Origin: Leptolyngbya sp. KIOST-1
GTDB lineage: Bacteria; Cyanobacteriota; Cyanobacteriia; Phormidesmidales; Phormidesmidaceae
DNA length: 64,000 nucleotides
Assembly: GCF_000763385.1 (NCBI RefSeq)
Contig: NZ_JQFA01000002.1
Span: 2,790,001 to 2,854,000, forward strand
Reading direction: 5' to 3'
Below, in pieces: positions 1 to 64,000 of this stretch. The position numbers and the translations under genes were made by a program. The notes below the pieces were generated by a model. It had not been told where the DNA came from, did not search any database, and saw only the letters and a list, made by a program, of their open reading frames with translations. Position 1 is the first letter of the stretch. Each line of letters starts with the position of its first letter.

Positions 1-672
1 GGTGACCTGGCCGGTGGTGAGGCGATCGATAATTTTGTCGATGTTGGCCGGGTCCACCTTTTGCTGGGGAACGGCATCCTCCAGCAGGGTGCGCACAAAC
101 CGCTGCACCTGGCTGATGGCTTTGCGGGCCAGGTCGGCGGTCACCAGGGTCTGGTCGTCGATTTTGTCGGGCGGCTTGTCTTCCAGCACCCTGAGAATGC
201 TGGCGGCGGCCACATTGCCCAGCTGCGGATCCACTGGCCCCAGCACAGCATTTTCGTCCATGACAATCTCGTCGGCGGCCATCGCCAGCATGGTGCCACC
301 GCTCATGGCGTAGTGGGGTACAAATACCGTCACTTTAGCGCTGTGGCGAATCAGCGCTCGGGCAATCTGCTCGGTGGCCAGCACCAGACCGCCAGGGGTG
401 TGCAGGATCAGGTCGATGGGCACGTTAGCTGGGGTGAGGCGAATGGCCCGCAAGATTTGCTCAGAATCTTCGATATTGATAAATCGAGAGATGGGAATCC
501 CCAGCAGACTGATCGACTCCTGGCGATGAATTAGCAAAATCACCCGACTGCCCCGCTGCTGTTCCAAACTGCGAATGGCGTTGATGCGTCGTGACTCCAC
601 CAGCCGCCGCTGAATAGCAGGCTGCAGGGAGGAGACAATTAGAAATATAAAAAACAGGCTGATGATGTTCAT
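1..672 (-). CDS. SDH-family ClpP-fold serine protease (3' end cut by window edge)
   Basis: Reads on the minus strand from ATG at 672 and runs off the window, so 224 codons are visible and the C-terminus is missing. Residues 3-15 form a hydrophobic N-terminal segment, probably a membrane anchor. HTPGG (91-95) and YAMSGGT (121-127) match the oxyanion and nucleophile regions of the SDH_sah (serine dehydrogenase proteinase) family, which has the ClpP/crotonase fold; Ser124 is the expected nucleophile. The following GPVDPQLG stretch is also typical. By family it should be a membrane-associated peptidase; its substrate is unknown. It is divergent from the TolB-like gene at 897. The family call is firm, the physiological role is not. 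Confidence 0.85.
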   Translation of the reverse strand, partial: MNIISLFFIFLIVSSLQPAIQRRLVESRRINAIRSLEQQRGSRVILLIHRQESISLLGIPISRFINIEDSEQILRAIRLTPANVPIDLILHTPGGLVLATEQIARALIRHSAKVTVFVPHYAMSGGTMLAMAADEIVMDENAVLGPVDPQLGNVAAASILRVLEDKPPDKIDDQTLVTADLARKAISQVQRFVRTLLEDAVPQQKVDPANIDKIIDRLTTGQVT

Positions 673-896
673 GGACTGGAGAATAGATACAACATCGTTG
701 CCAACCTCCCGGCGTAGCCTTGGCCTGCCGCCTCAGGGCTAGAGACTTGGTTACTCGAGGGTCTGCTTCTAGCATCCCAGAAACCGGATAGCTGTGAACA
801 GTGGGCTGATTAACCCGATGGCTCAATCGTTAGCCATAGCGGCGCTAACCCTGGCTATGATCACCCAATAGAATGCTCAAGGATATAGGAACTGTG

Positions 897-2102
897 ATGC
901 GACCCTCCGTGGCGGTGTTTACCACTGGGCTAATGGCCTTTAGCCTGACGACAGCCCAGGCGGCCGATCTGTCGTTTGTCACCCCCGAGGGGCTGTTTCG
1001 CCTGGGAACGGAAGGGGGCGATCGCCAAACTCTGCTGCCCGAGGGCGATCGCCTGGTCAATGCCCTGGCCTGGTCGCGGGATGGGGAGCGGCTGGCGGTG
1101 GTGCAAAACTATGGCGACGTCTATCGCCTGGAGCCGGGGGGCGATGCCCCGCAACTGGTCTTTACCAGCGATTGCCAGCGGCCGCCCACCCTCGATCTGG
1201 CCTGGCAAAGCGGTGGTGATCTAGTCATTCTTCAGCGTTGCCCTTCCCCGATCGCTGGAGAACTGGGCCAGGTCAAGCTTTTCCTCAGCCCGGCCAGCGG
1301 AGGGCTCACCCCCTTGGATGTCGCCCCTGCAACCCTGGAGTCCGATATGTACCTAGCCCCCGATGGGCGTCAGGTGGCCTACGTGGCCGGACAACATATC
1401 TTTGTTGCGGCCCTGGACGGCAGCCGACCACGCCGGATTACCCAAACCCCCGGCACCTACGGCGCGGCGGGCAGCCCCCTGGCCTGGTCGCCGGATGGGA
1501 CTCGGCTAGCCTTTTACGAGGGCAACTACCCCTTCCAGCGGCTCAATGTGGTACGGATAGACGGGAGCGATCGCCGGGTGCTGACCCCTGCGCCCAACTT
1601 TCAAATCTATCGCAGTCGGGTGCTGTGGTCGCCCGATGGCCGCTACATCGCCTTTTTCCAACCGGTTAATCCGCCCTTTAGCAACCAGGAAGTGGTCGCC
1701 CTGGTCAATGTCAACACCGCCGAAACCCAGGTGCTGACCCGGCCTGGTTTTTACGATGCCCTCAGCTGGGCCCCCAACAGTCAGCAGCTGGTGCTGGCCT
1801 CCGGGGCGCAGACCGGAGCGCAGATCTTGTTTCGCCTCGATCTAGTCGATCAGGAGTTTACCCCCCTCACTACCCAGCCCTTGCAGAACATTCTGGACAG
1901 CCAGTGGTCGTCGACTGGGGACTGGATTGCGTTTACCGCTACCCCGCCCGACGATGCCCTCGGTACCCTGGTGCTGCACCAGGTGCGCCCCGACGGCACC
2001 GACCTCCGGTCCCTCACCCGCATCGATGAATACGTCTACCCCTTTGCCTGGGTTCCTGTGTCCCTAGCCCCAGGAACCCAAGGGCTGAGTGAGGCTCCCT
2101 AG
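897..2102 (+). CDS. TolB-like WD40/PD40 beta-propeller protein, exported
   Basis: 401 residues from ATG at 897, chosen over the in-frame ATG at 873 because AGGA sits 7 bases upstream and the product then begins directly with a signal peptide (residues 1-22, ending TAQA). The mature part is a run of WSPDG-type blades: WSRDGERLAVV, LAWSPDGTRLAFY, VLWSPDGRYIAFF, LSWAPNSQQLVLA, QWSSTGDWIAFT. These are PD40/TolB propeller repeats, expected to be a periplasmic protein-protein interaction domain. There are no catalytic residues to point to. Its 3' end overlaps the convergent dusA by 39 bases. It could be a periplasmic scaffold; a true TolB of a Tol-Pal system is not supported by its neighbours. Confidence 0.8.
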   Translation: MRPSVAVFTTGLMAFSLTTAQAADLSFVTPEGLFRLGTEGGDRQTLLPEGDRLVNALAWSRDGERLAVVQNYGDVYRLEPGGDAPQLVFTSDCQRPPTLDLAWQSGGDLVILQRCPSPIAGELGQVKLFLSPASGGLTPLDVAPATLESDMYLAPDGRQVAYVAGQHIFVAALDGSRPRRITQTPGTYGAAGSPLAWSPDGTRLAFYEGNYPFQRLNVVRIDGSDRRVLTPAPNFQIYRSRVLWSPDGRYIAFFQPVNPPFSNQEVVALVNVNTAETQVLTRPGFYDALSWAPNSQQLVLASGAQTGAQILFRLDLVDQEFTPLTTQPLQNILDSQWSSTGDWIAFTATPPDDALGTLVLHQVRPDGTDLRSLTRIDEYVYPFAWVPVSLAPGTQGLSEAP

Positions 2103-3122
2103 CTGAGTTTGAATCTCGCCCTGCCGCTGTACCGCCGCCAGGGCCCGCTGCACCACCTCCACCCCGGCCCCCGGCTTACAGGACTGCTCGGTTAAAATCT
2201 GCTTCCACAGGCGGCTGCCGGGCTGTCCGGCAAACAACATCAGCAGGTGGCGAGTAATTTTGTTCAGCTTGAGGCCCCGGCCCACCCAGTGGTCGATGTA
2301 GGGCAGTAGGGCTTCCACCACCTGCTGACGGCTCAGGGGAGGCTCGCCAGCGGCAAAAAAGCGCTGATCAACCGCTGCAAACAGGTAGGGATGGTCGTAG
2401 GCGGCTCGCCCAACCATGACGCCATCCACCGAACCCAACTGGGCAGCCACCTGGTCAAGGGTGGTGAAACCGCCGTTAATTTCAACCCACAGGTGAGGAA
2501 ACGCCTGCTTCAGGCGGTGGACATCGCCATAGCGCAGGGGGGGCACGGTGCGGTTGTCCTTGGGGCTGAGCCCTTGGAGCCATGCCTTACGGGCGTGAAC
2601 CGTGAAGTGCCGACAGCCGGTCTGAGCCACGACATCGACGAAGTGCACCATGTCCTCGTAGCGATCGCGATCGTCTATCCCAATTCGGTGCTTGACGCTG
2701 ACCGGCAGGGGGCTAGCCGCCATCATCGCCGCCACCCCGTCGGCCACCCGCTCCGGTTGAGCCATCAAGCAGGCCCCAAAGTTGCCGCTGCGGACGCGAT
2801 CGCTGGGGCAGCCCACATTCAAATTGATGGCGTCGTAGCCAAAGTCGGCGGCCGCCCGGGCGCAGGTGGCTAGCATCTGCGGGTCGTCGCCACCCACCTG
2901 CAGCACCAGCGGTTTTTCGGCGGAGGTAAAGCCCAGCAGGTGGTCGCGATCGCCGTGCACAATGGCCTGGGCCGTCACCATCTCCGTGTAGAGCAGGGTG
3001 TGCCGGGTGATCTGCCGCATCGCGTAGCGGTAGTGGCGATCGGTGCGATCCATCATCGGCGCAATACTGATGGGCACCTCGATCGCCGCTGCCGCTTCAG
3101 ATTGGCCTGGGTTAAGTTTCAT
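2064..3122 (-). CDS. dusA: tRNA-dihydrouridine synthase A
   Basis: 352 residues from ATG at 3122; a longer frame upstream is not needed because MKLNPGQ leads straight into the family N-terminus (PISIAPMMDRTDRHYRY, 17-33). It reduces uridine to dihydrouridine in the tRNA D-loop using FMN and NADPH. The flavin-barrel signature NLNVGCPSDRV (100-110) carries the conserved Cys105, the known general acid of the family, and HARKAWLQGLSPK and VEINGGF are further DusA signatures. Length is normal for DusA. It is divergent from the DUF2237 gene and ends inside the 3' end of the TolB-like gene, which it faces. Confidence 0.95.
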   Translation of the reverse strand: MKLNPGQSEAAAAIEVPISIAPMMDRTDRHYRYAMRQITRHTLLYTEMVTAQAIVHGDRDHLLGFTSAEKPLVLQVGGDDPQMLATCARAAADFGYDAINLNVGCPSDRVRSGNFGACLMAQPERVADGVAAMMAASPLPVSVKHRIGIDDRDRYEDMVHFVDVVAQTGCRHFTVHARKAWLQGLSPKDNRTVPPLRYGDVHRLKQAFPHLWVEINGGFTTLDQVAAQLGSVDGVMVGRAAYDHPYLFAAVDQRFFAAGEPPLSRQQVVEALLPYIDHWVGRGLKLNKITRHLLMLFAGQPGSRLWKQILTEQSCKPGAGVEVVQRALAAVQRQGEIQTQLGSLTQPLGSWG

Positions 3123-3254
3123 CGATGCGATATCGGTGCGGTGAAAGAACCGGGGGTGCGGTTCGCTGCGGTCATCTCTGCCCCCGCAGTTTAGCATTTT
3201 GGCCCTTGCGGTAGATTGAAGACAGTCTGGCCCCGTTCCCAAAGGATTTCCCCG

Positions 3255-3626
3255 ATGACGACCGCCACCAATGTCCTGGGCACCGCCCTGGCTCCCTGCT
3301 GCACCGCACCCATGACCGGCTTCTACCGCGACGGCTACTGCAGTACCGGCGCCGGGGACATGGGGGTTCACGTGGTGTGCGCCGAGATGACAGCAGAATT
3401 TCTAGCCTTCACCAAAGCCCAGGGCAATGACCTGTCTACCCCTGTACCGGCCTTTCAGTTCCCGGGGCTCAAACCGGGCGATCGCTGGTGTCTGTGCGCC
3501 GCCCGCTGGCAGGAGGCCCTGGAAGCGGGCGTTGCTCCCCCGGTGATTCTGGAGGCCACCCACGCCGCCGCCGTCGAGCATGTCTCTCTGACCGATCTCA
3601 AACACCATGCGATCGCCAAAAATTAA
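3255..3626 (+). CDS. DUF2237 family protein
   Basis: 123 residues; start at ATG 3255 because AAAGGA lies 8 bases upstream, whereas the upstream in-frame ATG at 3216 has no such site. The sequence TNVLGTALAPC, GFYRDGYCSTG, DMGVHVVCAEM and PGDRWCLCAARW is the DUF2237 pattern, a short widespread bacterial family with conserved cysteines (several visible here) and no assigned reaction. The conserved Cys and His residues suggest metal binding, which is inference. It starts divergently from dusA and is followed by a 210-base gap before tamB. Family assignment is good; function is unknown. Confidence 0.8.
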   Translation: MTTATNVLGTALAPCCTAPMTGFYRDGYCSTGAGDMGVHVVCAEMTAEFLAFTKAQGNDLSTPVPAFQFPGLKPGDRWCLCAARWQEALEAGVAPPVILEATHAAAVEHVSLTDLKHHAIAKN

Positions 3627-3836
3627 GCAAACAGTCAAACCACCGCTCAGCCAGGCCTTAACCTGGCGTGAACCATCCAAGCTAGCCCTGGCCTTGGACA
3701 TCATCGGGCTGAAACCCAGCACAAAGTCTCTGGCCCCTTGCCTAGACAGCGGATTGTTTGTAGAGTTGCCCTAAGTTTTGGACTGTTCAGGCCCGTTCTC
3801 CTAGGCCGCGCCCCTGCCTCCTACCCTGGCAAGCTC

Positions 3837-6800
3837 ATGACTCAGCCTGGCGATCTGCCCCCCATTCAGGACGAGGGGTACCACTGGCCGCTAGCCCTAA
3901 AGGTGGGGATCGGTCTAGGTGGCCTGGTCTTGGTCGGCGGCGCGGCCACCGCGATCTGGGGCCGAGCTGTGGTCAATCAGCAGGTGATTCCGCGCCTGGA
4001 GGCGGGACTTGAAGAAACCTTTGAGCGCCCGGTTCAAATTGGTCAGTTAGAGCGCTTTACCTTCAACGGTTTTCGCATTGGCCCGTCTTACCTGCCGCCT
4101 ACGGCGGCGGTGCAAACCGAGGCCACCGTGGAGGCCATTGATGTCACCATCAGCTGGCGCGACCTGGTATTTCAGCGCATTGTGCGCCCCTCCCTCACCC
4201 TGATCGATGCCAATCTGATCGTGGTGCAGGCCGCCGATGGCCGCTGGGTCGACCTCACCCTGCCGGAGCCCGACGACGAGGACGAGGGCTTTATTTCCTT
4301 CAAGCTGGGCGAGCTGCGGGTCGAAAATGCCCAGGTGTCGGTGACTAGCCTGGTGCCGCGCCCCGATGCGATCGTGGTGGCTGAGACGATTTTGATTCAG
4401 GCGGTCAACGGCGAAGTCTACCTCACGGCCCTAGAAGAACCCGACGTTGAGCATGTGGTCTTTGATGTGGCGGGTACCCTCGGCGAGGGCCAGTTTCGGG
4501 CTCGGGGCAACGGCCTGCTAGAGCAGGAGCAGCTCAACGTCAGCGTACAGACCAACAATTTGCCCACGGTGGGGGTAAACATGTTTCTGCCGCCCGAGCT
4601 GGGTCTCCGGGGCGGCACCCTGGACAGCAATTTCACCGCCGAGCTGCGCCGGCAGGACGAGGTGCAGCCGGTCTCGGCTCGGGGCACGGCCCATTTCCGC
4701 GATGGGGAGGTGCTGCTCAGCCAGCTACCTGAGCCGATTCGCGACCTGAATACGACCCTGCGGCTCCAGGGCGATCGCGTTTTGCTCGAAGAAACTGCCC
4801 TCTCCCTGGGGACTATTCCCCTGACGGCGGCGGGCACCGTTAACTTTCAGACCGGCTACGACCTGACGACCGCAGTTCCCGCCGTCAGCCTGGCCCACGT
4901 GACGGCGCTGCTCGATGTCGATCTGCCCGTCCAGGCCGCTGGCCTCTTTCAGTTTGAGGGGGTGGTGTCTGGCCCCCTGGGGCAGCCTACCCTGGTGGGC
5001 AGCATTGCCAATCTAGGCCCGGTGCAGGCCGACCAGGTGACGGTAGAGTCTCTATCGGCCAACGTTGCCGCCAGCCTAGAGCAGCTCACCCTCCAGGCGC
5101 TGCGGGTGATTCCCGCCACGGGTGGGTTCATCAATGGCCGGGGCCAGGTTGCCTTGGTCGACCTGGCCAACCTCAGCTTTACCCTGGACCTAGAGGCCGA
5201 CCTGCCCGGCGATGCCCTGGCCGCCCTCTACGGGGTGGCGCTGCCCAACCAGGCGGTGATTGGTTCGGTGCAGGCGGTGGGCCAGATGGGGGGCAGCCTG
5301 ACCAATCCTGAGGGGGTGGTGCAGTTTCAGCTGCCCGAGTCGACCTATCGGGGGGGTGGTCGGGCCACTCTGCGCGACAATGTGCTGGTAGTCGACCAAA
5401 CCCAGTTTCAGGTCGAAGGGGGCCAGGTCGACGCCACCGCCCTGGCCCGCCTTGATCAAGGCGACTGGTCAGCGGAGGTGACCACCGCCGATGTGCCCCT
5501 AGAGCGCTTCACCGACCAGGCGCAGGGGCGGCTCAGTGCCGTGGTCAATGCCTCAGGAAATTTGCAGACCCTGAATCTGGCGGCGATTGAGGCCAGCGGC
5601 ACCGCCCTGATTGCCGAGGCCGAGGTCGCCCTAACCCCCGGCTCCCCCTCGCTGCTCGAGCGCGGCGACTGGACTACCGCCCTTCGCTGGGCGGGCAGCG
5701 GGGTCGAGGTGGAACGGTTTAACGCGCCGGGGGTGACCGCGGCGGGCTTTATCGCCACCAATTTTGCCAACCATGTAGTCGGCAGACTGCCGATCGATAG
5801 CGTGGATTTAGACGTACAGCTCCGCGCCTACAACCTGGAACGGCTGGCTCCGCTGATCCCCGAGCCAGTTCGTTCAGAAGTCGCCCTGGCGGGGCTGACC
5901 AGCTTCGAGGGGCAAATCACCGGGCCGCTGGCCAACCTGCGGCTGCAGGGCAATGCCCAACTCGACAACCTGGCGGTCAACGCCCTGGCCTTTGAGCCGC
6001 GCCTGGCAGGGCCGGTGAATCTGGCCCTGGCCGAGGGGGGCGAGGTAGATCTGCGGGGTGGGGGCGATCGCATCACCGCCACCCTCGACCGCGATCTGTT
6101 GCCCAGCCAGTTTGCCCTGCGTCGGGGTGCCACCACCGCCGCGGGCCAGATGGTCAATCGCCAGCTCACCGCCACCCTGCAAAACTTTCCGGTCGAGGCG
6201 CTCAACCTAGCCCCCGCCCCCGACCTGGGCCGCCTGGCGGGCACCCTCGACGCCACCCTCAGCGCCGACCTGAGGGATTTGGCCAACCCCGCCGCCCAGG
6301 GTTTCGCCGCGATCGCCAATCCGGCCCTGGGCAATATCGTGGCTGAAAGCTTTGTGGGCCGGTACAGCTACGGCGATGGCGTAGTCGCCCTGGCCGACGG
6401 CGAGCTGCGCTTTGCCAACAGCCAGTATCGCCTCACCGGCCAGGCGGAGCTAGCCACCCTCGCCTACAGCGGCCAGATCGACATCATCGCTGGCAATTTT
6501 GAAGACCTGCTGGACACCCTGGGCTGGGCTGACTTTGCCGACATTGGCTTTAGCCCGCCGGCAGAGGTCACCGGCACCGCCGCCGATGTAGCTACCGTCC
6601 CGGCCAGCCTGCCCGCCGCTCCGTTTTTGGAGCAGGTACAGGCCTTTGCCAATTTCCTGGCCCTCTACGAGCCGCGGAGCAACGGTACTCAATTGGCCCT
6701 GCCCCCCCTAAATGCCCTGCAGGGCGAGTTTAGCGGCGTCATCACCGTGCAGGGAGAAGGGCTGACTGCCGACACCGTGCAGGCCACCGCCGAGGTGCGA

Positions 6801-8918
6801 GGCCAAGACTGGAGCTGGGGTCGGCTGCTGCCCTGCGGCCCTAGGGAGAGGGCTGAGTCTTTAGACTTCAATCGCCCAGCGATCGCCCCCCCAGCGATCG
6901 CCCCCGGTGCCTGCAACCAGTTTCAGCTGACCGCCCGCTACGACCAGGGCGAGTTTGTGGTCAGCCCCCTAGACTTTCGCTCCCCCGATACCCAGGTCAG
7001 CTTTGTGGGCAGCGGCACCCTCAACGATCTCGACGGGCAGCTCACCGCCAGCGGCATTCCGGCGGAGCTGGCCGAGCTGTTTGTCACTCTCCCGGCAAAG
7101 GTCGAGGGCGATATTGCCACCACCGCCCAGCTGGGGGGCAGCCTCAGCAATCCGCTGGTGGTGGGGCAGGTGGTGGTGGTCGATCCTCGCCTCAACCAGC
7201 AGCCGCTGGACTCGGTAGCCATCGATTTCACCTACGACAACGCCCTGCTGCGGTTTGACGGAGCGGCAGTAGTGACCGACCCGGCCCAGATCACCCTCCA
7301 GGGCACGGTGCCCTATGCCCTGCCATTTATGGCGGTGCAGCCCCCCAGCGACCAAATCGATGTGCTGGTCAGCCTGCAAAACGAGAGTTTAGAATTGCTC
7401 AACCTGCTGACCGAAGAACAGCTGCGCTGGGACGGGGGCCAGGGCGACATTACCGTGCGGGTGGGGGGCACCCTGGCCGAGCCGCTCGTGGCCGGTCGGG
7501 CTCAGTTCCGAGAGGCGCAGCTGTCGAGCAGCGCCCTAGCTGCACCGATGACAAATCTGAACGGCACGGTGTTGTTCGACCTGGAGCAGGTGCAGGTCAA
7601 CCAGCTCCAGGCGGTCTACGGCGGCGGCACCCTGGCGGCCAATGGTCGGCTGCCCCTGCAAGCCGAGCCGGTGGCCGCGCTGGCCCAGACCAAGCAGGCT
7701 CCAGCGCCCACCGGCGCTACCGAAAACCCAGAGAGCCCAGCGGGCATTGCGATCGCCCTCACTGAGATCAACGTCGACTACGCTAACCTGATGGCGGCCC
7801 AGGTCGATGGCCAGGTACTGGTCGGCGGGGCCGTGCTCAATCCGGTTGTATCAGGGGTGGTGCAGGTGAGCCGGGGGCTGATTAGAGCCAACAACCTGCT
7901 GGGGCAGATCGGGGCACTGCCCGCTGACGACCTGGCCAGTGTTGATGCTGACCCCAACATTCCCTCGCCCCTGCCCGACTACGTGGCGGCCTACCGGGCC
8001 GAACGGGGCGGGTTTGCCCCGCCCCAAACCCCACCCCAAACCCTGCCCAACCAGCTGATGGAGCGGGTCAGCCTCAGCAATTTGAATCTGGTCCTGGCCG
8101 ATCAGCTGCTGATTGCCGGACAGCCGTTTTACAATCTGGCGGCTTCGGGCAACCTTGCGGTCAACGGCACCGTGGCCGACCTCCAGCCCGAGGGCGTGAT
8201 CACCCTCGAAACCGGGTGGATCAATATTTTCTCCACCCAGTTTCGCCTGATTCCGGGCGAGACCAACACCGCCACCTTTACCCCAGCCCACGGGCTCGAT
8301 CCCTTCTTGAATGTGCGCATGCGGGCTCGGCTGCAAGATCAGCAGGTCCGGCAGGCCGCTGCCACGCCCTTTTTCAGCGCCGAGGTAGCCGATACCTCCG
8401 GCCTGACCCAGGGCCAGGTGGAGTTTATTAGCGTGTTTGCCACCGCCTTCGGCTTCGCCAGCGAACTTCAGAATGCCGACTCGCCGGGGCAGGCCACCGA
8501 GCTAATTGCCCTCACCAGTCGCCCGGCCCGCAGCCAAGAAGATTTGGTTGGCCTGCTGGGGCGTAGCGTGCTGACAAATGTCGCCGGGGCTTCGCTGGGG
8601 CAGGTGGCTGGTTTCTTTGGCTCCGGTGTCCTGGCGGGGTTTGGCGATCGCATCGCCGACACCATCGGCCTGCGATCCTTCAGCGTCTTTCCGACCACCG
8701 ACACCGCCGCCGACAGCGCCGTGGGTATCGGCATTGGGGTCGAGGCCGCCTTTGATATTGGCGATCGCATCAGCGTTGATGCCCTAGAGATCCTCAACAG
8801 CGGCAACCCACCGGAGGTGGGGGTGTCTTACCGGTTCAGCAATCAGCTGCGCGCCCGAGGCTCCACCAATTTTTCGGGCAATGAAACCGTCACCGTTGAG
8901 TACGAGGTCAGGTTCTAG
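3837..8918 (+). CDS. tamB: TamB-like translocation and assembly module protein (DUF490)
   Basis: 1693 residues from ATG at 3837. Residues about 20-42 (LALKVGIGLGGLVLVGGAAT) are one inner-membrane helix; the rest is a long repetitive beta-rich periplasmic body ending in the TamB/DUF490 C-terminal domain, with a beta-barrel-like C-terminal end (VGVSYRFSNQ ... VEYEVRF). TamB-family proteins span the periplasm between inner membrane and an Omp85-type outer-membrane partner; they are linked to outer-membrane protein assembly and, in newer work, to lipid transport. In cyanobacteria homologues of 1600-2000 residues are usual. The nearest upstream in-frame start (3738, TTG) is less convincing. The coding sequence is strikingly Gly/Leu/Val rich and unbroken. 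No Omp85 gene is adjacent. Confidence 0.9.
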   Translation: MTQPGDLPPIQDEGYHWPLALKVGIGLGGLVLVGGAATAIWGRAVVNQQVIPRLEAGLEETFERPVQIGQLERFTFNGFRIGPSYLPPTAAVQTEATVEAIDVTISWRDLVFQRIVRPSLTLIDANLIVVQAADGRWVDLTLPEPDDEDEGFISFKLGELRVENAQVSVTSLVPRPDAIVVAETILIQAVNGEVYLTALEEPDVEHVVFDVAGTLGEGQFRARGNGLLEQEQLNVSVQTNNLPTVGVNMFLPPELGLRGGTLDSNFTAELRRQDEVQPVSARGTAHFRDGEVLLSQLPEPIRDLNTTLRLQGDRVLLEETALSLGTIPLTAAGTVNFQTGYDLTTAVPAVSLAHVTALLDVDLPVQAAGLFQFEGVVSGPLGQPTLVGSIANLGPVQADQVTVESLSANVAASLEQLTLQALRVIPATGGFINGRGQVALVDLANLSFTLDLEADLPGDALAALYGVALPNQAVIGSVQAVGQMGGSLTNPEGVVQFQLPESTYRGGGRATLRDNVLVVDQTQFQVEGGQVDATALARLDQGDWSAEVTTADVPLERFTDQAQGRLSAVVNASGNLQTLNLAAIEASGTALIAEAEVALTPGSPSLLERGDWTTALRWAGSGVEVERFNAPGVTAAGFIATNFANHVVGRLPIDSVDLDVQLRAYNLERLAPLIPEPVRSEVALAGLTSFEGQITGPLANLRLQGNAQLDNLAVNALAFEPRLAGPVNLALAEGGEVDLRGGGDRITATLDRDLLPSQFALRRGATTAAGQMVNRQLTATLQNFPVEALNLAPAPDLGRLAGTLDATLSADLRDLANPAAQGFAAIANPALGNIVAESFVGRYSYGDGVVALADGELRFANSQYRLTGQAELATLAYSGQIDIIAGNFEDLLDTLGWADFADIGFSPPAEVTGTAADVATVPASLPAAPFLEQVQAFANFLALYEPRSNGTQLALPPLNALQGEFSGVITVQGEGLTADTVQATAEVRGQDWSWGRLLPCGPRERAESLDFNRPAIAPPAIAPGACNQFQLTARYDQGEFVVSPLDFRSPDTQVSFVGSGTLNDLDGQLTASGIPAELAELFVTLPAKVEGDIATTAQLGGSLSNPLVVGQVVVVDPRLNQQPLDSVAIDFTYDNALLRFDGAAVVTDPAQITLQGTVPYALPFMAVQPPSDQIDVLVSLQNESLELLNLLTEEQLRWDGGQGDITVRVGGTLAEPLVAGRAQFREAQLSSSALAAPMTNLNGTVLFDLEQVQVNQLQAVYGGGTLAANGRLPLQAEPVAALAQTKQAPAPTGATENPESPAGIAIALTEINVDYANLMAAQVDGQVLVGGAVLNPVVSGVVQVSRGLIRANNLLGQIGALPADDLASVDADPNIPSPLPDYVAAYRAERGGFAPPQTPPQTLPNQLMERVSLSNLNLVLADQLLIAGQPFYNLAASGNLAVNGTVADLQPEGVITLETGWINIFSTQFRLIPGETNTATFTPAHGLDPFLNVRMRARLQDQQVRQAAATPFFSAEVADTSGLTQGQVEFISVFATAFGFASELQNADSPGQATELIALTSRPARSQEDLVGLLGRSVLTNVAGASLGQVAGFFGSGVLAGFGDRIADTIGLRSFSVFPTTDTAADSAVGIGIGVEAAFDIGDRISVDALEILNSGNPPEVGVSYRFSNQLRARGSTNFSGNETVTVEYEVRF

Positions 8919-8922
8919 TACT

Positions 8923-9030
8923 TTGTCAAACCTAAGTTTGTAGGTTGGATAGCGCGCTAGCAGAACCCAACCAGGCTGACTGCCGTTGGGTTTCACTTCG
9001 TTTCACCCAACCTACGGGAACTTGATTTAG
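8923..9030. repeat. MITE-like intergenic repeat, copy A
   Basis: Begins 4 bases after the tamB stop. It contains TTGTCAAACCTAAGTTTGTA, then TAGGTTGG, a central GGCTGACTGCCGTTGGGTTT and the closing arm ACCCAACCTACGGGAACTTG, so it folds as a long imperfect hairpin. Related copies are at 18990-19130 and 43361-43486, also just behind stop codons. This copy lacks the TAGCC..TGACGCTGC tail of the other two. May act as a terminator for tamB. Confidence 0.6.
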
Positions 9031-9065
9031 GAGGCTGGTAGGAATAGCGGTGGTCATAGCTGTAG

Positions 9066-9392
9066 CTAGGCCAGCCGCACCGCCGTACCGCTGGCCGCCA
9101 CCATCAACATGTTGCCGCCGTTGTTGATTTCAATCGACTCGTAGTCGATGTCCACGGCGATGATGGCATCGGCCCCCAGCTCCTTGGCGGCCTGCATCAT
9201 TTCTTTGATCGCAGTGTTGCGGGCCTGGCGCAGCGAGTGCTCGTAGGCCCCCGATCGCCCGCCCACCACATCCCGAATCCCGGCAAAGAAGTCCTTGAAA
9301 ATATTGGCCCCCAAAATAGCCTCGCCATTCACAATGCCGCAGTACTGAATCACCTGGCGCCCGTCAACGTTAGGGCCTGTGGTTACGATCAT
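9066..9392 (-). CDS. YbjQ/UPF0145 family protein
   Basis: 108 residues, the usual length of the YbjQ (UPF0145, heavy-metal-binding-like) family. [12 protein letters not shown], a [26 protein letters not shown] core and the [14 protein letters not shown] stretch are diagnostic. The family forms small oligomeric barrels; no biochemical role is firmly established. It ends 35 bases from the MITE-like repeat and starts 10 bases after the stop of nadC on the same strand, so the two may be cotranscribed. Confidence 0.88.
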
Positions 9393-9402
9393 AGGGATTG
9401 CC

Positions 9403-10287
9403 TCAGGAAACAGCGTGAGCGTTCAAAACCTGCATACTGATATCTAGCCACGGCGATCGGGTAATGGGGGCGCTGCTGGAGATAAAATCTACCCCCGTTG
9501 CGGCAATGGGGCCCAGGGTCTCCAGGGAAACGTTACCAGAGGCCTCGATTTTAACCGCTGGTTTTGCGGCCCGGATCCGCTCCACCGCGACCTGCATGAT
9601 CGCTGGCGGCATGTTGTCGAGCATAATGATGTCCACCGCGCAGGCGATCGCCTCATCCACCTGCTCCAGAGAACTGGTTTCGACCTCGATGGTGATGGGG
9701 TATGGAACGGCGGGTCGAATCTGAGCCACCGCTGCCCGAATGCCCCCAGCGGCAGCAATGTGGTTGTCCTTAATCATCACCGCGTCGTCGAGACCCATGC
9801 GGTGGTTGATGGCACCGCCAACCCGACTGGCATACTTTTCGAGCTGACGTAGGCCTGGGGTGGTCTTGCGGGTATCGACAAACTGGGTAGGGCTGTTGGC
9901 CAGTTGGTCCACGTACTGGCGAGTGGCGGTGGCAATGCCGCTCAGTCGCATGACCAGGTTGAGCGCCACCCGTTCGCCAGTCAGCAGGGCGGCCAGAGAG
10001 CCACTGATTTTGGCCAGGGTGGTGTTCGGGGTACAGGCTTCCCCCTCGCTGACCAAGGGCTCAAAGCTGAGGTCAGCATCCAGCTGCTGAAACAGGTGTT
10101 GGGCCAGGGGTAGCCCCGCCACCACCCCTCCGGCACGGGTAACCCAGATGGCTTCACCCGAGCGCTGGGCCAGGGCTCCTAAACCATTGGTGGTCCAGTC
10201 GCCACGGCCTACGTCTTCTTGCAGCCAGGCCCGCAACTGGTCATCGAGAGCAAAGTCGAGTAGGGAAAAAGCAGTATCTGAGGACAT
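9403..10287 (-). CDS. nadC: Nicotinate-nucleotide pyrophosphorylase (carboxylating)
   Basis: 294 residues, normal for NadC. It converts quinolinate and PRPP to nicotinate mononucleotide in de novo NAD synthesis. Seen in sequence: the N-terminal [21 protein letters not shown], the [18 protein letters not shown] active-site segment that binds quinolinate and [24 protein letters not shown], and [12 protein letters not shown] near the C-terminus. It is followed after 10 bases by the YbjQ gene. No other NAD synthesis gene is nearby. Start at ATG 10287; a candidate structured transcript lies upstream on the opposite strand. Confidence 0.96.
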
Positions 10288-10439
10288 AGGGAATGACGCT
10301 AGAAGGGCACTGGAGGGCTAGCGCACCCGGCATAGACCCCGATAAAGCTGGCAAGTTCTGCCACAGCCATTGGCTATTGTGTTACCTTACGATTAATGCC
10401 GCTGTTACGGCAGCTAGCTCCAAAGATTTTACCGTTTAG

Positions 10440-10672
10440 CACTCAGGAGGTGATGCCCATGCAAGAGAGTAGTAAACGTATGGGTCTTCAGGTTGAGATC
10501 AGCCGGCTGTGCGCCGGGGCTGTACTCTAGCTTCAGTGTTGGTTGCCCTTGGCAACTAGCTAAGCTCTCGAAGCTGGCTGAGTAGGGTTCCTCCCGGCAG
10601 TCAGGTTCAGCCTAAGATCCCACTAGACCGCCCCTGCTTCGGAAGCTTGTCTTCCCCTGGCAGGGGCGGATA
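10440..10672 (+). ncRNA. Candidate structured small RNA / leader with short ORF and terminator
   Basis: A 515-base gap between nadC and the pterin dehydratase gene holds a self-contained transcript-like unit. From 5' to 3': AGGAGGTGAT at 10446-10455, a perfect 10-base complement of the 16S rRNA 3' end; a 7-bp hairpin CCCATGC/GTATGGG that hides the ATG at 10459; a bulged AGCCGGC hairpin; a stem AGCTTC/GAAGCT enclosing GTTGCC/GGCAAC; and a 10-bp stem ending in a T-rich tail (10628-10676). I could not match it to 6S RNA, SRP RNA, RNase P RNA, tmRNA, Yfr1 or a known riboswitch from memory. The identity is unknown; the structure is what I see. Confidence 0.45.
10459..10530 (+). CDS. Tiny ORF with perfect Shine-Dalgarno, unknown
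   Basis: 23 codons from ATG 10459 to TAG 10530 (an in-frame ATG also exists at 10453). It begins MQESSKRMGL and ends CAGAVL, with no membrane segment. The very strong AGGAGGTGAT lies 3 to 12 bases upstream, rare enough to suggest real ribosome loading or an anti-SD decoy. The ATG sits in the 5' arm of a 7-bp hairpin, so translation could be gated by folding. Could be a leader peptide or a non-functional frame in a structured RNA. Confidence 0.35.
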   Translation: MQESSKRMGLQVEISRLCAGAVL

Positions 10673-10677
10673 GCTTT
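10628..10677 (+). terminator. Strong intrinsic terminator
   Basis: CCGCCCCTGC (10628-10637) pairs perfectly with GCAGGGGCGG (10660-10669), followed by ATAGCTTTT. It closes the candidate RNA upstream of the pterin dehydratase gene. Confidence 0.7.
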
Positions 10678-10699
10678 TAAATAGTTCTTTTAAATAGTT
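10674..10699. repeat. 13-bp tandem direct repeat
   Basis: CTTTTAAATAGTT occurs twice back to back (10674-10686 and 10687-10699) just after the terminator, in an AT-rich patch about 105 bases before the next gene. It could be an operator or promoter element. Confidence 0.6.
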
Positions 10700-10803
10700 T
10701 TTAAGGGGGGATACGCATAGAAGGGGCTTACGCAGAGCTTAAATGCGGTTGAGTGTTTTCGTCGTCGCTCTTACCATGAAGCAGTAGCCTACCGGTAAAA
10801 TCC

Positions 10804-11085
10804 ATGGCCACTCTACTCAGCGATCGCGACATCCAGACTCAGCTCAGCCAACTCCCCGACTGGAACCTGGACGGCAAAGCCATTACCTGCACGCGCACCT
10901 TCAAAGACTTCGTGACCGCCATTGACTTTGTTAACCAGCTGGTGGAACCCGCAGAGACCGCCGGGCATCACCCTGACCTACAAATTTCCTACAACCGTGT
11001 GGTGATCAACCTCTCCACCCACGATGCTGGCGGGCTCACCGAAAAAGATTTTGCCATGGCCAAGACCATCTCCGCTTTAGGCTAG
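10804..11085 (+). CDS. 4a-hydroxytetrahydrobiopterin dehydratase (pterin-4a-carbinolamine dehydratase)
   Basis: 93 residues, typical of the PCD/DCoH family. It dehydrates 4a-hydroxy-tetrahydropterin after pterin-dependent hydroxylation, or acts in related pterin salvage. The signature histidines are in ETAGHHPDLQISYNRV, followed by INLSTHDAGGLTEKDFAMA. The start is ATG 10804. The upstream TACCGGTAAAATCC gives only a weak ribosome site. It stands alone on the plus strand between the candidate RNA and the porin genes. Confidence 0.93.
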   Translation: MATLLSDRDIQTQLSQLPDWNLDGKAITCTRTFKDFVTAIDFVNQLVEPAETAGHHPDLQISYNRVVINLSTHDAGGLTEKDFAMAKTISALG

Positions 11086-11205
11086 CCCAACCTTTTGCCC
11101 CAGCGCCCAATATCTATACCAATAGAATTTTATCTATCTCTACCCTGGGGTAGATGCAGCCCCTACAAGCCCTATCATCAAAGGATCATAGCCGCCTTAA
11201 TGGGG

Positions 11206-11264
11206 GATTAACTTGGTTAATCAAAGTTTGGTCAGAATACTATTCACGCTTAAATAGGCTCTCA
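11206..11264 (+). promoter_or_regulatory. Inverted repeat and possible promoter upstream of porin 1
   Basis: GATTAAC-TTG-GTTAATC (11206-11222) is a perfect 7-3-7 dyad, a plausible repressor site. Just downstream, TTGGTC and TTAAAT are spaced 16 bases apart and could be the -35 and -10 of the porin promoter, leaving a leader of roughly 110 bases. No factor can be named from the sequence. Confidence 0.35.
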
Positions 11265-11365
11265 TTTTAGGGCCAGCAAGATCCCATACCGTTTAAAGGC
11301 CAGGTGTTTTGAAGCAGAAGCAGCGAAACCCTGGCTTGCTCAATTGGTGTGAGGAGACATTTCGT

Positions 11366-12835
11366 ATGACTAAGCTAGTCTGGCAATCTTTGCTAGCTGT
11401 ACCCGTTGCTCTGGGCGCTACCGCCGTCTCTGGCGCTGCGATCGCGGCTGAATCCGCTGTTACCTCCCAGGTCAGCAACTTCGACCAAAATTCTGTTCAA
11501 CTCGCTCAAATCACCAGCGTCTCGGAACTGACCGATGTGCTGCCCTCCGACTGGGCTTTCCAGGCGCTGCAAAGTCTGGTTGAGAACTATGGCTGTATTC
11601 AGGGTTACCCCGATCGCACCTTCCGCGGTCAGCGCAGCCTCACCCGCTTCGAGTTCGCTGCTGGTCTAAATGCCTGTCTGGACGTGATCGCTACCCTGAT
11701 TGCCCAGTCCGGCATCAACCCCGACGACCTGGCCGCCATCCGCCGTCTGCAGCAAGAGTTCCAGGCTGAATTGGCTACCCTGCGCGGTCGCGTCGACGCC
11801 CTGGAAGCTGAGACTGCTACCCTGCGGGCTCAACAGTTCTCCACTACCACCAAACTGCGGGGTCAGGCTGACTTCCACCTGGTGACCCCCTTCGACACCA
11901 TCCCTGGCCAAACCAGCACCAGCGTGGCCAGCCGCGCCCGCCTGAACTTCGACTCCAGCTTCACGGGCCGCGATCGCCTGCGCATTCGTTTGCAGTCTGC
12001 CGATGGCAACGCCATTCAACCCCTGAGCGGTTTGTCCAATGCCAGCAGCCCCGCCGGGTTTAACGTCACCGTGGACGACTTCTACTACAGCTTCCCCTTG
12101 GGTAACCGCATCACCGTTACCGCCGCTGCTCGGGGCCTGTCCGGCGATGACTGGGTAACCAGCACCATCGTGCCCTTCGACGGTCCCTCCGTACTGGATG
12201 CGGGCGGTCCCCAGTTCTACGGCAGTGGCGGCAGCAGCTCCAACGGCGCTGGTCTCGGCATCAGCTTTGCCCTGACCGACAGCATAGTGCTGGATGCGGG
12301 CTACACCGCTGGCAATGCCGGGGCTACCAACCCTGCCGTGGGTCTTTTTGCCGCTGCCAACCAGAGCTACATCGCCCAGCTCAGCTTCATTCCCGACGGT
12401 TTCTTTAATGCCGCCGTCACCTACATGCACAACGATCGCTCCTCGATCTTTGCCCTCAACAACACTGGCGTTGCCGCTCCCGCCGGAGCCACCGATACCT
12501 TTGCTGGCCTGCTGAAGCTTGACTTCGGCGGGTTCTTCATTGCTGGTCATGGGGCTTTCCAGAGCTTTAACGGCGGTGACGACTTCAGCTGGAACGCCGG
12601 GGTCGGCTTCAACAACTTCCTGGTCGAAGGGTCGCAGTTTGGCGTCTATGGCGGTCAGCTGCCCCAGCTGGCTACCTATACCGACAATCCCTTCGTCGTG
12701 GAAGGCTACTGGGATGTCCCGGTTAGCCGCTTCCTGCGGGTCACTCCGTCGCTGATCTACGGCGATGCCAAGCTGGCTGGCGTTACCGACAACACTGGCT
12801 TCTGGGGCGCGATTCGAGCCACCTTCCGGTTCTAG
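11366..12835 (+). CDS. SLH-domain/OprB-type outer-membrane porin 1
   Basis: 489 residues; start at ATG 11366 because GAGGAG lies 9 bases upstream and the product begins with a signal peptide (MTKLVWQSLLAVPVALG..., ending near AIAAES). Then come an S-layer-homology domain (DVLPSDWAFQALQSLVENYG, FRGQRSLTRFEFAAGLNACL), a coiled coil (EFQAELATLRGRVDALEAET) and an OprB-type beta-barrel ending RATFRF. This is the cyanobacterial SomA/iron-uptake porin architecture: the SLH domain grips peptidoglycan-linked polysaccharide and the barrel is an outer-membrane channel for small solutes or ions. It is followed by a closely related second copy. Which solute it passes cannot be read from the sequence. Confidence 0.92.
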   Translation: MTKLVWQSLLAVPVALGATAVSGAAIAAESAVTSQVSNFDQNSVQLAQITSVSELTDVLPSDWAFQALQSLVENYGCIQGYPDRTFRGQRSLTRFEFAAGLNACLDVIATLIAQSGINPDDLAAIRRLQQEFQAELATLRGRVDALEAETATLRAQQFSTTTKLRGQADFHLVTPFDTIPGQTSTSVASRARLNFDSSFTGRDRLRIRLQSADGNAIQPLSGLSNASSPAGFNVTVDDFYYSFPLGNRITVTAAARGLSGDDWVTSTIVPFDGPSVLDAGGPQFYGSGGSSSNGAGLGISFALTDSIVLDAGYTAGNAGATNPAVGLFAAANQSYIAQLSFIPDGFFNAAVTYMHNDRSSIFALNNTGVAAPAGATDTFAGLLKLDFGGFFIAGHGAFQSFNGGDDFSWNAGVGFNNFLVEGSQFGVYGGQLPQLATYTDNPFVVEGYWDVPVSRFLRVTPSLIYGDAKLAGVTDNTGFWGAIRATFRF

Positions 12836-12845
12836 GACCGATTCC

Positions 12846-12870
12846 AACCCAGTTCTAGGGACTGGGTTTT
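12846..12870 (+). terminator. Intrinsic terminator after porin 1
   Basis: AACCCAGT (12846-12853) pairs with ACTGGGTT (12861-12868), a 7-base loop, followed by TT. A second GC-rich hairpin, CGGGGGCTGG with CCAGCCCCCG, lies at 12880-12912. Confidence 0.75.
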
Positions 12871-12915
12871 GACCATTTACGGGGGCTGGAGCTCAAACAG
12901 CCCCAGCCCCCGATT

Positions 12916-12943
12916 TAAGGATTGGCCCATAAGGATTGGCCCA
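12916..12943. repeat. 14-bp tandem direct repeat
   Basis: TAAGGATTGGCCCA is present twice head to tail (12916-12929 and 12930-12943), between the porin 1 terminators and the leader of porin 2. Origin unclear; it may be a slippage duplication. Confidence 0.6.
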
Positions 12944-13078
12944 GGGGTTGACCTAGTTCATTAATTTACGGAGTCCATAGCCCACGGAAAATTTCAATTT
13001 TCTCCTCAATGCAGCCCTCCAGCGCAGGTGTTGAGCCCTCGTAAATCTTGGGAACCTTAGGACAGCAGTGCTCGTCTT

Positions 13079-13132
13079 TGTGCCGGTGAGTCAACATTGG
13101 CGACTTTAGCCAAAACTCATCTAGCCGGCACA
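13079..13132 (+). promoter_or_regulatory. Nested three-tier inverted repeat upstream of porin 2
   Basis: TGTGCCGG (13079-13086) pairs with CCGGCACA (13125-13132); inside it TGAGT (13087-13091) pairs with ACTCA (13115-13119); inside that TTGGC (13097-13101) pairs with GCCAA (13109-13113) around a 7-base loop. All tiers are perfect. It is about 160 bases before the porin 2 ATG, so it may be an operator or a folded leader element. A further perfect palindrome, CCTTATATAAGG, is at 13260-13271. Confidence 0.5.
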
Positions 13133-13290
13133 GAGCATATCTGCTACTATCGGTTTTGGATGTACGTGAGGCTCATCTACTTTGACCTATTCATGGGTCG
13201 AGTCTGTGCCGTATTCATAGGAATGGCTTCGGCCAAACCGCTGGCAGGTACACATTAAGCCTTATATAAGGTGTGAGGAGAAAATATCGA

Positions 13291-14721
13291 ATGGCTAAAC
13301 TATTTTGGCAATCTCTGCTAGCTGTGCCCGCTGCTCTGGGCGCGGCTGTCGCCGTCTCTGGCTCTGCGATCGCGGCTGAATCCGCTGTCACCACCCAGGT
13401 CAGCAACTTCGATCAAGAGCCCATCCAGCTGGCTCAAATCACCAGCGTTTCAGAACTGACCGACGTACTGCCCTCCGACTGGGCCTTCCAGGCGCTGCAA
13501 AGTCTGGTTGAGAACTACGGCTGTATTCAGGGTTACCCCGACCGCACCTTCCGCGGTCAGCGCAGCCTCACCCGCTTCGAGTTCGCCGCCGGTTTGAATG
13601 CTTGCTTGGACGTGATCGCCACCCTGATCGCCCAGTCCGGCATCAACCCCGACGACCTGGCCACCATTCGTCGTCTGCAAGAAGAGTTCCAGGCTGAGCT
13701 AGCTACCCTGCGCGGTCGCGTTGACGCCCTGGAAGCTGAGACCGCTACCCTGCGTGCCCAGCAGTTCTCCACCACCACCAAACTGCGTGGTCAGGCTGAC
13801 TTCCACTTGGTGACCCCTTTTGACACTCTGCCCACCGACACCAGCACCAGCGTTGCTGCTCGGGCTCGCCTGAACTTTGACTCCAGCTTCACCGGCAACG
13901 ACCGCCTGCGGATTCGTCTGCAGTCTGGCCAGGGCGATGCTGCTACCGGCTTTGGTCTTGCCAATGCTGGTGGTGCTGACTATAACGTCACCGTCGATGA
14001 CTTCTACTACAGCTTCCCCCTCGGCAACCGCGTCACTGTGACCGCTGCTGCTCGCGGATTGGCAGCCGATGACTGGGTTACCAGCACAATCCTGCCCTAC
14101 GATGGTCCTGGTGTGTTTGATCCCAGTGGTCCTCTCTTCTACGACTTCGGCGGCAGCTCTTCCAACGGCGCTGGTCTGGGCGTCAGCATTGCCTTCACCG
14201 ACAGCCTGATTCTGGACGCTGGCTACACCGCTGGCAACGCCGGTGCGACCAGTCCTGGTGTGGGTCTCTTCGCTGCGGCTAACCAGAGCTACATCGCTCA
14301 GCTCAACCTGCTGACCGATGGCTTCTTCAATGCCGCTGCTACCTACCTGCACAGTGATGGCGTTGCCATCGGTGTTCCCGGTTCTACCGATACCTTTGCT
14401 GGTCTGGTTAACCTTGACTTCGGTGGGTTCTTCCTGGCTGGCCACGGGGCATTCACCAGCTTCGAAGGTGGCGACACCTTTAGCTGGAGTGCTGGTGCTG
14501 GATTCAACAACTTCCTGGCTGAAGGTACCCAACTGGGTGTCTATGTTGGTGAAGCTCCGTCTGTTGGCAACAAGCCCTTCTTCGTGGAAGGCTACTACGA
14601 GATCCCCTTCAACCAGTTCCTGACCGTGACCCCCTCGCTGTTCTACGGCGACACCCGCGATGCTGCTGGTGGCGACACCACCGGCTTCTGGGGTGCTCTC
14701 CGGGCCACCTTCCGGTTCTAG
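13291..14721 (+). CDS. SLH-domain/OprB-type outer-membrane porin 2
   Basis: 476 residues from ATG 13291, with GTGTGAGGAG 10 bases upstream, the same ribosome site as porin 1. Domain order is as in porin 1: signal peptide (1-28), SLH domain, coiled coil, OprB barrel ending RATFRF. Over the SLH and coiled-coil stretch the two proteins are almost identical (visible changes are few, such as AAIRRLQQ versus ATIRRLQE), while barrel loops differ clearly. That points to a tandem duplication with sequence-homogenised N-terminal halves. It has its own long leader with inverted repeats, so the two copies may be expressed under different conditions. Role: outer-membrane channel for small solutes or ions; substrate not known. 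Confidence 0.92.
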   Translation: MAKLFWQSLLAVPAALGAAVAVSGSAIAAESAVTTQVSNFDQEPIQLAQITSVSELTDVLPSDWAFQALQSLVENYGCIQGYPDRTFRGQRSLTRFEFAAGLNACLDVIATLIAQSGINPDDLATIRRLQEEFQAELATLRGRVDALEAETATLRAQQFSTTTKLRGQADFHLVTPFDTLPTDTSTSVAARARLNFDSSFTGNDRLRIRLQSGQGDAATGFGLANAGGADYNVTVDDFYYSFPLGNRVTVTAAARGLAADDWVTSTILPYDGPGVFDPSGPLFYDFGGSSSNGAGLGVSIAFTDSLILDAGYTAGNAGATSPGVGLFAAANQSYIAQLNLLTDGFFNAAATYLHSDGVAIGVPGSTDTFAGLVNLDFGGFFLAGHGAFTSFEGGDTFSWSAGAGFNNFLAEGTQLGVYVGEAPSVGNKPFFVEGYYEIPFNQFLTVTPSLFYGDTRDAAGGDTTGFWGALRATFRF

Positions 14722-14757
14722 GTTGATTCTGGCAACTCTCTAGCTTGCTAGATTGCT

Positions 14758-14799
14758 AAGCGAAAAGGCTCCGTCAGGTTTGACGGAGCCTTTTCGCTT
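14758..14799. terminator. Bidirectional terminator between porin 2 and the GGCT-like gene
   Basis: An 18-bp perfect stem: AAGCGAAAAGGCTCCGTC (14758-14775), loop AGGTTT, then its exact complement (14782-14799). The A-tract and T-tract inside the arms let it work in both directions, which suits the convergent genes either side. Confidence 0.9.
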
Positions 14800-14809
14800 G
14801 GGATTCAGT

Positions 14810-15220
14810 TCATCGTGGGTTGGCGTCAGTCCAGTATCCATCGGGTAACCATTGCCCATCTAGAGCAATGACGCGATCGCGGGTCATGGTGTAAATCCAG
14901 GCGGTGCACAGGGGTTGCCGCTGCGGTGTAAACACCGGGTGGCGATCGCGCTGGTATTCGCTGGCTGCGGGGCGATCGGGGTCATAGTCTTCAAAGGCGT
15001 CAATGGGTTGCAGGCAGGCGGCGCTGGGAAACGTCAGCAGTACTCCCTGTACCCAGCCCGCTTCCCGCGTCATGGCCGGATAACCCAGGGGCAAATGGTA
15101 GAGTCGACCCATTGCCAGGGCCTGCTGGCTGGCCACCAGGTGAGGAGCACAGAACGGCTCAAATGCCCTTTCCCCAGGTTTTAGCGTGCCGTAAACAAAC
15201 AAGTGGCAGGGAGTATTCAT
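14810..15220 (-). CDS. Gamma-glutamylcyclotransferase-like (AIG2/BtrG fold) protein
   Basis: 136 residues. The N-terminal LFVYGTLKPGE motif is the glycine-rich loop of the GGCT fold, and FEDYDPDRP plus YQRDRHPV match the later part of the family. Members cleave gamma-glutamyl-amines or dipeptides with release of 5-oxoproline; the substrate of this one cannot be told. The catalytic glutamate is expected in the EAGW or DAFEDY region. It converges on porin 2 and shares the bidirectional terminator. Confidence 0.85.
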   Translation of the reverse strand: MNTPCHLFVYGTLKPGERAFEPFCAPHLVASQQALAMGRLYHLPLGYPAMTREAGWVQGVLLTFPSAACLQPIDAFEDYDPDRPAASEYQRDRHPVFTPQRQPLCTAWIYTMTRDRVIALDGQWLPDGYWTDANPR

Positions 15221-15434
15221 CGGTAAGAACCACCGCTGCTACAGGGGGGCAGGTCGCTGGTCAGACGCATCGCAATGCCAGTACCGGGCATAAACTTCAT
15301 GAAGTATTAGGGAACTGATTAAAAGTGAGGCTGAATCTGACTGATCTCAGGCTGGCCCGGCCTGGGAAAAGTAAAGTTAGATAGGGGACTGCACCTCGTC
15401 GTCTATACGAAGTATTGCTCTGGTTAAATTACCT

Positions 15435-16412
15435 ATGAGAATTTTAGTCACCGGTGGAGCTGGATTTATTGGCTCCCACTTAATTGACCGCCTGCTGACC
15501 GCTGGCCACGAAGTTATCTGCCTGGATAACTTCTACACCGGCCATCGGCACAATCTGCTTCACTGGCTCGACCACCCCTACTTTGAGGTCATTCGCCACG
15601 ATGTTACAGAGCCCATTCGGCTTGAGGTAGACCAAATTTATCATCTGGCCTGTCCGGCTTCACCCGTGCACTACCAGTACAACCCGGTTAAGACCATCAA
15701 AACCAACGTGATGGGCACCCTCAATATGCTGGGCTTGGCGAAACGGGTTAAAGCTCGGTTTTTGCTGGCCTCAACCTCCGAGGTCTACGGCGACCCTGAG
15801 GTGCATCCCCAGACCGAAGACTACCGGGGCAATGTCAATCCCATTGGCATTCGCAGTTGCTACGACGAAGGCAAACGCGTTGCCGAAACTCTGGCCTTTG
15901 ACTACCACCGCCAAAACAATGTCGATATTCGGGTAGCGCGCATTTTCAACACCTACGGTCCCCGGATGCTGGAAAACGATGGCCGCGTGGTGAGCAACTT
16001 TGTCGTGCAGGCGCTCCAGGGCAATCCCCTTACGGTTTACGGTAGCGGTGCGCAGACCCGCAGTTTTTGCTATGTCTCGGACCTGGTAGAAGGGCTGATG
16101 CGGCTGATGAATGGTGACTACATTGGCCCGGTAAACCTTGGCAATCCCGATGAGTACACGATTTTGCAGCTGGCCCAGGCGGTGCAGTCGATGGTCAACC
16201 CTGACGCTGAGCTGATTTATAAGCCGTTGCCCCAGGATGACCCCCAGCGGCGTAAGCCCGATATTACCCGGGCAAAAACTTTTCTGGACTGGAGCCCAAC
16301 GGTGCCCCTGCAGGATGGACTGAAGCTGACCATCGACGATTTCCGCGATCGCTTAACCCGGCAAGGAACAACTGCGGACCTGCAATCGACCGTACATTCT
16401 ATGGCGGGCTGA
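15435..16412 (+). CDS. UDP-glucuronate decarboxylase (UDP-xylose synthase)
   Basis: 325 residues, an extended short-chain dehydrogenase. GGAGFIG (7-13) binds NAD+, and TSEVYGDP plus Y143-x3-K147 ([11 protein letters not shown]) form the catalytic centre. [13 protein letters not shown] and [15 protein letters not shown] are UXS signatures. It converts UDP-glucuronate to UDP-xylose, and it lies directly before UDP-glucose dehydrogenase, which makes its substrate; the pair supplies pentose for exopolysaccharide or glycan. 126 bases separate the two genes on the same strand, so an operon is likely. Confidence 0.93.
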
Positions 16413-16538
16413 TAGGGTAAATTGGCCACAGTTTAGCTGTGGCCTGTGACCACCTAGTTATCCCTAATGGGTTCAAGCCTGGTTCGTCTGCCAGGGAACT
16501 ATTGATAGGACATAAGTTTAAGTTAAGGAGTATTTCCT

Positions 16539-17927
16539 ATGCGGGTATGTGTGATTGGCACTGGTTATGTCGGTCTGGTGACTGGCGTGTGTCTGGCTCA
16601 CGTGGGCCACGATGTTGTTTGTATTGATGTCAATGAGGAAAAAGTTAAGCTCATGCAGTCCGGGCAGTCGCCCATCTTTGAACCTGGTCTGTCTGAGCTG
16701 ATGAAGTCGTCGATGGCGGCGGGCCATCTCCAGTTCTCAACCGATCTGAAGGCTGGGGTTGAGCATGGGGATGTGCTGTTTATCGCCGTGGGGACGCCAG
16801 CCCTGCCCACTGGCGAAAGCGATACTCGCTATGTAGAAGCCGTGGCTAAGGGCATTGGCACCCATCTCAACGGCGGTTACAAAGTGATTGTGAATAAGTC
16901 TACGGTGCCCATTGGCTCTGGCGACTGGGTCCGCATGATTGTGCTCGATGGGGTGGCCGAGCGCCAGCTTGTCCCAGTACCGGCCGGTGGTATTCCTGAA
17001 ACCACTCACCCTGAGGTGGTGGCCGACTTTGATGTGGTCAGCAATCCTGAGTTTTTGCGGGAGGGCTCGGCGGTGTACGACACCTTCAACCCCGATCGCA
17101 TTGTGCTGGGCAGCAACAGCCCCCGCGCTATTGCCCTGATGAAAGAGCTGTACACCCCCATCGTTGAGCGACAGTTTGCCGAAGATCCTGGCGCAGCCCC
17201 GGTGCCAGTGCTGGTGACCGACCTCAGCTCGGCGGAAATGGTGAAGTATGCTTCTAACGCCTTTTTGGCGACCAAGATCAGCTTTATCAACGAAGTGGCC
17301 AATATCTGCGATCGCGTCGGTGCCGATGTCACCCAGGTGGCCCAGGGCATTGGTCTGGATTCTCGGATTGGCAAAAAGTTCTTGCAGGCGGGCATTGGCT
17401 GGGGTGGTTCCTGTTTTCCTAAGGACGTGGCGGCCCTGATTCACACCGCTGACGACTACGGCTACGAGGCTCAGTTGCTCAAGGCGGCCGTTGATGTCAA
17501 CAACCGCCAGCGCCAGATTACCCTGGAGAAGCTTCAGCAGGTGCTGAAAATTCTCAAGGGCAAAACCGTGGGCCTGCTGGGGCTAACCTTTAAGCCGGAC
17601 ACCGACGATCTGCGCGATGCGCCATCGTTGATTCTGATCGAGCAGCTCAATCGCCTGGGGGCCAAGGTCAAAGCCTACGACCCGATTGTGTCCCAGAGCG
17701 GGCTGCGCCACGGGCTAACCGGGGTTATTGTTGAAACCGATGCCACCCATCTGGCCGATCACTGCGATGCCCTGGTGCTGGTGACCGACTGGCAGCAGTT
17801 TCAGGAGCTGGACTATGCCGATATGGCCCAGCGCATGAACAGCCCAATCCTGATTGACGGCCGCAACTTCCTCGACCGGGAGACTTTGGTTCGGGCTGGC
17901 TTCCAATACCACGGCATTGGCCGTTAG
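16539..17927 (+). CDS. ugd: UDP-glucose 6-dehydrogenase
   Basis: 462 residues, normal for the bacterial enzyme. TAAGGAG sits 7-13 bases before ATG 16539. The N-terminal GTGYVGLVTGVCLAHVGHDV is the NAD-binding fold; the catalytic cysteine is Cys292 in GWGGSCFPKD; LGLTFKPDTDDLRDAPSL is the C-terminal UDP-binding domain. It oxidises UDP-glucose twice to UDP-glucuronate. Together with the upstream decarboxylase it forms a two-step route to UDP-xylose. A 9-bp hairpin, CGTGAGCCC/GGGCTCACG (17957-17996), follows the stop and may be a terminator, though it lacks a T-run. Confidence 0.96.
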   Translation: MRVCVIGTGYVGLVTGVCLAHVGHDVVCIDVNEEKVKLMQSGQSPIFEPGLSELMKSSMAAGHLQFSTDLKAGVEHGDVLFIAVGTPALPTGESDTRYVEAVAKGIGTHLNGGYKVIVNKSTVPIGSGDWVRMIVLDGVAERQLVPVPAGGIPETTHPEVVADFDVVSNPEFLREGSAVYDTFNPDRIVLGSNSPRAIALMKELYTPIVERQFAEDPGAAPVPVLVTDLSSAEMVKYASNAFLATKISFINEVANICDRVGADVTQVAQGIGLDSRIGKKFLQAGIGWGGSCFPKDVAALIHTADDYGYEAQLLKAAVDVNNRQRQITLEKLQQVLKILKGKTVGLLGLTFKPDTDDLRDAPSLILIEQLNRLGAKVKAYDPIVSQSGLRHGLTGVIVETDATHLADHCDALVLVTDWQQFQELDYADMAQRMNSPILIDGRNFLDRETLVRAGFQYHGIGR

Positions 17928-18160
17928 GTCACTCTGACTGAGCGATAGACAAGCGACGTGAGCCCTGGGGAACCCTGTCGTTTCTCGGGGCTCACGCCAT
18001 TGGAGCGATAAACTAAAGATAGTTAGCGTTCCGATCCCGCTGTCTGGTTGTCGTCTATCGGCGGACTGTTTAGCTACAGGTGGCTACCCAGCGAAGGGAC
18101 TGCGCCATCCAGACTTGCGATCAACTACCCTAGCTCCATTATTCCTGGGTTTCCTGTGCT

Positions 18161-18988
18161 ATGACCTCTTACCAGTCTTCCTCTGCGCCAGCCTACGCCC
18201 TTGAAGACGAAGCCTGGTGGGTGCAGCGCTGGGTTGAGTTGCTCAATACCTACCGGTTCAAAAAGCGGCTGGAGCGGGGACGTATCTACGCCCGCGAGGG
18301 CCATATCCTCAGCCTGGAGTACAAGGGGTCGAAGGTGACGGCCCTGGTTCAGGGGACCGCCGAAGAACCTTACAAACTCTCTATCTGGCTCGATGCCTTT
18401 AGCGACGAAGACTGGAACTACGTCATTGACTCGCTATCGGAGCAGGCGATTTATTCAGCGCAACTCCTGGCTGGTGAGATGCCGGCTGAAATCGAAGCGG
18501 TCTTTACGGCTAATGGGCTCAGCCTGTATCCCTTCAACCTGTCAGAAGTCCACTCGAAGTGCAGCTGCCCCGACCCTAAAAACCCCTGCAAACATATTGC
18601 GGCGGTGTATTACCAGCTGGGCGATTTCTTTCGGGAAGATCCCTTTGTGCTGTTTCAGCTACGGGGCCGCAGCCGCGACAGTATCCTGGACGCCCTGCGG
18701 CAGCGGCGGCAGAGCAGTACAGCCCAGGCCACCGTTCCCCTGGCCGATGAGCCTGAAACGGACATTGCCCCTAAAGCGGTGGCTAGCAGCCCTGACTTAC
18801 AGCGGTTTTGGGCCTATGATCAACCCCTGGACTCAGAGCTGGTGGTGATTACCCCGACCGAGACAACGGTGCTGGATGTGCTGGGCAAAATGCCGCTACC
18901 GCCAGAGGATGCCCCGGTGGTGATGGGGCATCTAAAAGACATTTACCAGGCGGTGGCCCAACAGGCGATGATGCAGGCTTTGGGTTAG
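18161..18988 (+). CDS. SWIM zinc-finger protein
   Basis: 275 residues. The SWIM motif CxCx6CxH is at Cys134, Cys136, Cys143 and His145 (KCSCPDPKNPCKHIAAVYY), followed by the usual DPFVLFQLRGRSRDSIL. SWIM domains bind nucleic acid or proteins; in bacteria this type of protein is often found with SNF2-family helicases, but no helicase gene is adjacent here. The N-terminal part (about 15-125) is the conserved partner region of the same family. Both the family and the zinc site are clear; the cellular role is not. Confidence 0.88.
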   Translation: MTSYQSSSAPAYALEDEAWWVQRWVELLNTYRFKKRLERGRIYAREGHILSLEYKGSKVTALVQGTAEEPYKLSIWLDAFSDEDWNYVIDSLSEQAIYSAQLLAGEMPAEIEAVFTANGLSLYPFNLSEVHSKCSCPDPKNPCKHIAAVYYQLGDFFREDPFVLFQLRGRSRDSILDALRQRRQSSTAQATVPLADEPETDIAPKAVASSPDLQRFWAYDQPLDSELVVITPTETTVLDVLGKMPLPPEDAPVVMGHLKDIYQAVAQQAMMQALG

Positions 18989-18989
18989 G

Positions 18990-19130
18990 GGCCGTCACCG
19001 ATTAGCCGCTGACAGTTCTTGTAGGCTGGGTGGAGCGGAGCGAGCGTAACCCAGTCAGGCTTACTGCTGCTGGGTTTCACTACGGTTTACCCAATTCACA
19101 AGAGCCCCAATTTTTAGCCTTGACGCTGCC
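18990..19130. repeat. MITE-like intergenic repeat, copy B
   Basis: Starts directly after the SWIM gene and ends at the stop of the HpsJ-like gene. It carries GCCGTCAC near the left end, TTCTTGTAGGCTGGG, a central CAGGCTTACTGCTGCTGGGT, then TTTACCCAATTCACAAGAG and the tail TTTAGCCTTGACGCTGCC. The outer GTCAC and TGACG act as short inverted ends. See copies A (8923) and C (43361). Confidence 0.6.
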
Positions 19131-19913
19131 CTAGGCCGATCGCGTCAGCGAGAGCAGCCGTCTGAGTCCCAGCCAGCCGACGATGGAGAAGCCCGCGGCC
19201 AGCAGGAGGCTGATCACAGAAATGCGAATACCCGATCGCCAGGCTTCGACCCTAACCTGGCGCTCAGCGGCAACCCGGCGGGTGCCAATTTCGGTTTCAA
19301 TTTGCTGCTGCGCCTGGTCGGCCCGCTGCTGAAGAAACTGGCTCAGCCCTTCGGGGTTGTTGCGATACTGCTGAATGTCGGGGGGCAGCTGTCCGCCTTC
19401 GATCGCCTGAGCCAGGAGATCTTCATTGTTGAGGATGGCCCCTAGCTGGGATTGCTGCTGAGTGAGTTCGGCGGACAGGCGCTGCTGAAGCTGGGCGGCG
19501 GCTTCGCCAGCTTCGGTGCTGACCTGGGCCAAGGCCTGCTGGCTGGACAGCCTCACCGCGTTGAGGTGCAGCAGAATGAGCAGCAAGTAGACGAGCCCCA
19601 GCAGGCTGGCCAGAGCACAGGCCCAAAACCGCAGATCGCTGGTCAGGCTCTTGCGCTGAGGGGTGCGGCCAACGGAGTTATCGACCCAGAGCCCCACCAG
19701 CAGCAGGGCAATCCCAATCAGGGGAACAATGCCGCGATCGACCAGCTGAGTTGTGGTTGCCAGCTGCCACTGCACATTGGTCAGGTTGGGGGGAATGAGC
19801 AGAATGAAAAAGTCTAACAGAGCTGACAAAATGGCGATCGCGCCAGCTACCTTGAGGGCGATCGCGGCTAGGGGAGATACCACCGAGCTGGGGGCTGCGG
19901 GTTCTGAAGTCAT
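19131..19913 (-). CDS. HpsJ-like membrane protein
   Basis: 260 residues. There are four likely helices: about 17-40 (IALKVAGAIAILSALLDFFI), 56-76, 93-113 and 232-252. Between the third and fourth is a Gln-rich coiled-coil region (AAQLQQRLSAELTQQQSQ to QQQIETEIGTRR). IPPNLTNVQWQLATTTQLVDRGIVPLIGIALL resembles the HpsJ family named from hormogonium polysaccharide genes of filamentous cyanobacteria, a resemblance I recall rather than computed. If right, it acts in the inner membrane in polysaccharide secretion linked to gliding. No other hps gene is adjacent. Confidence 0.6.
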   Translation of the reverse strand: MTSEPAAPSSVVSPLAAIALKVAGAIAILSALLDFFILLIPPNLTNVQWQLATTTQLVDRGIVPLIGIALLLVGLWVDNSVGRTPQRKSLTSDLRFWACALASLLGLVYLLLILLHLNAVRLSSQQALAQVSTEAGEAAAQLQQRLSAELTQQQSQLGAILNNEDLLAQAIEGGQLPPDIQQYRNNPEGLSQFLQQRADQAQQQIETEIGTRRVAAERQVRVEAWRSGIRISVISLLLAAGFSIVGWLGLRRLLSLTRSA

Positions 19914-20026
19914 AGGATTGGTCGCTTGCTACAAGTTACCATTCTGCCCCGGCTGGCTCAGAAAACGACAAAATTGCCACAAAAGATTGGGGGGCACCTG
20001 AGAGCACGCTACCGCCCCAAAAACCC

Positions 20027-21790
20027 TCAGGAATCGCTGGGGAGAGGACGCCAGTCTTTGATCGCCCAGGTGCTGGCGTCCCAGGGGGTGAACTCGACAT
20101 TGGTGAGGCGATCGCTGACCGCATTGGTCATGGCCCGATGCACCACTGGAATCACCGCCACATCCGCCGCCAGCAGTTCATTCATCTGCTGAAATAGCTC
20201 GGCGCGGCGATCGGGGTCGAGTTCCTGTCGGGCTTCGGCCCAGAGGCGATCGTACTCGGGATTGCAGTAGCGGGCGTTGTTGGGCTCCTGCCACTGGTTG
20301 GCCTGGGAGGCCATTTTGGCACAGGTCCACCAGCCCATATAGGTGCTGGGGTCGGGGCTCTCGTTGCCGATGGAATACACCTGCATGTCGGCAAAAAAGT
20401 GATTCAGACTGCCGGTATCCTTGGGGTCAGCGGAGAAAAATTCATCCATCCGCACCCGCGCAATTTGCACGTCTACCCCCAGCTCGGTGAGGCTCTCGCT
20501 GACAATAGCCTGGGTCTTTTGGCGCACCGGGTTCACCGCCGCCTGAAACAGGACCTCCAGGGCCATCCCATCTTTTTCGCGCAGGCCGTCACCGTTGGTG
20601 TCTACCCATCCCGCTTCATCCAGCAGGGCCTTGGCCCGCTCCAGGTCATAGGTGTAGGCGATCGCCTCAGACTGGTAGTCGAGGGGGGCTACCAGCAGCT
20701 GAGCGGTGGGTTTTCCGGCGGTGCCGTAGAGGGTTTTGGCAATGGTGTCGCGATCGATCGCCAGGTTGATGGCCTGGCGCACCCGCAGGTCGCTGAAGTA
20801 GGGGTGCGGAATTTGAGGGCTCGATCGTTCCCCCTCTTCGGTGCGGGCAAAGGGGTGAGCAAAATTCAGCATAATCCGCTCTACCTGGGAGCCAAACAGA
20901 TGGCTCACATGACCACTGGCGTCGGTCTCAAGCTGGCTGAGGGCCTCGGCCTCCACCTGCAGGTTGTGGGCAAAATCGGCCTCATTGGTTTGCAGCACCT
21001 CGCGGGCGGCGGCGTAGGGGGCCAGGCCGCCCACCAGCTCTACCCGCTGAAACCCAGGCCGTCCGCCCCAGTAGCTGGGGTTGGGCTCGTAGATCACGGT
21101 GCCGCTCTCAAACCCCACGGCCTGGTAAGGGCCGGTGCCGACGGGTTGGAGATTGGCCAGGGCATCTCTGGCGTTGGGGCCGTTGTGCTCTTCAAAAATG
21201 TGGCGGGGCAAAATCAGGCCGATTTGCCCGGTGAACGGCACCGACCAGGCTGGGTTGGGGGTGGCGAAGGTGATTTTGACCGTGTAGTTGTCAATCGCCT
21301 CAACCCGCTCTACTCCTTCGTAGTACTGGGCCGTGGCCGCCGCCACCACCGGGTTGCGAATAAACTCAAAGGTAAACACCACATCGTCGGCGGTGAAGGG
21401 TTCGCCGTCAGACCAGGTGACGTCGGGGCGCAGGGTCCAGGTGACGGAGGTGCCATCGGCCGCAACGCCGCCGTTCTCCAGGGAGGGAATGTCGTCGGCC
21501 AGAAAGGGCACTAGCTCCCCCGCCTGGTTGTAGCTGGCCAGGGGCTCGTAGACAATGCGGGCCGCCTCAAAATCCTGAAAGCCGGTCGCCAGATGGGGGT
21601 TGAGGGTAACGGCAGAGCGGCTGTAGAGCAGTCGCAGGGTCTGCGGATCGCGCTCGGGGGCGGCTACGGCTGCAGGCTCGGCGGTTGGAGCGGTGGCCAG
21701 TTCGGTAGATTGACTGCAGGTAACCGTGGTGGCTAGGGCCAAACCGGCGGCGGCCACCAGAAGAACGGTACGAAACCCTGATCTGCTCAT
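20027..21790 (-). CDS. ABC transporter substrate-binding protein, family 5 (peptide/nickel type)
   Basis: 587 residues, typical of DppA/OppA-like receptors. An N-terminal hydrophobic segment (residues 7-24) ends in TVTCSQ, which could be a weak lipobox with Cys26 lipidated; the -1 Thr is unusual. The SBP_bac_5 body is clear: LNPHLATGFQDFEAARIVYEPLAS, VTWSDGEPFTADDVVFTFE, VRQAINLAIDRDTIAKTLY, YDLERAKALLDEAGW. It delivers a peptide or similar solute to an ABC permease that is not in this window, so the gene is an orphan here. It sits after the HpsJ-like gene on the same strand only by position; the gap contains no strong signal. Confidence 0.92.
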   Translation of the reverse strand: MSRSGFRTVLLVAAAGLALATTVTCSQSTELATAPTAEPAAVAAPERDPQTLRLLYSRSAVTLNPHLATGFQDFEAARIVYEPLASYNQAGELVPFLADDIPSLENGGVAADGTSVTWTLRPDVTWSDGEPFTADDVVFTFEFIRNPVVAAATAQYYEGVERVEAIDNYTVKITFATPNPAWSVPFTGQIGLILPRHIFEEHNGPNARDALANLQPVGTGPYQAVGFESGTVIYEPNPSYWGGRPGFQRVELVGGLAPYAAAREVLQTNEADFAHNLQVEAEALSQLETDASGHVSHLFGSQVERIMLNFAHPFARTEEGERSSPQIPHPYFSDLRVRQAINLAIDRDTIAKTLYGTAGKPTAQLLVAPLDYQSEAIAYTYDLERAKALLDEAGWVDTNGDGLREKDGMALEVLFQAAVNPVRQKTQAIVSESLTELGVDVQIARVRMDEFFSADPKDTGSLNHFFADMQVYSIGNESPDPSTYMGWWTCAKMASQANQWQEPNNARYCNPEYDRLWAEARQELDPDRRAELFQQMNELLAADVAVIPVVHRAMTNAVSDRLTNVEFTPWDASTWAIKDWRPLPSDS

Positions 21791-22011
21791 GAATTAACGC
21801 TGTTTCATCTCAAAACGACAGTGCTGCCAGCTTCACCCCCGCCCCCTATGGTAGACAATCAGTCGACGGTTTAGGTGCCTCTGACCGGGGGGACAGTGCA
21901 GGACTTGAGGCGCAGCAGGAGGGGCGATCGCGCTGGTTTAAGCCAAGGTTTCCCGCTCCCTCTATGTCTATCAAGAGCGGGCACCGGGTTCCCGGAAACT
22001 TTCTGCCAGGC

Positions 22012-22935
22012 TCACTCCGCCGCCAGTTGGCTATTGCCCAGGGGAGTATCCATGACCTGACCGTGAAACAGGTAGGGCCGATAGCGACTGGGATGCATGC
22101 CCGCCTTAGCCGACACCATGACAGCCATGTGGCCAGGCTGAAGCGCCGCAAAAAAATCGTCTAGCTGCTGGTTATTCAGAGACTGGGGTCGCCAGTACTC
22201 GTGGCACAGGGGCGTACAGTCGTAGAAATGCCCTGCGGCATCGCCCAGCACCTGCTCGACAAAGACTCCGTAGAGAAGGTACTCAGACAGGGTGCGCGAT
22301 CGGGCCAGGGTCTCGATCCAGGGGCGGCCCCAGCGGCACTCCAGGCGATCGCGTAGGGCCTTAACATTGCCCCGTCGCCAGCTGATCAAATTGCCGATGT
22401 AGTTGGGCTGCACAGTCCCAGCTTGCCCTTCCTCCAGCCCCAGCAGATGGTAGGCGGCGGCGTAGAGTGGAGCAAAGTCGGGGATGTGGGCTGGGGGCGT
22501 TCGAAACAGCCGCAGCTGCCCCTGGCGACTGAACGCCGCCAGGTCAAAGGGGCGAACAAAGGCTACATCTGAGTCGATAAAAACAATATTGGGTGCAGGG
22601 GCAGATTCCGCAAAGCTGAGCTTCACGATCTGCTGCAAAATCCAGTTGCGAATGGGCGGTGATTTGAAGCTGAACCAGGCTTTTCCAATCAGGGAAAGGC
22701 GATGAATCCAGCCGGGGAGCAAGGACTCGACCGCCACAATCGTGGTGGTGGCATTGGCCAGCGATTGAAATTGAGCGCAGTCGCGCTGGTCCACAATCAG
22801 GTAGTGCTGCACCGGCGTTTGGCTAAAACGGCTGATGCTCTCCACCAGGAGCTGGCAGCGATCGTAGTCGGGGCCATAGCTGAGGGTGGCGATCGCAAGG
22901 GCTGATGGTTCGCAGAATGGCCCAACCGAGGTCAT
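22012..22935 (-). CDS. DUF6492-type glycosyltransferase-like protein
   Basis: 307 residues from ATG 22935 (an upstream in-frame ATG at 22986 is also possible). The fold looks like glycosyltransferase A: an N-terminal ALAIATLSYGPDYDRCQLLVESI and a DxD-type site in IVFIDSDVAFVRPFD. RPYLFHGQ and the conserved W-rich middle (NLISWRRGNV) agree with the DUF6492 group, often found in polysaccharide gene regions. It probably transfers a sugar, substrate unknown. Neighbours do not form an obvious biosynthetic operon. There is no signal peptide or helix, so it should be cytoplasmic. Confidence 0.65.
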   Translation of the reverse strand: MTSVGPFCEPSALAIATLSYGPDYDRCQLLVESISRFSQTPVQHYLIVDQRDCAQFQSLANATTTIVAVESLLPGWIHRLSLIGKAWFSFKSPPIRNWILQQIVKLSFAESAPAPNIVFIDSDVAFVRPFDLAAFSRQGQLRLFRTPPAHIPDFAPLYAAAYHLLGLEEGQAGTVQPNYIGNLISWRRGNVKALRDRLECRWGRPWIETLARSRTLSEYLLYGVFVEQVLGDAAGHFYDCTPLCHEYWRPQSLNNQQLDDFFAALQPGHMAVMVSAKAGMHPSRYRPYLFHGQVMDTPLGNSQLAAE

Positions 22936-23229
22936 GGTGTTTGAGTGGGGAGACAGAGGGGTGCTTGCGGATAGATCGCCAGACAAATTGCGGGGTTGCC
23001 AGGGCTGCTGCCATGCCCTATTTCAGTGCGGCGGTCTGTCTATGACCATAGGGGGTGAAGAAAAAGAAATAGTAAAGGATAGACTAAAAGCATAAATATG
23101 CGCCCTTTGTCATTAAATCAGCGATAAAAAAGTGAATTAGTTGGCAAAATTAGCTACTCTTGGGGTCAACAGCCCCTCAGGTGGTTGAGTGTTGAGTGTG
23201 AGACTACGCGACCAGGATCAGGCACCATT

Positions 23230-24825
23230 ATGACTGACACTACGGCTTCGAGTGCTTCCCCAGAGCCCCAAGACCTTCACTTCGTCACTGACGACGGGGC
23301 GGCGGCTGATGCCCAGCCTCTGGCTCAGGTTGGGGACCAGGCCGGTGATTGGGAAACGGTGCCCCTGCCTGGACAGCTGCCCCTGGCAGATGTGTTGGCA
23401 GCCGAGGGTCTGGGACCTGAGGGTTGGGAGCCAAGCCATCTAGAGCATTTAGAGCTAGAAAATTTAGAGAATGAAGCCACCGTCGCAACACCGCCCGAGC
23501 CCCACCGACCCTCGCTGCAAGGGAACGATCTGATGGCGGCGGCCCAGGTTGGCGCATCAGTAAACTCGGTTGAGCCTGCGCCCGAAGATCTGGTGCAGCT
23601 CATTCAAGATCTAAACCAGTGCAACGATGCCCTGTTGCTACGGGTCACCGAGCTAGAGGAGGACCTGGAGCGATCGCAGGTGGCCCTCCAGGCCGAGATT
23701 GAGCGCAATCAGGCCCAGCCCCATCGGGGCTCCCTGCCGCTGGAGGCCACCCCTGGCCCCGTACAGCAGCAGATCGCCCAGCTGCTCAGCGAGCTGGATA
23801 TTGCCAACGACGGCCTCAGGCGAACCACTATTCACAATGAAACCCTCCAGGCCGAACTGGAGGTGAGTCAGCAGCGAGTGGCCCAGCTAGAGCGCGAATG
23901 TACCCTGCTACAGCAGCGCTTTAGCGAAAAAAATACCGCCCTGCACCAGGCGGAGGAAACCTGCCGCGACCTGAAGGCGCGACTGCACCGCCAGCAGCGG
24001 TATACCCTGCAGTTCAAGGCCGCCCTGGAAAAGTGCTTGAATATGGCTCCCGGAGCCGCTGCAACCAGCCCCAGCGTGGTGCAGGGGCAGCTGTTGGGTC
24101 CCTCAGCCGCCGAGGAGCCCGGAGCCCCGGTAGCCCTGCCGCGATCGCCGCAGATTCAGCCCTGGTCAGCCCGCTCTGGGTCGCTGGCCGACAACCCCAG
24201 CCTCACCCACCTGCTGCGGGGCCTGCGGGGGGTAGGCCCAACTCCGGTTCAGCCGGCCGCACCTCAGCGCGATCGGTCTGAGGCGCCGTTGCCTCTGCTA
24301 GACCTGGCTGAGACACCCAGCCCTGCGGCCCCCGTGCCGTTCCCCCCAGAACCCGAACCCATGCCCGCTCCAGCTCCGGCGGTCCCCCAGGCCTCCCGGC
24401 CCGCCCCCGATCCGTGGCTGGAGGAGCCTGTAGCCTCTGAGGCCGCAGCCTCCGACCCCTGGGAGAAGCCTGCGACCCCTGAGCCTGCGATGCCCGAACC
24501 TGCGGCCCCTGAATCTCTATTTACTGAGCCCTCCCCTTGGGGCGAACCGATCGCTCCTCCAGCCGCGCCGACCGCGCCGCCAGTCGAGCCAGAGCCCCTG
24601 CCCCCGGTGCATCAGGCCCCGGTGGTTCAAGCTCCGATCGCAGCCAGAGCCGCTGTAACAGCCCCCGCATCGGTCGCGCCTTCCCTGCCGTCCTACCTGA
24701 CGGCCAGCGCCAGTGCCAAGGCCTCGCCCTCGCCGCTGGTCTACCCGCTGCGATCGCAGAAAAAGATCAAGTCCATTGCTGCGGTTGAACTCCCCAGCTT
24801 TGGCCGCACTGTACGGCGGCGATAG
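23230..24825 (+). CDS. Unrecognised coiled-coil, proline-rich protein
   Basis: 531 residues from ATG 23230; a longer frame would need a TTG start at 23185. I do not recognise the family. Residues about 1-100 are acidic and low in complexity. Residues about 110-265 are heptad-like coiled coil (LIQDLNQCNDALLLRVTELE, AQLERECTLLQQRFSEKNTA). About 300-490 is Pro/Ala/Glu-rich linker. The last 25 residues turn basic (RSQKKIKSIAAVELPSFGRT, then VRRR), which could contact nucleic acid or membrane. No signal peptide and no membrane helix. It converges on hetR with 76 bases between stops. A structural or scaffold role is a guess. Confidence 0.75.
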   Translation: MTDTTASSASPEPQDLHFVTDDGAAADAQPLAQVGDQAGDWETVPLPGQLPLADVLAAEGLGPEGWEPSHLEHLELENLENEATVATPPEPHRPSLQGNDLMAAAQVGASVNSVEPAPEDLVQLIQDLNQCNDALLLRVTELEEDLERSQVALQAEIERNQAQPHRGSLPLEATPGPVQQQIAQLLSELDIANDGLRRTTIHNETLQAELEVSQQRVAQLERECTLLQQRFSEKNTALHQAEETCRDLKARLHRQQRYTLQFKAALEKCLNMAPGAAATSPSVVQGQLLGPSAAEEPGAPVALPRSPQIQPWSARSGSLADNPSLTHLLRGLRGVGPTPVQPAAPQRDRSEAPLPLLDLAETPSPAAPVPFPPEPEPMPAPAPAVPQASRPAPDPWLEEPVASEAAASDPWEKPATPEPAMPEPAAPESLFTEPSPWGEPIAPPAAPTAPPVEPEPLPPVHQAPVVQAPIAARAAVTAPASVAPSLPSYLTASASAKASPSPLVYPLRSQKKIKSIAAVELPSFGRTVRRR

Positions 24826-24901
24826 GTCGCTCAACCGCAGCGGGCGGGTACCGGGGCGAAGCCGGGTACCGCCATTCTCAGGGCTGACTACTTCGGGCTG
24901 A

Positions 24902-26222
<1,321 letters not shown>

Positions 26223-26537
26223 CTAGGTGGTGTGAAGGGACTGAATTCTACCGCTGCCACGGTAGACCACAGCCTCTGGTCGAGCTGAGCCTGGCGGTGG
26301 GGGCAAGGGGGTGACCCGACCACTGCCGCGAAAGCTCAGGGGACCAGGAATGGCTGGAACTCGACTGAGCCGACCGCTGCCCCGGTCGTCCTCAGCGCGG
26401 GTGGCAACCCGGGGGGAAGACGGTCGGTGAAATTGGCGGGTGGCGATCAATCCTAGGGGAGGAGATGCCACCATCAGGCCCAGGCTAACGGCATAGGCCA
26501 CATGAGTCATCAAGGAACGGTTGGAGGAAGGGTGCAT
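26223..26537 (-). CDS. patX: PatX-like pro-peptide with three RGSGR motifs
   Basis: 104 residues from ATG 26537 (an internal ATG gives a start at residue 10). Residues 10-32 (MTHVAYAVSLGLMVASPPLG and LIA) are a hydrophobic, signal-peptide-like stretch. The rest is Pro/Arg/Ser-rich and holds three exact RGSGR pentapeptides at 52-56, 70-74 and 93-97, in the contexts DDRGSGRLS, SFRGSGRVT and VYRGSGRIQ; PGSAR at 82-86 looks like a decayed fourth. RGSGR is the known HetR-inhibiting core of PatS, HetN and PatX. PatX genes lie upstream of hetR in filamentous cyanobacteria, as here (364 bases, same strand). Expected role: exported or cell-to-cell precursor releasing HetR-inhibitory peptides. Three exact copies in one short precursor is the unusual point. 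Confidence 0.85.
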   Translation of the reverse strand: MHPSSNRSLMTHVAYAVSLGLMVASPPLGLIATRQFHRPSSPRVATRAEDDRGSGRLSRVPAIPGPLSFRGSGRVTPLPPPPGSARPEAVVYRGSGRIQSLHTT

Positions 26538-26587
26538 AGGACATGGCCTTGTTAGCGCTTCTAAGTCCTAGTTACAAACCTGGGCCC

Positions 26588-26625
26588 TATCAGTCAGGAA
26601 AATCTTTATCCGTAAATCTGCGGAT
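26588..26625 (-). promoter_or_regulatory. Possible patX promoter with overlapping dyad
   Basis: On the minus strand TTTACG (complement of 26611-26616) and CTGATA (complement of 26588-26593) are 17 bases apart, giving a start site near 26581 and a leader of about 45 bases. The -35 overlaps an inverted repeat ATCCG-N8-CGGAT (26608-26625), a plausible regulator site. Confidence 0.4.
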
Positions 26626-27045
26626 CTCCAAAAATTAGTAGTCCCCGGTACGGCTTTATGGGTTGTCGCCAACCGCTGCCGAGTCGCCAGATGGCCCGGC
26701 CTGAGACAGGTTGAGATAGCCGAGCAACGGTGGCAGAGGCCATCGGGTGCCGCTGGGACCGGGGGGGCAGTTTACAGAATCTTTAAGGGAGGGAGGCTGA
26801 TTGGCATCGTTGGGCGACCAGGGCGATCGCCTTGGCCGTGCCGTGAGTGATTGGGCAAATGTCTGCGAACGTGGAAAAACCTGGCAGTGCAATAGTCAGA
26901 ACTGACCAAACGATCTAATCTATGGGGAATGTGGTTGTGTAGTTGAGCTTGGGGCTGCCAGCAGGCCTGAGCTGAGATGAGAGGCCTGGTCTCCTGACGT
27001 CCTGTTTGGGGTCAGCCTGTAGCCCATGTTCGTTGAGGTGTGGTC
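26626..27045. other. Gap between patX promoter and aminotransferase gene
   Basis: About 420 bases. A 78-codon open frame on the minus strand (26656-26892) is low in complexity with no ribosome site and is not supported. I see no RNA gene, repeat or clear hairpin. It presumably holds the divergent control sequences of patX and the aminotransferase gene. Confidence 0.5.
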
Positions 27046-28224
27046 GTGCCCCCATTAGCTCTGGCAAATCGTGTAACCCGCGTAGCCCCTTCGATGACTC
27101 TGGCCATTTCGGCCCGAGCCAAGGCCATGAAAGCCGAGGGGCTGCCAGTCTGTAGCTTTAGCGCCGGAGAACCCGACTTCGATACTCCCGACCACATCAA
27201 AGCGGCGGCCAAAGCGGCCCTCGATGCGGGCAAAACGCGCTACGGCCCGGCGGCGGGTGAACCAGCGCTGCGGCAGGCGATCGCCCACAAGCTTCAGCAG
27301 GACAACGGCCTCTGCTATGGCACTGACAACGTGATTGTCACCAATGGCGGTAAGCATTCCCTCTACGGCCTGATGATGGCCCTAATTGAACCGGGCGACG
27401 AGGTGATTATCCCCGCCCCCTACTGGCTGAGCTATCCAGAGATGGTGACCCTGGCGGGCGGTACCCCGGTGATTGTGCCCACCACGGCGGAGCAGCACTA
27501 CCGCATCACTCCCGACCAGCTGCGCCAGGCGATCACGCCCAAAACCAAGCTATTTATTCTCAACAGCCCCTCCAACCCCACGGGCATGGTCTACTCCCCG
27601 GCCGAAATTGCCGCCCTGGCGGCGGTGGTGGTGGAGGCCGATATCTGGGTGGTGTCCGACGAAATCTACGAAAAAATTCTCTACGATGGTGCTACCCACC
27701 TGAGCATTGGGGCGGTGTCGCCGGAGGCCTTTGAGCACACGATTATTAGCAACGGCTTTGCCAAGGCCTACTCGATGACGGGCTGGCGGGTGGGCTACCT
27801 GGCTGGGCCGACGGAGTTGATCAAGGCGGTCAGCACGATCCAGAGCCACAGCACCTCCAATGTCTGTACCTTTGCCCAGTACGGCGCGATCGCGGCCCTG
27901 GAAGGCCCCCAGGACTGCATTGCCACCATGGGGAAAGCCTTTGCCGAACGGCGACAGGCGATCATCGATCGCTGTCGCGCGATCAAGGGCCTTAGCTGCG
28001 GCGAACCGGAGGGGGCGTTTTATCTCTACATCGACATCGGTGCGATCGGGCTGCCCTCCCTCGACTTCTGTACCCAGCTGCTGGATGAGAAATACGTGGC
28101 GGCTATTCCCGGCATTGCCTTCGGCTCTGAGGGTACCATTCGCATTTCCTACGCAACGGGAATGGACACTATTCTGGAGGGCATGGACCGGCTGGAGTCG
28201 TTTGTGGCCGCCCGCTTGGGCTAG
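27046..28224 (+). CDS. Aspartate aminotransferase (PLP-dependent, class I)
   Basis: 392 residues. GTG 27046 is preferred because GAGG lies 7 bases upstream; GTG 27040 would leave no spacing. No ATG is available near the true N-terminus. The fold-type I markers are present: [40 protein letters not shown], and the PLP-binding lysine Lys240 in [16 protein letters not shown]. It transfers the amino group between aspartate or a related amino acid and 2-oxoglutarate; in cyanobacteria members of this group can also use prephenate. It is divergent from patX and followed 170 bases later by the c-di-GMP gene. Confidence 0.93.
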
Positions 28225-28394
28225 AGGCTGCCATCCATTAACCATTGAAGCCCTAAACCAGCGATTACAGCCCCCTAGCGATCGCTGTGACATAGAGCGC
28301 AACAAATCTATGACCGTTGTATGAATTGTCGTGTCGGAGGCTTAGTTTGCAGCCCCAGCAGGAATACTAATCAAAAGATCGTATTGCCGGCTAC

Positions 28395-31300
28395 ATGGGG
28401 TATCGCTTTTTCCTGTTCTTACATCGCAACCTGGCCAGCCGGATGTCGCTGCGGCTGCTGGTTGTCGTACCCTTTGTGCTGCAGGTGTCGGTGGCGGTAG
28501 GGCTGACCGGGTGGCTGTCCATGCGCCAGGGGCAGCTGGCCGTCAACCAGGTCGCCAGCCAACTGAGCGCCTCGGTGTCCCACCACCTTGATTACAAGCT
28601 GAGGGACCTGCTGGCGACCTCCCATCTGGTCAATCAGCTCAACTACGATGCCCTTGCCCTAGGCCAGCTCGATCCGACTAACGACGAAGAGCTTGTGCGC
28701 CACTTCAGACGGCAGTCGGAGCAGTTTGGCCACATTGACTCCATGTTTTGGGGCCAGGCCAACGGCGAATTCGTCGGCTATACGACCCTGGGCCAACGGG
28801 CCCAACAGGCCATGGTGGGCGGCCCTTCCCGAAATGATTACATTCAGTTTTGGCAGCTCGATGCCGCTACGGGGGAGCCCGTTGAGCTGGTCAACTCCAC
28901 CCCCAACTGGAACACCGTGGAACGTCCCTGGTACCGGACGGCGGTGCGGGCCGGGGGACCGGTGTGGGGCGAGGTGTTTCCCTACCATGCCCTGCCTGTG
29001 CTGGCGCTTTCGAGCTCCAGGCCGGTGTATAGCGGCAGCGGTGAACTGCTAGGCGTGCTGGGCAATAACTTTTTCCTGGACCACATCAGCAACTTTTTAC
29101 GGACAACGGACATTAGTGAGCACGGCCAGGCCTTTGTACTGGAGCGATCGGGCCTGCTGGTAGCCAGTTCAACCGACACGCCCGCCTACGAGGTGGTCGA
29201 TGGCCGCCCCCGGCGCTCCTATGCCGTCCTTAGTCCCAATCCGCTGATTCGGGCCAGCGCCCAACTGCTGCTCAACCAGTCCAGGGGCGATTGGTCTACC
29301 GTCCAGCCGCAGCAGATTGAGTTTATGCTCAACGGCAAGCGCCAGTTTATGCAGGTGTCTACCCTGAATGAGAGCGAGGATCTCAACTGGCTGATTGTGG
29401 TAATCATGCCCGAAGATGATTTCATGTCGGCCATCAAAGCCAGTCGTCGCAATACGATTGCCCTCTGCGGGCTGGCGCTGGCGGCAGCAATTGTCTCTGG
29501 TTTGTACACCAGCCGCTGGATTACGCGACCGCTAAAGGCCTTTAGCGCGGCCACCAGGGCGATCGCCAGCGGCAACCTGAAGCAGAAAATTGGCCCCACC
29601 GGGCTGCGGGAACTCGATGGCCTGGCCCAAGCCTTTAACCAGATGGCCACCCGACTGGAGGCGTCGTTTAGCGATTTGCAACGCTCCAAGGCAGATGTCG
29701 AGCGGGCTAACGGTGAAATTCAGCAGCAGGCCGCTCTGTTTCGCCTGATGGCCGAAAATATGAGCGATTTAATCTGCCTGCACAATCTGGACGGCACCTA
29801 CCGCTACGTCAGCCCCTCGGTGGAGTGGCTGCTGGGCTATCAGCCCGAGGCGCTGCTGGGCCTCCACCCCGACAGCCTGATGCACCCGGACGATGTACCC
29901 CAGGGGCATCCGCATTTTTATCCACCCTACGCAGGGCAGCCCCAGGCCCCGAAGCCCGTGGTCTGCCGCATGCGCCATCACCGGGGCTACTACATCTGGC
30001 TCGAGACCTTTACGCGACCAATTGTGGATGCGGCTGGGGCGGTGGTGCAGATTCAAACCGCTTCCCGCGATGTCACCGACCAGGTGAGAATGCGCCGCCA
30101 GCTCGAGCACGACGCCTGCCACGATAGCCTGACCGGACTGCCCAACCGCAAGCAGCTGCAAGATCGGCTGGAGGCCGCCCTGGCCCGCATCTGCCAGGAT
30201 GACGGCTACCGGTTTGCCCTGCTGTTTTTAGACATCGATCACTTTAAGGTGGTCAACGACAGCCTGGGCCACCTGATTGGCGATGAGCTGCTGATGGAGG
30301 TGGCCAGTCGGCTGATGGCCGTGCTGCGTTCGAGGGACCTGGCGGTGCGGCTGGGGGGCGACGAGTTTATGGTGCTGCTGGAGGAGATCGATACCTTTGA
30401 GCAGGCTAAGGCCATAGCGGAGCAAATTGTGGATATGCTGCGCCAGCCCTTCCAGCTCAGCAGCCACCAGATGTTTGCCACGGTCAGCCTGGGGCTGGTG
30501 ATGGGCAATACCCGCTACCAGTCGGCCTTGGAACTGATTCGCGACGCCGATACGGCCATGTACCGAGCTAAGGCCAGCGGGCGGGACGGCTATCGGGTGT
30601 TTGACAGCGGTATGCACGATCGCGCGATCGCCCGACTGACCCTGGAAACCGAACTGCGCCGCGCCCTGCTACACAGCCCGGAAGAGTTTGTGCTCTACTA
30701 CCAGCCCATCATTGACCTACCGACGGCGGAGGTGAGAGGGTTTGAGGCGCTGGTGCGGTGGCAGCACCCGGAGCGGGGCCTGGTGATGCCGGGCGAGTTT
30801 ATTTCGGTGGCGGAAGAAACCGGGCTGATTGTGCCTCTGAGTCACTGGTTGCTGGAACTGGCCTGCCGCCAAATGGCCACCTGGCAGCGCGCCTACCCAC
30901 GGGCACTGGCGCTGACCGTCAGCGTTAACCTATCGGCCCTGCAGCTGCACAGCAAGGAGCTACTGGAGCGGGTGGATGAGGTGCTGCACAGGGTGGGGCT
31001 GTCGCCACGCAGCCTGGTGTTAGAAATTACCGAAAGCATGCTGATTGACAACATTGACGACACTATTGTGGTGCTCAACAGCCTGCGTCAGCGCGGTATT
31101 GCCCTCAGCATTGACGACTTTGGCACCGGCTATTCATCGCTGAGTTATCTGTACCGGTTCCCTATCAATACGCTCAAGATCGATCGCTCCTTTGTCAGCC
31201 AGATGGAAACCAGCCTCAGCCACGAACGGATTGTGCACACCATCATTAACCTGGGGCGGCAGCTGGGCTTCAGGGCGATCGCCGAGGGGATTGAAACCGC

Positions 31301-31439
31301 AGAGCAGGTCAACGCGCTCAAACGGATGGGCTGTGACTGTGGTCAGGGCTACTGGTTTGGCAAACCCCAGCCCGCGGCCGAAATCGAGCGCTGGCTAGCC
31401 CAGGCTACCGCTTACTATCGTCCACGTTCGCTCGCCTGA
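28395..31439 (+). CDS. dCache-HAMP-PAS-GGDEF-EAL signalling protein
   Basis: 1014 residues. Order: TM helix about 20-40; extracellular double-Cache domain about 45-340 (WYRTAVRAGGPVWGEVFPYH is a Cache signature); TM about 352-374; HAMP about 375-425; PAS about 445-560; GGDEF about 575-735 with intact GGDEF at 654-658; EAL about 755-1005 with intact EALVRW starting at 784 and DDFGTGYSSLSYL. Both catalytic motifs look complete, so it could make and break cyclic di-GMP in response to an outside ligand. The start is ATG 28395, with a weak ribosome site; ATG 28443 is possible. It overlaps the convergent small gene at 31405 by 35 bases. Confidence 0.95.
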   Translation: MGYRFFLFLHRNLASRMSLRLLVVVPFVLQVSVAVGLTGWLSMRQGQLAVNQVASQLSASVSHHLDYKLRDLLATSHLVNQLNYDALALGQLDPTNDEELVRHFRRQSEQFGHIDSMFWGQANGEFVGYTTLGQRAQQAMVGGPSRNDYIQFWQLDAATGEPVELVNSTPNWNTVERPWYRTAVRAGGPVWGEVFPYHALPVLALSSSRPVYSGSGELLGVLGNNFFLDHISNFLRTTDISEHGQAFVLERSGLLVASSTDTPAYEVVDGRPRRSYAVLSPNPLIRASAQLLLNQSRGDWSTVQPQQIEFMLNGKRQFMQVSTLNESEDLNWLIVVIMPEDDFMSAIKASRRNTIALCGLALAAAIVSGLYTSRWITRPLKAFSAATRAIASGNLKQKIGPTGLRELDGLAQAFNQMATRLEASFSDLQRSKADVERANGEIQQQAALFRLMAENMSDLICLHNLDGTYRYVSPSVEWLLGYQPEALLGLHPDSLMHPDDVPQGHPHFYPPYAGQPQAPKPVVCRMRHHRGYYIWLETFTRPIVDAAGAVVQIQTASRDVTDQVRMRRQLEHDACHDSLTGLPNRKQLQDRLEAALARICQDDGYRFALLFLDIDHFKVVNDSLGHLIGDELLMEVASRLMAVLRSRDLAVRLGGDEFMVLLEEIDTFEQAKAIAEQIVDMLRQPFQLSSHQMFATVSLGLVMGNTRYQSALELIRDADTAMYRAKASGRDGYRVFDSGMHDRAIARLTLETELRRALLHSPEEFVLYYQPIIDLPTAEVRGFEALVRWQHPERGLVMPGEFISVAEETGLIVPLSHWLLELACRQMATWQRAYPRALALTVSVNLSALQLHSKELLERVDEVLHRVGLSPRSLVLEITESMLIDNIDDTIVVLNSLRQRGIALSIDDFGTGYSSLSYLYRFPINTLKIDRSFVSQMETSLSHERIVHTIINLGRQLGFRAIAEGIETAEQVNALKRMGCDCGQGYWFGKPQPAAEIERWLAQATAYYRPRSLA

Positions 31440-31647
31440 GCCGATCGTCCACCCAGCGCTTGGCTCGGTAGATGGCCTCGGTGCGGCTGACAGCGCCGGG
31501 TACGGCTACGGCACAGCCGCGATCGTGGGTCGCCCAAACCGCATACATCGGCACCCCGTGGTGGGTGCTCTGGTCAAGCTCAAGGTGAAATCCCCGGTAG
31601 GTAAACGACAGCACCACATGGGGGTAGTCTGGGTCGGTAAACAGCAT
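31405..31647 (-). CDS. Conserved-looking small protein of unknown function
   Basis: 80 residues from ATG 31647; a longer frame starting at 31770 would add a poor, Cys- and Arg-rich extension. It reads MLFTDPDYPHVVLSFTYRGF and HLELDQSTHHGVPMYAVWAT, followed by a charged C-terminus (AIYRAKRWVDDRLRR). I do not recognise the family. The pattern of alternating hydrophobics suggests a small alpha/beta domain, no signal peptide, no helix across the membrane. Its 3' end lies inside the end of the convergent GGDEF-EAL gene. Confidence 0.6.
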   Translation of the reverse strand: MLFTDPDYPHVVLSFTYRGFHLELDQSTHHGVPMYAVWATHDRGCAVAVPGAVSRTEAIYRAKRWVDDRLRRANVDDSKR

Positions 31648-31837
31648 AGGGGAAGGGTATGGGTTTGCAAGGAGTATGGGGCAACATTGGACCTTCGGCC
31701 TTGTACTTATAGCCATCGCCAGAACCGTTAGGACATGACCCATGCTCCTGCAGCGATGGTTATACGCCACTGCGCCGTCCCAGTTTTTTGCCTTTGGCTG
31801 AGGCCAATGTCCTCAGCGCAATGGCCATCGCTATAAA

Positions 31838-31868
31838 TTAAAAAAGAGGTGAGCTGAGGCCCACCTCT
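31838..31868 (-). terminator. Intrinsic terminator of sodB
   Basis: On the minus strand AGAGGTG (complement of 31862-31868) pairs with CACCTCT (complement of 31845-31851), followed by a run of six T. It is 36 bases after the sodB stop. Confidence 0.8.
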
Positions 31869-31903
31869 ATGAGTCGCGGAGCACGACTGTTGGTGCCGTC
31901 CGG

Positions 31904-32503
31904 TTAAGCCGCGGCGAGGTTGCTGGCGGCAAAATCCCAGTTCACGACATTTTTGAGGAAGGTCTCGATGTAGTCGGGACGCTTGTTCTGGTAGTCAAGG
32001 TAGTAGGCGTGCTCCCACACGTCCATGGTCAGCAGGGGCACCTGCCCGGCGGTGAGGGGGTTGTCGGCGTTGAGGGTTTTAGTCACCTTGAGGGTGCCGT
32101 TGTCGAGCACCAGCCAGGCCCAGCCGCTGCCAAACTGGGTGGCCCCAGCCGTCTTAAACGCTTCGGCAAACTTGTCAAAGCTGCCGAAGTCGGCGTCAAT
32201 TTTGCTGGCCAGATCGCCAGAGGGCATGCCGCCACCGCCGGGCTTCATCGAGTTCCAGTAGAAGGTGTGGTTCCAGGCCTGGGCACCGTTATTGAACAGA
32301 CCCTGCTGGGAGCTATCGCCTGCGATCGCCTTGATCACTTCCTCAATCGGTTTGCTGTCGAGGTCGGTGCCTTTGACGGCGTCGTTGTACTTGCTCACGT
32401 AGGCGGCGTGGTGCTTATCGTGGTGAAATTCCAGCGTGCTCTTGGAAATATAGGGGTCAAGAGCATCGTAGGCGTAGGGAAGGGGGGGTAATTCGTAGGC
32501 CAT
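31904..32503 (-). CDS. sodB: Superoxide dismutase, iron type
   Basis: 199 residues from ATG 32503, chosen because AGGAG lies 5-9 bases upstream and MAYELPPLPYAYDALDPYIS is the standard N-terminus. Metal ligands are in FHHDKHHAAYVSKYN (His27), NHTFYWNSMKP and MDVWEHAYYLDYQNKRPDYI. GGGMPSGDLA and the NNGAQAWNHTF spacing fit the Fe form; Fe versus Mn cannot be settled by eye. It dismutates superoxide, here in the cytoplasm because there is no signal peptide. A clear terminator follows. Downstream lie three short copies of a TATAGCCATCGC-type repeat. Confidence 0.96.
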   Translation of the reverse strand: MAYELPPLPYAYDALDPYISKSTLEFHHDKHHAAYVSKYNDAVKGTDLDSKPIEEVIKAIAGDSSQQGLFNNGAQAWNHTFYWNSMKPGGGGMPSGDLASKIDADFGSFDKFAEAFKTAGATQFGSGWAWLVLDNGTLKVTKTLNADNPLTAGQVPLLTMDVWEHAYYLDYQNKRPDYIETFLKNVVNWDFAASNLAAA

Positions 32504-32744
32504 GGGGCTCCTGAGTAAAGGCCTTGGGCATGATAAATCTTTACCCCCTGCAAAAACCATCCCCCTGGGGTGGAGGGGGATAGGCAAAATGGCCATCGTA
32601 AAATGGGCCTTCAGATAGATATGGGCTTCAAGTCAGGGGTTTTGTGCGAACAGTTTGTCGTTCAAAACCCCTAACCTAATGCTTTAGATTGAACAGGACA
32701 ACGCCGATGGAATCGGGCTTGTAGCCAAAGCCAAGGACGCTACC

Positions 32745-33176
32745 CTAGGCCTGAATCTCCACCAGCTCAATGTCGAAGATCAAGGTTTCTCCTGCTAAGG
32801 GATGATTGGCATCGAGGGTGACATCGGCCTCCGAGAGATCGGTCACCATCACCGGCACAATCTGGCCCTGGGGCCCCTGAATTTGCAGTTGCTGACCGAC
32901 ATCGAGCGGGATGTCGGCCGGAATATGGTGGCGCTCAACCACCATTACCATTTCTTCGCGGTGGGGACCGTAGGCCTTTTCCGCTGGAATTACTTCGGTT
33001 TTGGCGTCGCCGGGGGTCATGCCCACCACCGCCGCCTCAAAGCCTGGAATTACCTCGCCGTTGCCGATGGCAAACTCCAGCGGACCGCGATCGCGCGAGG
33101 AGTCAAACACGGTGCCGTCTTCAAGCCGACCGGTGTAGTGAATGGCAACGCTGTCGCCTGATTTTGCCTGGGTCAT
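32745..33176 (-). CDS. FKBP-type peptidyl-prolyl isomerase, SlyD-like
   Basis: 143 residues from ATG 33176. MTQAKSGDSVAIHYTGRLED, GTVFDSSRDRGPLEFAIGNG and EVIPGFEAAVVGMTPGDAKT are the FKBP half-domains; the insert from about 70 to 120 (YGPHREEMVMVVERHHIPAD) is the SlyD-type IF chaperone flap. The long His-rich metal-binding tail of E. coli SlyD is absent. It catalyses proline isomerisation and likely assists folding in the cytoplasm. A longer start at 33197 adds seven residues without a better ribosome site. Confidence 0.93.
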   Translation of the reverse strand: MTQAKSGDSVAIHYTGRLEDGTVFDSSRDRGPLEFAIGNGEVIPGFEAAVVGMTPGDAKTEVIPAEKAYGPHREEMVMVVERHHIPADIPLDVGQQLQIQGPQGQIVPVMVTDLSEADVTLDANHPLAGETLIFDIELVEIQA

Positions 33177-33401
33177 AGAACCATCCTTGCAATGCACTAG
33201 GGGTTTTCATGGAGTTGTGGACGCTGTCCCGTTCACGCTAACGGGCATTTTGTTGAACCCCAGCAATACTAGAGATTTTCCTAAGGTTTCGACGTTGAGG
33301 CAGGGGTGAAGACGCCCTCAGGCAGCCCAGTGCGATCGGCGCAGCCCTTGATATGCTGTAGGTAGAGTCCTATCCACCGGCCTGAAACCGAGATCTCCAC
33401 G

Positions 33402-34301
33402 ATGGCTGCCTCCATCGATAATTCCAGTCCCCAAGGCGAGGCCAACATCTGGCTGAGCGAATTTCAGGCCATTTTACAGGGCGCGGTGGGGGGCTTTTTG
33501 TTTGGCATTCCCCTGCTTTACACCGTAGAAGTGTGGTCCATTGGGGCCGCCACCGACCCCCACTGGCTGCTAGTGGTGCTGGCGGCCACCCTGGTTGGGG
33601 TAGGGCTGCTCACCCAGGTTGAAGGGTTTCGCCAAACCCTCCGCCTGCATCCTGTGGAAGCCCTGCTCGAAAGCATTGAGGCGGTTGCCATAGGGGTGGT
33701 GTGTGCGGCTCTGGCCCTGGGACTACTGCGCCGCATTACCCTGGCTACACCCCTGGCGGAGGTGCTGGGCAAGGTGGTGTTTGAGGCGGTGCCCTTTGCC
33801 CTGGGGGTGGCCCTGGCGCGATCGACGTTGCAGGGCAAGCGGGGGCGCGATCGCCGCACCACCACGCCCCTGTCGCGACGGCTCACCTCGCCTACCCTGG
33901 CCAACCTGCGCGATGCCCTGGTCGATTTCGACGCCGCCCTGATCGGCGCGGTGCTGATCGCCTTCAGCATTGCTCCCACCGAAGAAGTGCCCCTGCTGGC
34001 GGCCTCCCTGCCGCCCCTGTGGCTGCTGCTGATTATGGCCGCCTCCCTGGGCCTCTCCTACGCCATTGTGTTTGCCTCAGGCTTTACCGATCGCGCCGAA
34101 CGGCGGCAGCGGGGGCTGCTGTTTAGCCCCGTCACGGAAACCCTGGTGGCCTACCTGGTGGCCCTGGTGGCCTCGGTGGTGATGCTGGTGCTGTTTCAGC
34201 AGCTCAACCCCAGCGACCCCTGGTCGGAATGGCTCAGCGATGTGCTAGTTTTGGGCCTGCCCGCCTCCATTGGGGGGGCCGCAGGACGTATCCTAATTTG
34301 A
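33402..34301 (+). CDS. TIGR02587 family integral membrane protein (DUF2391)
   Basis: 299 residues with about seven hydrophobic helices (29-46, 55-75, 93-112, 128-140, 183-195, 207-228, 248-268). ILQGAVGGFLFGIPLLYTVE and WLLVVLAATLVGVGLLTQVE, with a FSIAPTEEVPLLA stretch, are the family core. The family has no known reaction. The next gene, one base after its stop, is the TIGR02588 partner with which this family is habitually paired, so the two should be one operon and probably one complex. Confidence 0.85.
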   Translation: MAASIDNSSPQGEANIWLSEFQAILQGAVGGFLFGIPLLYTVEVWSIGAATDPHWLLVVLAATLVGVGLLTQVEGFRQTLRLHPVEALLESIEAVAIGVVCAALALGLLRRITLATPLAEVLGKVVFEAVPFALGVALARSTLQGKRGRDRRTTTPLSRRLTSPTLANLRDALVDFDAALIGAVLIAFSIAPTEEVPLLAASLPPLWLLLIMAASLGLSYAIVFASGFTDRAERRQRGLLFSPVTETLVAYLVALVASVVMLVLFQQLNPSDPWSEWLSDVLVLGLPASIGGAAGRILI

Positions 34302-34302
34302 T

Positions 34303-34752
34303 ATGGATCTGCCCAACCCCTCCGCCCACCCCTCCGAACAATCCCCCGAGGTGACGTCCGCCGCCGGTCGCTTTACCCAGCGGTCCGCCGCCGAGTGGGT
34401 GACCTTCATGGCCGCCTCAGTGATTTTGCTGGGGCTGGTCGGACTGATTTTGTTCGACTGGCAAACCAACCAGGACCGCCCGCCCGCCTTCGCGGTGGCG
34501 GTATCCGAGGCGGTGCGGGTCACCGATGGCCGCTACTACGTGCCCTTTGCCATTACCAATACCGGTGGCCGCATTGCCCGTATGGTGCAGGTCACCGCCG
34601 AACTCAACCTGGAAGGATCTGACGACGAGACGGGCGAGCAGCAGATTGATTTTCTCTCGGGCCACGAAACCAAGGCGGGCAGCTTTGTCTTTACCCACGA
34701 CCCCCAGGGGGGGGATCTGGTGGTGCGGGTGGCCAGCTATCGACTACCGTAG
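34303..34752 (+). CDS. TIGR02588 family membrane-anchored protein
   Basis: 149 residues. An N-terminal helix at about 33-50 (VTFMAASVILLGLVGLILFD) anchors a small beta-rich domain (AVSEAVRVTDGRYYVPFAI, IARMVQVTAELNLEG). It begins one base after the stop of the TIGR02587 gene, which is the known partner family. The outer domain resembles an Ig-like or CARDB-like sandwich, which is inference. Function of the pair is unknown. Confidence 0.82.
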   Translation: MDLPNPSAHPSEQSPEVTSAAGRFTQRSAAEWVTFMAASVILLGLVGLILFDWQTNQDRPPAFAVAVSEAVRVTDGRYYVPFAITNTGGRIARMVQVTAELNLEGSDDETGEQQIDFLSGHETKAGSFVFTHDPQGGDLVVRVASYRLP

Positions 34753-34812
34753 AATGCGTTTGAAATGGAGTGCACGACCCAGGGCCTCCCTCACATACAC
34801 CAGGGGGAATCC

Positions 34813-35745
34813 ATGCTCGGCTATGTCTTAATTTTGCTGGCGACGGTTTTCTTTGGGGCCCAAAATTTGATTACGCGGGTGTTGTTTACCCCCTCTGATC
34901 TGCTGGGTCTGGTGGAAACCGGTGGCTTTGTGGCCCCCACGCTGCCCAACTCATTTCTGCTGATGTTTATGCGGATGGCAGTGGGGGTGCCCTTGATGGC
35001 GGTGCTCCTGCCGCCGGTTTATCCTCCCCTGTGGACTGACCTGCGCCGCCTGGGCTCGGTGACCTATCGCCGCGAACTCTACCTGGCCCTGGTAGGCGGC
35101 GTGCTGATGTTTGCCTACCTGGCGCTGTTGTACGTGTCGGTGGGCCGCATTGCCGCGGGCATTGCGCTGACGCTGTTTTTCACCTTCCCAGTCTACACGG
35201 CGCTGCTGGCCTGGTACTGGTTTGGCCACCGCCCCAACCTCAGCCGCTGGGCGATTTTAGGGCTGATTTTGGTCGGTAGCGCCCTGACCATTCCCATGAC
35301 CGGAGCGGCCATTGAGAGCTGGCTGGGGGTCGCCTTTGGGCTGGGCTCAGGGGTAGTGTACGCTTTCTACACCGTGGTTGCCCAGGAAGCCTTCGAAACC
35401 TTTCACCCGGTGCCGTTTACGGCCATTAGCTTTGCAGTCACCCTGGTGCTGTCGGCGGCGTGCCTGCTGCTGTGGCCGGGGGAACTGGCGGGGCTGCTGT
35501 GGCCGGCGCTGTGGGTGGGGGGGCTGCTGTCGGCGATCGCCACCCTCACCGGCCATGTGCTCAACAACCTGGGCATTCGCAGCGTGGGGGCCACCGCCGC
35601 CGCCATGATTGGGGCCGCCAACCCGGCCCTGACGGCGGTGCTGGCCTGGGGGGTGCTGCAGGAGCAGCTTTCTGTGGTGCAGGGGCTGGGGGTGCTGCTG
35701 GTGACGGTGAGCGTCGGCCTGCTCAGCCTGACCAAGCCTTCCTAG
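34813..35745 (+). CDS. EamA/DMT-superfamily transporter
   Basis: 310 residues from ATG 34813 (AGGGGGA about 5 bases upstream). Ten hydrophobic helices in two five-helix EamA halves can be followed, starting MLGYVLILLATVFFGAQN and ending VVQGLGVLLVTVSVGLLSLT. GRIAAGIALTLFFTFPVYTA and GATAAAMIGAANPALTAVLA are the repeated half-motifs. Drug/metabolite transporters of this type move small solutes across the inner membrane; the substrate cannot be inferred. It follows the TIGR02588 gene by 60 bases on the same strand. Confidence 0.9.
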   Translation: MLGYVLILLATVFFGAQNLITRVLFTPSDLLGLVETGGFVAPTLPNSFLLMFMRMAVGVPLMAVLLPPVYPPLWTDLRRLGSVTYRRELYLALVGGVLMFAYLALLYVSVGRIAAGIALTLFFTFPVYTALLAWYWFGHRPNLSRWAILGLILVGSALTIPMTGAAIESWLGVAFGLGSGVVYAFYTVVAQEAFETFHPVPFTAISFAVTLVLSAACLLLWPGELAGLLWPALWVGGLLSAIATLTGHVLNNLGIRSVGATAAAMIGAANPALTAVLAWGVLQEQLSVVQGLGVLLVTVSVGLLSLTKPS

Positions 35746-35779
35746 GGCAGCGATCGCCTCAGCACCGTATTCCTATCCC

Positions 35780-36223
35780 CTACAGGACATCTAGATCTTC
35801 GGGAAATTTGTCGCCGAAAAGCGCTTCCGGGGTAAAGGGGCACTGCTCCGGCAGGGTTTTGGGATCGAGGGGTGTTTCTCGCCCCACCAACAGCAAGCCC
35901 AGCTGGTAGCCCTTGGCAATCGCTTCGTCTTGGTAAGCTTTGAGGCTGGGGTTTTGGTCGAGCAAGTCTAAAATTTGTAGCCGCTGCTCCTGAATCATGT
36001 ATTTCCAGCTTTTGCTGCGGCGATCGGCCTGGTACTGCCATTTCAATAGATGGCCAATCAACACCCCCAGCCGATTTTTTAATTCCTGCTTTTGCTGCTT
36101 GCCCAAGGACTCAATTTCCTCAATTAAATGGGCCACATCCAGATGGTCAATCTTTCCCTGGCGCAGAAAATTAGCCTGGGCTTGGGTCCAGGCGTGGAAG
36201 TCTGTTTCGTAGAGGTCAGGCAT
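35780..36223 (-). CDS. DUF29 domain protein
   Basis: 147 residues. YETDFHAWTQAQANFLRQGK and AHLIEEIESLGKQQKQELKN and RLGVLIGHLLKWQYQADRRS are the DUF29 pattern, a helical family very abundant in cyanobacteria and without a known role. The start is ATG 36223 with AGGTGG about 6 bases upstream. It follows nth on the same strand by 65 bases but is unlikely to share function with it. Confidence 0.88.
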   Translation of the reverse strand: MPDLYETDFHAWTQAQANFLRQGKIDHLDVAHLIEEIESLGKQQKQELKNRLGVLIGHLLKWQYQADRRSKSWKYMIQEQRLQILDLLDQNPSLKAYQDEAIAKGYQLGLLLVGRETPLDPKTLPEQCPFTPEALFGDKFPEDLDVL

Positions 36224-36287
36224 CAGACCACCTCCGCTGATTGAGGGCGACCTAAACCAGTGTTAGCACAGTGGCCCCGGTGAATGC

Positions 36288-36977
36288 TCACGGATGGGCC
36301 GGAGCTTCGAGCGGGGCGGCGACCGGCACCACCTTGGCCGAGGGGCAGAGATCCGCCAGATCGCACCGACTACACTGGGGGTTGCGGGCATTGCAGACGG
36401 CCCGCCCGTGGTACACCAGGCGAATTGACCAGTTTTCCCAGTCGGGCTGGGGCAGCAGCTTGATCAGGTCGCGCTCGATTTTGACTGGGTCACTGTGCTG
36501 GGTCAGCCCCAGCAGGTTGGTGATGCGCTTGACGTGGGTATCGACGGTGACCCCCCCGTTGATGCCGAAGCCGTGAGCCAGTACCACGTTGGCGGTTTTG
36601 CGGGCCACCCCTGGCAGGGTAATGAGATCATCCATGCGGGGGGGCACCTCACCGCCATACTCAGAAATGATTCGCTGGCAGGCAGCGCGAATGTTCTTGG
36701 CCTTGTTGCGATAGAACCCGGTGGATTTCACTAGCTGCTCTAGATCGGCGATGTCGGCCTCGGCAAAGGCGTAGACATCGGGATAGGCGGCAAACAAGGC
36801 TGGCGTGACCAAATTCACCCGCTCGTCGGTGCACTGGGCCGCCAGCATGGTGGCGATCATCAGTTGCAGGGGGTTTTTGAAGTCGAGGGAGCAGGGGGCT
36901 TCGGGGTAGAGCCGCTTGAGACGAATGAGGATTTCTAGCGCCCGCTGTTTTTTGGAGGCACGCCGCTGGTTGGGCAT
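36288..36977 (-). CDS. nth: Endonuclease III
   Basis: 229 residues. The helix-hairpin-helix LPGVARKTANVV carries catalytic Lys127, and Asp146 is in VTVDTHVKRI. The 4Fe-4S cluster is Cys195-x6-Cys202-x2-Cys205-x5-Cys211. It removes oxidised pyrimidines and nicks the abasic site in base-excision repair. It is 42 bases from rseP on the same strand, and the gap is a G-rich GGATGGG-type tract. Confidence 0.96.
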   Translation of the reverse strand: MPNQRRASKKQRALEILIRLKRLYPEAPCSLDFKNPLQLMIATMLAAQCTDERVNLVTPALFAAYPDVYAFAEADIADLEQLVKSTGFYRNKAKNIRAACQRIISEYGGEVPPRMDDLITLPGVARKTANVVLAHGFGINGGVTVDTHVKRITNLLGLTQHSDPVKIERDLIKLLPQPDWENWSIRLVYHGRAVCNARNPQCSRCDLADLCPSAKVVPVAAPLEAPAHP

Positions 36978-37019
36978 GGATGGGATGGGGGGTGGATGGG
37001 TAGGGGGTAGATGGGCGGG
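36978..37019. repeat. G-tract spacer
   Basis: GGATGGGATGGGGGGTGGAT followed by GGGTAGGGGGTAGATGGGCGG fills the 42 bases between rseP and nth. Similar G-rich spacers occur at 59780-59870 (both strands). Four or more G-runs could form a quadruplex in the coding-strand complement. Confidence 0.5.
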
Positions 37020-38111
37020 TTAGCGCAGGTTTTGGAAGATTTCGAGCTGGGTGGTATCGCGCACGATCAAAAACACGCCCAGGCCCAGCAGCAGCACCAG
37101 GCCGGTCTGCATGACGTTTTCTTGGATGCGATCGGGCAGGGGCTTGCCGCCGCGCAGGGCTTCAATTAGCAAAAAGGCCAACTGACCGCCATCGAGGGCA
37201 GGCAGGGGCAAAATGTTGATGATTGCCAGGTTGATGCTGATAATGGCGGTAAAGGGAAACAGCATGGCGGCGCTGGACTGGGCCAGGCCCGCCCCCTGCT
37301 CAACGATTTTGACCGGCCCGGCCACCTGGCCCGCCATTTCGCCAAAGTTGGTGATCAGCATGGCAAAGCCGCGCACCGTGCGCACCAGGGTGTCCTGGAA
37401 CTGCTGGGCCGCCAGGCCAAACACTTCGATGGGGTTGCTGGGGCGGCGGTAGCCGAAGTCGCCGTTGGGCTGAAGCTGTACGCCAATCACCGCCGAACCA
37501 TCGGTGCCAATTTCAGGGGTGACCGAGACCTCTAGCTCGCGATCGCCCCGCTGCACGGTGAGCCGCACCGGCTGGTTGGGGCTGTCTTTGATCAGCTGAA
37601 TGAACGGAGGAATGCTCTCTTCCCCAGCTCCCAGGGGTTCGCCGTTGGCCGCCACCAGCACATCGCCGGAGCGAATGCCCGCCTGGCCCGCCGGGGAGCT
37701 GTCGGAGATCACCTGGGGCACCAGGATGCCGGGCTGGGGGTTGAAGGTTTCGGGGATGCCGACGGCGCTGAACTGGGCCACAAACACCAGGTAGGCAAAC
37801 ACCAGGTTGGCGATCACCCCGGCGCTGATCACAATGGCGCGATCGAGGATGGGGCGGTTTTTCAGCAGGTCGGGATCGTTGGCTGGAATCTCGCTATCGG
37901 GGTCGTCGTCGGGGAAGCCCACAAAGCCGCCCAGGGGAATGGCCCTGAGGGAGTACTCGGTTTCGGCCCCCTGGAATTTCCACAGGATGGGGCCAAAGCC
38001 GATGGCAAAGCGGTTGACGTGGATGCCCTGTAGCCGAGCGGCCATGAAGTGCCCCGCCTCGTGGACGGCTACCAGCAGGGCAATGACCGCGATCGCAGCT
38101 AAAACCGACAT
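37020..38111 (-). CDS. rseP: Site-2 intramembrane metalloprotease (RseP/S2P)
   Basis: 363 residues. The zinc motif HEAGH is His17-Glu18-x2-His21 in the first helix; the second conserved block is LPLPALDGGQLAFLLIEALR with the LDG aspartate. One PDZ domain lies at about 125-205 (PQVISDSSPAGQAGIRSGDV). Four membrane segments are visible. It cuts membrane-bound anti-sigma factors or signal peptides within the bilayer. In the run nth-rseP-ispE all genes point the same way, with gaps of about 40 and 100 bases. Confidence 0.95.
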   Translation of the reverse strand: MSVLAAIAVIALLVAVHEAGHFMAARLQGIHVNRFAIGFGPILWKFQGAETEYSLRAIPLGGFVGFPDDDPDSEIPANDPDLLKNRPILDRAIVISAGVIANLVFAYLVFVAQFSAVGIPETFNPQPGILVPQVISDSSPAGQAGIRSGDVLVAANGEPLGAGEESIPPFIQLIKDSPNQPVRLTVQRGDRELEVSVTPEIGTDGSAVIGVQLQPNGDFGYRRPSNPIEVFGLAAQQFQDTLVRTVRGFAMLITNFGEMAGQVAGPVKIVEQGAGLAQSSAAMLFPFTAIISINLAIINILPLPALDGGQLAFLLIEALRGGKPLPDRIQENVMQTGLVLLLGLGVFLIVRDTTQLEIFQNLR

Positions 38112-38211
38112 AGACAGAACCGATAGGTTAAGAACAGTTTCCCTATTCTAGCGCTGCTTCTGGTCTCTCAAGGCTGGACTCAGCCCCGCCACCCTATTCT
38201 CAGCCTTTCGG

Positions 38212-39156
38212 CTAGCTTTCGAGCTGCACTCCGCTGGAGCTAAATCGGGCAGTCCACACCCCCAGGTCGGGGGCGGGCAGGGCCGATCGCAGCCGGTCGG
38301 CCAGGGTTTCGGCCTCGGCGGCGGTCTCCACCAGGGTAAACACGGAGGGACCAGAGCCCGACATCAGCGTGCCCAGGCCCCCCAGTCCAGCCATAGTTTC
38401 CCTTAAAGCTGCGGTTTTGGGGTGGGCGGGCAGCACCACTTTTTCAAAATCGTTGCAGAGGTGACTGGCTAGGGCCTGGGTATCCCGCTGGGCCACCGCC
38501 TGCACCATCGCCCCCGATCGCACCGCCGACTGCCGCTCCTGCCAACTCTGGGTATCGCTCAGGTAGGTGTCGCCGTACTGGGCCCGGTAGGTCTGGTAGG
38601 CCCAGGGGGTAGAGACAAACTCGGACTCATACTTGGCCAGCACCAGGTGCAGACTGTCGATGCCGGGCAGCGGGTCGAGCTGTTCACCCCGGCCCGTGGC
38701 GATCACACTGCCCCCCGACACACAAAAGGGCACATCCGACCCCAGTTCGGCCCCCAGCTCTTGTAGTTCGCTCTGGGTCAGGCCCAGGTTCCACAGCAGG
38801 TCGAGCCCCACCAGCACGGCGGCGGCGTTGGATGACCCCCCGGCCAGCCCCGCCCCCACCGGGATCTGCTTTTCGATGGTGATTTCGACGCCGCCCAGCT
38901 TGGCCATCATCCCAGGGCAGCGCTGGGAAACCAGGGCCGCCGCTTTGTAGGCCAGATTGGTTTCGTCGGCGGGCACCAGGGGGTGGTCGCAGCGCACCCG
39001 AATGGCATCGACGCCAATGCTGCGAACGGTAATACGATCGCACAGACTGACGCTCTGCATCACCATGATCAGCTCGTGGAAGCCGTCGGGGCGACTGCCG
39101 ACAATTTCGAGATAGAGGTTGATTTTGGCGGCAGCCAGCAGGGTGTAGAGGCGCAT
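38212..39156 (-). CDS. ispE: 4-diphosphocytidyl-2-C-methyl-D-erythritol kinase
   Basis: 314 residues, a GHMP kinase. AAAKINLYLEIVGSRPDGFH is the N-terminal signature; the ATP loop is IPVGAGLAGGSSNAAAVLVG; GLGTLMSGSGPSVFTLV is the third motif. It phosphorylates CDP-methylerythritol in the MEP isoprenoid pathway. It follows rsmA on the same strand, an arrangement common in bacteria, but here a 160-base gap with two GTAGGGTGGGC-type repeats separates them, so cotranscription is less certain. Confidence 0.96.
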   Translation of the reverse strand: MRLYTLLAAAKINLYLEIVGSRPDGFHELIMVMQSVSLCDRITVRSIGVDAIRVRCDHPLVPADETNLAYKAAALVSQRCPGMMAKLGGVEITIEKQIPVGAGLAGGSSNAAAVLVGLDLLWNLGLTQSELQELGAELGSDVPFCVSGGSVIATGRGEQLDPLPGIDSLHLVLAKYESEFVSTPWAYQTYRAQYGDTYLSDTQSWQERQSAVRSGAMVQAVAQRDTQALASHLCNDFEKVVLPAHPKTAALRETMAGLGGLGTLMSGSGPSVFTLVETAAEAETLADRLRSALPAPDLGVWTARFSSSGVQLES

Positions 39157-39229
39157 CGAGCGATCCTTAGTGAATAGTTGAGTAGCCGGAGGTCAGGCGT
39201 CTTGCCTAACCCATTCCCTAGGGTCCGGC

Positions 39230-39289
39230 GTAGGGTGGGCACCGCCCACCAGTAATCGTAGGGGAGTCGTAGGGTAGGCACTACCCACC
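39230..39289. repeat. GTAGGGTGGGC-type repeat, two copies
   Basis: GTAGGGTGGGCACCGCCCAC (39230-39249) and the related GTAGGGTAGGCACTACCCAC (39269-39288) each contain an inverted pair around a 3-base loop. They lie between rsmA and ispE. This is a familiar type of dispersed intergenic hairpin in cyanobacteria and may stop or stabilise transcripts. Confidence 0.65.
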
Positions 39290-39319
39290 ACCCCTTTGGC
39301 TAGCGCCACAACAGACCAT

Positions 39320-40159
39320 CTAATCCGAGGGTGACGACTGCTTCAGGATTGTATTACTCAGCGCCACCCACTGCTCAACGCTGAGGTCTTCGGCACGGGC
39401 GGTGGGTTCAATGCCCAGGTCGGTCATGATCGTTTCTAACTCGTCGCGATCGATCACCCCCTTGAGGTTGTTGCGCAACATCTTGCGCTTGCTGCCAAAG
39501 CCCAGCTTCACCAGGCGATCGAACCCGGCCAGGTCATCGGATGGCTTAGCGGGGGGACGCGGCGTGATTTTCACCACCGCCGAGTCCACCTGGGGCGGCG
39601 GCTGAAAGGCCCGCGCCGGCACCGGGCAGACCAGCTCACAGTCCGCCAGGTACTGCACCCGCACCGACAACGCCCCAAAGGCCTTCTTCCCCGGCTTGGC
39701 GTAGAGTCGCTCGGCCACTTCTTTCTGCACCAGCAGCACGATCGCGTCGTAGGGCTCCGGGTTTGGGGTGGCCAGGGTGCCCAGCAGCTTCTCTAAAATG
39801 GGTCCGGTGATGTAGTAAGGAATGTTGGCCACCACCTTGTTGGGCAGGCCGTAGTCAAAGTACTTATCCCGCGAGGCGGCAGCGATATCTAGCTCCAGAA
39901 TGTCACTGGGCACCAGGCGAAAGTTGTCGTGCTTAGCGAACTGGTTGTTCAGCTTGCGAATCAGGTCGCGATCGATTTCCACCGCCACCACGGCCTTTGC
40001 CAACGGCAGCAGCCAGCGAGTCAGCGCCCCGGTGCCGGGGCCAATCTCCAGCACCGTATCCTGCCGGGTGACGGCGGCGGCCTCCAGCATGCGGTGGAGC
40101 ACCTTTTCGTCGGTGAGCCAGTGCTGGCCAAAGCGCTTGCGGGTGGGTTGAGAAAACAT
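39320..40159 (-). CDS. rsmA: 16S rRNA dimethyladenosine transferase
   Basis: 279 residues. RKRFGQHWLTDEKVLHRMLE is the start of the family; VLEIGPGTGALTRWLLPLAK binds SAM; VVANIPYYITGPILEKLL is the catalytic NIPY motif. It dimethylates the two adjacent adenines in helix 45 of 16S rRNA. It lies 14 bases after the mutS stop on the same strand, so the two are probably cotranscribed, with ispE beyond. Confidence 0.97.
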   Translation of the reverse strand: MFSQPTRKRFGQHWLTDEKVLHRMLEAAAVTRQDTVLEIGPGTGALTRWLLPLAKAVVAVEIDRDLIRKLNNQFAKHDNFRLVPSDILELDIAAASRDKYFDYGLPNKVVANIPYYITGPILEKLLGTLATPNPEPYDAIVLLVQKEVAERLYAKPGKKAFGALSVRVQYLADCELVCPVPARAFQPPPQVDSAVVKITPRPPAKPSDDLAGFDRLVKLGFGSKRKMLRNNLKGVIDRDELETIMTDLGIEPTARAEDLSVEQWVALSNTILKQSSPSD

Positions 40160-40173
40160 TTTGTCACTTCAGG

Positions 40174-42858
40174 TCACGGCTTACCAAACAAATCTAGCTG
40201 GTCGGAGGGGGCGTAGGTGGCGGCGGCATCCTTAACCCGGCGGCGGGGCCGACTGGCCTTGGGTACTTCCCCCCGCAGGCCCACGGCAATGGTGCTGTTG
40301 CGCTCAATCTCGCGCATCACGTCGCGGGCCCGCTGGATCACCGAAGGGGGCAGCCCCGCCAGTCGCCCCGCCTCGATGCCGTAGGACTTGTCGGCCCCGC
40401 CGGGCTGCACCTGGTGCAGAAAGATGATCTGGTCGGGCAGTTCTTTGACCGTGACCTGGTAGTTGGCGACGTTGGGCACCAGAGCGGCCAGCTCGTTGAG
40501 CTCGTGGTAGTGGGTGGCAAAAATGGTGCGGGCGGCGATGTCCACCGCCAGGTGCTCGGCCACGGCCCAGGCGATCGCCAGCCCGTCGAAGGTGGCGGTG
40601 CCCCGGCCAATCTCGTCCAGCAGCACCAGGGAGCGGGGGGTGGCGTGGTTGAGGATATTCGCCGTCTCGTTCATCTCCACCATGAAGGTGGACTGGCCGC
40701 TGGCCAGGTCGTCCACGGCCCCGACGCGGGTGAAGATGCGATCGCACACCCCCAGCCGCGCCGCCTTCGCCGGTACAAAGCTGCCCATCTGGGCCATCAG
40801 CTGAATCAGCCCCACCTGGCGCAGGTAGCAGCTCTTGCCGCTGGCGTTGGGGCCAGTGAGGATGATCAAATCCTGGGGATCGGTGGCGGGGCGATCGCCC
40901 GGAGTCGTGCCCATAAACGTGGAGTTGGGCACAAAGAACCCGGCGGGCAGCAGTTGTTCTACCACAGGGTGGCGGCCCGCTTCCAGGGCGATCGCCCGAC
41001 TCTCATCGATCTCCGGGCAGCAGTAGCCCTGGAAGATGGCCACCTCCGCCAGCCCGCAGAGCACATCGGCGGCAGCCACGGCGGCGGCCACCTTGCGGAT
41101 CAGCTCCACCTGTTCGCCCACTTTTTCCCGCAGCTGGTTAAAGATCTCGTACTCCAGGGCGTTAATTTCAGACTCGATGTTGAACACCCGCGCCTCCCGC
41201 TCCTTCAGTTCGGGGGTGATGTAGCGCTCCTCGTTGGTGAGGGTCTGTTTGCGGATGTAGTCGTCGGGGGCCAGTTCGGCCTTGGCGCGGGAGAGGCTGA
41301 TGTAGTAGCCAAAGGCTTTGTTAAAGCCCACCTTGAGCGTCGAGATGCCGGTCCGTTTCCGTTCGGCGGGCTCCAACTCCGCGATCCACTTCTGGTCGTC
41401 CTTGGCTTGCTGGCGCAGGTCGTCGAGTTGGCCGTTCACCCCATCGCGGATCAGGTGGCCCTCGGTGAGGTAGAGGGGCGGGGTTTCCACCAGGTGCGAT
41501 CGCAGCAGTTGCCCCAGTTGCTCCAGCTCCGGCGGCACGTACTGCAGCGCTTGCAAGTAGGGGGATTTCGCCTGCTCCGCCAGGGCCGCCAGCTCCGGCA
41601 GCCGCAGAAACGACTCCGCCAGGGCCACCAGGTCCCGCGCGTTGGCGGTGCCCGACCCAGCTCTACCCGCCAGCCGTTCCAGGTCGTAGATCTGCTTTAG
41701 CTTGTGCTGGAGCATCTGGCGCAGGTTGCCGTCCCGCAGCAGTTCTTGAATGGTGGATTGGCGAGATTGGATCCCCTTGACATCCAGCAGCGGTTGCAGC
41801 AGCCAGCGGCGCAGGGTACGCCCGCCCATGGCAGTGACGGTGCGGTCCAGCGCCCAGAGCAAAGAGCCGTTGTAGGTGCTGTCGCGCTGGGTCTGGGTGA
41901 TCTCCAGGTTGCGGCGGGTTTGGTGGTCGATCACCAGGTAGGCGGCCAGGGTGTAGGTGCAGAGGGGCTGGAGCGGGGCCTGCACGGTCTTTTGGGTTTC
42001 TTCGACGTAGTGCAGCAGGCCCCCCGCCGCCCGCACCGCCAGGGGCAGGTGGTCGCAGCCGAGGCCCTCCAGTGACCTCAGCCGAAACCGTTGCAGCAAC
42101 CGCTGACGGGCCTCGCTCTGGCTATAGGGGCCTTGGGGGCGCAGGGTGTAGCAAAACTGCCGGGGCAGGCAATCGGGCAATTGGTCCGACTGGTCGCCAG
42201 GCCGCAGCATCGCCCCCAAATTAGGCGCATCCACCGGAAACAGCACCTCGGCGGGCTGGAGCCTGAGCAATTCCTGCGCGAGCTGATCCAGGTCTTCCCC
42301 CTGGGTGGTGAGGAATTCCCCGGTGGAGACATCGGCGTGGGCCAGTCCCCAGTGGTGCCCCGCCACCACCACCGAGGCCAGAAAGTTGTTCTGGCTGGCG
42401 CTGAGCATGCCCTCTTCGATCACGGTGCCGGGGGTGATCACTCGGGTGACTTCGCGCTTGACTAGGCCCTGGGCTACGGCGGGGTCTTCCACCTGGTCGC
42501 AGATGGCGATCGCATAGCCCTTTTCCACCAGCAGGGTGCAGTAGCGATCGAGGGCGTGGTGGGGAATGCCCGCCAGGGGCACCCGCCCAATGGCCTTACC
42601 GGCGTCTTTGCTGGTGAGGACGAGTTCGAGCTCGCGGGCGATCGCGATCGCATCCTGAAAAAACGTCTCAAAAAAGTCCCCCACCCGGTACAGCACCAGG
42701 GCGTGGGGATACTGCTCCTTCATCTCCACGTAGTGGCGCATCATCGGCGTCAGGTCGTCCCAGTTCACCGCGTGGTGGTCGGCGTAGCGGACGGTGTGCT
42801 TGGCCAGGCGCTCGGGGATGGGTGGCTGGGGGTCGGCGGTGGGGGAGGAACCAGACAT
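40174..42858 (-). CDS. mutS: DNA mismatch repair protein MutS
   Basis: 894 residues, full length for MutS. The mismatch-binding domain starts at about 35-60 ([20 protein letters not shown] and [12 protein letters not shown], with the F-x-E wedge in DFFETFFQD). The lever and core follow, with the ATPase at about 640-850: GPNASGKS near 668-675, [31 protein letters not shown]. It recognises mismatches and starts repair. The gene begins a minus-strand run mutS-rsmA-(ispE-rseP-nth). Confidence 0.97.
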
Positions 42859-43155
42859 AGGGGTATTAGCGGCTAGCGTTCAGCGTCGTCCTACGGCCTC
42901 CTCAGGCTGCGGAGCGGGGCAGTTTCGATATGGTTGCATATTTTATCGACTCGTCCCCAGTCTTCGGGGTAAATGCAAATACCTCAGTAGATGTTGGAGT
43001 GGACTGGCCAAGCACGTGCCCCCAGCACTTTGCTGAGAATTGTGTCAGGTGTTACGCACCGTTAAGCTTCGTTGCACGTTTCCATAAAGCGCCTGGAGGC
43101 TATGTTACGTTCAAAAACGTTACAAACATCACCTGTATTTATCTAGAGAAGTCCC

Positions 43156-43359
43156 ATGGCTCTGGCAGACAAAACCGCTCCGGCTCTGACCGCAACCCGC
43201 GAAGACTTTTCCGAATACGTCGCTCACCTACAGCTTCACATGGCACTTCAGGCTCGCAACCTGGTGCCCTCCCTCAGCAATACCGGCGATAGCCGCAACA
43301 ACCTGCTACATCAAACCCAGGCCGACATTGAGAAAATCATTTCTCGCCAGGGATTTTAG
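43156..43359 (+). CDS. Small protein of unknown function
   Basis: 67 residues from ATG 43156, beginning MALADKTAPALTATREDFSE and ending DIEKIISRQGF. It is mainly helical by composition, with no signal peptide or membrane segment. It has its own AT-rich upstream region with no clear -35/-10 pair. AGAGAAG about 5 bases before the ATG is a usable ribosome site. The stop is immediately followed by a MITE-like repeat. I do not recognise it, though the codon pattern and good start make it a real gene. It starts divergently from mutS. Confidence 0.65.
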   Translation: MALADKTAPALTATREDFSEYVAHLQLHMALQARNLVPSLSNTGDSRNNLLHQTQADIEKIISRQGF

Positions 43360-43360
43360 A

Positions 43361-43486
43361 GGCTGTCACTCCTAAATTTGTAGATGGGGTGAAACGAAGT
43401 TGCCCCCAACAGGGCTTACCGACGTTGGATGACCCTGCGTTTCATCCCATCTACGAGAACTCCAGAATTTTAGCCGTGACGCTGCA
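43361..43486. repeat. MITE-like intergenic repeat, copy C
   Basis: Starts one base after the small gene's stop. It reads GGCTGTCACTCCTAAATTTG, then TAGATGGGG, a middle CAGGGCTTACCGACGTTGGA, the return arm CATCCCATCTACGAGAACTC and the tail TTTTAGCCGTGACGCTGC. GTCAC at the left and GTGAC at the right are inverted ends. The most complete of the three copies. Confidence 0.65.
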
Positions 43487-43862
43487 CCAGCCTGATCTTT
43501 GGGTTGGGCGTGGCAGAGGTGGAAATAAAAGCCTTGTGGCCACAATTGATGCCATGCCCTAGAACGCCGGTACAGTACTCCTACCGTAGTGGGGCTAAGG
43601 GTCCGCAAGCAACGGCAGTCGGTGAAAGCCGGACTTACCGCCGGGGCCATTTCGCTGGCCCAAGACCCCCGTCGAGAAGGGGCGTCGCCCCTACTGGGGC
43701 GCAATGCAATCATTGGCCGCCCTTCACCCCACGGAAAGGACTGGCCGATCATCGGTTTAAACCGCTGTCCTGCAAGGGAGTGGGTAGGGATCTATAGACC
43801 CTGGGGCGGCAACTGCGAGATTTTTAGACATACCGAATCGGTACCCTAGGCCTTGGATCCGT
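43487..43862. other. GC-rich, foldable gap with no recognised gene
   Basis: About 375 bases. It contains several mutually exclusive hairpins: GGGCC/GGCCC (about 43645-43662) and a GGGGC-GTC-GCCCC-TACT-GGGGC series (about 43679-43703). An open plus-strand frame (43589-43849, GTG start) contains GLRVRKQRQSVKAGLTAGAI and could be the decayed 3' end of a transposon gene, but I cannot support that. No riboswitch consensus was recognised. Confidence 0.4.
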
Positions 43863-45044
43863 TTAGGAGTTCTCAATTTGTCCGGCACTCACCGTCAAAA
43901 TTTGCGATGACCTCATCCACTGACTGCCGAAAGCGCCAAGGTGGGTGGTGGTAATAATGGTTTGAAATCGGTCTTGAATCGCCTCTAGCAGCTGATTTTG
44001 GCGATTCAGGTCCAGCTCGGCCAGCACATCGTCGAGCAGCAGCAGGGGCGGTTCGCCGATCACCTCATCGATCAGGTGCAGTTCCGCCAGCTTGAGGGCC
44101 AGGACCAGGGTGCGCTGCTGCCCCTGGGAGCCGTACTGGCGGCTGGGGGTGTCGTTGATGGCGAACTCGATGTCGTCGCGGTGGGGGCCAACCAGGCTGG
44201 TGCGCTGGTGCTGTTCGGCCACGGTCCGCAGCTTAATCTTTTCCAAAAAGCTGGCCTGGATCGCCTGGGGGTCATCCTCCGTCATCGGCACGTTGGGCTG
44301 GTAGTGAATCTGTAAGTCTTCCCGCTGGCCGCTGATGGCCTGGTGCCACTGGTGGGCGATTGGGGCCAGTCGGGCGATCGCCCTGGCCCGTCGCCGAATT
44401 ACCCGAGTGCCCAGTGCCGCCAGCTGAGCATCCCACAGGGCAAACTCGGTAGCGTCGATGGGTTCAGCTTCTCCCTCGTCGTCGGTGTAGGACTTTTTAA
44501 TCAGGGCGTTGCGCTGTTTCAGCACCTGGTTGTACTGACTGAGAATGTGGGCGTAGACCGGCTCCAGCTGCACCAGCAAGGTATCGAGCCAGGTGCGCCG
44601 CTCCCCCGGCCCGCCCCGCACCAGGTCGAGGTCAAGGCTGGAGAACTGCACCGCATTGAGCGCCCCCAAAAAGTCGAGCTGTCGGCGCAGCTTTTCGCCA
44701 TTGAGAATGGCCGTGCGCCGCCCCGCCTGCCGCAGCACCAGAGACAGATCGGCCATGCCCAGATCCCGACGCACCGCAGCGGTGATTTGGGCCATCGGCT
44801 GATCCTGCTGCACTAGATCGCGATCGCGCCCCGTCCGGTGCGATTTCAGCGTGGCCAGTAGCTCCACCGCCTCCAGCAGGTTCGACTTGCCCTGGGCATT
44901 TTCCCCCACCAGAATGGTCTTGGGAGCGGCAAAGTCGATCTGCTGCTCGCCATAGTTGCGAAAGTGCCTCAGCGATAGGTGAGTCAGGTACAAGGGAGTC
45001 AGGGAAGCTGGACTGGGTTTAGGATACAGGACGGCAGGAAACAA
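43863..45044 (-). CDS. recF: DNA replication and repair protein RecF
   Basis: 393 residues from ATG 45044. A TTG at 44993 would give [18 protein letters not shown], the more usual RecF N-terminus, so the first 17 residues are uncertain. Walker A is GENAQGKS (47-54); [31 protein letters not shown] and [15 protein letters not shown] with [11 protein letters not shown] are the later SMC-like ATPase motifs. It loads RecA at single-strand gaps. It is alone on the minus strand here, bordered by the low-GC patch. Confidence 0.95.
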
Positions 45045-45396
45045 TATTTAGACTAATAAGCCTAGGTACTTGACTGATGCAAGTAGGTGAGTTACCTTTT
45101 ATACAAACTCGGATGTACAGGAGTTATCGCTAGTTTTCTAACTAGGTCTACATAGCCATCGCAAGTCTGCACGATGTAACAAGCGGCTCAATCCTTGACT
45201 ACTTGCTATATCAGTTAACTTTTGACTTTCTGTCAGGTTGTGCTTTTGTGTGATTGCTATGTAGCTCTAGTTCCAATTCTTTGCCAGTGTCTCGTATCGT
45301 TTTCGAGCACAACTTTGAGTTTGGAGCTCAAGAGCAAGAAACTACCACTGCCCTGTTTCTCTCCGAGTGATCTGATGTTTATCTTTTGGGTAAAAT
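45045..45396. other. AT-rich gap upstream of the NYN gene
   Basis: 352 bases, clearly lower in GC than the surroundings. A 73-codon open frame from 45222 is Cys/Leu-rich, out of frame with everything and has no ribosome site. No RNA, repeat or convincing promoter pair was found. It marks the left edge of the low-GC patch. Confidence 0.5.
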
Positions 45397-45864
45397 ATGA
45401 CACTCGAAATGGTTCATCGGCCCACTGTTGCCGTATTTGCTGACGCCCAAAACGTCAATCTTTTCAAACACAGCACCGCCATTCTCGATTTCGTAAATAG
45501 TTTGGGTGATGTACCTTGTTTATACGCCTACCATCATTGGCGTTCCGTCCCTCTAAAAAAAGAGCAGAAACTTCAATCTCAATCCTGGCGATGTGTTGAT
45601 ATTCCTACCATTGCCAAGAATGAAGTAGACAAGAACCTGATGAAAGATTTTGTGGAACTTTGTCGGTTTCGAGAGCCTGACATTCTTGTTCTTATTACCA
45701 ACGATGGTGATTTTGAAAAAATGGTTAGGCCATATCTAAAGCCGGGTCGGCAGGTCATTGTCATTGGCTATAAAAGCAACATGAGCCAAAAATTGCGACG
45801 ATTGTTGCCTAAGGGAATACTCTTTGTTGAGAATCTCCGTAATGCACTCCCTGGTTTAACCTAG
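45397..45864 (+). CDS. NYN-domain (PIN-like) nuclease, LabA/DUF88 type
   Basis: 155 residues. VAVFADAQNVN has Asp16 and Asn19; KNEVDKNLMKDFVELC has Asp78 and Asp84; LITNDGDFEKMV has Asp103 and Asp105. These are the acidic residues of the NYN/PIN-like active site. Such proteins are predicted RNases; cyanobacterial relatives include LabA of the clock output. It lies just before RNase III in the same direction, about 100 bases apart, both in low-GC DNA, which suggests a shared RNA-processing role or shared transfer. The start could also be ATG 45409. Confidence 0.88.
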   Translation: MTLEMVHRPTVAVFADAQNVNLFKHSTAILDFVNSLGDVPCLYAYHHWRSVPLKKEQKLQSQSWRCVDIPTIAKNEVDKNLMKDFVELCRFREPDILVLITNDGDFEKMVRPYLKPGRQVIVIGYKSNMSQKLRRLLPKGILFVENLRNALPGLT

Positions 45865-45967
45865 GTTTTCACGATTCAACTTTTTGAGGTTATGTTTAAA
45901 GGCCTTAGGCACAACTATCTAAGCATAACCTCCAGTCAGCTTTCTTGAAGCTTGATCATTAAGACGT

Positions 45968-46639
45968 ATGCCTATTCCTGACTTTAGTAATTCTCGACTT
46001 CTGCGCCAAGCTCTTACCCATAGCAGCTACGCCTATGAGCATCCTACCGAAGGCCTTAATATGGAAAACTCTGATTATGAGCGTTTGGAATTCTTGGGCG
46101 ATAGCATTATAGAACTGGTCGTTAGAGATTTGTTGTTTGCTCGTTACCCCAGCATGAGCGAAGGAGAAATGTCGAAGCGTGGCGATCGCCTGGTGAGTAA
46201 ATCCTTTTTAGCCTCTTTGTCAGTTCAGTTAGGTATTCCACCACTGCTGAGGTTGGGATCTGGGGCGCAGCATGAGCGCGATAATCCTAGTGTTCAAGCC
46301 GATGCTTTTGAAGCTATGGTAGGTGCTTATCGATTGGATGCTGGCTTAGACGCAGCTTATAAGTATGTGGCAGATATCTTCAGGCCACTAGTCGATATGG
46401 CGTTAGATTTTCGAGCAACAGATCCAGTCAGCGAATTTCAGGAGTACGTACAGGCCCACATTGGTAATTCTGTGCTGCCTGAATATCGTGTTTTAGAAGC
46501 CAGTGGTCCCGATCATGCTAAGGTCTTCACCCTTGAAGTATGGGTGGAGTCTACCAAATATGGTGCTGGTCGAGGTAACAGTAAGAAAGAAGCGAAGAAA
46601 AACGCTGCTTTAGAAGCACTTAAGAGGGTTAAGCGATGA
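45968..46639 (+). CDS. rnc: Ribonuclease III
   Basis: 223 residues. The nuclease signature YERLEFLGDSIIELV holds Glu41 and Asp45; the second site is QADAFEAMVGA with Asp112 and Glu115. The dsRNA-binding domain is about 150-222 (DPVSEFQEYVQAHIG to NSKKEAKKNAALEALKR). It cuts double-stranded RNA in rRNA and mRNA maturation. GC content is low like the NYN gene before it. Its last four bases overlap the next gene's ATG. Cyanobacteria often have more than one RNase III-type gene, so this may not be the only one. Confidence 0.95.
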   Translation: MPIPDFSNSRLLRQALTHSSYAYEHPTEGLNMENSDYERLEFLGDSIIELVVRDLLFARYPSMSEGEMSKRGDRLVSKSFLASLSVQLGIPPLLRLGSGAQHERDNPSVQADAFEAMVGAYRLDAGLDAAYKYVADIFRPLVDMALDFRATDPVSEFQEYVQAHIGNSVLPEYRVLEASGPDHAKVFTLEVWVESTKYGAGRGNSKKEAKKNAALEALKRVKR

Positions 46640-47460
46640 AAGCAGCAATTCTTGGCTGTGGCTATGTGGGTACAGCCGTAGCGCAACTGTGGAAATCCCA
46701 GGGTATCAGCGTAACGGCAACGACGACCAGCCCCAATCGGGTGCATGATTTGCGAGCAATAGCTGATGCTGTTCAGGTGGTCAACGGATCAGACGCCGAG
46801 GGCATCGCGACACTCCTGCAAAACCAGGACACCCTGCTGATCTGCGTGGGAGCCGGTCGCCAGGCCGACTACCGGGAGGTCTACCTCAACACCGCCAAAA
46901 CCGTCGTAGGGGCGCTCGATCGCGCACCGAGCCTGAAGCAAATCATCTTTACCAGCACCTACTCGGTCTACGGCAACTACGAAGGCGCCTGGGTGCGAGA
47001 GGACGACCCTGCCAAACCCGCCACTGACAACGGCCGCACCATGGCGGAGGCAGAGCAAACCCTGCTGAATGCGGCCACGGGCGATCGGGCGGTCTGCATT
47101 TTTCGCCTCGGCGGCATCTACGGCCCCGGACGAGAGCTAGCCAAGATCTACAGCCGCGCCGCCGGTCAGACCCGCCCTGGGGCTGGACACGAGGCCAGCA
47201 ACTGGGTCCACCTGGACGACATTGTGGGGGCGATCGCCTTTGCCCAGGCCCACCACCTCAGCGGCCTCTACAACCTGGTGCAGGACGAAATCCCCACCGT
47301 GCGTGAGCTGATCGATCGCGTCTGCACCGCCCACCACCTCGCCCCAGTCCAGTGGGACCCCTCCCAGCCCAGCGCCCGCCCCTACAACGTGCGGGTGTCA
47401 AACCAGAAGCTCAAGGCGGCGGGGTATAGCTTTCGGCACCCACAGTTTGAGGGCATTTAG
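46636..47460 (+). CDS. NAD-dependent epimerase/dehydratase-like (SDR) protein
   Basis: 274 residues. MKAAILGCGYVGTAVAQLWK is a Rossmann dinucleotide loop (GCGYVG), FTSTYSVYGNYEGAWV resembles the SDR S-x-Y region, and IFRLGGIYGPGRELAK follows. It resembles YeeZ-type atypical SDRs; substrate unknown. It overlaps rnc by four bases (ATGA), a translational-coupling arrangement. Its first 130 bases have the low GC of the upstream genes and the rest is GC-rich, so a composition boundary falls inside this gene. Confidence 0.82.
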   Translation: MKAAILGCGYVGTAVAQLWKSQGISVTATTTSPNRVHDLRAIADAVQVVNGSDAEGIATLLQNQDTLLICVGAGRQADYREVYLNTAKTVVGALDRAPSLKQIIFTSTYSVYGNYEGAWVREDDPAKPATDNGRTMAEAEQTLLNAATGDRAVCIFRLGGIYGPGRELAKIYSRAAGQTRPGAGHEASNWVHLDDIVGAIAFAQAHHLSGLYNLVQDEIPTVRELIDRVCTAHHLAPVQWDPSQPSARPYNVRVSNQKLKAAGYSFRHPQFEGI

Positions 47461-47522
47461 TTGAATTGTGGATTTTTGAACCGCTATCAAGTCTTGGCTA
47501 CCCCCAATCCAAAATCACCCAT

Positions 47523-49343
47523 CTAAAAGCCAAAATCCCTCTGCCCCACCACCTCAATACTGGTCAGGTGTAGCTGGCCCTGGGGCACCTGGTCAAACAC
47601 CAACTCCACGCGGGTCAACGCTGTCAGGTCTACCCCTGCAAACTGCCCCAGGGGAATCCGCAGACTGCTGGGGTACACAAGCGCAGTGTCGCCAGAACTA
47701 GGGTCGGCCTCAAACTGGCGCAGCGCAGGCACCGTGGAGGGAATTTCGACCCGGGCCGCGCCCCCCTGACCGTCGCGCAGCACCACCGCAAACGCGGGCT
47801 GCCCCTGGGGTAGTGCCCAGGCTGGATCGGGGGCAAGGCGCAGGTCCAGACTGCTAAAGCGGCTGACATCGACGGGGTCCAGAGGAACCTTTAGCCCCTC
47901 GGCAGCCGTGTCCCAGGTCAGGGTGAGCCGGGCTGGGAAATGGGGATGGGGCCGTGGCGACGACTCGCACGGCGCGATCGCCGGGCAGAAAGCAGCCCTG
48001 AGACCAGGGCTAAGGACTGGAGTTGAGGCCCCATCGGCCTCCAGCAGAGTGCGGCGCTGGCTATTGGGAGCTACCAGCGTGGTGAGCACGGCCTGGCCAA
48101 ACAGCTGCGCCGGAGAGCTGCGCTGGGGGGCCAGGCCCACTGTGGCCAGGGCAGTGATCCCAGGGGGAGACCACACTGTCTGCAAGAAGGCTGCGGTGTA
48201 CTGGGCCAGAAAAGTTTCCTGGGCCACCCGCGACAGGCGATCGCGCGATCGCTGCGGGTTGCACAGAGAACCGTGGTTGGCCTGCCGGTAGTAGTCGTCC
48301 TCCGCCACGGTAGCGTTGAAAAAATTGTGGTTGGCTCCCGGCAGCAGCAGCCCCAATACCGGGGTTGTGCGGGGCTGCGACCGGGCCATCTCAACGTAGT
48401 AGAGGCTGCTGAGATCGAAAATGTCGCGATCGCAGCCCCCGGCAATCACCGCCGTGGGGACATCGGGCAGCTGGTACGCATCGGGCCGCTCAGCTATGGG
48501 GAGGCTGCGGGTGGGGCTGACCAGCACCAGGGCCGAGACGGGTCCTCCCCCCGCCGCAATGCGCCCCTGGAGGGCTACCGCCGACTCGCTGCCCAGCCGT
48601 TCCAGGGCGCGGCGGGCCGCCGCGCCACCGCCCATGGAGTGTCCCACCAGCGCCAGTCGGGCCAGGTCAACCCGTCCGGCCAGGGGCAGCCCAAACCCAG
48701 GTTCTTCGCCCCGGTGGGCCAGCGCCAATCGATTCAGGTGATTGTCGATGATCTGGCCACTGCGCTGGTCGGCAAAGGCGTTGCGAGTTTCAGCGCTAGC
48801 CCCATAGGTCTCGCTGAAGGCGGCGTTCAGGTTCGGTACCAGCACACCATACCCCGCCTCGGCCAGGGCCTGGGCCAGGTAGGCAAAGCCCAGGTCAAAG
48901 CGGGGTTCCCCAGCGCAGGGCCACTGGCTGGTGGCCTCGGGCTGAAAGTGGCAGCCAGCGTGGCGACCGTGCAGCACAACCACCCAGGGAACCGGGGCGG
49001 TGCCAGGGGGAAGCGCGATCGCCCCCGTCAGGGCGATCGGCATCGCCTCCAGGGCCGGGTCTACCCCCGTCTGGTCCAGGGTAGTAGTGCCCAGGTCGTA
49101 GGACACCACCAGGGGAAAATCGGCCAGATTTGGCCCCACAGCTGAATTGGGCGGAGGCAGAGCCGCTCCCGATGGCAACAGCCCCCCCAAGCTCAGCACC
49201 AGGCCCAACCCCAGCCCAACCCAAAACTGAATCAGCCTCCTGACCCCAGGACGGTGCTGGTGCAGGCTCGCTCCTGGGGGCTGAGTGGGGTATGCTCCTG
49301 GCCTAATAGCCGTAGCTCCAGCGGGCTCGATACCCCCGCACAT
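47523..49343 (-). CDS. Exported alpha/beta-hydrolase
   Basis: 606 residues from ATG 49343; ATG 49379 is possible. The true start may be later, since a hydrophobic signal-like segment (FWVGLGLGLVLSLGGLLPSG) only begins about 40 residues in. The catalytic core has VVVLHGRHAGCHFQP, and the nucleophile elbow GHSMGGG with Ser at its centre, then VLVSPTRSL and GANHNFFNA (the likely histidine). A C-terminal beta-rich part (LTLTWDTAAEGLKVPLDPVD) may be a carbohydrate- or Ig-like domain. The 5' end overlaps the 3' end of the M15A peptidase gene upstream on the same strand. Substrate unknown. Confidence 0.82.
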   Translation of the reverse strand: MCGGIEPAGATAIRPGAYPTQPPGASLHQHRPGVRRLIQFWVGLGLGLVLSLGGLLPSGAALPPPNSAVGPNLADFPLVVSYDLGTTTLDQTGVDPALEAMPIALTGAIALPPGTAPVPWVVVLHGRHAGCHFQPEATSQWPCAGEPRFDLGFAYLAQALAEAGYGVLVPNLNAAFSETYGASAETRNAFADQRSGQIIDNHLNRLALAHRGEEPGFGLPLAGRVDLARLALVGHSMGGGAAARRALERLGSESAVALQGRIAAGGGPVSALVLVSPTRSLPIAERPDAYQLPDVPTAVIAGGCDRDIFDLSSLYYVEMARSQPRTTPVLGLLLPGANHNFFNATVAEDDYYRQANHGSLCNPQRSRDRLSRVAQETFLAQYTAAFLQTVWSPPGITALATVGLAPQRSSPAQLFGQAVLTTLVAPNSQRRTLLEADGASTPVLSPGLRAAFCPAIAPCESSPRPHPHFPARLTLTWDTAAEGLKVPLDPVDVSRFSSLDLRLAPDPAWALPQGQPAFAVVLRDGQGGAARVEIPSTVPALRQFEADPSSGDTALVYPSSLRIPLGQFAGVDLTALTRVELVFDQVPQGQLHLTSIEVVGQRDFGF

Positions 49344-50880
49344 CGATGTGGGTAAACACAGAAGAACTGGCCAGCCCACCCCGGTTGCCCCACCAGCCGT
49401 TTAGCCGCGCGTAGACATCGGAGCAGCGCACACCGGGCACTACAAAGTCCACCGCATCGCCGGACATATGGCGAGACATGGAGGCCCCACCAACGGCGGC
49501 ATTGGTGGCCGGGTCGCGGTACCAGGAGTTGATCCGGAGGGGCTTGTCGCCGTACATCTTGCGAATTTCCTCCATTGCGTCGGCCACCTTCAAAATGTTG
49601 TAGACAACCGCAGAGTTGGCCGGACGGCGGTATCTGCCGGTGCTGCGGTTGACGTGCAGCGCTTCACCCCAGGTGAAGTTACCGCGCACCCCGTAGCGGT
49701 TTTTGGGCTGAATTGGGTCGTTAGAGTAGTAAGTGCCCGTAAACCCAGGAAACGTCAGCGCTATCCCCCGATCGGCTGGATTGCTCGGGTTCCCCGGCCC
49801 CTGGTCGCCAGGGCGGTTGCCAATTTCGGTGCCCGAAATTTGGATATCGGGGATGTAGGCGTACCAGGCTGTGCGGTTCTGGGGCCCCAGAAAGGCTCCC
49901 TGGAGCGCCACCCGCACGTGGTTGTTCTCCGGTTGAGCATAGGAGTTGAGCAGGAAGACACTTCCCTTTTTGACCAGCACCTTGTCGGCGTTGGCCAGTT
50001 GGCTGGACTGCACGGGGCGAGCTTTGAAAATTGTGTCGCCGGTCACTTCAAGGGTTTGGCGGTTGCCGTCCACCTTGGTGTCTGGGCTGTAGACATACCA
50101 CTTGGTATTGACTTCGGCGCCGACGATGGCATCGGCCAGTTCGATCTCGTAGTGGTCGCCCGCCGCTGGTTTAAAGGAGAGCAGGCTGAGCTGAGTGCCG
50201 TTTTTGACAAACACCTTCTGGGACTCACTCAGCTGCGACGAGATCTTGGGCTCGGTTTTAAATAACGTGTCGCTGATCACCCGCAGCCTGACGCCGGTCA
50301 GCACGTCAATATCGGGGGTGTAGACAAACCAGGTGCGGTTCGTTTTATCGCCCAGGGTGGGTTCGAGCAGCTGCACCTGCCAATGGTTTTTGCCCACGTC
50401 GAGATAGTACTGAATGTTAAAGGTGGTGCCGTTGGTAACCAGCACCTTCTCAGCCTCAGTCAGTTCGCTGGCCAGCTTGGGCTGCAGCTTAAAAAAGGTG
50501 GTGCTTTTGACACGCAGGGTCAGGTTCTTGGCCGGTTCGGGGGCAGGCTCTCCGCCAGCACCAGGCCCCTCGGGGTCACCGCCTCCCGCAGGGGGTGGGG
50601 TTTCTCCATCCGGCGGTGCCACCCCTTCCGGCGGCGGCGGGGGCGGCGGCGCGACCTCACCGCCACTTCCGGCCTGTACGGGTTCAGGGCCACCGGTTCC
50701 TACCGAAACCGTCATGGCCAGGGGCGCATCTGATCGCAGAAACCAATCTCGCATCCCTTCCACGTTGAGCACCTGCTCCCTGGGGTTGGAGGCGGAGGGG
50801 CGCTTCTGAATGCGGGAAATCCACTGGTTTCCCTGCATCAGATAAAAAGCTTCATCGGTTTCCTTAACCCAGGTACCCAT
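49303..50880 (-). CDS. M15A-type peptidase with three tandem beta repeats
   Basis: 525 residues. After a short N-terminal part (1-60) and a Pro/Gly linker (64-118) come three repeats of about 75 residues each (about 120-190, 198-270, 276-348), with the recurring pattern LRVxSxTxFK, SxLxxxxKVxVxxG and WxxYxPDxxV. The peptidase domain is about 365-525: RHMSGDAVDF has His471 and Asp478, and FTHIDVRG has His511, the zinc ligands of peptidase M15A/YcbK (D-Ala-D-Ala or murein peptidase-like). No signal peptide is seen. This is odd for a cell-wall enzyme and could mean another export route or a different target. Confidence 0.85.
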   Translation of the reverse strand: MGTWVKETDEAFYLMQGNQWISRIQKRPSASNPREQVLNVEGMRDWFLRSDAPLAMTVSVGTGGPEPVQAGSGGEVAPPPPPPPEGVAPPDGETPPPAGGGDPEGPGAGGEPAPEPAKNLTLRVKSTTFFKLQPKLASELTEAEKVLVTNGTTFNIQYYLDVGKNHWQVQLLEPTLGDKTNRTWFVYTPDIDVLTGVRLRVISDTLFKTEPKISSQLSESQKVFVKNGTQLSLLSFKPAAGDHYEIELADAIVGAEVNTKWYVYSPDTKVDGNRQTLEVTGDTIFKARPVQSSQLANADKVLVKKGSVFLLNSYAQPENNHVRVALQGAFLGPQNRTAWYAYIPDIQISGTEIGNRPGDQGPGNPSNPADRGIALTFPGFTGTYYSNDPIQPKNRYGVRGNFTWGEALHVNRSTGRYRRPANSAVVYNILKVADAMEEIRKMYGDKPLRINSWYRDPATNAAVGGASMSRHMSGDAVDFVVPGVRCSDVYARLNGWWGNRGGLASSSVFTHIDVRGYRARWSYGY

Positions 50881-50931
50881 GGTTTGACTCCCGTAGACAC
50901 AGTGCAGCGCGGCCTATGCGGCGATCGCCAC

Positions 50932-51780
50932 CTAGGTATGAATATTAGAATCGAATGGCCGATATGGCGCAGTTTTGTCGCTCAGGAGCGCAGGTTGGTC
51001 CATGGCTCTGGCCCTATCGGTGGCAGGCAGAGTCAGAGGGTTGCCCAGCAGGGTGCTCAGGTCAGTGCGGCCCGTTTCTAAAAAGCCTAGCCGGCTGAGG
51101 TTGAGGTCGGCTTCTGCAGGGTTGGGCGGTGCGGCAATCTGGCCCCAGCTCTGGTAGATCAGAGGGAGGGCACTACTGCCGATCAACAGCGCGATCGCCA
51201 GGCTCAGGGCCCCATCGACCCACACCCATTCAAACAGGGCCATGCACAGCGCCCCCACCACGACTGCCACCGAACTGGCCAGGTCAGCCATCACGTGCAA
51301 GAGCGCTCCCCGGCGGTTCAACGAGGTGTCGCCCTGGCCGTGGAGCAGCCATACACCAAAGCCGTTGATGCCCAGGCCCACCAGGGCTGTACCCGCCATC
51401 GGCGCGCTGACCAGGGTAGTGGTGGGCGCCACCAGATGCTGCCAGGCCTCCAGAGAGATCAGCCCCGCCATCGCTAGCAGCCCAACACCGTTGATCAGGG
51501 CGGCGATCGCCTCCAGGTGCGGCTGCCCTGGGCGCGGTCGAGCCAGGGTGAGCCGGGTCAGCCAGCTGGCCGACAGCGCCAGGGCGATCGCCCCCACGTC
51601 GGTCAGCATATGCCCCGCATCCGACTGAAGGGCCAGGCTATGGCTGGCGCTGCCCACCAGCCACTCCACCACCGCAAACCCCAGCACCAGGCTGAGGAAT
51701 AGCCCCAGCCGTTTGCGATCGCTGGCGTCTAGGCCGCAGCGGCAGGGCAGGGGTGAAGCCGAATGAACCGAAAATGTCAT
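50932..51780 (-). CDS. Cation diffusion facilitator (zinc/cobalt efflux type)
   Basis: 282 residues from ATG 51780 (ATG 51819 is a longer option without a better ribosome site). Six hydrophobic helices can be followed. The metal-site motifs are SDAGHMLTD in the second helix and HVMADLASS in the fifth, the paired HxxxD sites of CDF transporters. It exchanges divalent metal for protons across the inner membrane; Zn is likely but not certain. The C-terminal cytoplasmic domain is shorter and more divergent than usual. It starts divergently from the phosphatase gene. Confidence 0.9.
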   Translation of the reverse strand: MTFSVHSASPLPCRCGLDASDRKRLGLFLSLVLGFAVVEWLVGSASHSLALQSDAGHMLTDVGAIALALSASWLTRLTLARPRPGQPHLEAIAALINGVGLLAMAGLISLEAWQHLVAPTTTLVSAPMAGTALVGLGINGFGVWLLHGQGDTSLNRRGALLHVMADLASSVAVVVGALCMALFEWVWVDGALSLAIALLIGSSALPLIYQSWGQIAAPPNPAEADLNLSRLGFLETGRTDLSTLLGNPLTLPATDRARAMDQPALLSDKTAPYRPFDSNIHT

Positions 51781-52065
51781 CAATCGCAAACCACAGAGCA
51801 GGGGTATTTGCCTACGCATTCTGGCATGGTTCCAGCATTCTGGACTGGCCGGTAGACAGTTTTGGGGCTGTTTCCTATGTCTTGAGCTTGCCCATGAATC
51901 ACCACGAAATCCGCTTAAACCGCTAGATCGGTTACGTTAATTAAGCTTGGGCTGGGGTCAGCCGCCTCAGCCGGTCACCCCTCATACTCTGGGATATGGG
52001 TTCCGCCTCTCGGGGCCACAGCCGTTCCTGTACCCAGCCGTTCCTGTACCGATTGTGCCACCGCC

Positions 52066-52827
52066 ATGACTCCGCTGAAGTTGCTGCTGGTGCGTCACGG
52101 TCAGTCTGTAGGCAATGCCGCTGGCCGGATGGAAGGAATTAGCTCGACCGGGCTAACTGCCCTGGGGCGGCAGCAGTCGCAGCGGCTAGGGCAGGAACTG
52201 GCCGCCACGGGCTGGCACCCGACCCATATCTATTCCAGCCCGCTCAGGCGAGCCACGGAGACGCTGACTGCGCTGGGGCAGGGATTGGGCATCCCGACTC
52301 CGGCCCTGCACGCCAAGCCCTCGGAGGGTTCTGCTGAATCAGGGCTATTCGACTCCGTTAATCTGATTGCCAAAGCTGGGGTGGCGGTGGACATCAGCCC
52401 TGAACTCAGCGAGTACGACGCCGGCCTTTTCAATGGCTTGACCTGGGCGGAGGCCTGCGATCGCTACCCCGATCTGTGCCAGCAGCTCGAAACCAGCCTC
52501 GACTGGCAGCCCATTCCTGGGGCCGAAACCCCGGAGCAGGGGCGGGCCAGGGCGCAGCGGTTCCTGGCCCAGGTGCTGGCCCGGCACGGCAACGGCGATC
52601 GCATTCTGGTGATCAGCCACCACTGGCTGTTGCAGCAGCTGATCGCTGGGCTGCTGGGCAGCGATCGCGCCTGGGGACTGGCGATGGGGCACACCGCCCG
52701 GTTTGAATTTTGGCTGGACCGCGATCGCTGGGAGCAGCCCGGCGTCAACCGCCTCAATACCGAGCTGTGGCAAATCAAACGCTTCAACGACTGCACCCAC
52801 TGCCTCGAAACTGAATTTCAAAACTGA
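52066..52827 (+). CDS. Histidine phosphatase family protein
   Basis: 253 residues. LLLVRHGQSVGNAAGRMEG holds the phospho-accepting histidine in RHG; IYSSPLRRATETLTAL and ILVISHHWLLQQLIAG (second catalytic His) complete the phosphoglycerate-mutase-like fold. It could be a phosphatase or mutase on a sugar phosphate; the exact substrate cannot be given. It overlaps the convergent TonB-like gene by 10 bases. Confidence 0.9.
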   Translation: MTPLKLLLVRHGQSVGNAAGRMEGISSTGLTALGRQQSQRLGQELAATGWHPTHIYSSPLRRATETLTALGQGLGIPTPALHAKPSEGSAESGLFDSVNLIAKAGVAVDISPELSEYDAGLFNGLTWAEACDRYPDLCQQLETSLDWQPIPGAETPEQGRARAQRFLAQVLARHGNGDRILVISHHWLLQQLIAGLLGSDRAWGLAMGHTARFEFWLDRDRWEQPGVNRLNTELWQIKRFNDCTHCLETEFQN

Positions 52828-53768
52828 ATGCGGGCATCCAGGATAAACGCATCGGTCAGCTGCGCCACCCCCGCCGAGCTGGCCGGTTGCAGCCGTAGCC
52901 GCTGCCGAATCACACAGCCGACCAGATCGTCTACAGCACTGCTGCCGGTTCCCTGGAGCGGCCTCACCTGAGTAATTTCGCCGCTGGTCTCCACCCGAAT
53001 CTGCAGCTGCACGGATGTCGCCACTATTCCGGTCAGCAGCGCCTCCAAATTGGCAAAGCCACAGGCCGAGGCCAGGGGCTGTAGCTCGATCGCCGCCGCG
53101 CCCAGCAGCTGCGGAGCTGTTTCAGGAATATCGCGGCCGCTGGGATTGAGGCGAATGCCCAGGGGTACGACCTGCCCCCCCTGCCCTTGCCCCCCTGACG
53201 GACCTGGCGCAGGGGGCGGCGGCGAGGGCGGCGACGGGTTGGGCGGCGGCGGTTCTACGGCGGGGGGAGCCGGAGGGGTCGGAGGGGTCGGGGGGGCTGG
53301 GGCCGGGGGAGCTGGAGCTGGAGCCGCTGGGGCTGGGGCCGCTGGGCGGGGTGGAGCCGGGGCAACCGCAGAGGGGACAGGGGCCACCGGGGGCGCAGCC
53401 TGGGGCTGGGTTGGGGGCAAGAAGGGGGCCAGCGGCGGGCGGGGCGGGGCGGGCGGAGTTACGGCCTCTGCGGCCCTGGGACTGGCGATCGGGGCAGCGG
53501 GTTCAGCAGGGGCGGGTTCGGCAGGGGCGGGCTCCGGTGTACCGATCGCCGCCTCGTCGGGAGCCGGTAGGTCGGGGGGCAAATCCACCAGCTGAATCGG
53601 CAGCGGGGCCGTTTCGCCCGCCGGCAGGGTTGGAGTTTGAATCGCCAGGGCGCGCACCATCACCAGGGCCACCCCGTGGGCCACGACCGAGGCCACCGCC
53701 GCTGCGGGCCACAGCAGCCGGGGATCGCGGTGGCGGACGAAGGTGGTTAGAAACGGGGAAGTCGCCAT
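52818..53768 (-). CDS. TonB-like energy-transducer family protein
   Basis: 316 residues. One N-terminal helix (about 19-38, LWPAAAVASVVAHGVALVMV), a long Pro/Ala-rich stretch (about 45-215) that could cross the periplasm, and a C-terminal TonB-like domain (about 225-316: LEALLTGIVATSVQLQIRVE to DDLVGCVIRQRLRLQPASS). TonB-type proteins couple the inner-membrane proton-motive force to outer-membrane receptors. No ExbB/ExbD gene is adjacent. The Pro-rich linker could also mark a structural protein. It overlaps the phosphatase gene 3' end. Confidence 0.75.
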   Translation of the reverse strand: MATSPFLTTFVRHRDPRLLWPAAAVASVVAHGVALVMVRALAIQTPTLPAGETAPLPIQLVDLPPDLPAPDEAAIGTPEPAPAEPAPAEPAAPIASPRAAEAVTPPAPPRPPLAPFLPPTQPQAAPPVAPVPSAVAPAPPRPAAPAPAAPAPAPPAPAPPTPPTPPAPPAVEPPPPNPSPPSPPPPAPGPSGGQGQGGQVVPLGIRLNPSGRDIPETAPQLLGAAAIELQPLASACGFANLEALLTGIVATSVQLQIRVETSGEITQVRPLQGTGSSAVDDLVGCVIRQRLRLQPASSAGVAQLTDAFILDARIQF

Positions 53769-53947
53769 GGGCGGTGGGGCCGAGATGGGCCAATAAGCTA
53801 AAAAATGGGCGGTGGAGCAAAACTCACCCCCACGATCCTACCCGCTGACCGGGGAGAGGAGGGTATATTGACTGCTAGGGGCGACTCTCCCAGGGCCTGG
53901 GCTGACTAAAGTCGGGCGTCGTTTTTGGGAGTCTGCTGCTGGGGCCT

Positions 53948-54553
53948 ATGGTACAAATTGACTCAAATTCACCTCCCTTGCCGACGGTGGGCGCGGGCCA
54001 GCCGCTGATTCGCCCCGCCCGGTTGCAGGACATCGATCGGCTCACTGAGGTGCTCACCTCCAGCTTCTACGACTGCTCGGGCTGGCGGTACTGGGTGTAT
54101 CCCTTCATTCGTCTCGGCATTCAAGAGGACCTGAGACAGCGGCTGAAGACCCAGTCGCCCCGCTACGCCTGCCTGATGGCGATCGCGGCTACCGCAGCGG
54201 CACCGTTAGACGATACCGCGATCGCCGGGACGGTCGAGGCCTCCCTGCGCCAGCCCTGGCCCTGGCAGGGCGATCGCCACGTCTACATTTCAAACCTGGC
54301 GGTAGAAGCGGACTTTCGGCGGCAGGGTGTGGCCAGTGCCCTGCTGCAATCTTGCGAGCAGCTGGCGCAGCAGTGGCGGGTCTACGACCTGCACCTCCAC
54401 GTCATGGAGGACAATGTAGCGGCTCAGGCGCTCTATCACAAAGCCGGGTTCAGTCTGTTTCAAACCGAGGATTCCCCTGCCTCCTGGGTGGGGCTCCAGG
54501 CCCGTCGGCTGCTGCTGCGCAAAACAATCCCTCCGCTTGCCCCCTGGCCTTGA
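53948..54553 (+). CDS. GNAT-family N-acetyltransferase
   Basis: 201 residues from ATG 53948. The acetyl-CoA loop is in YISNLAVEADFRRQGVASAL with the RxxGxA signature RRQGVA, followed by LHLHVMEDNVAAQALYHKAG. The acceptor is unknown. The gene stands alone between the TonB-like gene and the unknown gene at 54758. Confidence 0.88.
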   Translation: MVQIDSNSPPLPTVGAGQPLIRPARLQDIDRLTEVLTSSFYDCSGWRYWVYPFIRLGIQEDLRQRLKTQSPRYACLMAIAATAAAPLDDTAIAGTVEASLRQPWPWQGDRHVYISNLAVEADFRRQGVASALLQSCEQLAQQWRVYDLHLHVMEDNVAAQALYHKAGFSLFQTEDSPASWVGLQARRLLLRKTIPPLAPWP

Positions 54554-54757
54554 ACCGGACAACTTCATACAAACCTTAAACTTTTGCAGTAGAAATTCAT
54601 CCCTGCTTCAGCACAGCTAAATACTTCCAAACGGGTCGGTTAGCTGTTTACCCTAGAATGAAGACCTGAGGCACTAAGGCCAATCGACAGTCCATAGGCC
54701 GCAGAAACGGGTACAGATTTTGGCCGGTCGAGCCGTTGTCGCTATGATGTGGCGGGG

Positions 54758-55336
54758 ATGATCTCTAATTTTGAGCAGAACAGTTCAGGTTCGGGCCCCG
54801 GAAACCCCCTACGTTCTCCCGGTCTATTTGAGGTCCCTCAAACAGGCCAACATCCCCTTTTGAATTCTGTGAGCCGTCTCCCCAGTCCTTTCTTTAAGTC
54901 TGATTTGCGCCTGTCAGAAGACGATGACATTCTGGCCAGAATTCGCGGGGGCGAACTCTGGGTCGTCAACAGTCGCCGTCGCAACGGGTTGATCATTCAC
55001 AAAGAGTTTTACACCGAATTTGCCGGTCCCGGAGCTGCCGTAGGAGGAGGGCTCGATACGGACTGTCGCGCGGTGATTCCGCTGGGTAGCCTGTCGCTGA
55101 TTGCCCCGGAGTCGGCCGAGGCTCAGCAAAAAGCGCTTAAAATCCGCCTGCAGTGGGTGCGACTGACCCAAAACTTTACCGACAAGCCGGTGCCCATCGA
55201 TCGCGCCCAGCTAATTTTGGAGCAGTTCAAGAGCTACTTCGATCAGAGCATTGTCGACCAGGTGCCCGATGAGGCCTTTGCCCTGCTGGTGGGGGTGCTA
55301 CCTTACACCGTCCGTCGCGCCCGCGCCCTGGTGTAG
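54758..55336 (+). CDS. Unrecognised cyanobacterial-type protein
   Basis: 192 residues from ATG 54758; GTG 54749 is a longer start. The product has no signal peptide or membrane helix. The first 40 residues are Ser/Pro/Gly-rich and the rest is well structured (DDDILARIRGGELWVVNSRR, NGLIIHKEFYTEFAGPG, and a C-terminal QVPDEAFALLVGVLPYTVRR). I do not recognise it. The stop codon overlaps the left arm of a 28-bp perfect palindrome that probably ends the transcript. Confidence 0.7.
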   Translation: MISNFEQNSSGSGPGNPLRSPGLFEVPQTGQHPLLNSVSRLPSPFFKSDLRLSEDDDILARIRGGELWVVNSRRRNGLIIHKEFYTEFAGPGAAVGGGLDTDCRAVIPLGSLSLIAPESAEAQQKALKIRLQWVRLTQNFTDKPVPIDRAQLILEQFKSYFDQSIVDQVPDEAFALLVGVLPYTVRRARALV

Positions 55337-55360
55337 GGGCACGGCATGCCGTGCCCCTAC
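55333..55360. repeat. 28-bp perfect palindrome
   Basis: GTAGGGGCACGGCA (55333-55346) followed at once by its exact reverse complement (55347-55360). It covers the stop codon of the upstream gene and ends 8 bases before the convergent hisC stop. It is of the type of short palindromes scattered in cyanobacterial genomes, and could act as a two-way terminator. Confidence 0.85.
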
Positions 55361-55368
55361 GGAGAAAT

Positions 55369-56493
55369 CTACAACTGCTGCATGTGGGCCAGGGTGCGCT
55401 GATTCTCTGCCGGAGTGCCAACGGTAATTCGCAGGCCGCCCCCCGTGTGGCGCACCAGGGTTCCCTGCCGCCGCAGATGGTTGAACCAGCGTTCCAGTTC
55501 TTGCTTTTGGGGTGGTCCCGGCTGAGCGGGGGGGCGTCCGTAGAGAAAGTTGGCGTCGCTGGGCCACAGGCGCAGGGGGGTGTGCTGGGCGATCGCCGTC
55601 GCCAGTTCTCGCCGCTGCTGCTGAATTTCGGGCACCACGGCCAGCAATTCCTGACGGTGGGCCAGGGCGAGTTGGGCGGCGGCCTGGGTGAGGCTGGGCA
55701 GGTTGTAGGGCAACCGCACTTTTTCCAACGCCTGGGCCAGGGCTGGATTGGCCACCGCGTAGCCCACCCGAAAAGCGGCCAGGCGAAACGCCTTTGAGAA
55801 GGTGCGCAGGACGACCCAGTTGGAGCGATGGAGCACCTGGGCCACGGTGGTCTGCTGACTGAACTCAAAGTAAGCTTCGTCGACCACCACCAGAATGTCA
55901 GCGGGCAGGGATTCTAGCCAGACCAGTTCGGCGGCGGCAAGGGCGTTGCCGGTGGGCGAGTTGGGATGCACCATGAACACCGCGCGCACCGGGGCTCCCT
56001 GGGGCTGCACGATCGCCTGCTGCGCCGCAGCCAAATCGACCTCAAAGCTGTCCTCGCTGCGGCCTACTGTCACTACGTCAATGCCCAGGGTGCGGGCGAG
56101 AATACCGTACATAGAAAATGTGGGGTCGGCCACCAGGATTGAGCCTTCGCCACCAGCGCAGGTGGCAATCAGCAGCGATCGAATCAGCTCGTCGGAGCCG
56201 TTGCCGACGGAGATGTGGTCGGCACCAAAGGTCGATGGGGCTGCGGTTTCGCTCACGTACTGGGCGATCGCCCCCTTCAGCGCCCCGTGCCCGCCGTCCG
56301 GGTAGCGGTTGGCCGCGATGTCGTGGTGCAGGTGCCAGGCCAGCTTTTCCTTGAGTGCCTCGGGCAAATCGTAGGGGCACTCATTGGTGTCGAGAATGTC
56401 GAGGCTGGCTGGGGACGGGGCGTCTGCCGCCTCAACGTGGGGCGTATAGGCCGCCAGCTGAACCACCGCCGATCGCAAAAAGGGCAAAGACAT
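55369..56493 (-). CDS. hisC: Histidinol-phosphate aminotransferase
   Basis: 374 residues, fold-type I PLP enzyme. LDTNECPYDLPEALKEKLA is the family N-terminal motif; HPNSPTGNALAAAELVWLES, VVVDEAYFEFSQQ, and the PLP lysine in RTFSKAFRLAAFRVGYAVAN are clear. It converts imidazole-acetol phosphate to histidinol phosphate in histidine synthesis. No other his gene is nearby. It converges on the unknown gene at 54758. Confidence 0.94.
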   Translation of the reverse strand: MSLPFLRSAVVQLAAYTPHVEAADAPSPASLDILDTNECPYDLPEALKEKLAWHLHHDIAANRYPDGGHGALKGAIAQYVSETAAPSTFGADHISVGNGSDELIRSLLIATCAGGEGSILVADPTFSMYGILARTLGIDVVTVGRSEDSFEVDLAAAQQAIVQPQGAPVRAVFMVHPNSPTGNALAAAELVWLESLPADILVVVDEAYFEFSQQTTVAQVLHRSNWVVLRTFSKAFRLAAFRVGYAVANPALAQALEKVRLPYNLPSLTQAAAQLALAHRQELLAVVPEIQQQRRELATAIAQHTPLRLWPSDANFLYGRPPAQPGPPQKQELERWFNHLRRQGTLVRHTGGGLRITVGTPAENQRTLAHMQQL

Positions 56494-56698
56494 GGAGAAT
56501 GCAAGTGCAGTAACCCCCCCATTATTGCAGAGCCAGCCGGGCGGGTAGGGAAAGGGGGATTAGCGGTATACTTTTGCCAAATCCTCTTGCCCAGTTACCC
56601 CTCATCTGGCGCTTTTAACTGGGCGGAGTACACTGTATAGGGGTAAGATACTCAGCCTCTAGCCGCTGCAAAACACCAGCCCGAACCGCCGATCACCT

Positions 56699-57781
56699 AT
56701 GCTAGACGCACTCATCGTATTTTCATTCATCCTGGCTGGGGCGGGGATTGGCTTCTACAGTATTGACCTGCTGCCGGAGCCGATTTTGCAGCAGGTGACT
56801 AATATCGAGGCCCTGGGCACTGTGACCGCTGTGTTTGGCGGCCTGATTGGCACCGGATTAGGCCTGGTGATGCAGACCAGCTACCGCCGTTTGGAGCGCC
56901 AGATCAAAGAGCTGCCCCCCGATCGCATTCTCACCCGGGCCGTGGGCCTGGTGCTGGGCCTGCTGATCGCCAACCTGATGCTGGCCCCTCTGTTTCTGCT
57001 GCCGATTCCCGCCGAGTTTGGCTTCATCAAGCCGATGACGGCGGTGCTGGGCAGCGTGCTGTTTGCGGTCTCGGGCATGAATTTGGCCGACACCCACGGG
57101 CGATCGCTGCTGCGCCTGATCAGCCCCAGCACCCTGGAGTCAACCCTGGTGGCCGAGGGCACCCTCAAGCCCAGCAAAACCAAGGTGCTCGACACCAGCT
57201 GCATCATCGATGGCCGCATTGAAGGTCTGCTGGGCACCGGCTTTTTGGAGGGGCAGCTGCTGGTGCCGCAGTTTGTGCTGCAGGAGCTTCAGCATGTGGC
57301 CGACGCCAGCAATGACCAAAAGCGCGATCGCGGCAGGCGGGGCCTGGACGTGCTCAACCGCATCCGCGAGTCCTACCCCAACCGGCTGCTGATCAACTCC
57401 GTCGACTACGACGACATTCCCACCGTTGACGCCAAGCTGGTGAAGCTGGCCCAGGAACTCAACGCCATGCTGCTCACCAACGACTACAACCTCAACAAGG
57501 TGGCCAGCTTTCAAGACGTGGAAGTGCTCAACATCAACGACCTGGCCCAGGCCATTCGCCCCGCCTACCTGCCCGGCGACGACATCGATCTAAAGATTCT
57601 CAAAGAGGGCAAAGAGCCGTCCCAGGGGGTGGGCTACCTCAACGACGGCACCATGGTAGTGGTCGAAGAAGGCCGTGACTACATCGGCGAGGAGCTGGAG
57701 GTGGTCGTCACAGGCTCGCTCCAGACCTCCGCTGGACGCATGATCTTTGCCCGGCCCAAAACCTCGATGGTGACGTCTTAA
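56699..57781 (+). CDS. Membrane-anchored PIN-TRAM domain protein
   Basis: 360 residues. Four N-terminal helices (about 4-24, 40-60, 80-102, 108-126) are followed by a PIN domain (about 162-285: KVLDTSCIIDGRIEGLLGTG, DLVPQ-type core and AMLLTNDYNLNKVASFQDV with acidic residues) and a TRAM domain (about 290-352: GVGYLNDGTMVVVEEGRDYI). This is the YacL-like family, a presumed membrane-tethered RNase or RNA-binding protein. The start at ATG 56699 fits the helix. No partner gene is adjacent. Confidence 0.93.
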   Translation: MLDALIVFSFILAGAGIGFYSIDLLPEPILQQVTNIEALGTVTAVFGGLIGTGLGLVMQTSYRRLERQIKELPPDRILTRAVGLVLGLLIANLMLAPLFLLPIPAEFGFIKPMTAVLGSVLFAVSGMNLADTHGRSLLRLISPSTLESTLVAEGTLKPSKTKVLDTSCIIDGRIEGLLGTGFLEGQLLVPQFVLQELQHVADASNDQKRDRGRRGLDVLNRIRESYPNRLLINSVDYDDIPTVDAKLVKLAQELNAMLLTNDYNLNKVASFQDVEVLNINDLAQAIRPAYLPGDDIDLKILKEGKEPSQGVGYLNDGTMVVVEEGRDYIGEELEVVVTGSLQTSAGRMIFARPKTSMVTS

Positions 57782-57850
57782 CCGGCCCTGGACCGGCTGC
57801 TTTTGTAGCTTTGCTACGATGGGAGATCAGACCCACCTTCCCGGCATCCC

Positions 57851-57982
57851 ATGGCTACCACCGCTGACGATGTTTGGCGCTTGCTCGGCGAACTGACCGA
57901 GGCTTGACTCTTTGTGCTGACCCAGTCAGGCGACAGCGTTGTCATTCTTAACGATGACCGGTTTACCCCCAACCGCTGGTAA
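57851..57982 (+). pseudogene. Short reading frame broken by an in-frame TGA
   Basis: ATG 57851 opens MATTADDVWRLLGELTEA, typical of a small cyanobacterial family start, and stops at TGA (57905-57907). The same frame then continues LFVLTQSGDSVVILNDDRFT and PNRW to TAA 57980-57982. So one 43-codon frame carries a single nonsense codon at codon 19. Probably a decaying or shortened gene; a sequencing error is also possible. Confidence 0.35.
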
Positions 57983-58216
57983 TTTTCAGGAGCTTTCAGT
58001 GCATCTTAGGTTGGGTGCAGCGCACCGTGCGCGAGGCAACCCCAGAGTAAAAACAACCCCTGTCGAAACGTTGAGTTGATTCACTCCGCTTCAACCTGTT
58101 GCTGCCACAGATCCCAGGGTTCTTCTGCGCGTCCGCCAGAATCCCTGCTTGTTCTAAAAAAGAACCCTGGGACCTTCCCTCCACCCACCCACTCCCTACC
58201 CATCCCCCCATTTGCC

Positions 58217-59782
58217 ATGACTGACAGCTTCAACCACGTCACCTGCCCCAAGTGCGGCTACGAAGAAAACGCCATCACCGCCAAAAAGTGCGAGATCTGC
58301 GGCCAGGTGCTGAAACAGGGCAAGGGGTCGCTAGCCCCCATCCTTGCCGGGGCGGGAGCGCTGCTTTTCCTAGGCGCGTTGGGCTTTACGGGCTATAACG
58401 CCTTCTTCCGCGATCGCACCCCCCAGCCCCCGGCCCAGGGCACCACCCCCAATCCCCCCATGGATGCTACAGCCAATCCCGGCGACAACGCCGCTGTGCC
58501 CTCCACCAACGCCCCCAGCCAGCCCGGTAACGTGAGCAATGCTCTGAGCTGGGGCGATCGGGTGCTCTTTACCGACGCTCCCAACGCCGATATGCAGGCC
58601 GGGGCCACCGCCTTTGCCGGTGGTGACTACGCCACCGCCGCCGCCCGCTTCGAAGCGGCCCGCCAGGCCGTCCGCAACGACCCCGAGGCGCTGATCTATC
58701 TCAACAACGCCCGATTGGGCGCTACCCCTGCCCTGGGTATTGCCGCCGTGGTGCCCATTGGTGACAACCCCAACACCGCCCGGGAGCTGCTGCGGGGCGT
58801 GGCCCAGGCCCAGGATGAGGCGATCCAGGCGGGCAACCCGGTCAAGGTGCTGATCGCCGACGATCGCAACGATGCGGGTCAGGCGGCGGCGATCGCCACC
58901 GCCCTCGTGCAAGACCCCGCCGTGGTCGGCGTCATTGGCCACGGCACCAGCACCACTACCCTGGCCGCCGCCCCCGTCTACCAGCAGGGGGGGCTGCCGA
59001 TGATTGCCCCCACCAGCACCACCACCGAGCTGGCCAGCCTGGCCCGCACCGGCAGCAACTTTGTATTTCGGGTGATTCCCAGTGACCAGTTCACCGGCAC
59101 CACCCTGGCCCGCCATATGCTGGCTCAGGGGCAGAGCCGGCCCATTGTCTTCTACAACTCCCAGAGTTCCTACAGCCGATCGCTGCAGGAGGCCTTCTCC
59201 ACCACCCTGGGACTGGAGGGGGGGCAGGTGGCCAAACTGGTAGACCTTTCCCAGGGCAACCCCACCGCCGAACTTCAGGGCAGCGGGGCCGATGCCGTAG
59301 TGCTGCTGCCCGACTCGGCCACCTTTGACGCCGGGATCGCCGTGGCCCAGCTCAACAATGGCCAGCTGCCGGTGCTGGCGGGCGACGCCTTCTACCGCAT
59401 TGATGCCCTGCAAAAGGGCGGCGCTAGCCTGACGGGCACCGTGGTCACTGTGCCCTGGCACCCGCTGAAATCGACTCCGCCCTTCGCTCAGACCTCCTCT
59501 AGCCTCTGGGGTGGCGACGTTAACTGGCGCACGGCCCTCAGCTACGATGCCTTTCAGGCGCTCAGTTCCGCCCGCACCGCGGGCAATGTGGCCCCCGCCC
59601 AGGGGCAGCAGGGCCGTTCGGCTCTGGGGCAGGCCCTGGCAGCTCAGGGGTTTTCGGCCAATGGCTCCACGGGTGCCATTAGCTTTTTGCCCTCGGGCGA
59701 TCGCAACACCACCGTGCTGCTGGTCAGCGTCCAGCCGGGCAATCGCTCGGGTACCGGCTTCGACTTTGTGCCGCTGCCGTAG
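58217..59782 (+). CDS. Zinc-ribbon, membrane-anchored type-1 periplasmic-binding protein
   Basis: 521 residues from ATG 58217. A zinc ribbon comes first (Cys10, Cys13, Cys25, Cys28: CPKCG ... CEICG), then one helix (39-58, LAPILAGAGALLFLGALGFT), a Pro/Asn-rich linker, and a Leu/Ile/Val-binding-type fold from about 125 (NTARELLRGVAQAQDEAIQA, VVGVIGHGTSTTTLAAAPVY, VFRVIPSDQFTGTTLARHML). It looks like an amino-acid-type receptor tied to the membrane with a cytoplasmic metal module, so it may sense a ligand outside and signal inside. No ABC permease is adjacent. A fusion of this kind is uncommon. Confidence 0.85.
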   Translation: MTDSFNHVTCPKCGYEENAITAKKCEICGQVLKQGKGSLAPILAGAGALLFLGALGFTGYNAFFRDRTPQPPAQGTTPNPPMDATANPGDNAAVPSTNAPSQPGNVSNALSWGDRVLFTDAPNADMQAGATAFAGGDYATAAARFEAARQAVRNDPEALIYLNNARLGATPALGIAAVVPIGDNPNTARELLRGVAQAQDEAIQAGNPVKVLIADDRNDAGQAAAIATALVQDPAVVGVIGHGTSTTTLAAAPVYQQGGLPMIAPTSTTTELASLARTGSNFVFRVIPSDQFTGTTLARHMLAQGQSRPIVFYNSQSSYSRSLQEAFSTTLGLEGGQVAKLVDLSQGNPTAELQGSGADAVVLLPDSATFDAGIAVAQLNNGQLPVLAGDAFYRIDALQKGGASLTGTVVTVPWHPLKSTPPFAQTSSSLWGGDVNWRTALSYDAFQALSSARTAGNVAPAQGQQGRSALGQALAAQGFSANGSTGAISFLPSGDRNTTVLLVSVQPGNRSGTGFDFVPLP

Positions 59783-59866
59783 GGGGTAGGGGGTGAAGGG
59801 GTGGGGGGTGAAGGGGAAAAAGTTTTTTCAAGTCCAGGCCTCCCCTACCCCCTACCCCCTACCCCT
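59780..59866. repeat. G-tract/C-tract inverted repeat
   Basis: TAGGGGGTAGGGGGTGAAGG on the plus strand (59780-59799) is matched by the reverse pattern CCCCTACCCCCTACCCCCTA (59842-59861). It lies between two convergent genes and can fold as a long hairpin or as G-quadruplexes, likely a terminator. Confidence 0.6.
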
Positions 59867-61822
59867 TCATCCCTCCGGCACACGCCGCGCCCGCATCCGT
59901 CCCTTCATACTTTCCACAAAGTCGCCAGCGTTCAGGCTCTGCTCGATCTCCAGTTTGGCCTCCTCCTGTTCGCGGACCAGCGCCTTTTGCAGATTGGCCA
60001 CGTAAAACTCCATTTTGTGGTCATCGATGGCGTCGGGGCTGCCGGAGGTGAGGATGGCGCGAAGGACGCCAAACAGCCGGTCGGGAAAGCGCTGGAACAG
60101 GAAGGACTGCCGCCGCAGGGTGCCAAAGTCGTTGAAGTAGCGAAACTGGCCCATGTGGCCGTAGACCCGGGTGGGCACCCAGGGGACGATCTGCGGCGGA
60201 ATCAGCGGCACGATGTCGTTGTTGTTGACGTAGCGGAAGATGCGTTCGCCCATGCGGCCATTCATGTAGCTGACCAGTCGCCAGTCGGCCACGCGGGGCT
60301 GCCCAAAGGTGTACAGTCCACTGACGGCATAGCCCCTGGTTTCCAGGGCCACTGTGGCCACTGCGGCCAGGGCCCCGCCCAGGCTGTGGCCGGTTACCCA
60401 CAGCTGCATGGTTGCCGTTCCGGCCTCGACGGTTGCCTGGGTGGGCGCGTTCCACTCCTTAACCCAGTACATCACCTGCTTCTCGACACTCTGCCAGGCC
60501 TCCAAAAAGCCCCGGTGCAGCCGCCCCACCGGGCGCACCGACTCCTGATCAGCCCCTACTGTAAACGCCTTCAGGCGAATTTTCAGGTTGGTCTTCCAGT
60601 CGTCAAACTGCTGAGTGCCCCGAAACGACAGCACAATGTTGTTGTCCTTGCGAAATAGAAATGCCTGGGTGTTGGTCTTGCGGATGTCCAGGTAGACATA
60701 GTTGTTGCGCAGGTCGCCCAGAGTGGTCCGCTGGCCCTCCTGCTGCCAGGCTTTAAGGGTCTCTACGGCATACTTCTGGATGGGTGTGGTGGGCAACTGC
60801 CAGGCGGGCACCCGCTTGCTCAACCACAGGCGGGCAATGTCGGCAATGTAGTCGCGGTCCTCGTAGACCAGGTGGGCCGCCTTGGCCAGCCACAGGGCGC
60901 GGTAGGTGTCGTAGCGGTTGGTTTCCCGGTACTGGGCCGACCGGGGCGCGCTGAAGTCGTCGGCAGCGTAGGGGGGCGGCAGCACCTTGAAGCCATAGCG
61001 CTCGAACAGGGCTTTCACCCGCCCATAGCCCGACCAGTGGATGTAGTGGGAGAGCTGGTCGTAGAAGCCGGAGCCCCCGGTACGGCGGTAGCGGCGATCG
61101 CCAATCAGCCGAATCCAGTGGATGACGAAAGGTTTGATTTCCTCGGCCATCACCAGGCCCGACTCGATCATGATTTCAAAGTACTCCAGCCCCCCCAGAA
61201 AACTGTCGAACCAGTCCCGCAGGGTCAACTCAATGACAAACTCTTCTTTTTCGTAGCGCTGCACCAGGGCCAGGGCGGCAGGCTTGACCCGCTGCTCCTG
61301 GGCCATGCGCTTGATCTCGTTGAGCCCCCGGCGCATCCGTACCATCTCGTCGTGGGGGCGCAGGGCCCGCTGCAGGCGTTCGTCGTGGGCCTCAAAAGTC
61401 AGCAGACGGCCATCCTCGGGGTGGGAAATATAAAAGGTGCGGTACTCCTCATAGTCGAGGATGTCGAGCACGTTCCTGACCGCTGGTCGCTCGCGGAAGG
61501 CCTTCACCTCCTGGCGAGCCAGCTCGACCCGCTGCCACCGCCGCTGCTGCTGGTAGATGTGCAGCCAGGTCAGGGCAATAAATGCTCCCCCCGCCAAACT
61601 CAGGCTGGCCAGCAGCAGCGCTGGGGTCAGGCCTGCCACCAGTCTGACTGGCGCTCGCAGCAGCCGCCTGGGCAACCCCTGGGCGACGGCCGCGCTAGAC
61701 CAGCCCGGTTCCTGCATTAGAGCCGAAGTCAGGGCGGCCTCAGCCTGGGGGGCCCGAAAGCCGCCCCCCAGGACCAAATACAGTGAAGCTCCCAAAACCA
61801 GACGAAAACGACGATTGGCCAT
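59867..61822 (-). CDS. Class 3 lipase family protein
   Basis: 651 residues from ATG 61822 (ATG 61921 would add 33 residues). It has an N-terminal signal-like segment (8-30) and a helix at about 63-83 (LTPALLLASLSLAGGAFIAL). The lipase core is in the C-terminal half: VLSFRGTQQFDDWKTNLKIR is the oxyanion region, VTGHSLGGALAAVATVAL has the nucleophile serine, and FGQPRVADWRLVSYMNGRMG plus the NNNDIVPLIPP stretch hold the Asp and nearby His. It should hydrolyse a lipid ester. It converges on the zinc-ribbon gene. Confidence 0.9.
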   Translation of the reverse strand: MANRRFRLVLGASLYLVLGGGFRAPQAEAALTSALMQEPGWSSAAVAQGLPRRLLRAPVRLVAGLTPALLLASLSLAGGAFIALTWLHIYQQQRRWQRVELARQEVKAFRERPAVRNVLDILDYEEYRTFYISHPEDGRLLTFEAHDERLQRALRPHDEMVRMRRGLNEIKRMAQEQRVKPAALALVQRYEKEEFVIELTLRDWFDSFLGGLEYFEIMIESGLVMAEEIKPFVIHWIRLIGDRRYRRTGGSGFYDQLSHYIHWSGYGRVKALFERYGFKVLPPPYAADDFSAPRSAQYRETNRYDTYRALWLAKAAHLVYEDRDYIADIARLWLSKRVPAWQLPTTPIQKYAVETLKAWQQEGQRTTLGDLRNNYVYLDIRKTNTQAFLFRKDNNIVLSFRGTQQFDDWKTNLKIRLKAFTVGADQESVRPVGRLHRGFLEAWQSVEKQVMYWVKEWNAPTQATVEAGTATMQLWVTGHSLGGALAAVATVALETRGYAVSGLYTFGQPRVADWRLVSYMNGRMGERIFRYVNNNDIVPLIPPQIVPWVPTRVYGHMGQFRYFNDFGTLRRQSFLFQRFPDRLFGVLRAILTSGSPDAIDDHKMEFYVANLQKALVREQEEAKLEIEQSLNAGDFVESMKGRMRARRVPEG

Positions 61823-62034
61823 AGTCTCTAGCGGTAAACTTCCATTTCTTGCCCTGATGCTACCGGAAAAACCTTCGTGGGGCTTATCCAGTGGCGTTGC
61901 GGCCCCAGAGGCTGACATCAATCAGCCTTTGAAGAACCTAAAATCAACGGCTACAGCCCCTAGCCTGTTGCTGTTGGGGAGGGGCGCGGCAGGGCTTGAA
62001 ATACAAGGCCTTTGGCCTGAGTGAACGACACACC

Positions 62035-62172
62035 CTAGACTGAGGCTGTCCTCCAGGAGCAAAGGGGATCGAGCAGACTGGGATTGACCCAGTACAGACC
62101 GGCCAGAACCAGCAGCAGCAGCAGTGTACCGGCCAGTAGCCACAGGGGCCAGCGGGAAGGGGGTGGGGTCAT
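62035..62172 (-). CDS. Possible small membrane protein
   Basis: 45 codons from ATG 62172 to TAG 62035. It reads MTPPPSRWPLWLLAGTLLLL and LVLAGLYWVNPSLLDPLCSW with a single strong membrane helix (about 9-28). No clear Shine-Dalgarno is seen, but the composition and lack of overlap with other genes favour it. The surrounding 550-base gap between the lipase gene and 62371 holds nothing else I can name. Unknown function. Confidence 0.35.
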   Translation of the reverse strand: MTPPPSRWPLWLLAGTLLLLLVLAGLYWVNPSLLDPLCSWRTASV

Positions 62173-62370
62173 GGGGTAGAAGTGCGAGGTGAAACGATTG
62201 AGCAAAAATAAACGGCGAACGACCCATCCTGCAACGACTCTACCCCGATCTACAGCTCTTTCTGCGGCAAAATTTCCTCCCTAAGGACCGGACTGAGGTT
62301 GTTACAATTTTTAAGGGCTTTTCTAATCCAGGAGTAGCCTGACGCTGAATTACGGGGTTAAACAAAAACA

Positions 62371-62574
62371 ATGGCGGTTAACTGCGCAGTAGATTGCAAA
62401 GACGGCTGTGTTCTGGGAGATGACTGTCCCAACCTGAAGTACACCGTCGAGGCATCCAAATTTATTGCCGATACCTCCCTCGACAAGATGCTCGAAATGG
62501 CGGACGAAGCGGTGCGGCGCAAAATGATCGAGCGAGCGTCTCAACCGCCGAAATGGGTGCTGCCAGAGGATTAG
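62371..62574 (+). CDS. Small Cys-rich protein of unknown function
   Basis: 67 residues from ATG 62371. MAVNCAVDCKDGCVLGDDCP has Cys5, Cys9, Cys13 and Cys19, which could bind metal; then FIADTSLDKMLEMADEAVRR and KMIERASQPPKWVLPED. The length and pattern look like a short conserved cyanobacterial protein, but I cannot name a function. It ends 170 bases before rbp. Confidence 0.75.
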   Translation: MAVNCAVDCKDGCVLGDDCPNLKYTVEASKFIADTSLDKMLEMADEAVRRKMIERASQPPKWVLPED

Positions 62575-62744
62575 GCGACATTGCTCGGGTAGTGCTGCCA
62601 TCGCCCAGCCATAGCCAAAAGGTGGGCCTGTGCTATCGTGTGACAAGCAAGTTGTTAGTAGCATTACCGGCTTGGCGTCGTCCTTAGTTGAGTACATCTC
62701 CTATAACTTTCTGCTTTTTTCTCTCTCTACTTGGAGATGTGTCC

Positions 62745-63035
62745 ATGTCGATTTACGTAGGCAACCTGGCCTTTAGCGCCACCCAAGACCAACTCACCGA
62801 GGTCTTTGCCGAATACGGTGCCGTTAGCCGGGTGAGCATGCCCACCGATCGCGAAACCGGTCGTCCTCGCGGCTTTGCCTTTGTAGAAATGGAAAGCGAA
62901 GCCGACGAAGACGCCGCTATCGAAGCCCTTGACGGGGCCGAGTGGATGGGTCGTGACCTCAAGGTCAACAAGGCGCGCCCCCGTGAATCGCGCGGTGGCG
63001 GTGGTGGCGGTGGCGGTTGGAACAACCGTCGCTAG
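62745..63035 (+). CDS. rbp: RNA-binding protein with one RRM and Gly-rich tail
   Basis: 96 residues from ATG 62745 (GGAG about 8 bases upstream; the longer frame from 62688 lacks this). RNP2 is IYVGNLAF (3-10), RNP1 is RGFAFVEM, and the tail is Gly-rich (RGGGGGGGGWNNRR). This is the cyanobacterial Rbp family, single RRM proteins that bind single-stranded RNA and in known species respond to cold. The next gene is ribosomal protein S21, the usual neighbour of rbp genes in cyanobacteria. Confidence 0.95.
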   Translation: MSIYVGNLAFSATQDQLTEVFAEYGAVSRVSMPTDRETGRPRGFAFVEMESEADEDAAIEALDGAEWMGRDLKVNKARPRESRGGGGGGGGWNNRR

Positions 63036-63093
63036 AGTCTCTGACTCGCTCAGGGGTTTTGCGGCTACCCACCGAAGCATCTAGTTTCTGTAA

Positions 63094-63152
63094 GCTGGGT
63101 ATCGCAAACGCGATATCCAGCGTTTTAGGCTGGCGCGGCATGCTTAGCCAGC
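63094..63152 (+). promoter_or_regulatory. Tandem hairpins in the rpsU leader
   Basis: GCTGGGTATCGC (63094-63105) pairs with GCGATATCCAGC (63110-63121) over a 4-base loop, followed by GTTTT. A second stem, GCTGGC/GCCAGC (63129-63134 and 63147-63152), follows. The shared GCTGG and CCAGC segments allow alternative pairings, so read-through from rbp to rpsU could be switched. Confidence 0.45.
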
Positions 63153-63179
63153 GTTAGCGACGTTTCTTAGGAGTAATTA

Positions 63180-63368
63180 ATGGCCCAGGTTGTATTGGGA
63201 GAAGACGAAAACATCGAGTCGGCGCTACGGCGCTTCAAGCGCAAGGTGGCCAGGGCCGGAATTTTTTCGGACATGCGCAAGAATCGCCACTTTGAAACCC
63301 CCATCGAAAAGCGCAAGCGCAAAACCATCGCCCGTCAAAAGCAGCGCCGCTGGGGTTCAAAGCGTTAG
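63180..63368 (+). CDS. rpsU: 30S ribosomal protein S21
   Basis: 62 residues, normal for S21. It begins [20 protein letters not shown] and ends with a Lys/Arg-rich tail ([18 protein letters not shown]), as the family does. TAGGAG lies about 7 bases before ATG 63180. S21 joins the small subunit near the anti-Shine-Dalgarno region. Located 145 bases after rbp, with tandem hairpins between. It converges on bioF by four bases of overlap. Confidence 0.97.
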
Positions 63369-64000
63369 GTACGACACCAGCTTTGTAGACCATTGATAAG
63401 ACAGGTCAGGTGATCGCGGCTGTGGGTGGCCATCAGGGTGATGCGCAGGCGGCTGGTAGGAACGGTGGGTGGACGGACGGCTGCAACCCACACGCCTGCG
63501 TCCTGGAGGTGCCTGCTGGCGGCGATCGCGGCAGCGGCGGACGACGTTTCTAAGCAGATAATGGGCGATTCTGAGGCGAGAAGGCGCAGCGGAGTCGTTG
63601 TGTTGCCATTCTTCAGAACCTGAGACAGGCTCTGGCGCAGGGTGCTGACGTTGTGCCAGAGGGCCGTGCGGCGCTGGGGTTCCGCTTCGATCAGGCGAAC
63701 GGCCGCCAGGGCTGCTGCCGTGTCGGCAGGAGAAAGCCCCGTGGTGTAGATCCAGCTGGGGGCGCGGTTGCGCAAAAAGTCGATCAGAGATCCGGACCCG
63801 GCAACATAGCCCCCCAGGCTACCCAGGGCTTTACTCAGGGTGCCGACGGTGACCAGGGGCCGCCCGGCACAGCCGAGATGCTCGATCGCCCCTGAACCTC
63901 GGGAGCCAAATACCCCTGTCCCGTGGGCCTCATCCACCAGCACCATGGCGTCGTAGGTGGCGGCCAGGTCAAGAATCTCGGGTAGAGGGCACAGGTCACC
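63365..64000 (-). CDS. bioF: 8-amino-7-oxononanoate synthase (5' end beyond window)
   Basis: Reads on the minus strand and enters from beyond the right edge, so the N-terminal part is missing; 211 codons and the stop are visible. The visible part starts [20 protein letters not shown] and continues with the active-site aspartate in [16 protein letters not shown]. The PLP lysine is in [19 protein letters not shown]. It condenses pimeloyl-thioester and alanine in biotin synthesis. C-terminal [20 protein letters not shown] fits the alpha-oxoamine synthase family. It overlaps the rpsU stop by four bases. Confidence 0.93.

Follow-up and report, generated by a model that had tools for sequence, protein, structure and literature searches.

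A hetR-linked patX-type precursor with three RGSGR motifs in Leptolyngbya sp. KIOST-1 and variation in motif number among its relatives

How many HetR-directed peptides can one patX-type gene encode, and are all of them maintained? The question is raised by a short ORF before hetR in Leptolyngbya sp. KIOST-1, whose product carries the pentapeptide RGSGR three times. HetR and the RGSGR peptides are a textbook activator-inhibitor pair, and what hetR and patX do in filaments that lack heterocysts has been called a mystery (PMC11298460). We analyzed a stretch of 64,000 nucleotides around this ORF (contig NZ_JQFA01000002.1, positions 2,790,001 to 2,854,000; hereafter the window) together with its source genome (13 contigs, 6,320,123 bases in total) and with the hetR loci of other cyanobacteria. 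The features discussed are listed in Table 1.

Table 1. Features of the patX-hetR locus (window positions) and HetR-like paralogues of the same genome (contig positions)
Feature	Position	Strand	Description
patX-type precursor gene	26223..26537	-	104 aa, ATG start, stop within the coordinates; homologues and codon test
N-terminal part, residues 1-34	26436..26537	-	hydrophobic, signal-peptide-like by hydropathy; limits approximate
Motif 1, RGSGR, residues 52-56	26370..26384	-	D before the core (DDRGSGRL)
Motif 2, RGSGR, residues 70-74	26316..26330	-	F before the core (SFRGSGRV)
Motif 3, RGSGR, residues 93-97	26247..26261	-	Y before the core (VYRGSGRI)
Promoter-like element TCCTGA-N18-GTAAC	26571..26599	-	DIF1-like, one letter off TCCGGA; TCCTGA at 26594-26599
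hetR	24902..25840	-	312 aa; matches Pfam HetR_C and Peptidase_S48 and, above cut-off, the NCBIfam HetR equivalog; presumably what the peptides act on
HetR-like paralogue L251	C2:59413-60288		same genome
HetR-like paralogue L252	C2:2691404-2692291		same genome

The precursor ORF and its position before hetR

An original prediction, made from the letters of the window, had described the length and strand of this ORF and the residues occupied by its three RGSGR copies, all of which proved exact on recomputation (Table 1). Translated in six frames (128,000 codons), the window holds 3 matches to RG[ST]GR against a mean of 2.85 in 20 shuffled windows, so that the count alone is not unusual; all 3 sit in one 104-codon frame, an arrangement for which we estimated by hand a chance of about 1e-5. 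The highest Kyte-Doolittle score of the protein in 11-residue segments is about 2.1, near residues 13-23, and past residue 45 the maximum is 0.69. A Pfam search of the 104-aa sequence returned no family.

The hetR gene lies 382 bp downstream of the ORF on the same strand. Its product is a close homologue of the HetR proteins of solved structures (E-value 7.6e-146) and retains the equivalent of R223, which is reported to be needed in Nostoc for the binding of PatS to HetR. Aligned with an inferred offset, it also retains the equivalents of R250, E253, E254, D256 and D270.

The protein shares with PatX of Nostoc/Anabaena PCC 7120, as described in PMC12756182 and PMC7761841, a small size, a hydrophobic N-terminus, an RG(S/T)GR core and a tie to HetR. 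It differs from it in several respects: the PCC 7120 protein is given as 56 aa long with a single HRGTGR and thus H at position -1 relative to the core, whereas the window protein has three motifs with D, F or Y at -1; the PCC 7120 promoter has TCCGGA where the window has TCCTGA; and the window protein misses the NCBIfam PatX model. Judged by the definition of hetR-linked PatX by Elhai and Khudyakov (2018), which has been applied to Leptolyngbya sp. BL0902 and which we took from papers citing it, the product is a small protein with the RG(S/T)GR core, here in three exact copies, and its gene accompanies hetR. The identity as patX that had been proposed from the location on the same strand upstream of hetR is backed by synteny, by the homologues, by the upstream element and by purifying selection on the motifs.

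Conservation and selection within the genus

A protein search of 57 related genomes, including that of KIOST-1, gave 27 positive genomes: KIOST-1 itself, every one of the 25 further genomes in its genus (E-values up to 0.0038) and one genome outside it (E-value 0.0066). In the loci read, the homologous ORF lies upstream of hetR, and in genome G006 it is split across two contigs. Most ORFs of the genus in this position have three motifs; G025 and G019 have two, G001 and G022 four, G014 five and G006, with an array interrupted by the ends of two contigs, at least five. We considered that a third motif in G025 had been lost behind the stop codon and found no support for this, as reading that ORF beyond its stop gave no third motif.

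For a pairwise codon comparison we used 22 three-motif orthologues, namely 20 of the 25 hetR loci of genus g1, that of the window (L006-L030), together with L056 and L057, leaving out g1 loci with other motif counts or split genes; these orthologues are related by descent and hence not independent. The motif codons gave a dN/dS ratio of 0.007 (dS 0.65); the linkers reached 0.35 and the N-terminal part 0.48. Among the 22 orthologues there is no amino-acid change in motifs 1-3 and there are many silent ones, the small dN of motif 3 reflecting the mutational paths that link AGA with CGN, all of them arginine codons. This silent-only change in the motifs, compared with the linkers and the N-terminus, indicates that all three copies are maintained by purifying selection. 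A chance ORF is ruled out by the selection on the motif codons, and conservation in the relatives, seen in the homologues and in that selection, identifies the ORF as a real gene. As the original prediction proposed, we also checked closely related genomes for a lost reading frame or lost motifs, and this check did not refute the prediction.

The residues before the motifs are also conserved, in a different way for each copy. Position -1 is D in motif 1 (22/22), F in motif 2 (21/22, the sole exception being I in BL0902) and Y in motif 3 (22/22), and position -2 is nearly fixed as D, S and A, respectively, each in 21 of the 22. Motif 3 follows VY in the window protein and AY in the 21 other orthologues, and positions -4 to -6 are variable. 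Since the residue before each motif is position-specific and conserved, the copies are probably not mere duplicates. Downstream of the core, P occurs at +3 and +6 after motif 2 in 22/22 orthologues, so that conservation around the core extends beyond a hexapeptide. In print, ERGSGR and HRGTGR have been tested as HetR ligands, the hexapeptide being reported to bind better than the pentapeptide. Peptides flanked by D, F and Y might differ from one another in release or affinity.

Motif copies, upstream element and family models across hetR loci

HetR was detected in 187 of the 388 genomes of a class-wide survey. From among the matches listed we read 151 hetR loci, then 15 further stretches and those of G006 and G022; lower-scoring HetR matches in other families, f11 and f19 among them, fall outside this set. 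Motif counts rest on ORFs of the hetR strand near hetR, with start codons chosen by a scripted rule of thumb and with some stretches ending at contig ends. RG[ST]GR precursors were recovered in 125 genomes and in G006, which we counted apart with its at least five motifs owing to its gene being split on two contigs. In the family of the window (f1; strong HetR in 55 of 63 genomes), the 52 precursors carry one motif (4 precursors), two (5), three (26), four (12), five (3) or nine (2), and with G006 included 49 of the 53 precursors recovered have multiple motifs. Family f15 (HetR in 40 of 42 genomes) has 34 single-motif precursors and one each with 2, 3, 5 and 8 motifs (4/38 multiple), and in nine other families all 35 precursors have a single motif. 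Multivalency is typical of the window's family and not peculiar to this genome; the search for hetR-upstream homologues with a count of their RGSGR copies, which had been suggested as a check, yields 1-9 copies among relatives. At 38 of the 151 loci (23 of them in f32) the stretch read had no RG[ST]GR ORF on the strand of hetR, and the same was true of L317, L324 and L329, the last two shortened by contig ends.

Two observations concern hetR itself. In genus g7, second strong HetR copies (L199 in G031 and L317 in G390) have an upstream stretch without an RG[ST]GR ORF, while 3 or 4 motifs are present in the precursor beside the first copy. At L024, L025, L072, L315 and L329, RGSGR stretches occur out of frame inside hetR; these were excluded from the counts and probably arise by chance from conserved codons.

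The 187 copies in multi-motif precursors comprise 14 RGTGR, the remainder being RGSGR, and are spaced 10-35 residues apart. Near-identical 45-nt units are found in G006, and G027 and G354 have nine copies each, seven of them as 36-nt units, a pattern indicating that the repeats arise by tandem duplication. Both contigs of G006 (L024 on C55 and L253 on C241) terminate in a near-perfect tandem array of 45-nt units that encode IGTDSDVLAFRGSGR; because the assembly breaks inside patX, the copy number of this genome is bounded from below only. Genus g54 has members with 5, 3, 2 and 1 copies, the single-copy one holding a decayed RGSDR.

Decayed copies at the end of or within some arrays (AYRGSPVG in G014, RGSDR in G203 and RGGGR in G309) would suit a precursor in which a single motif, perhaps the last, provides the active signal and the others are processing sites or remnants, as would the fact that one motif suffices in Nostoc. 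We regard this as improbable, given that none of the three motifs changes in amino acid among the 22 orthologues despite many silent changes.

On a quick HetR tree of 95 rows, one branch separates f1 from all other rows and another does so for f15 (support 91 and 90, respectively), and the multi-motif precursors fall into two separate groups, one being most of f1 and the other the f15 genera g54 and g108. The tree, which lacks G381 and G340 (no HetR frame was picked up), requires at least 5 changes between single and multiple motifs and at least 17 changes of exact copy count; as its outgroup is not one clade, the direction of these changes is uncertain. The range of one to nine copies among the relatives points to evolution adjusting how many inhibitory peptides, and which types, a precursor contains.

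Single-motif precursors have H before the core in 58 of 73 cases. In 48 of the 52 multi-motif precursors, two or more kinds of residue are found at -1. Counted by genus (n = 13), this residue is polar in the first copy and aromatic in the last in 9, the order is inverted in 2, and both ends are of the same class in 2. The copies could nonetheless be equivalent, copy number setting the yield of inhibitor per precursor and flanks mattering just for cleavage. This reading is a real possibility, if short of an even chance, and it accommodates the identical core in all copies of the window protein, the range of 1-9 copies between relatives, the near-identical repeats of G006, G027 and G354, the all-Y arrays of g54, and the fact that position -1 is not unique, some linker positions being equally conserved, such as the two P residues that follow motif 2 (22/22). 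Speaking against it are the residue at -1, which within the genus differs between copies and yet is fixed for each, the mixing of -1 residues within precursors, and the polar-to-aromatic order in 9 of the 13 genera. Tentatively, and as a somewhat unlikely extension, one precursor may instead give rise to chemically different RGSGR peptides that differ in release, affinity or range, acidic or His-flanked ones from the N-terminal copies and aromatic-flanked ones from the C-terminal copies, with copies being added or deleted, between 1 and 9, to tune cell differentiation.

Upstream of the window precursor, the canonical DIF1 hexamer TCCGGA is absent and its position is taken by TCCTGA. As TCCGGA is published as the DIF1 consensus for heterocyst formers, we did not treat it as defining PatX here. 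TCCTGA lies within 200 nt upstream of 51/52 multi-motif and 73/73 single-motif precursors (124 of the 125 hetR-linked ones), against 2.0 and 3.5, respectively, expected from mononucleotide shuffles. It is mostly placed 51-70 nt before the precursor start, and GTAAC or a similar pentamer follows about 20 nt beyond it. For the window's own gene the interval used ended 24 nt inside the ATG, which alters that one distance and leaves the count unchanged. TCCGGA is found upstream of 2 multi-motif and 1 single-motif precursors, which is chance level. With 0.13 matches to the element expected by chance in the window alone, its weight rests on conservation. A genome-wide search of KIOST-1 with TCCTGA-N16-22-GTAACNAGG returned the site of the window only, and hence no wider regulon under this pattern. 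For the patX-hetR pair of BL0902, a DIF1 promoter has been predicted and the genes are apparently co-transcribed (PMC11298460); the TCCTGA element could be a DIF1-type promoter of hetR-linked patX, as a candidate variant.

The NCBIfam equivalog model for PatX (NF047413, heterocyst_PatX) scores the window protein at 12.8 bits, below its cut-off of 30, and passes in one of the 57 related genomes. At E-values up to 10 it matches 36 of the 52 multi-motif precursors, all below threshold (best E-value 1.9e-6), and at 1e-6, which we estimate to be in the neighborhood of the cut-off, it matches 0/52 multi-motif and 2/73 single-motif precursors. The PatS model (NF047415, heterocyst_PatS) does not match the window protein at an E-value of 10 or lower and weakly matches 5/52 multi-motif members (best E-value 0.0035). 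Outside the family, G054 has two PatX-model matches away from hetR (L330 and L331); TCCGGA precedes one of them and TCCTGA the other. In a 2025 survey, 474 genomes were scanned with Pfam and PGAP profiles at trusted cut-offs, and Leptolyngbya cf. ectocarpi LEGE 11479 is among those reported to have hetR but no patX (PMC12756182). Since NF047413 misses most hetR-linked precursors, whether single- or multi-motif, maps of patX presence and absence may undercount the gene, and reported absences may in part be a model artefact.

Proposed mechanism, target and relation to known systems

The reading that we favor, and hold to be quite probable, is that the ORF is a hetR-linked patX working as a multi-peptide precursor, exported and cut, with its peptides inhibiting HetR. 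The precursor with its three HetR-binding cores would be exported and cut outside the cytoplasm into several short RGSGR peptides, a step assigned in Nostoc to the peptidase PatP; neighboring cells would take these up, and the peptides would then inhibit HetR. Each of these steps, from export and cleavage to uptake and inhibition, is carried over to the window precursor by analogy. In Nostoc, according to PMC12756182, PatX without its signal sequence is inactive, HRGTGR inhibits HetR, and cleavage of PatX by PatP in an E. coli reporter is the source of the cut sites; processive cutting is a proposal of that study, in which a PatX-sfGFP fusion stayed cytosolic. Three peptides from one precursor could alter the dose or the range of the signal.

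The HetR dimer has more than one Hood domain, and with motifs 10-35 residues apart the uncut protein might be a multivalent ligand that bridges HetR subunits. This is very improbable in our view: the hydrophobic N-terminus suggests export, the activity of PatX in Nostoc depends on its export (PMC12756182), and motif spacing is not conserved.

The main result against a simple anti-HetR account comes from BL0902, where transcriptomes of patX and hetR deletions have been compared and the expression changes of the patX deletion are judged by the authors to be basically HetR-independent (PMC11298460). The main target of PatX in this lineage might be some factor different from the hetR product, or might be HetR paralogues, of which KIOST-1 has two (L251 and L252, 48% and 41% identity). 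Both paralogues keep some residues of the peptide pocket, with equivalents of R223, R250 and E253, and lack that of E254, again with an inferred offset. We consider such a target unlikely: patX and hetR are tightly linked and the motif is the known ligand of HetR. As to the paralogues, 3.7 kb read around each of them contain no RG[ST]GR precursor ORF, the single match being a 7-residue out-of-frame stretch within the gene of the second. A scheme of one motif per paralogue was also tried and rejected: genomes with two and with three HetR-like proteins both carry three motifs, so that copies and paralogues do not correspond one to one.

For the favored multi-peptide precursor, the closest studied relative is patX of BL0902 (GFS31_32390), which has the same genus code, is hetR-linked and has three RGSGR copies (locus L030), with I before motif 2 where the window protein has F. 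We equated GFS31_32390 with the L030 ORF by its place before hetR and counted the three motifs ourselves; the accessible text of the BL0902 study (PMC11298460) does not mention them. PatS and HetN share the RGSGR core acting on HetR; PatS, with 13-17 aa and one C-terminal motif, and HetN, with one internal motif, do not belong to the family of the window precursor. A similar design is known from Phr3T, Phr105 and other repeated Phr propeptides of Bacillota and their phages, exported precursors that repeat their signal peptide, up to 8 times as reported, and are cleaved by extracellular proteases, the copies being active at different affinities (PMC11343458). These differ in belonging to an unrelated family, in having Rap as receptor and in serving quorum sensing rather than HetR-controlled differentiation.

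Exported precursors with repeated pheromones are thus already known in Bacillota, and what may be new here is the hetR-linked PatX form. In the open-access papers on PatX that we searched, apart from supplements and the founding paper, we met no mention of a PatX with more than one core. As several strains with repeated motifs were probably sequenced before that founding paper of 2018 by Elhai and Khudyakov, an earlier description of repeated motifs in PatX is quite possible. In this family of filamentous cyanobacteria, the 1-9 copies with varied flanks beside the same regulator amount to a natural series of doses and ligand variants, which makes questions of peptide dose and of the residue at -1 testable, partly in the genetically tractable BL0902.
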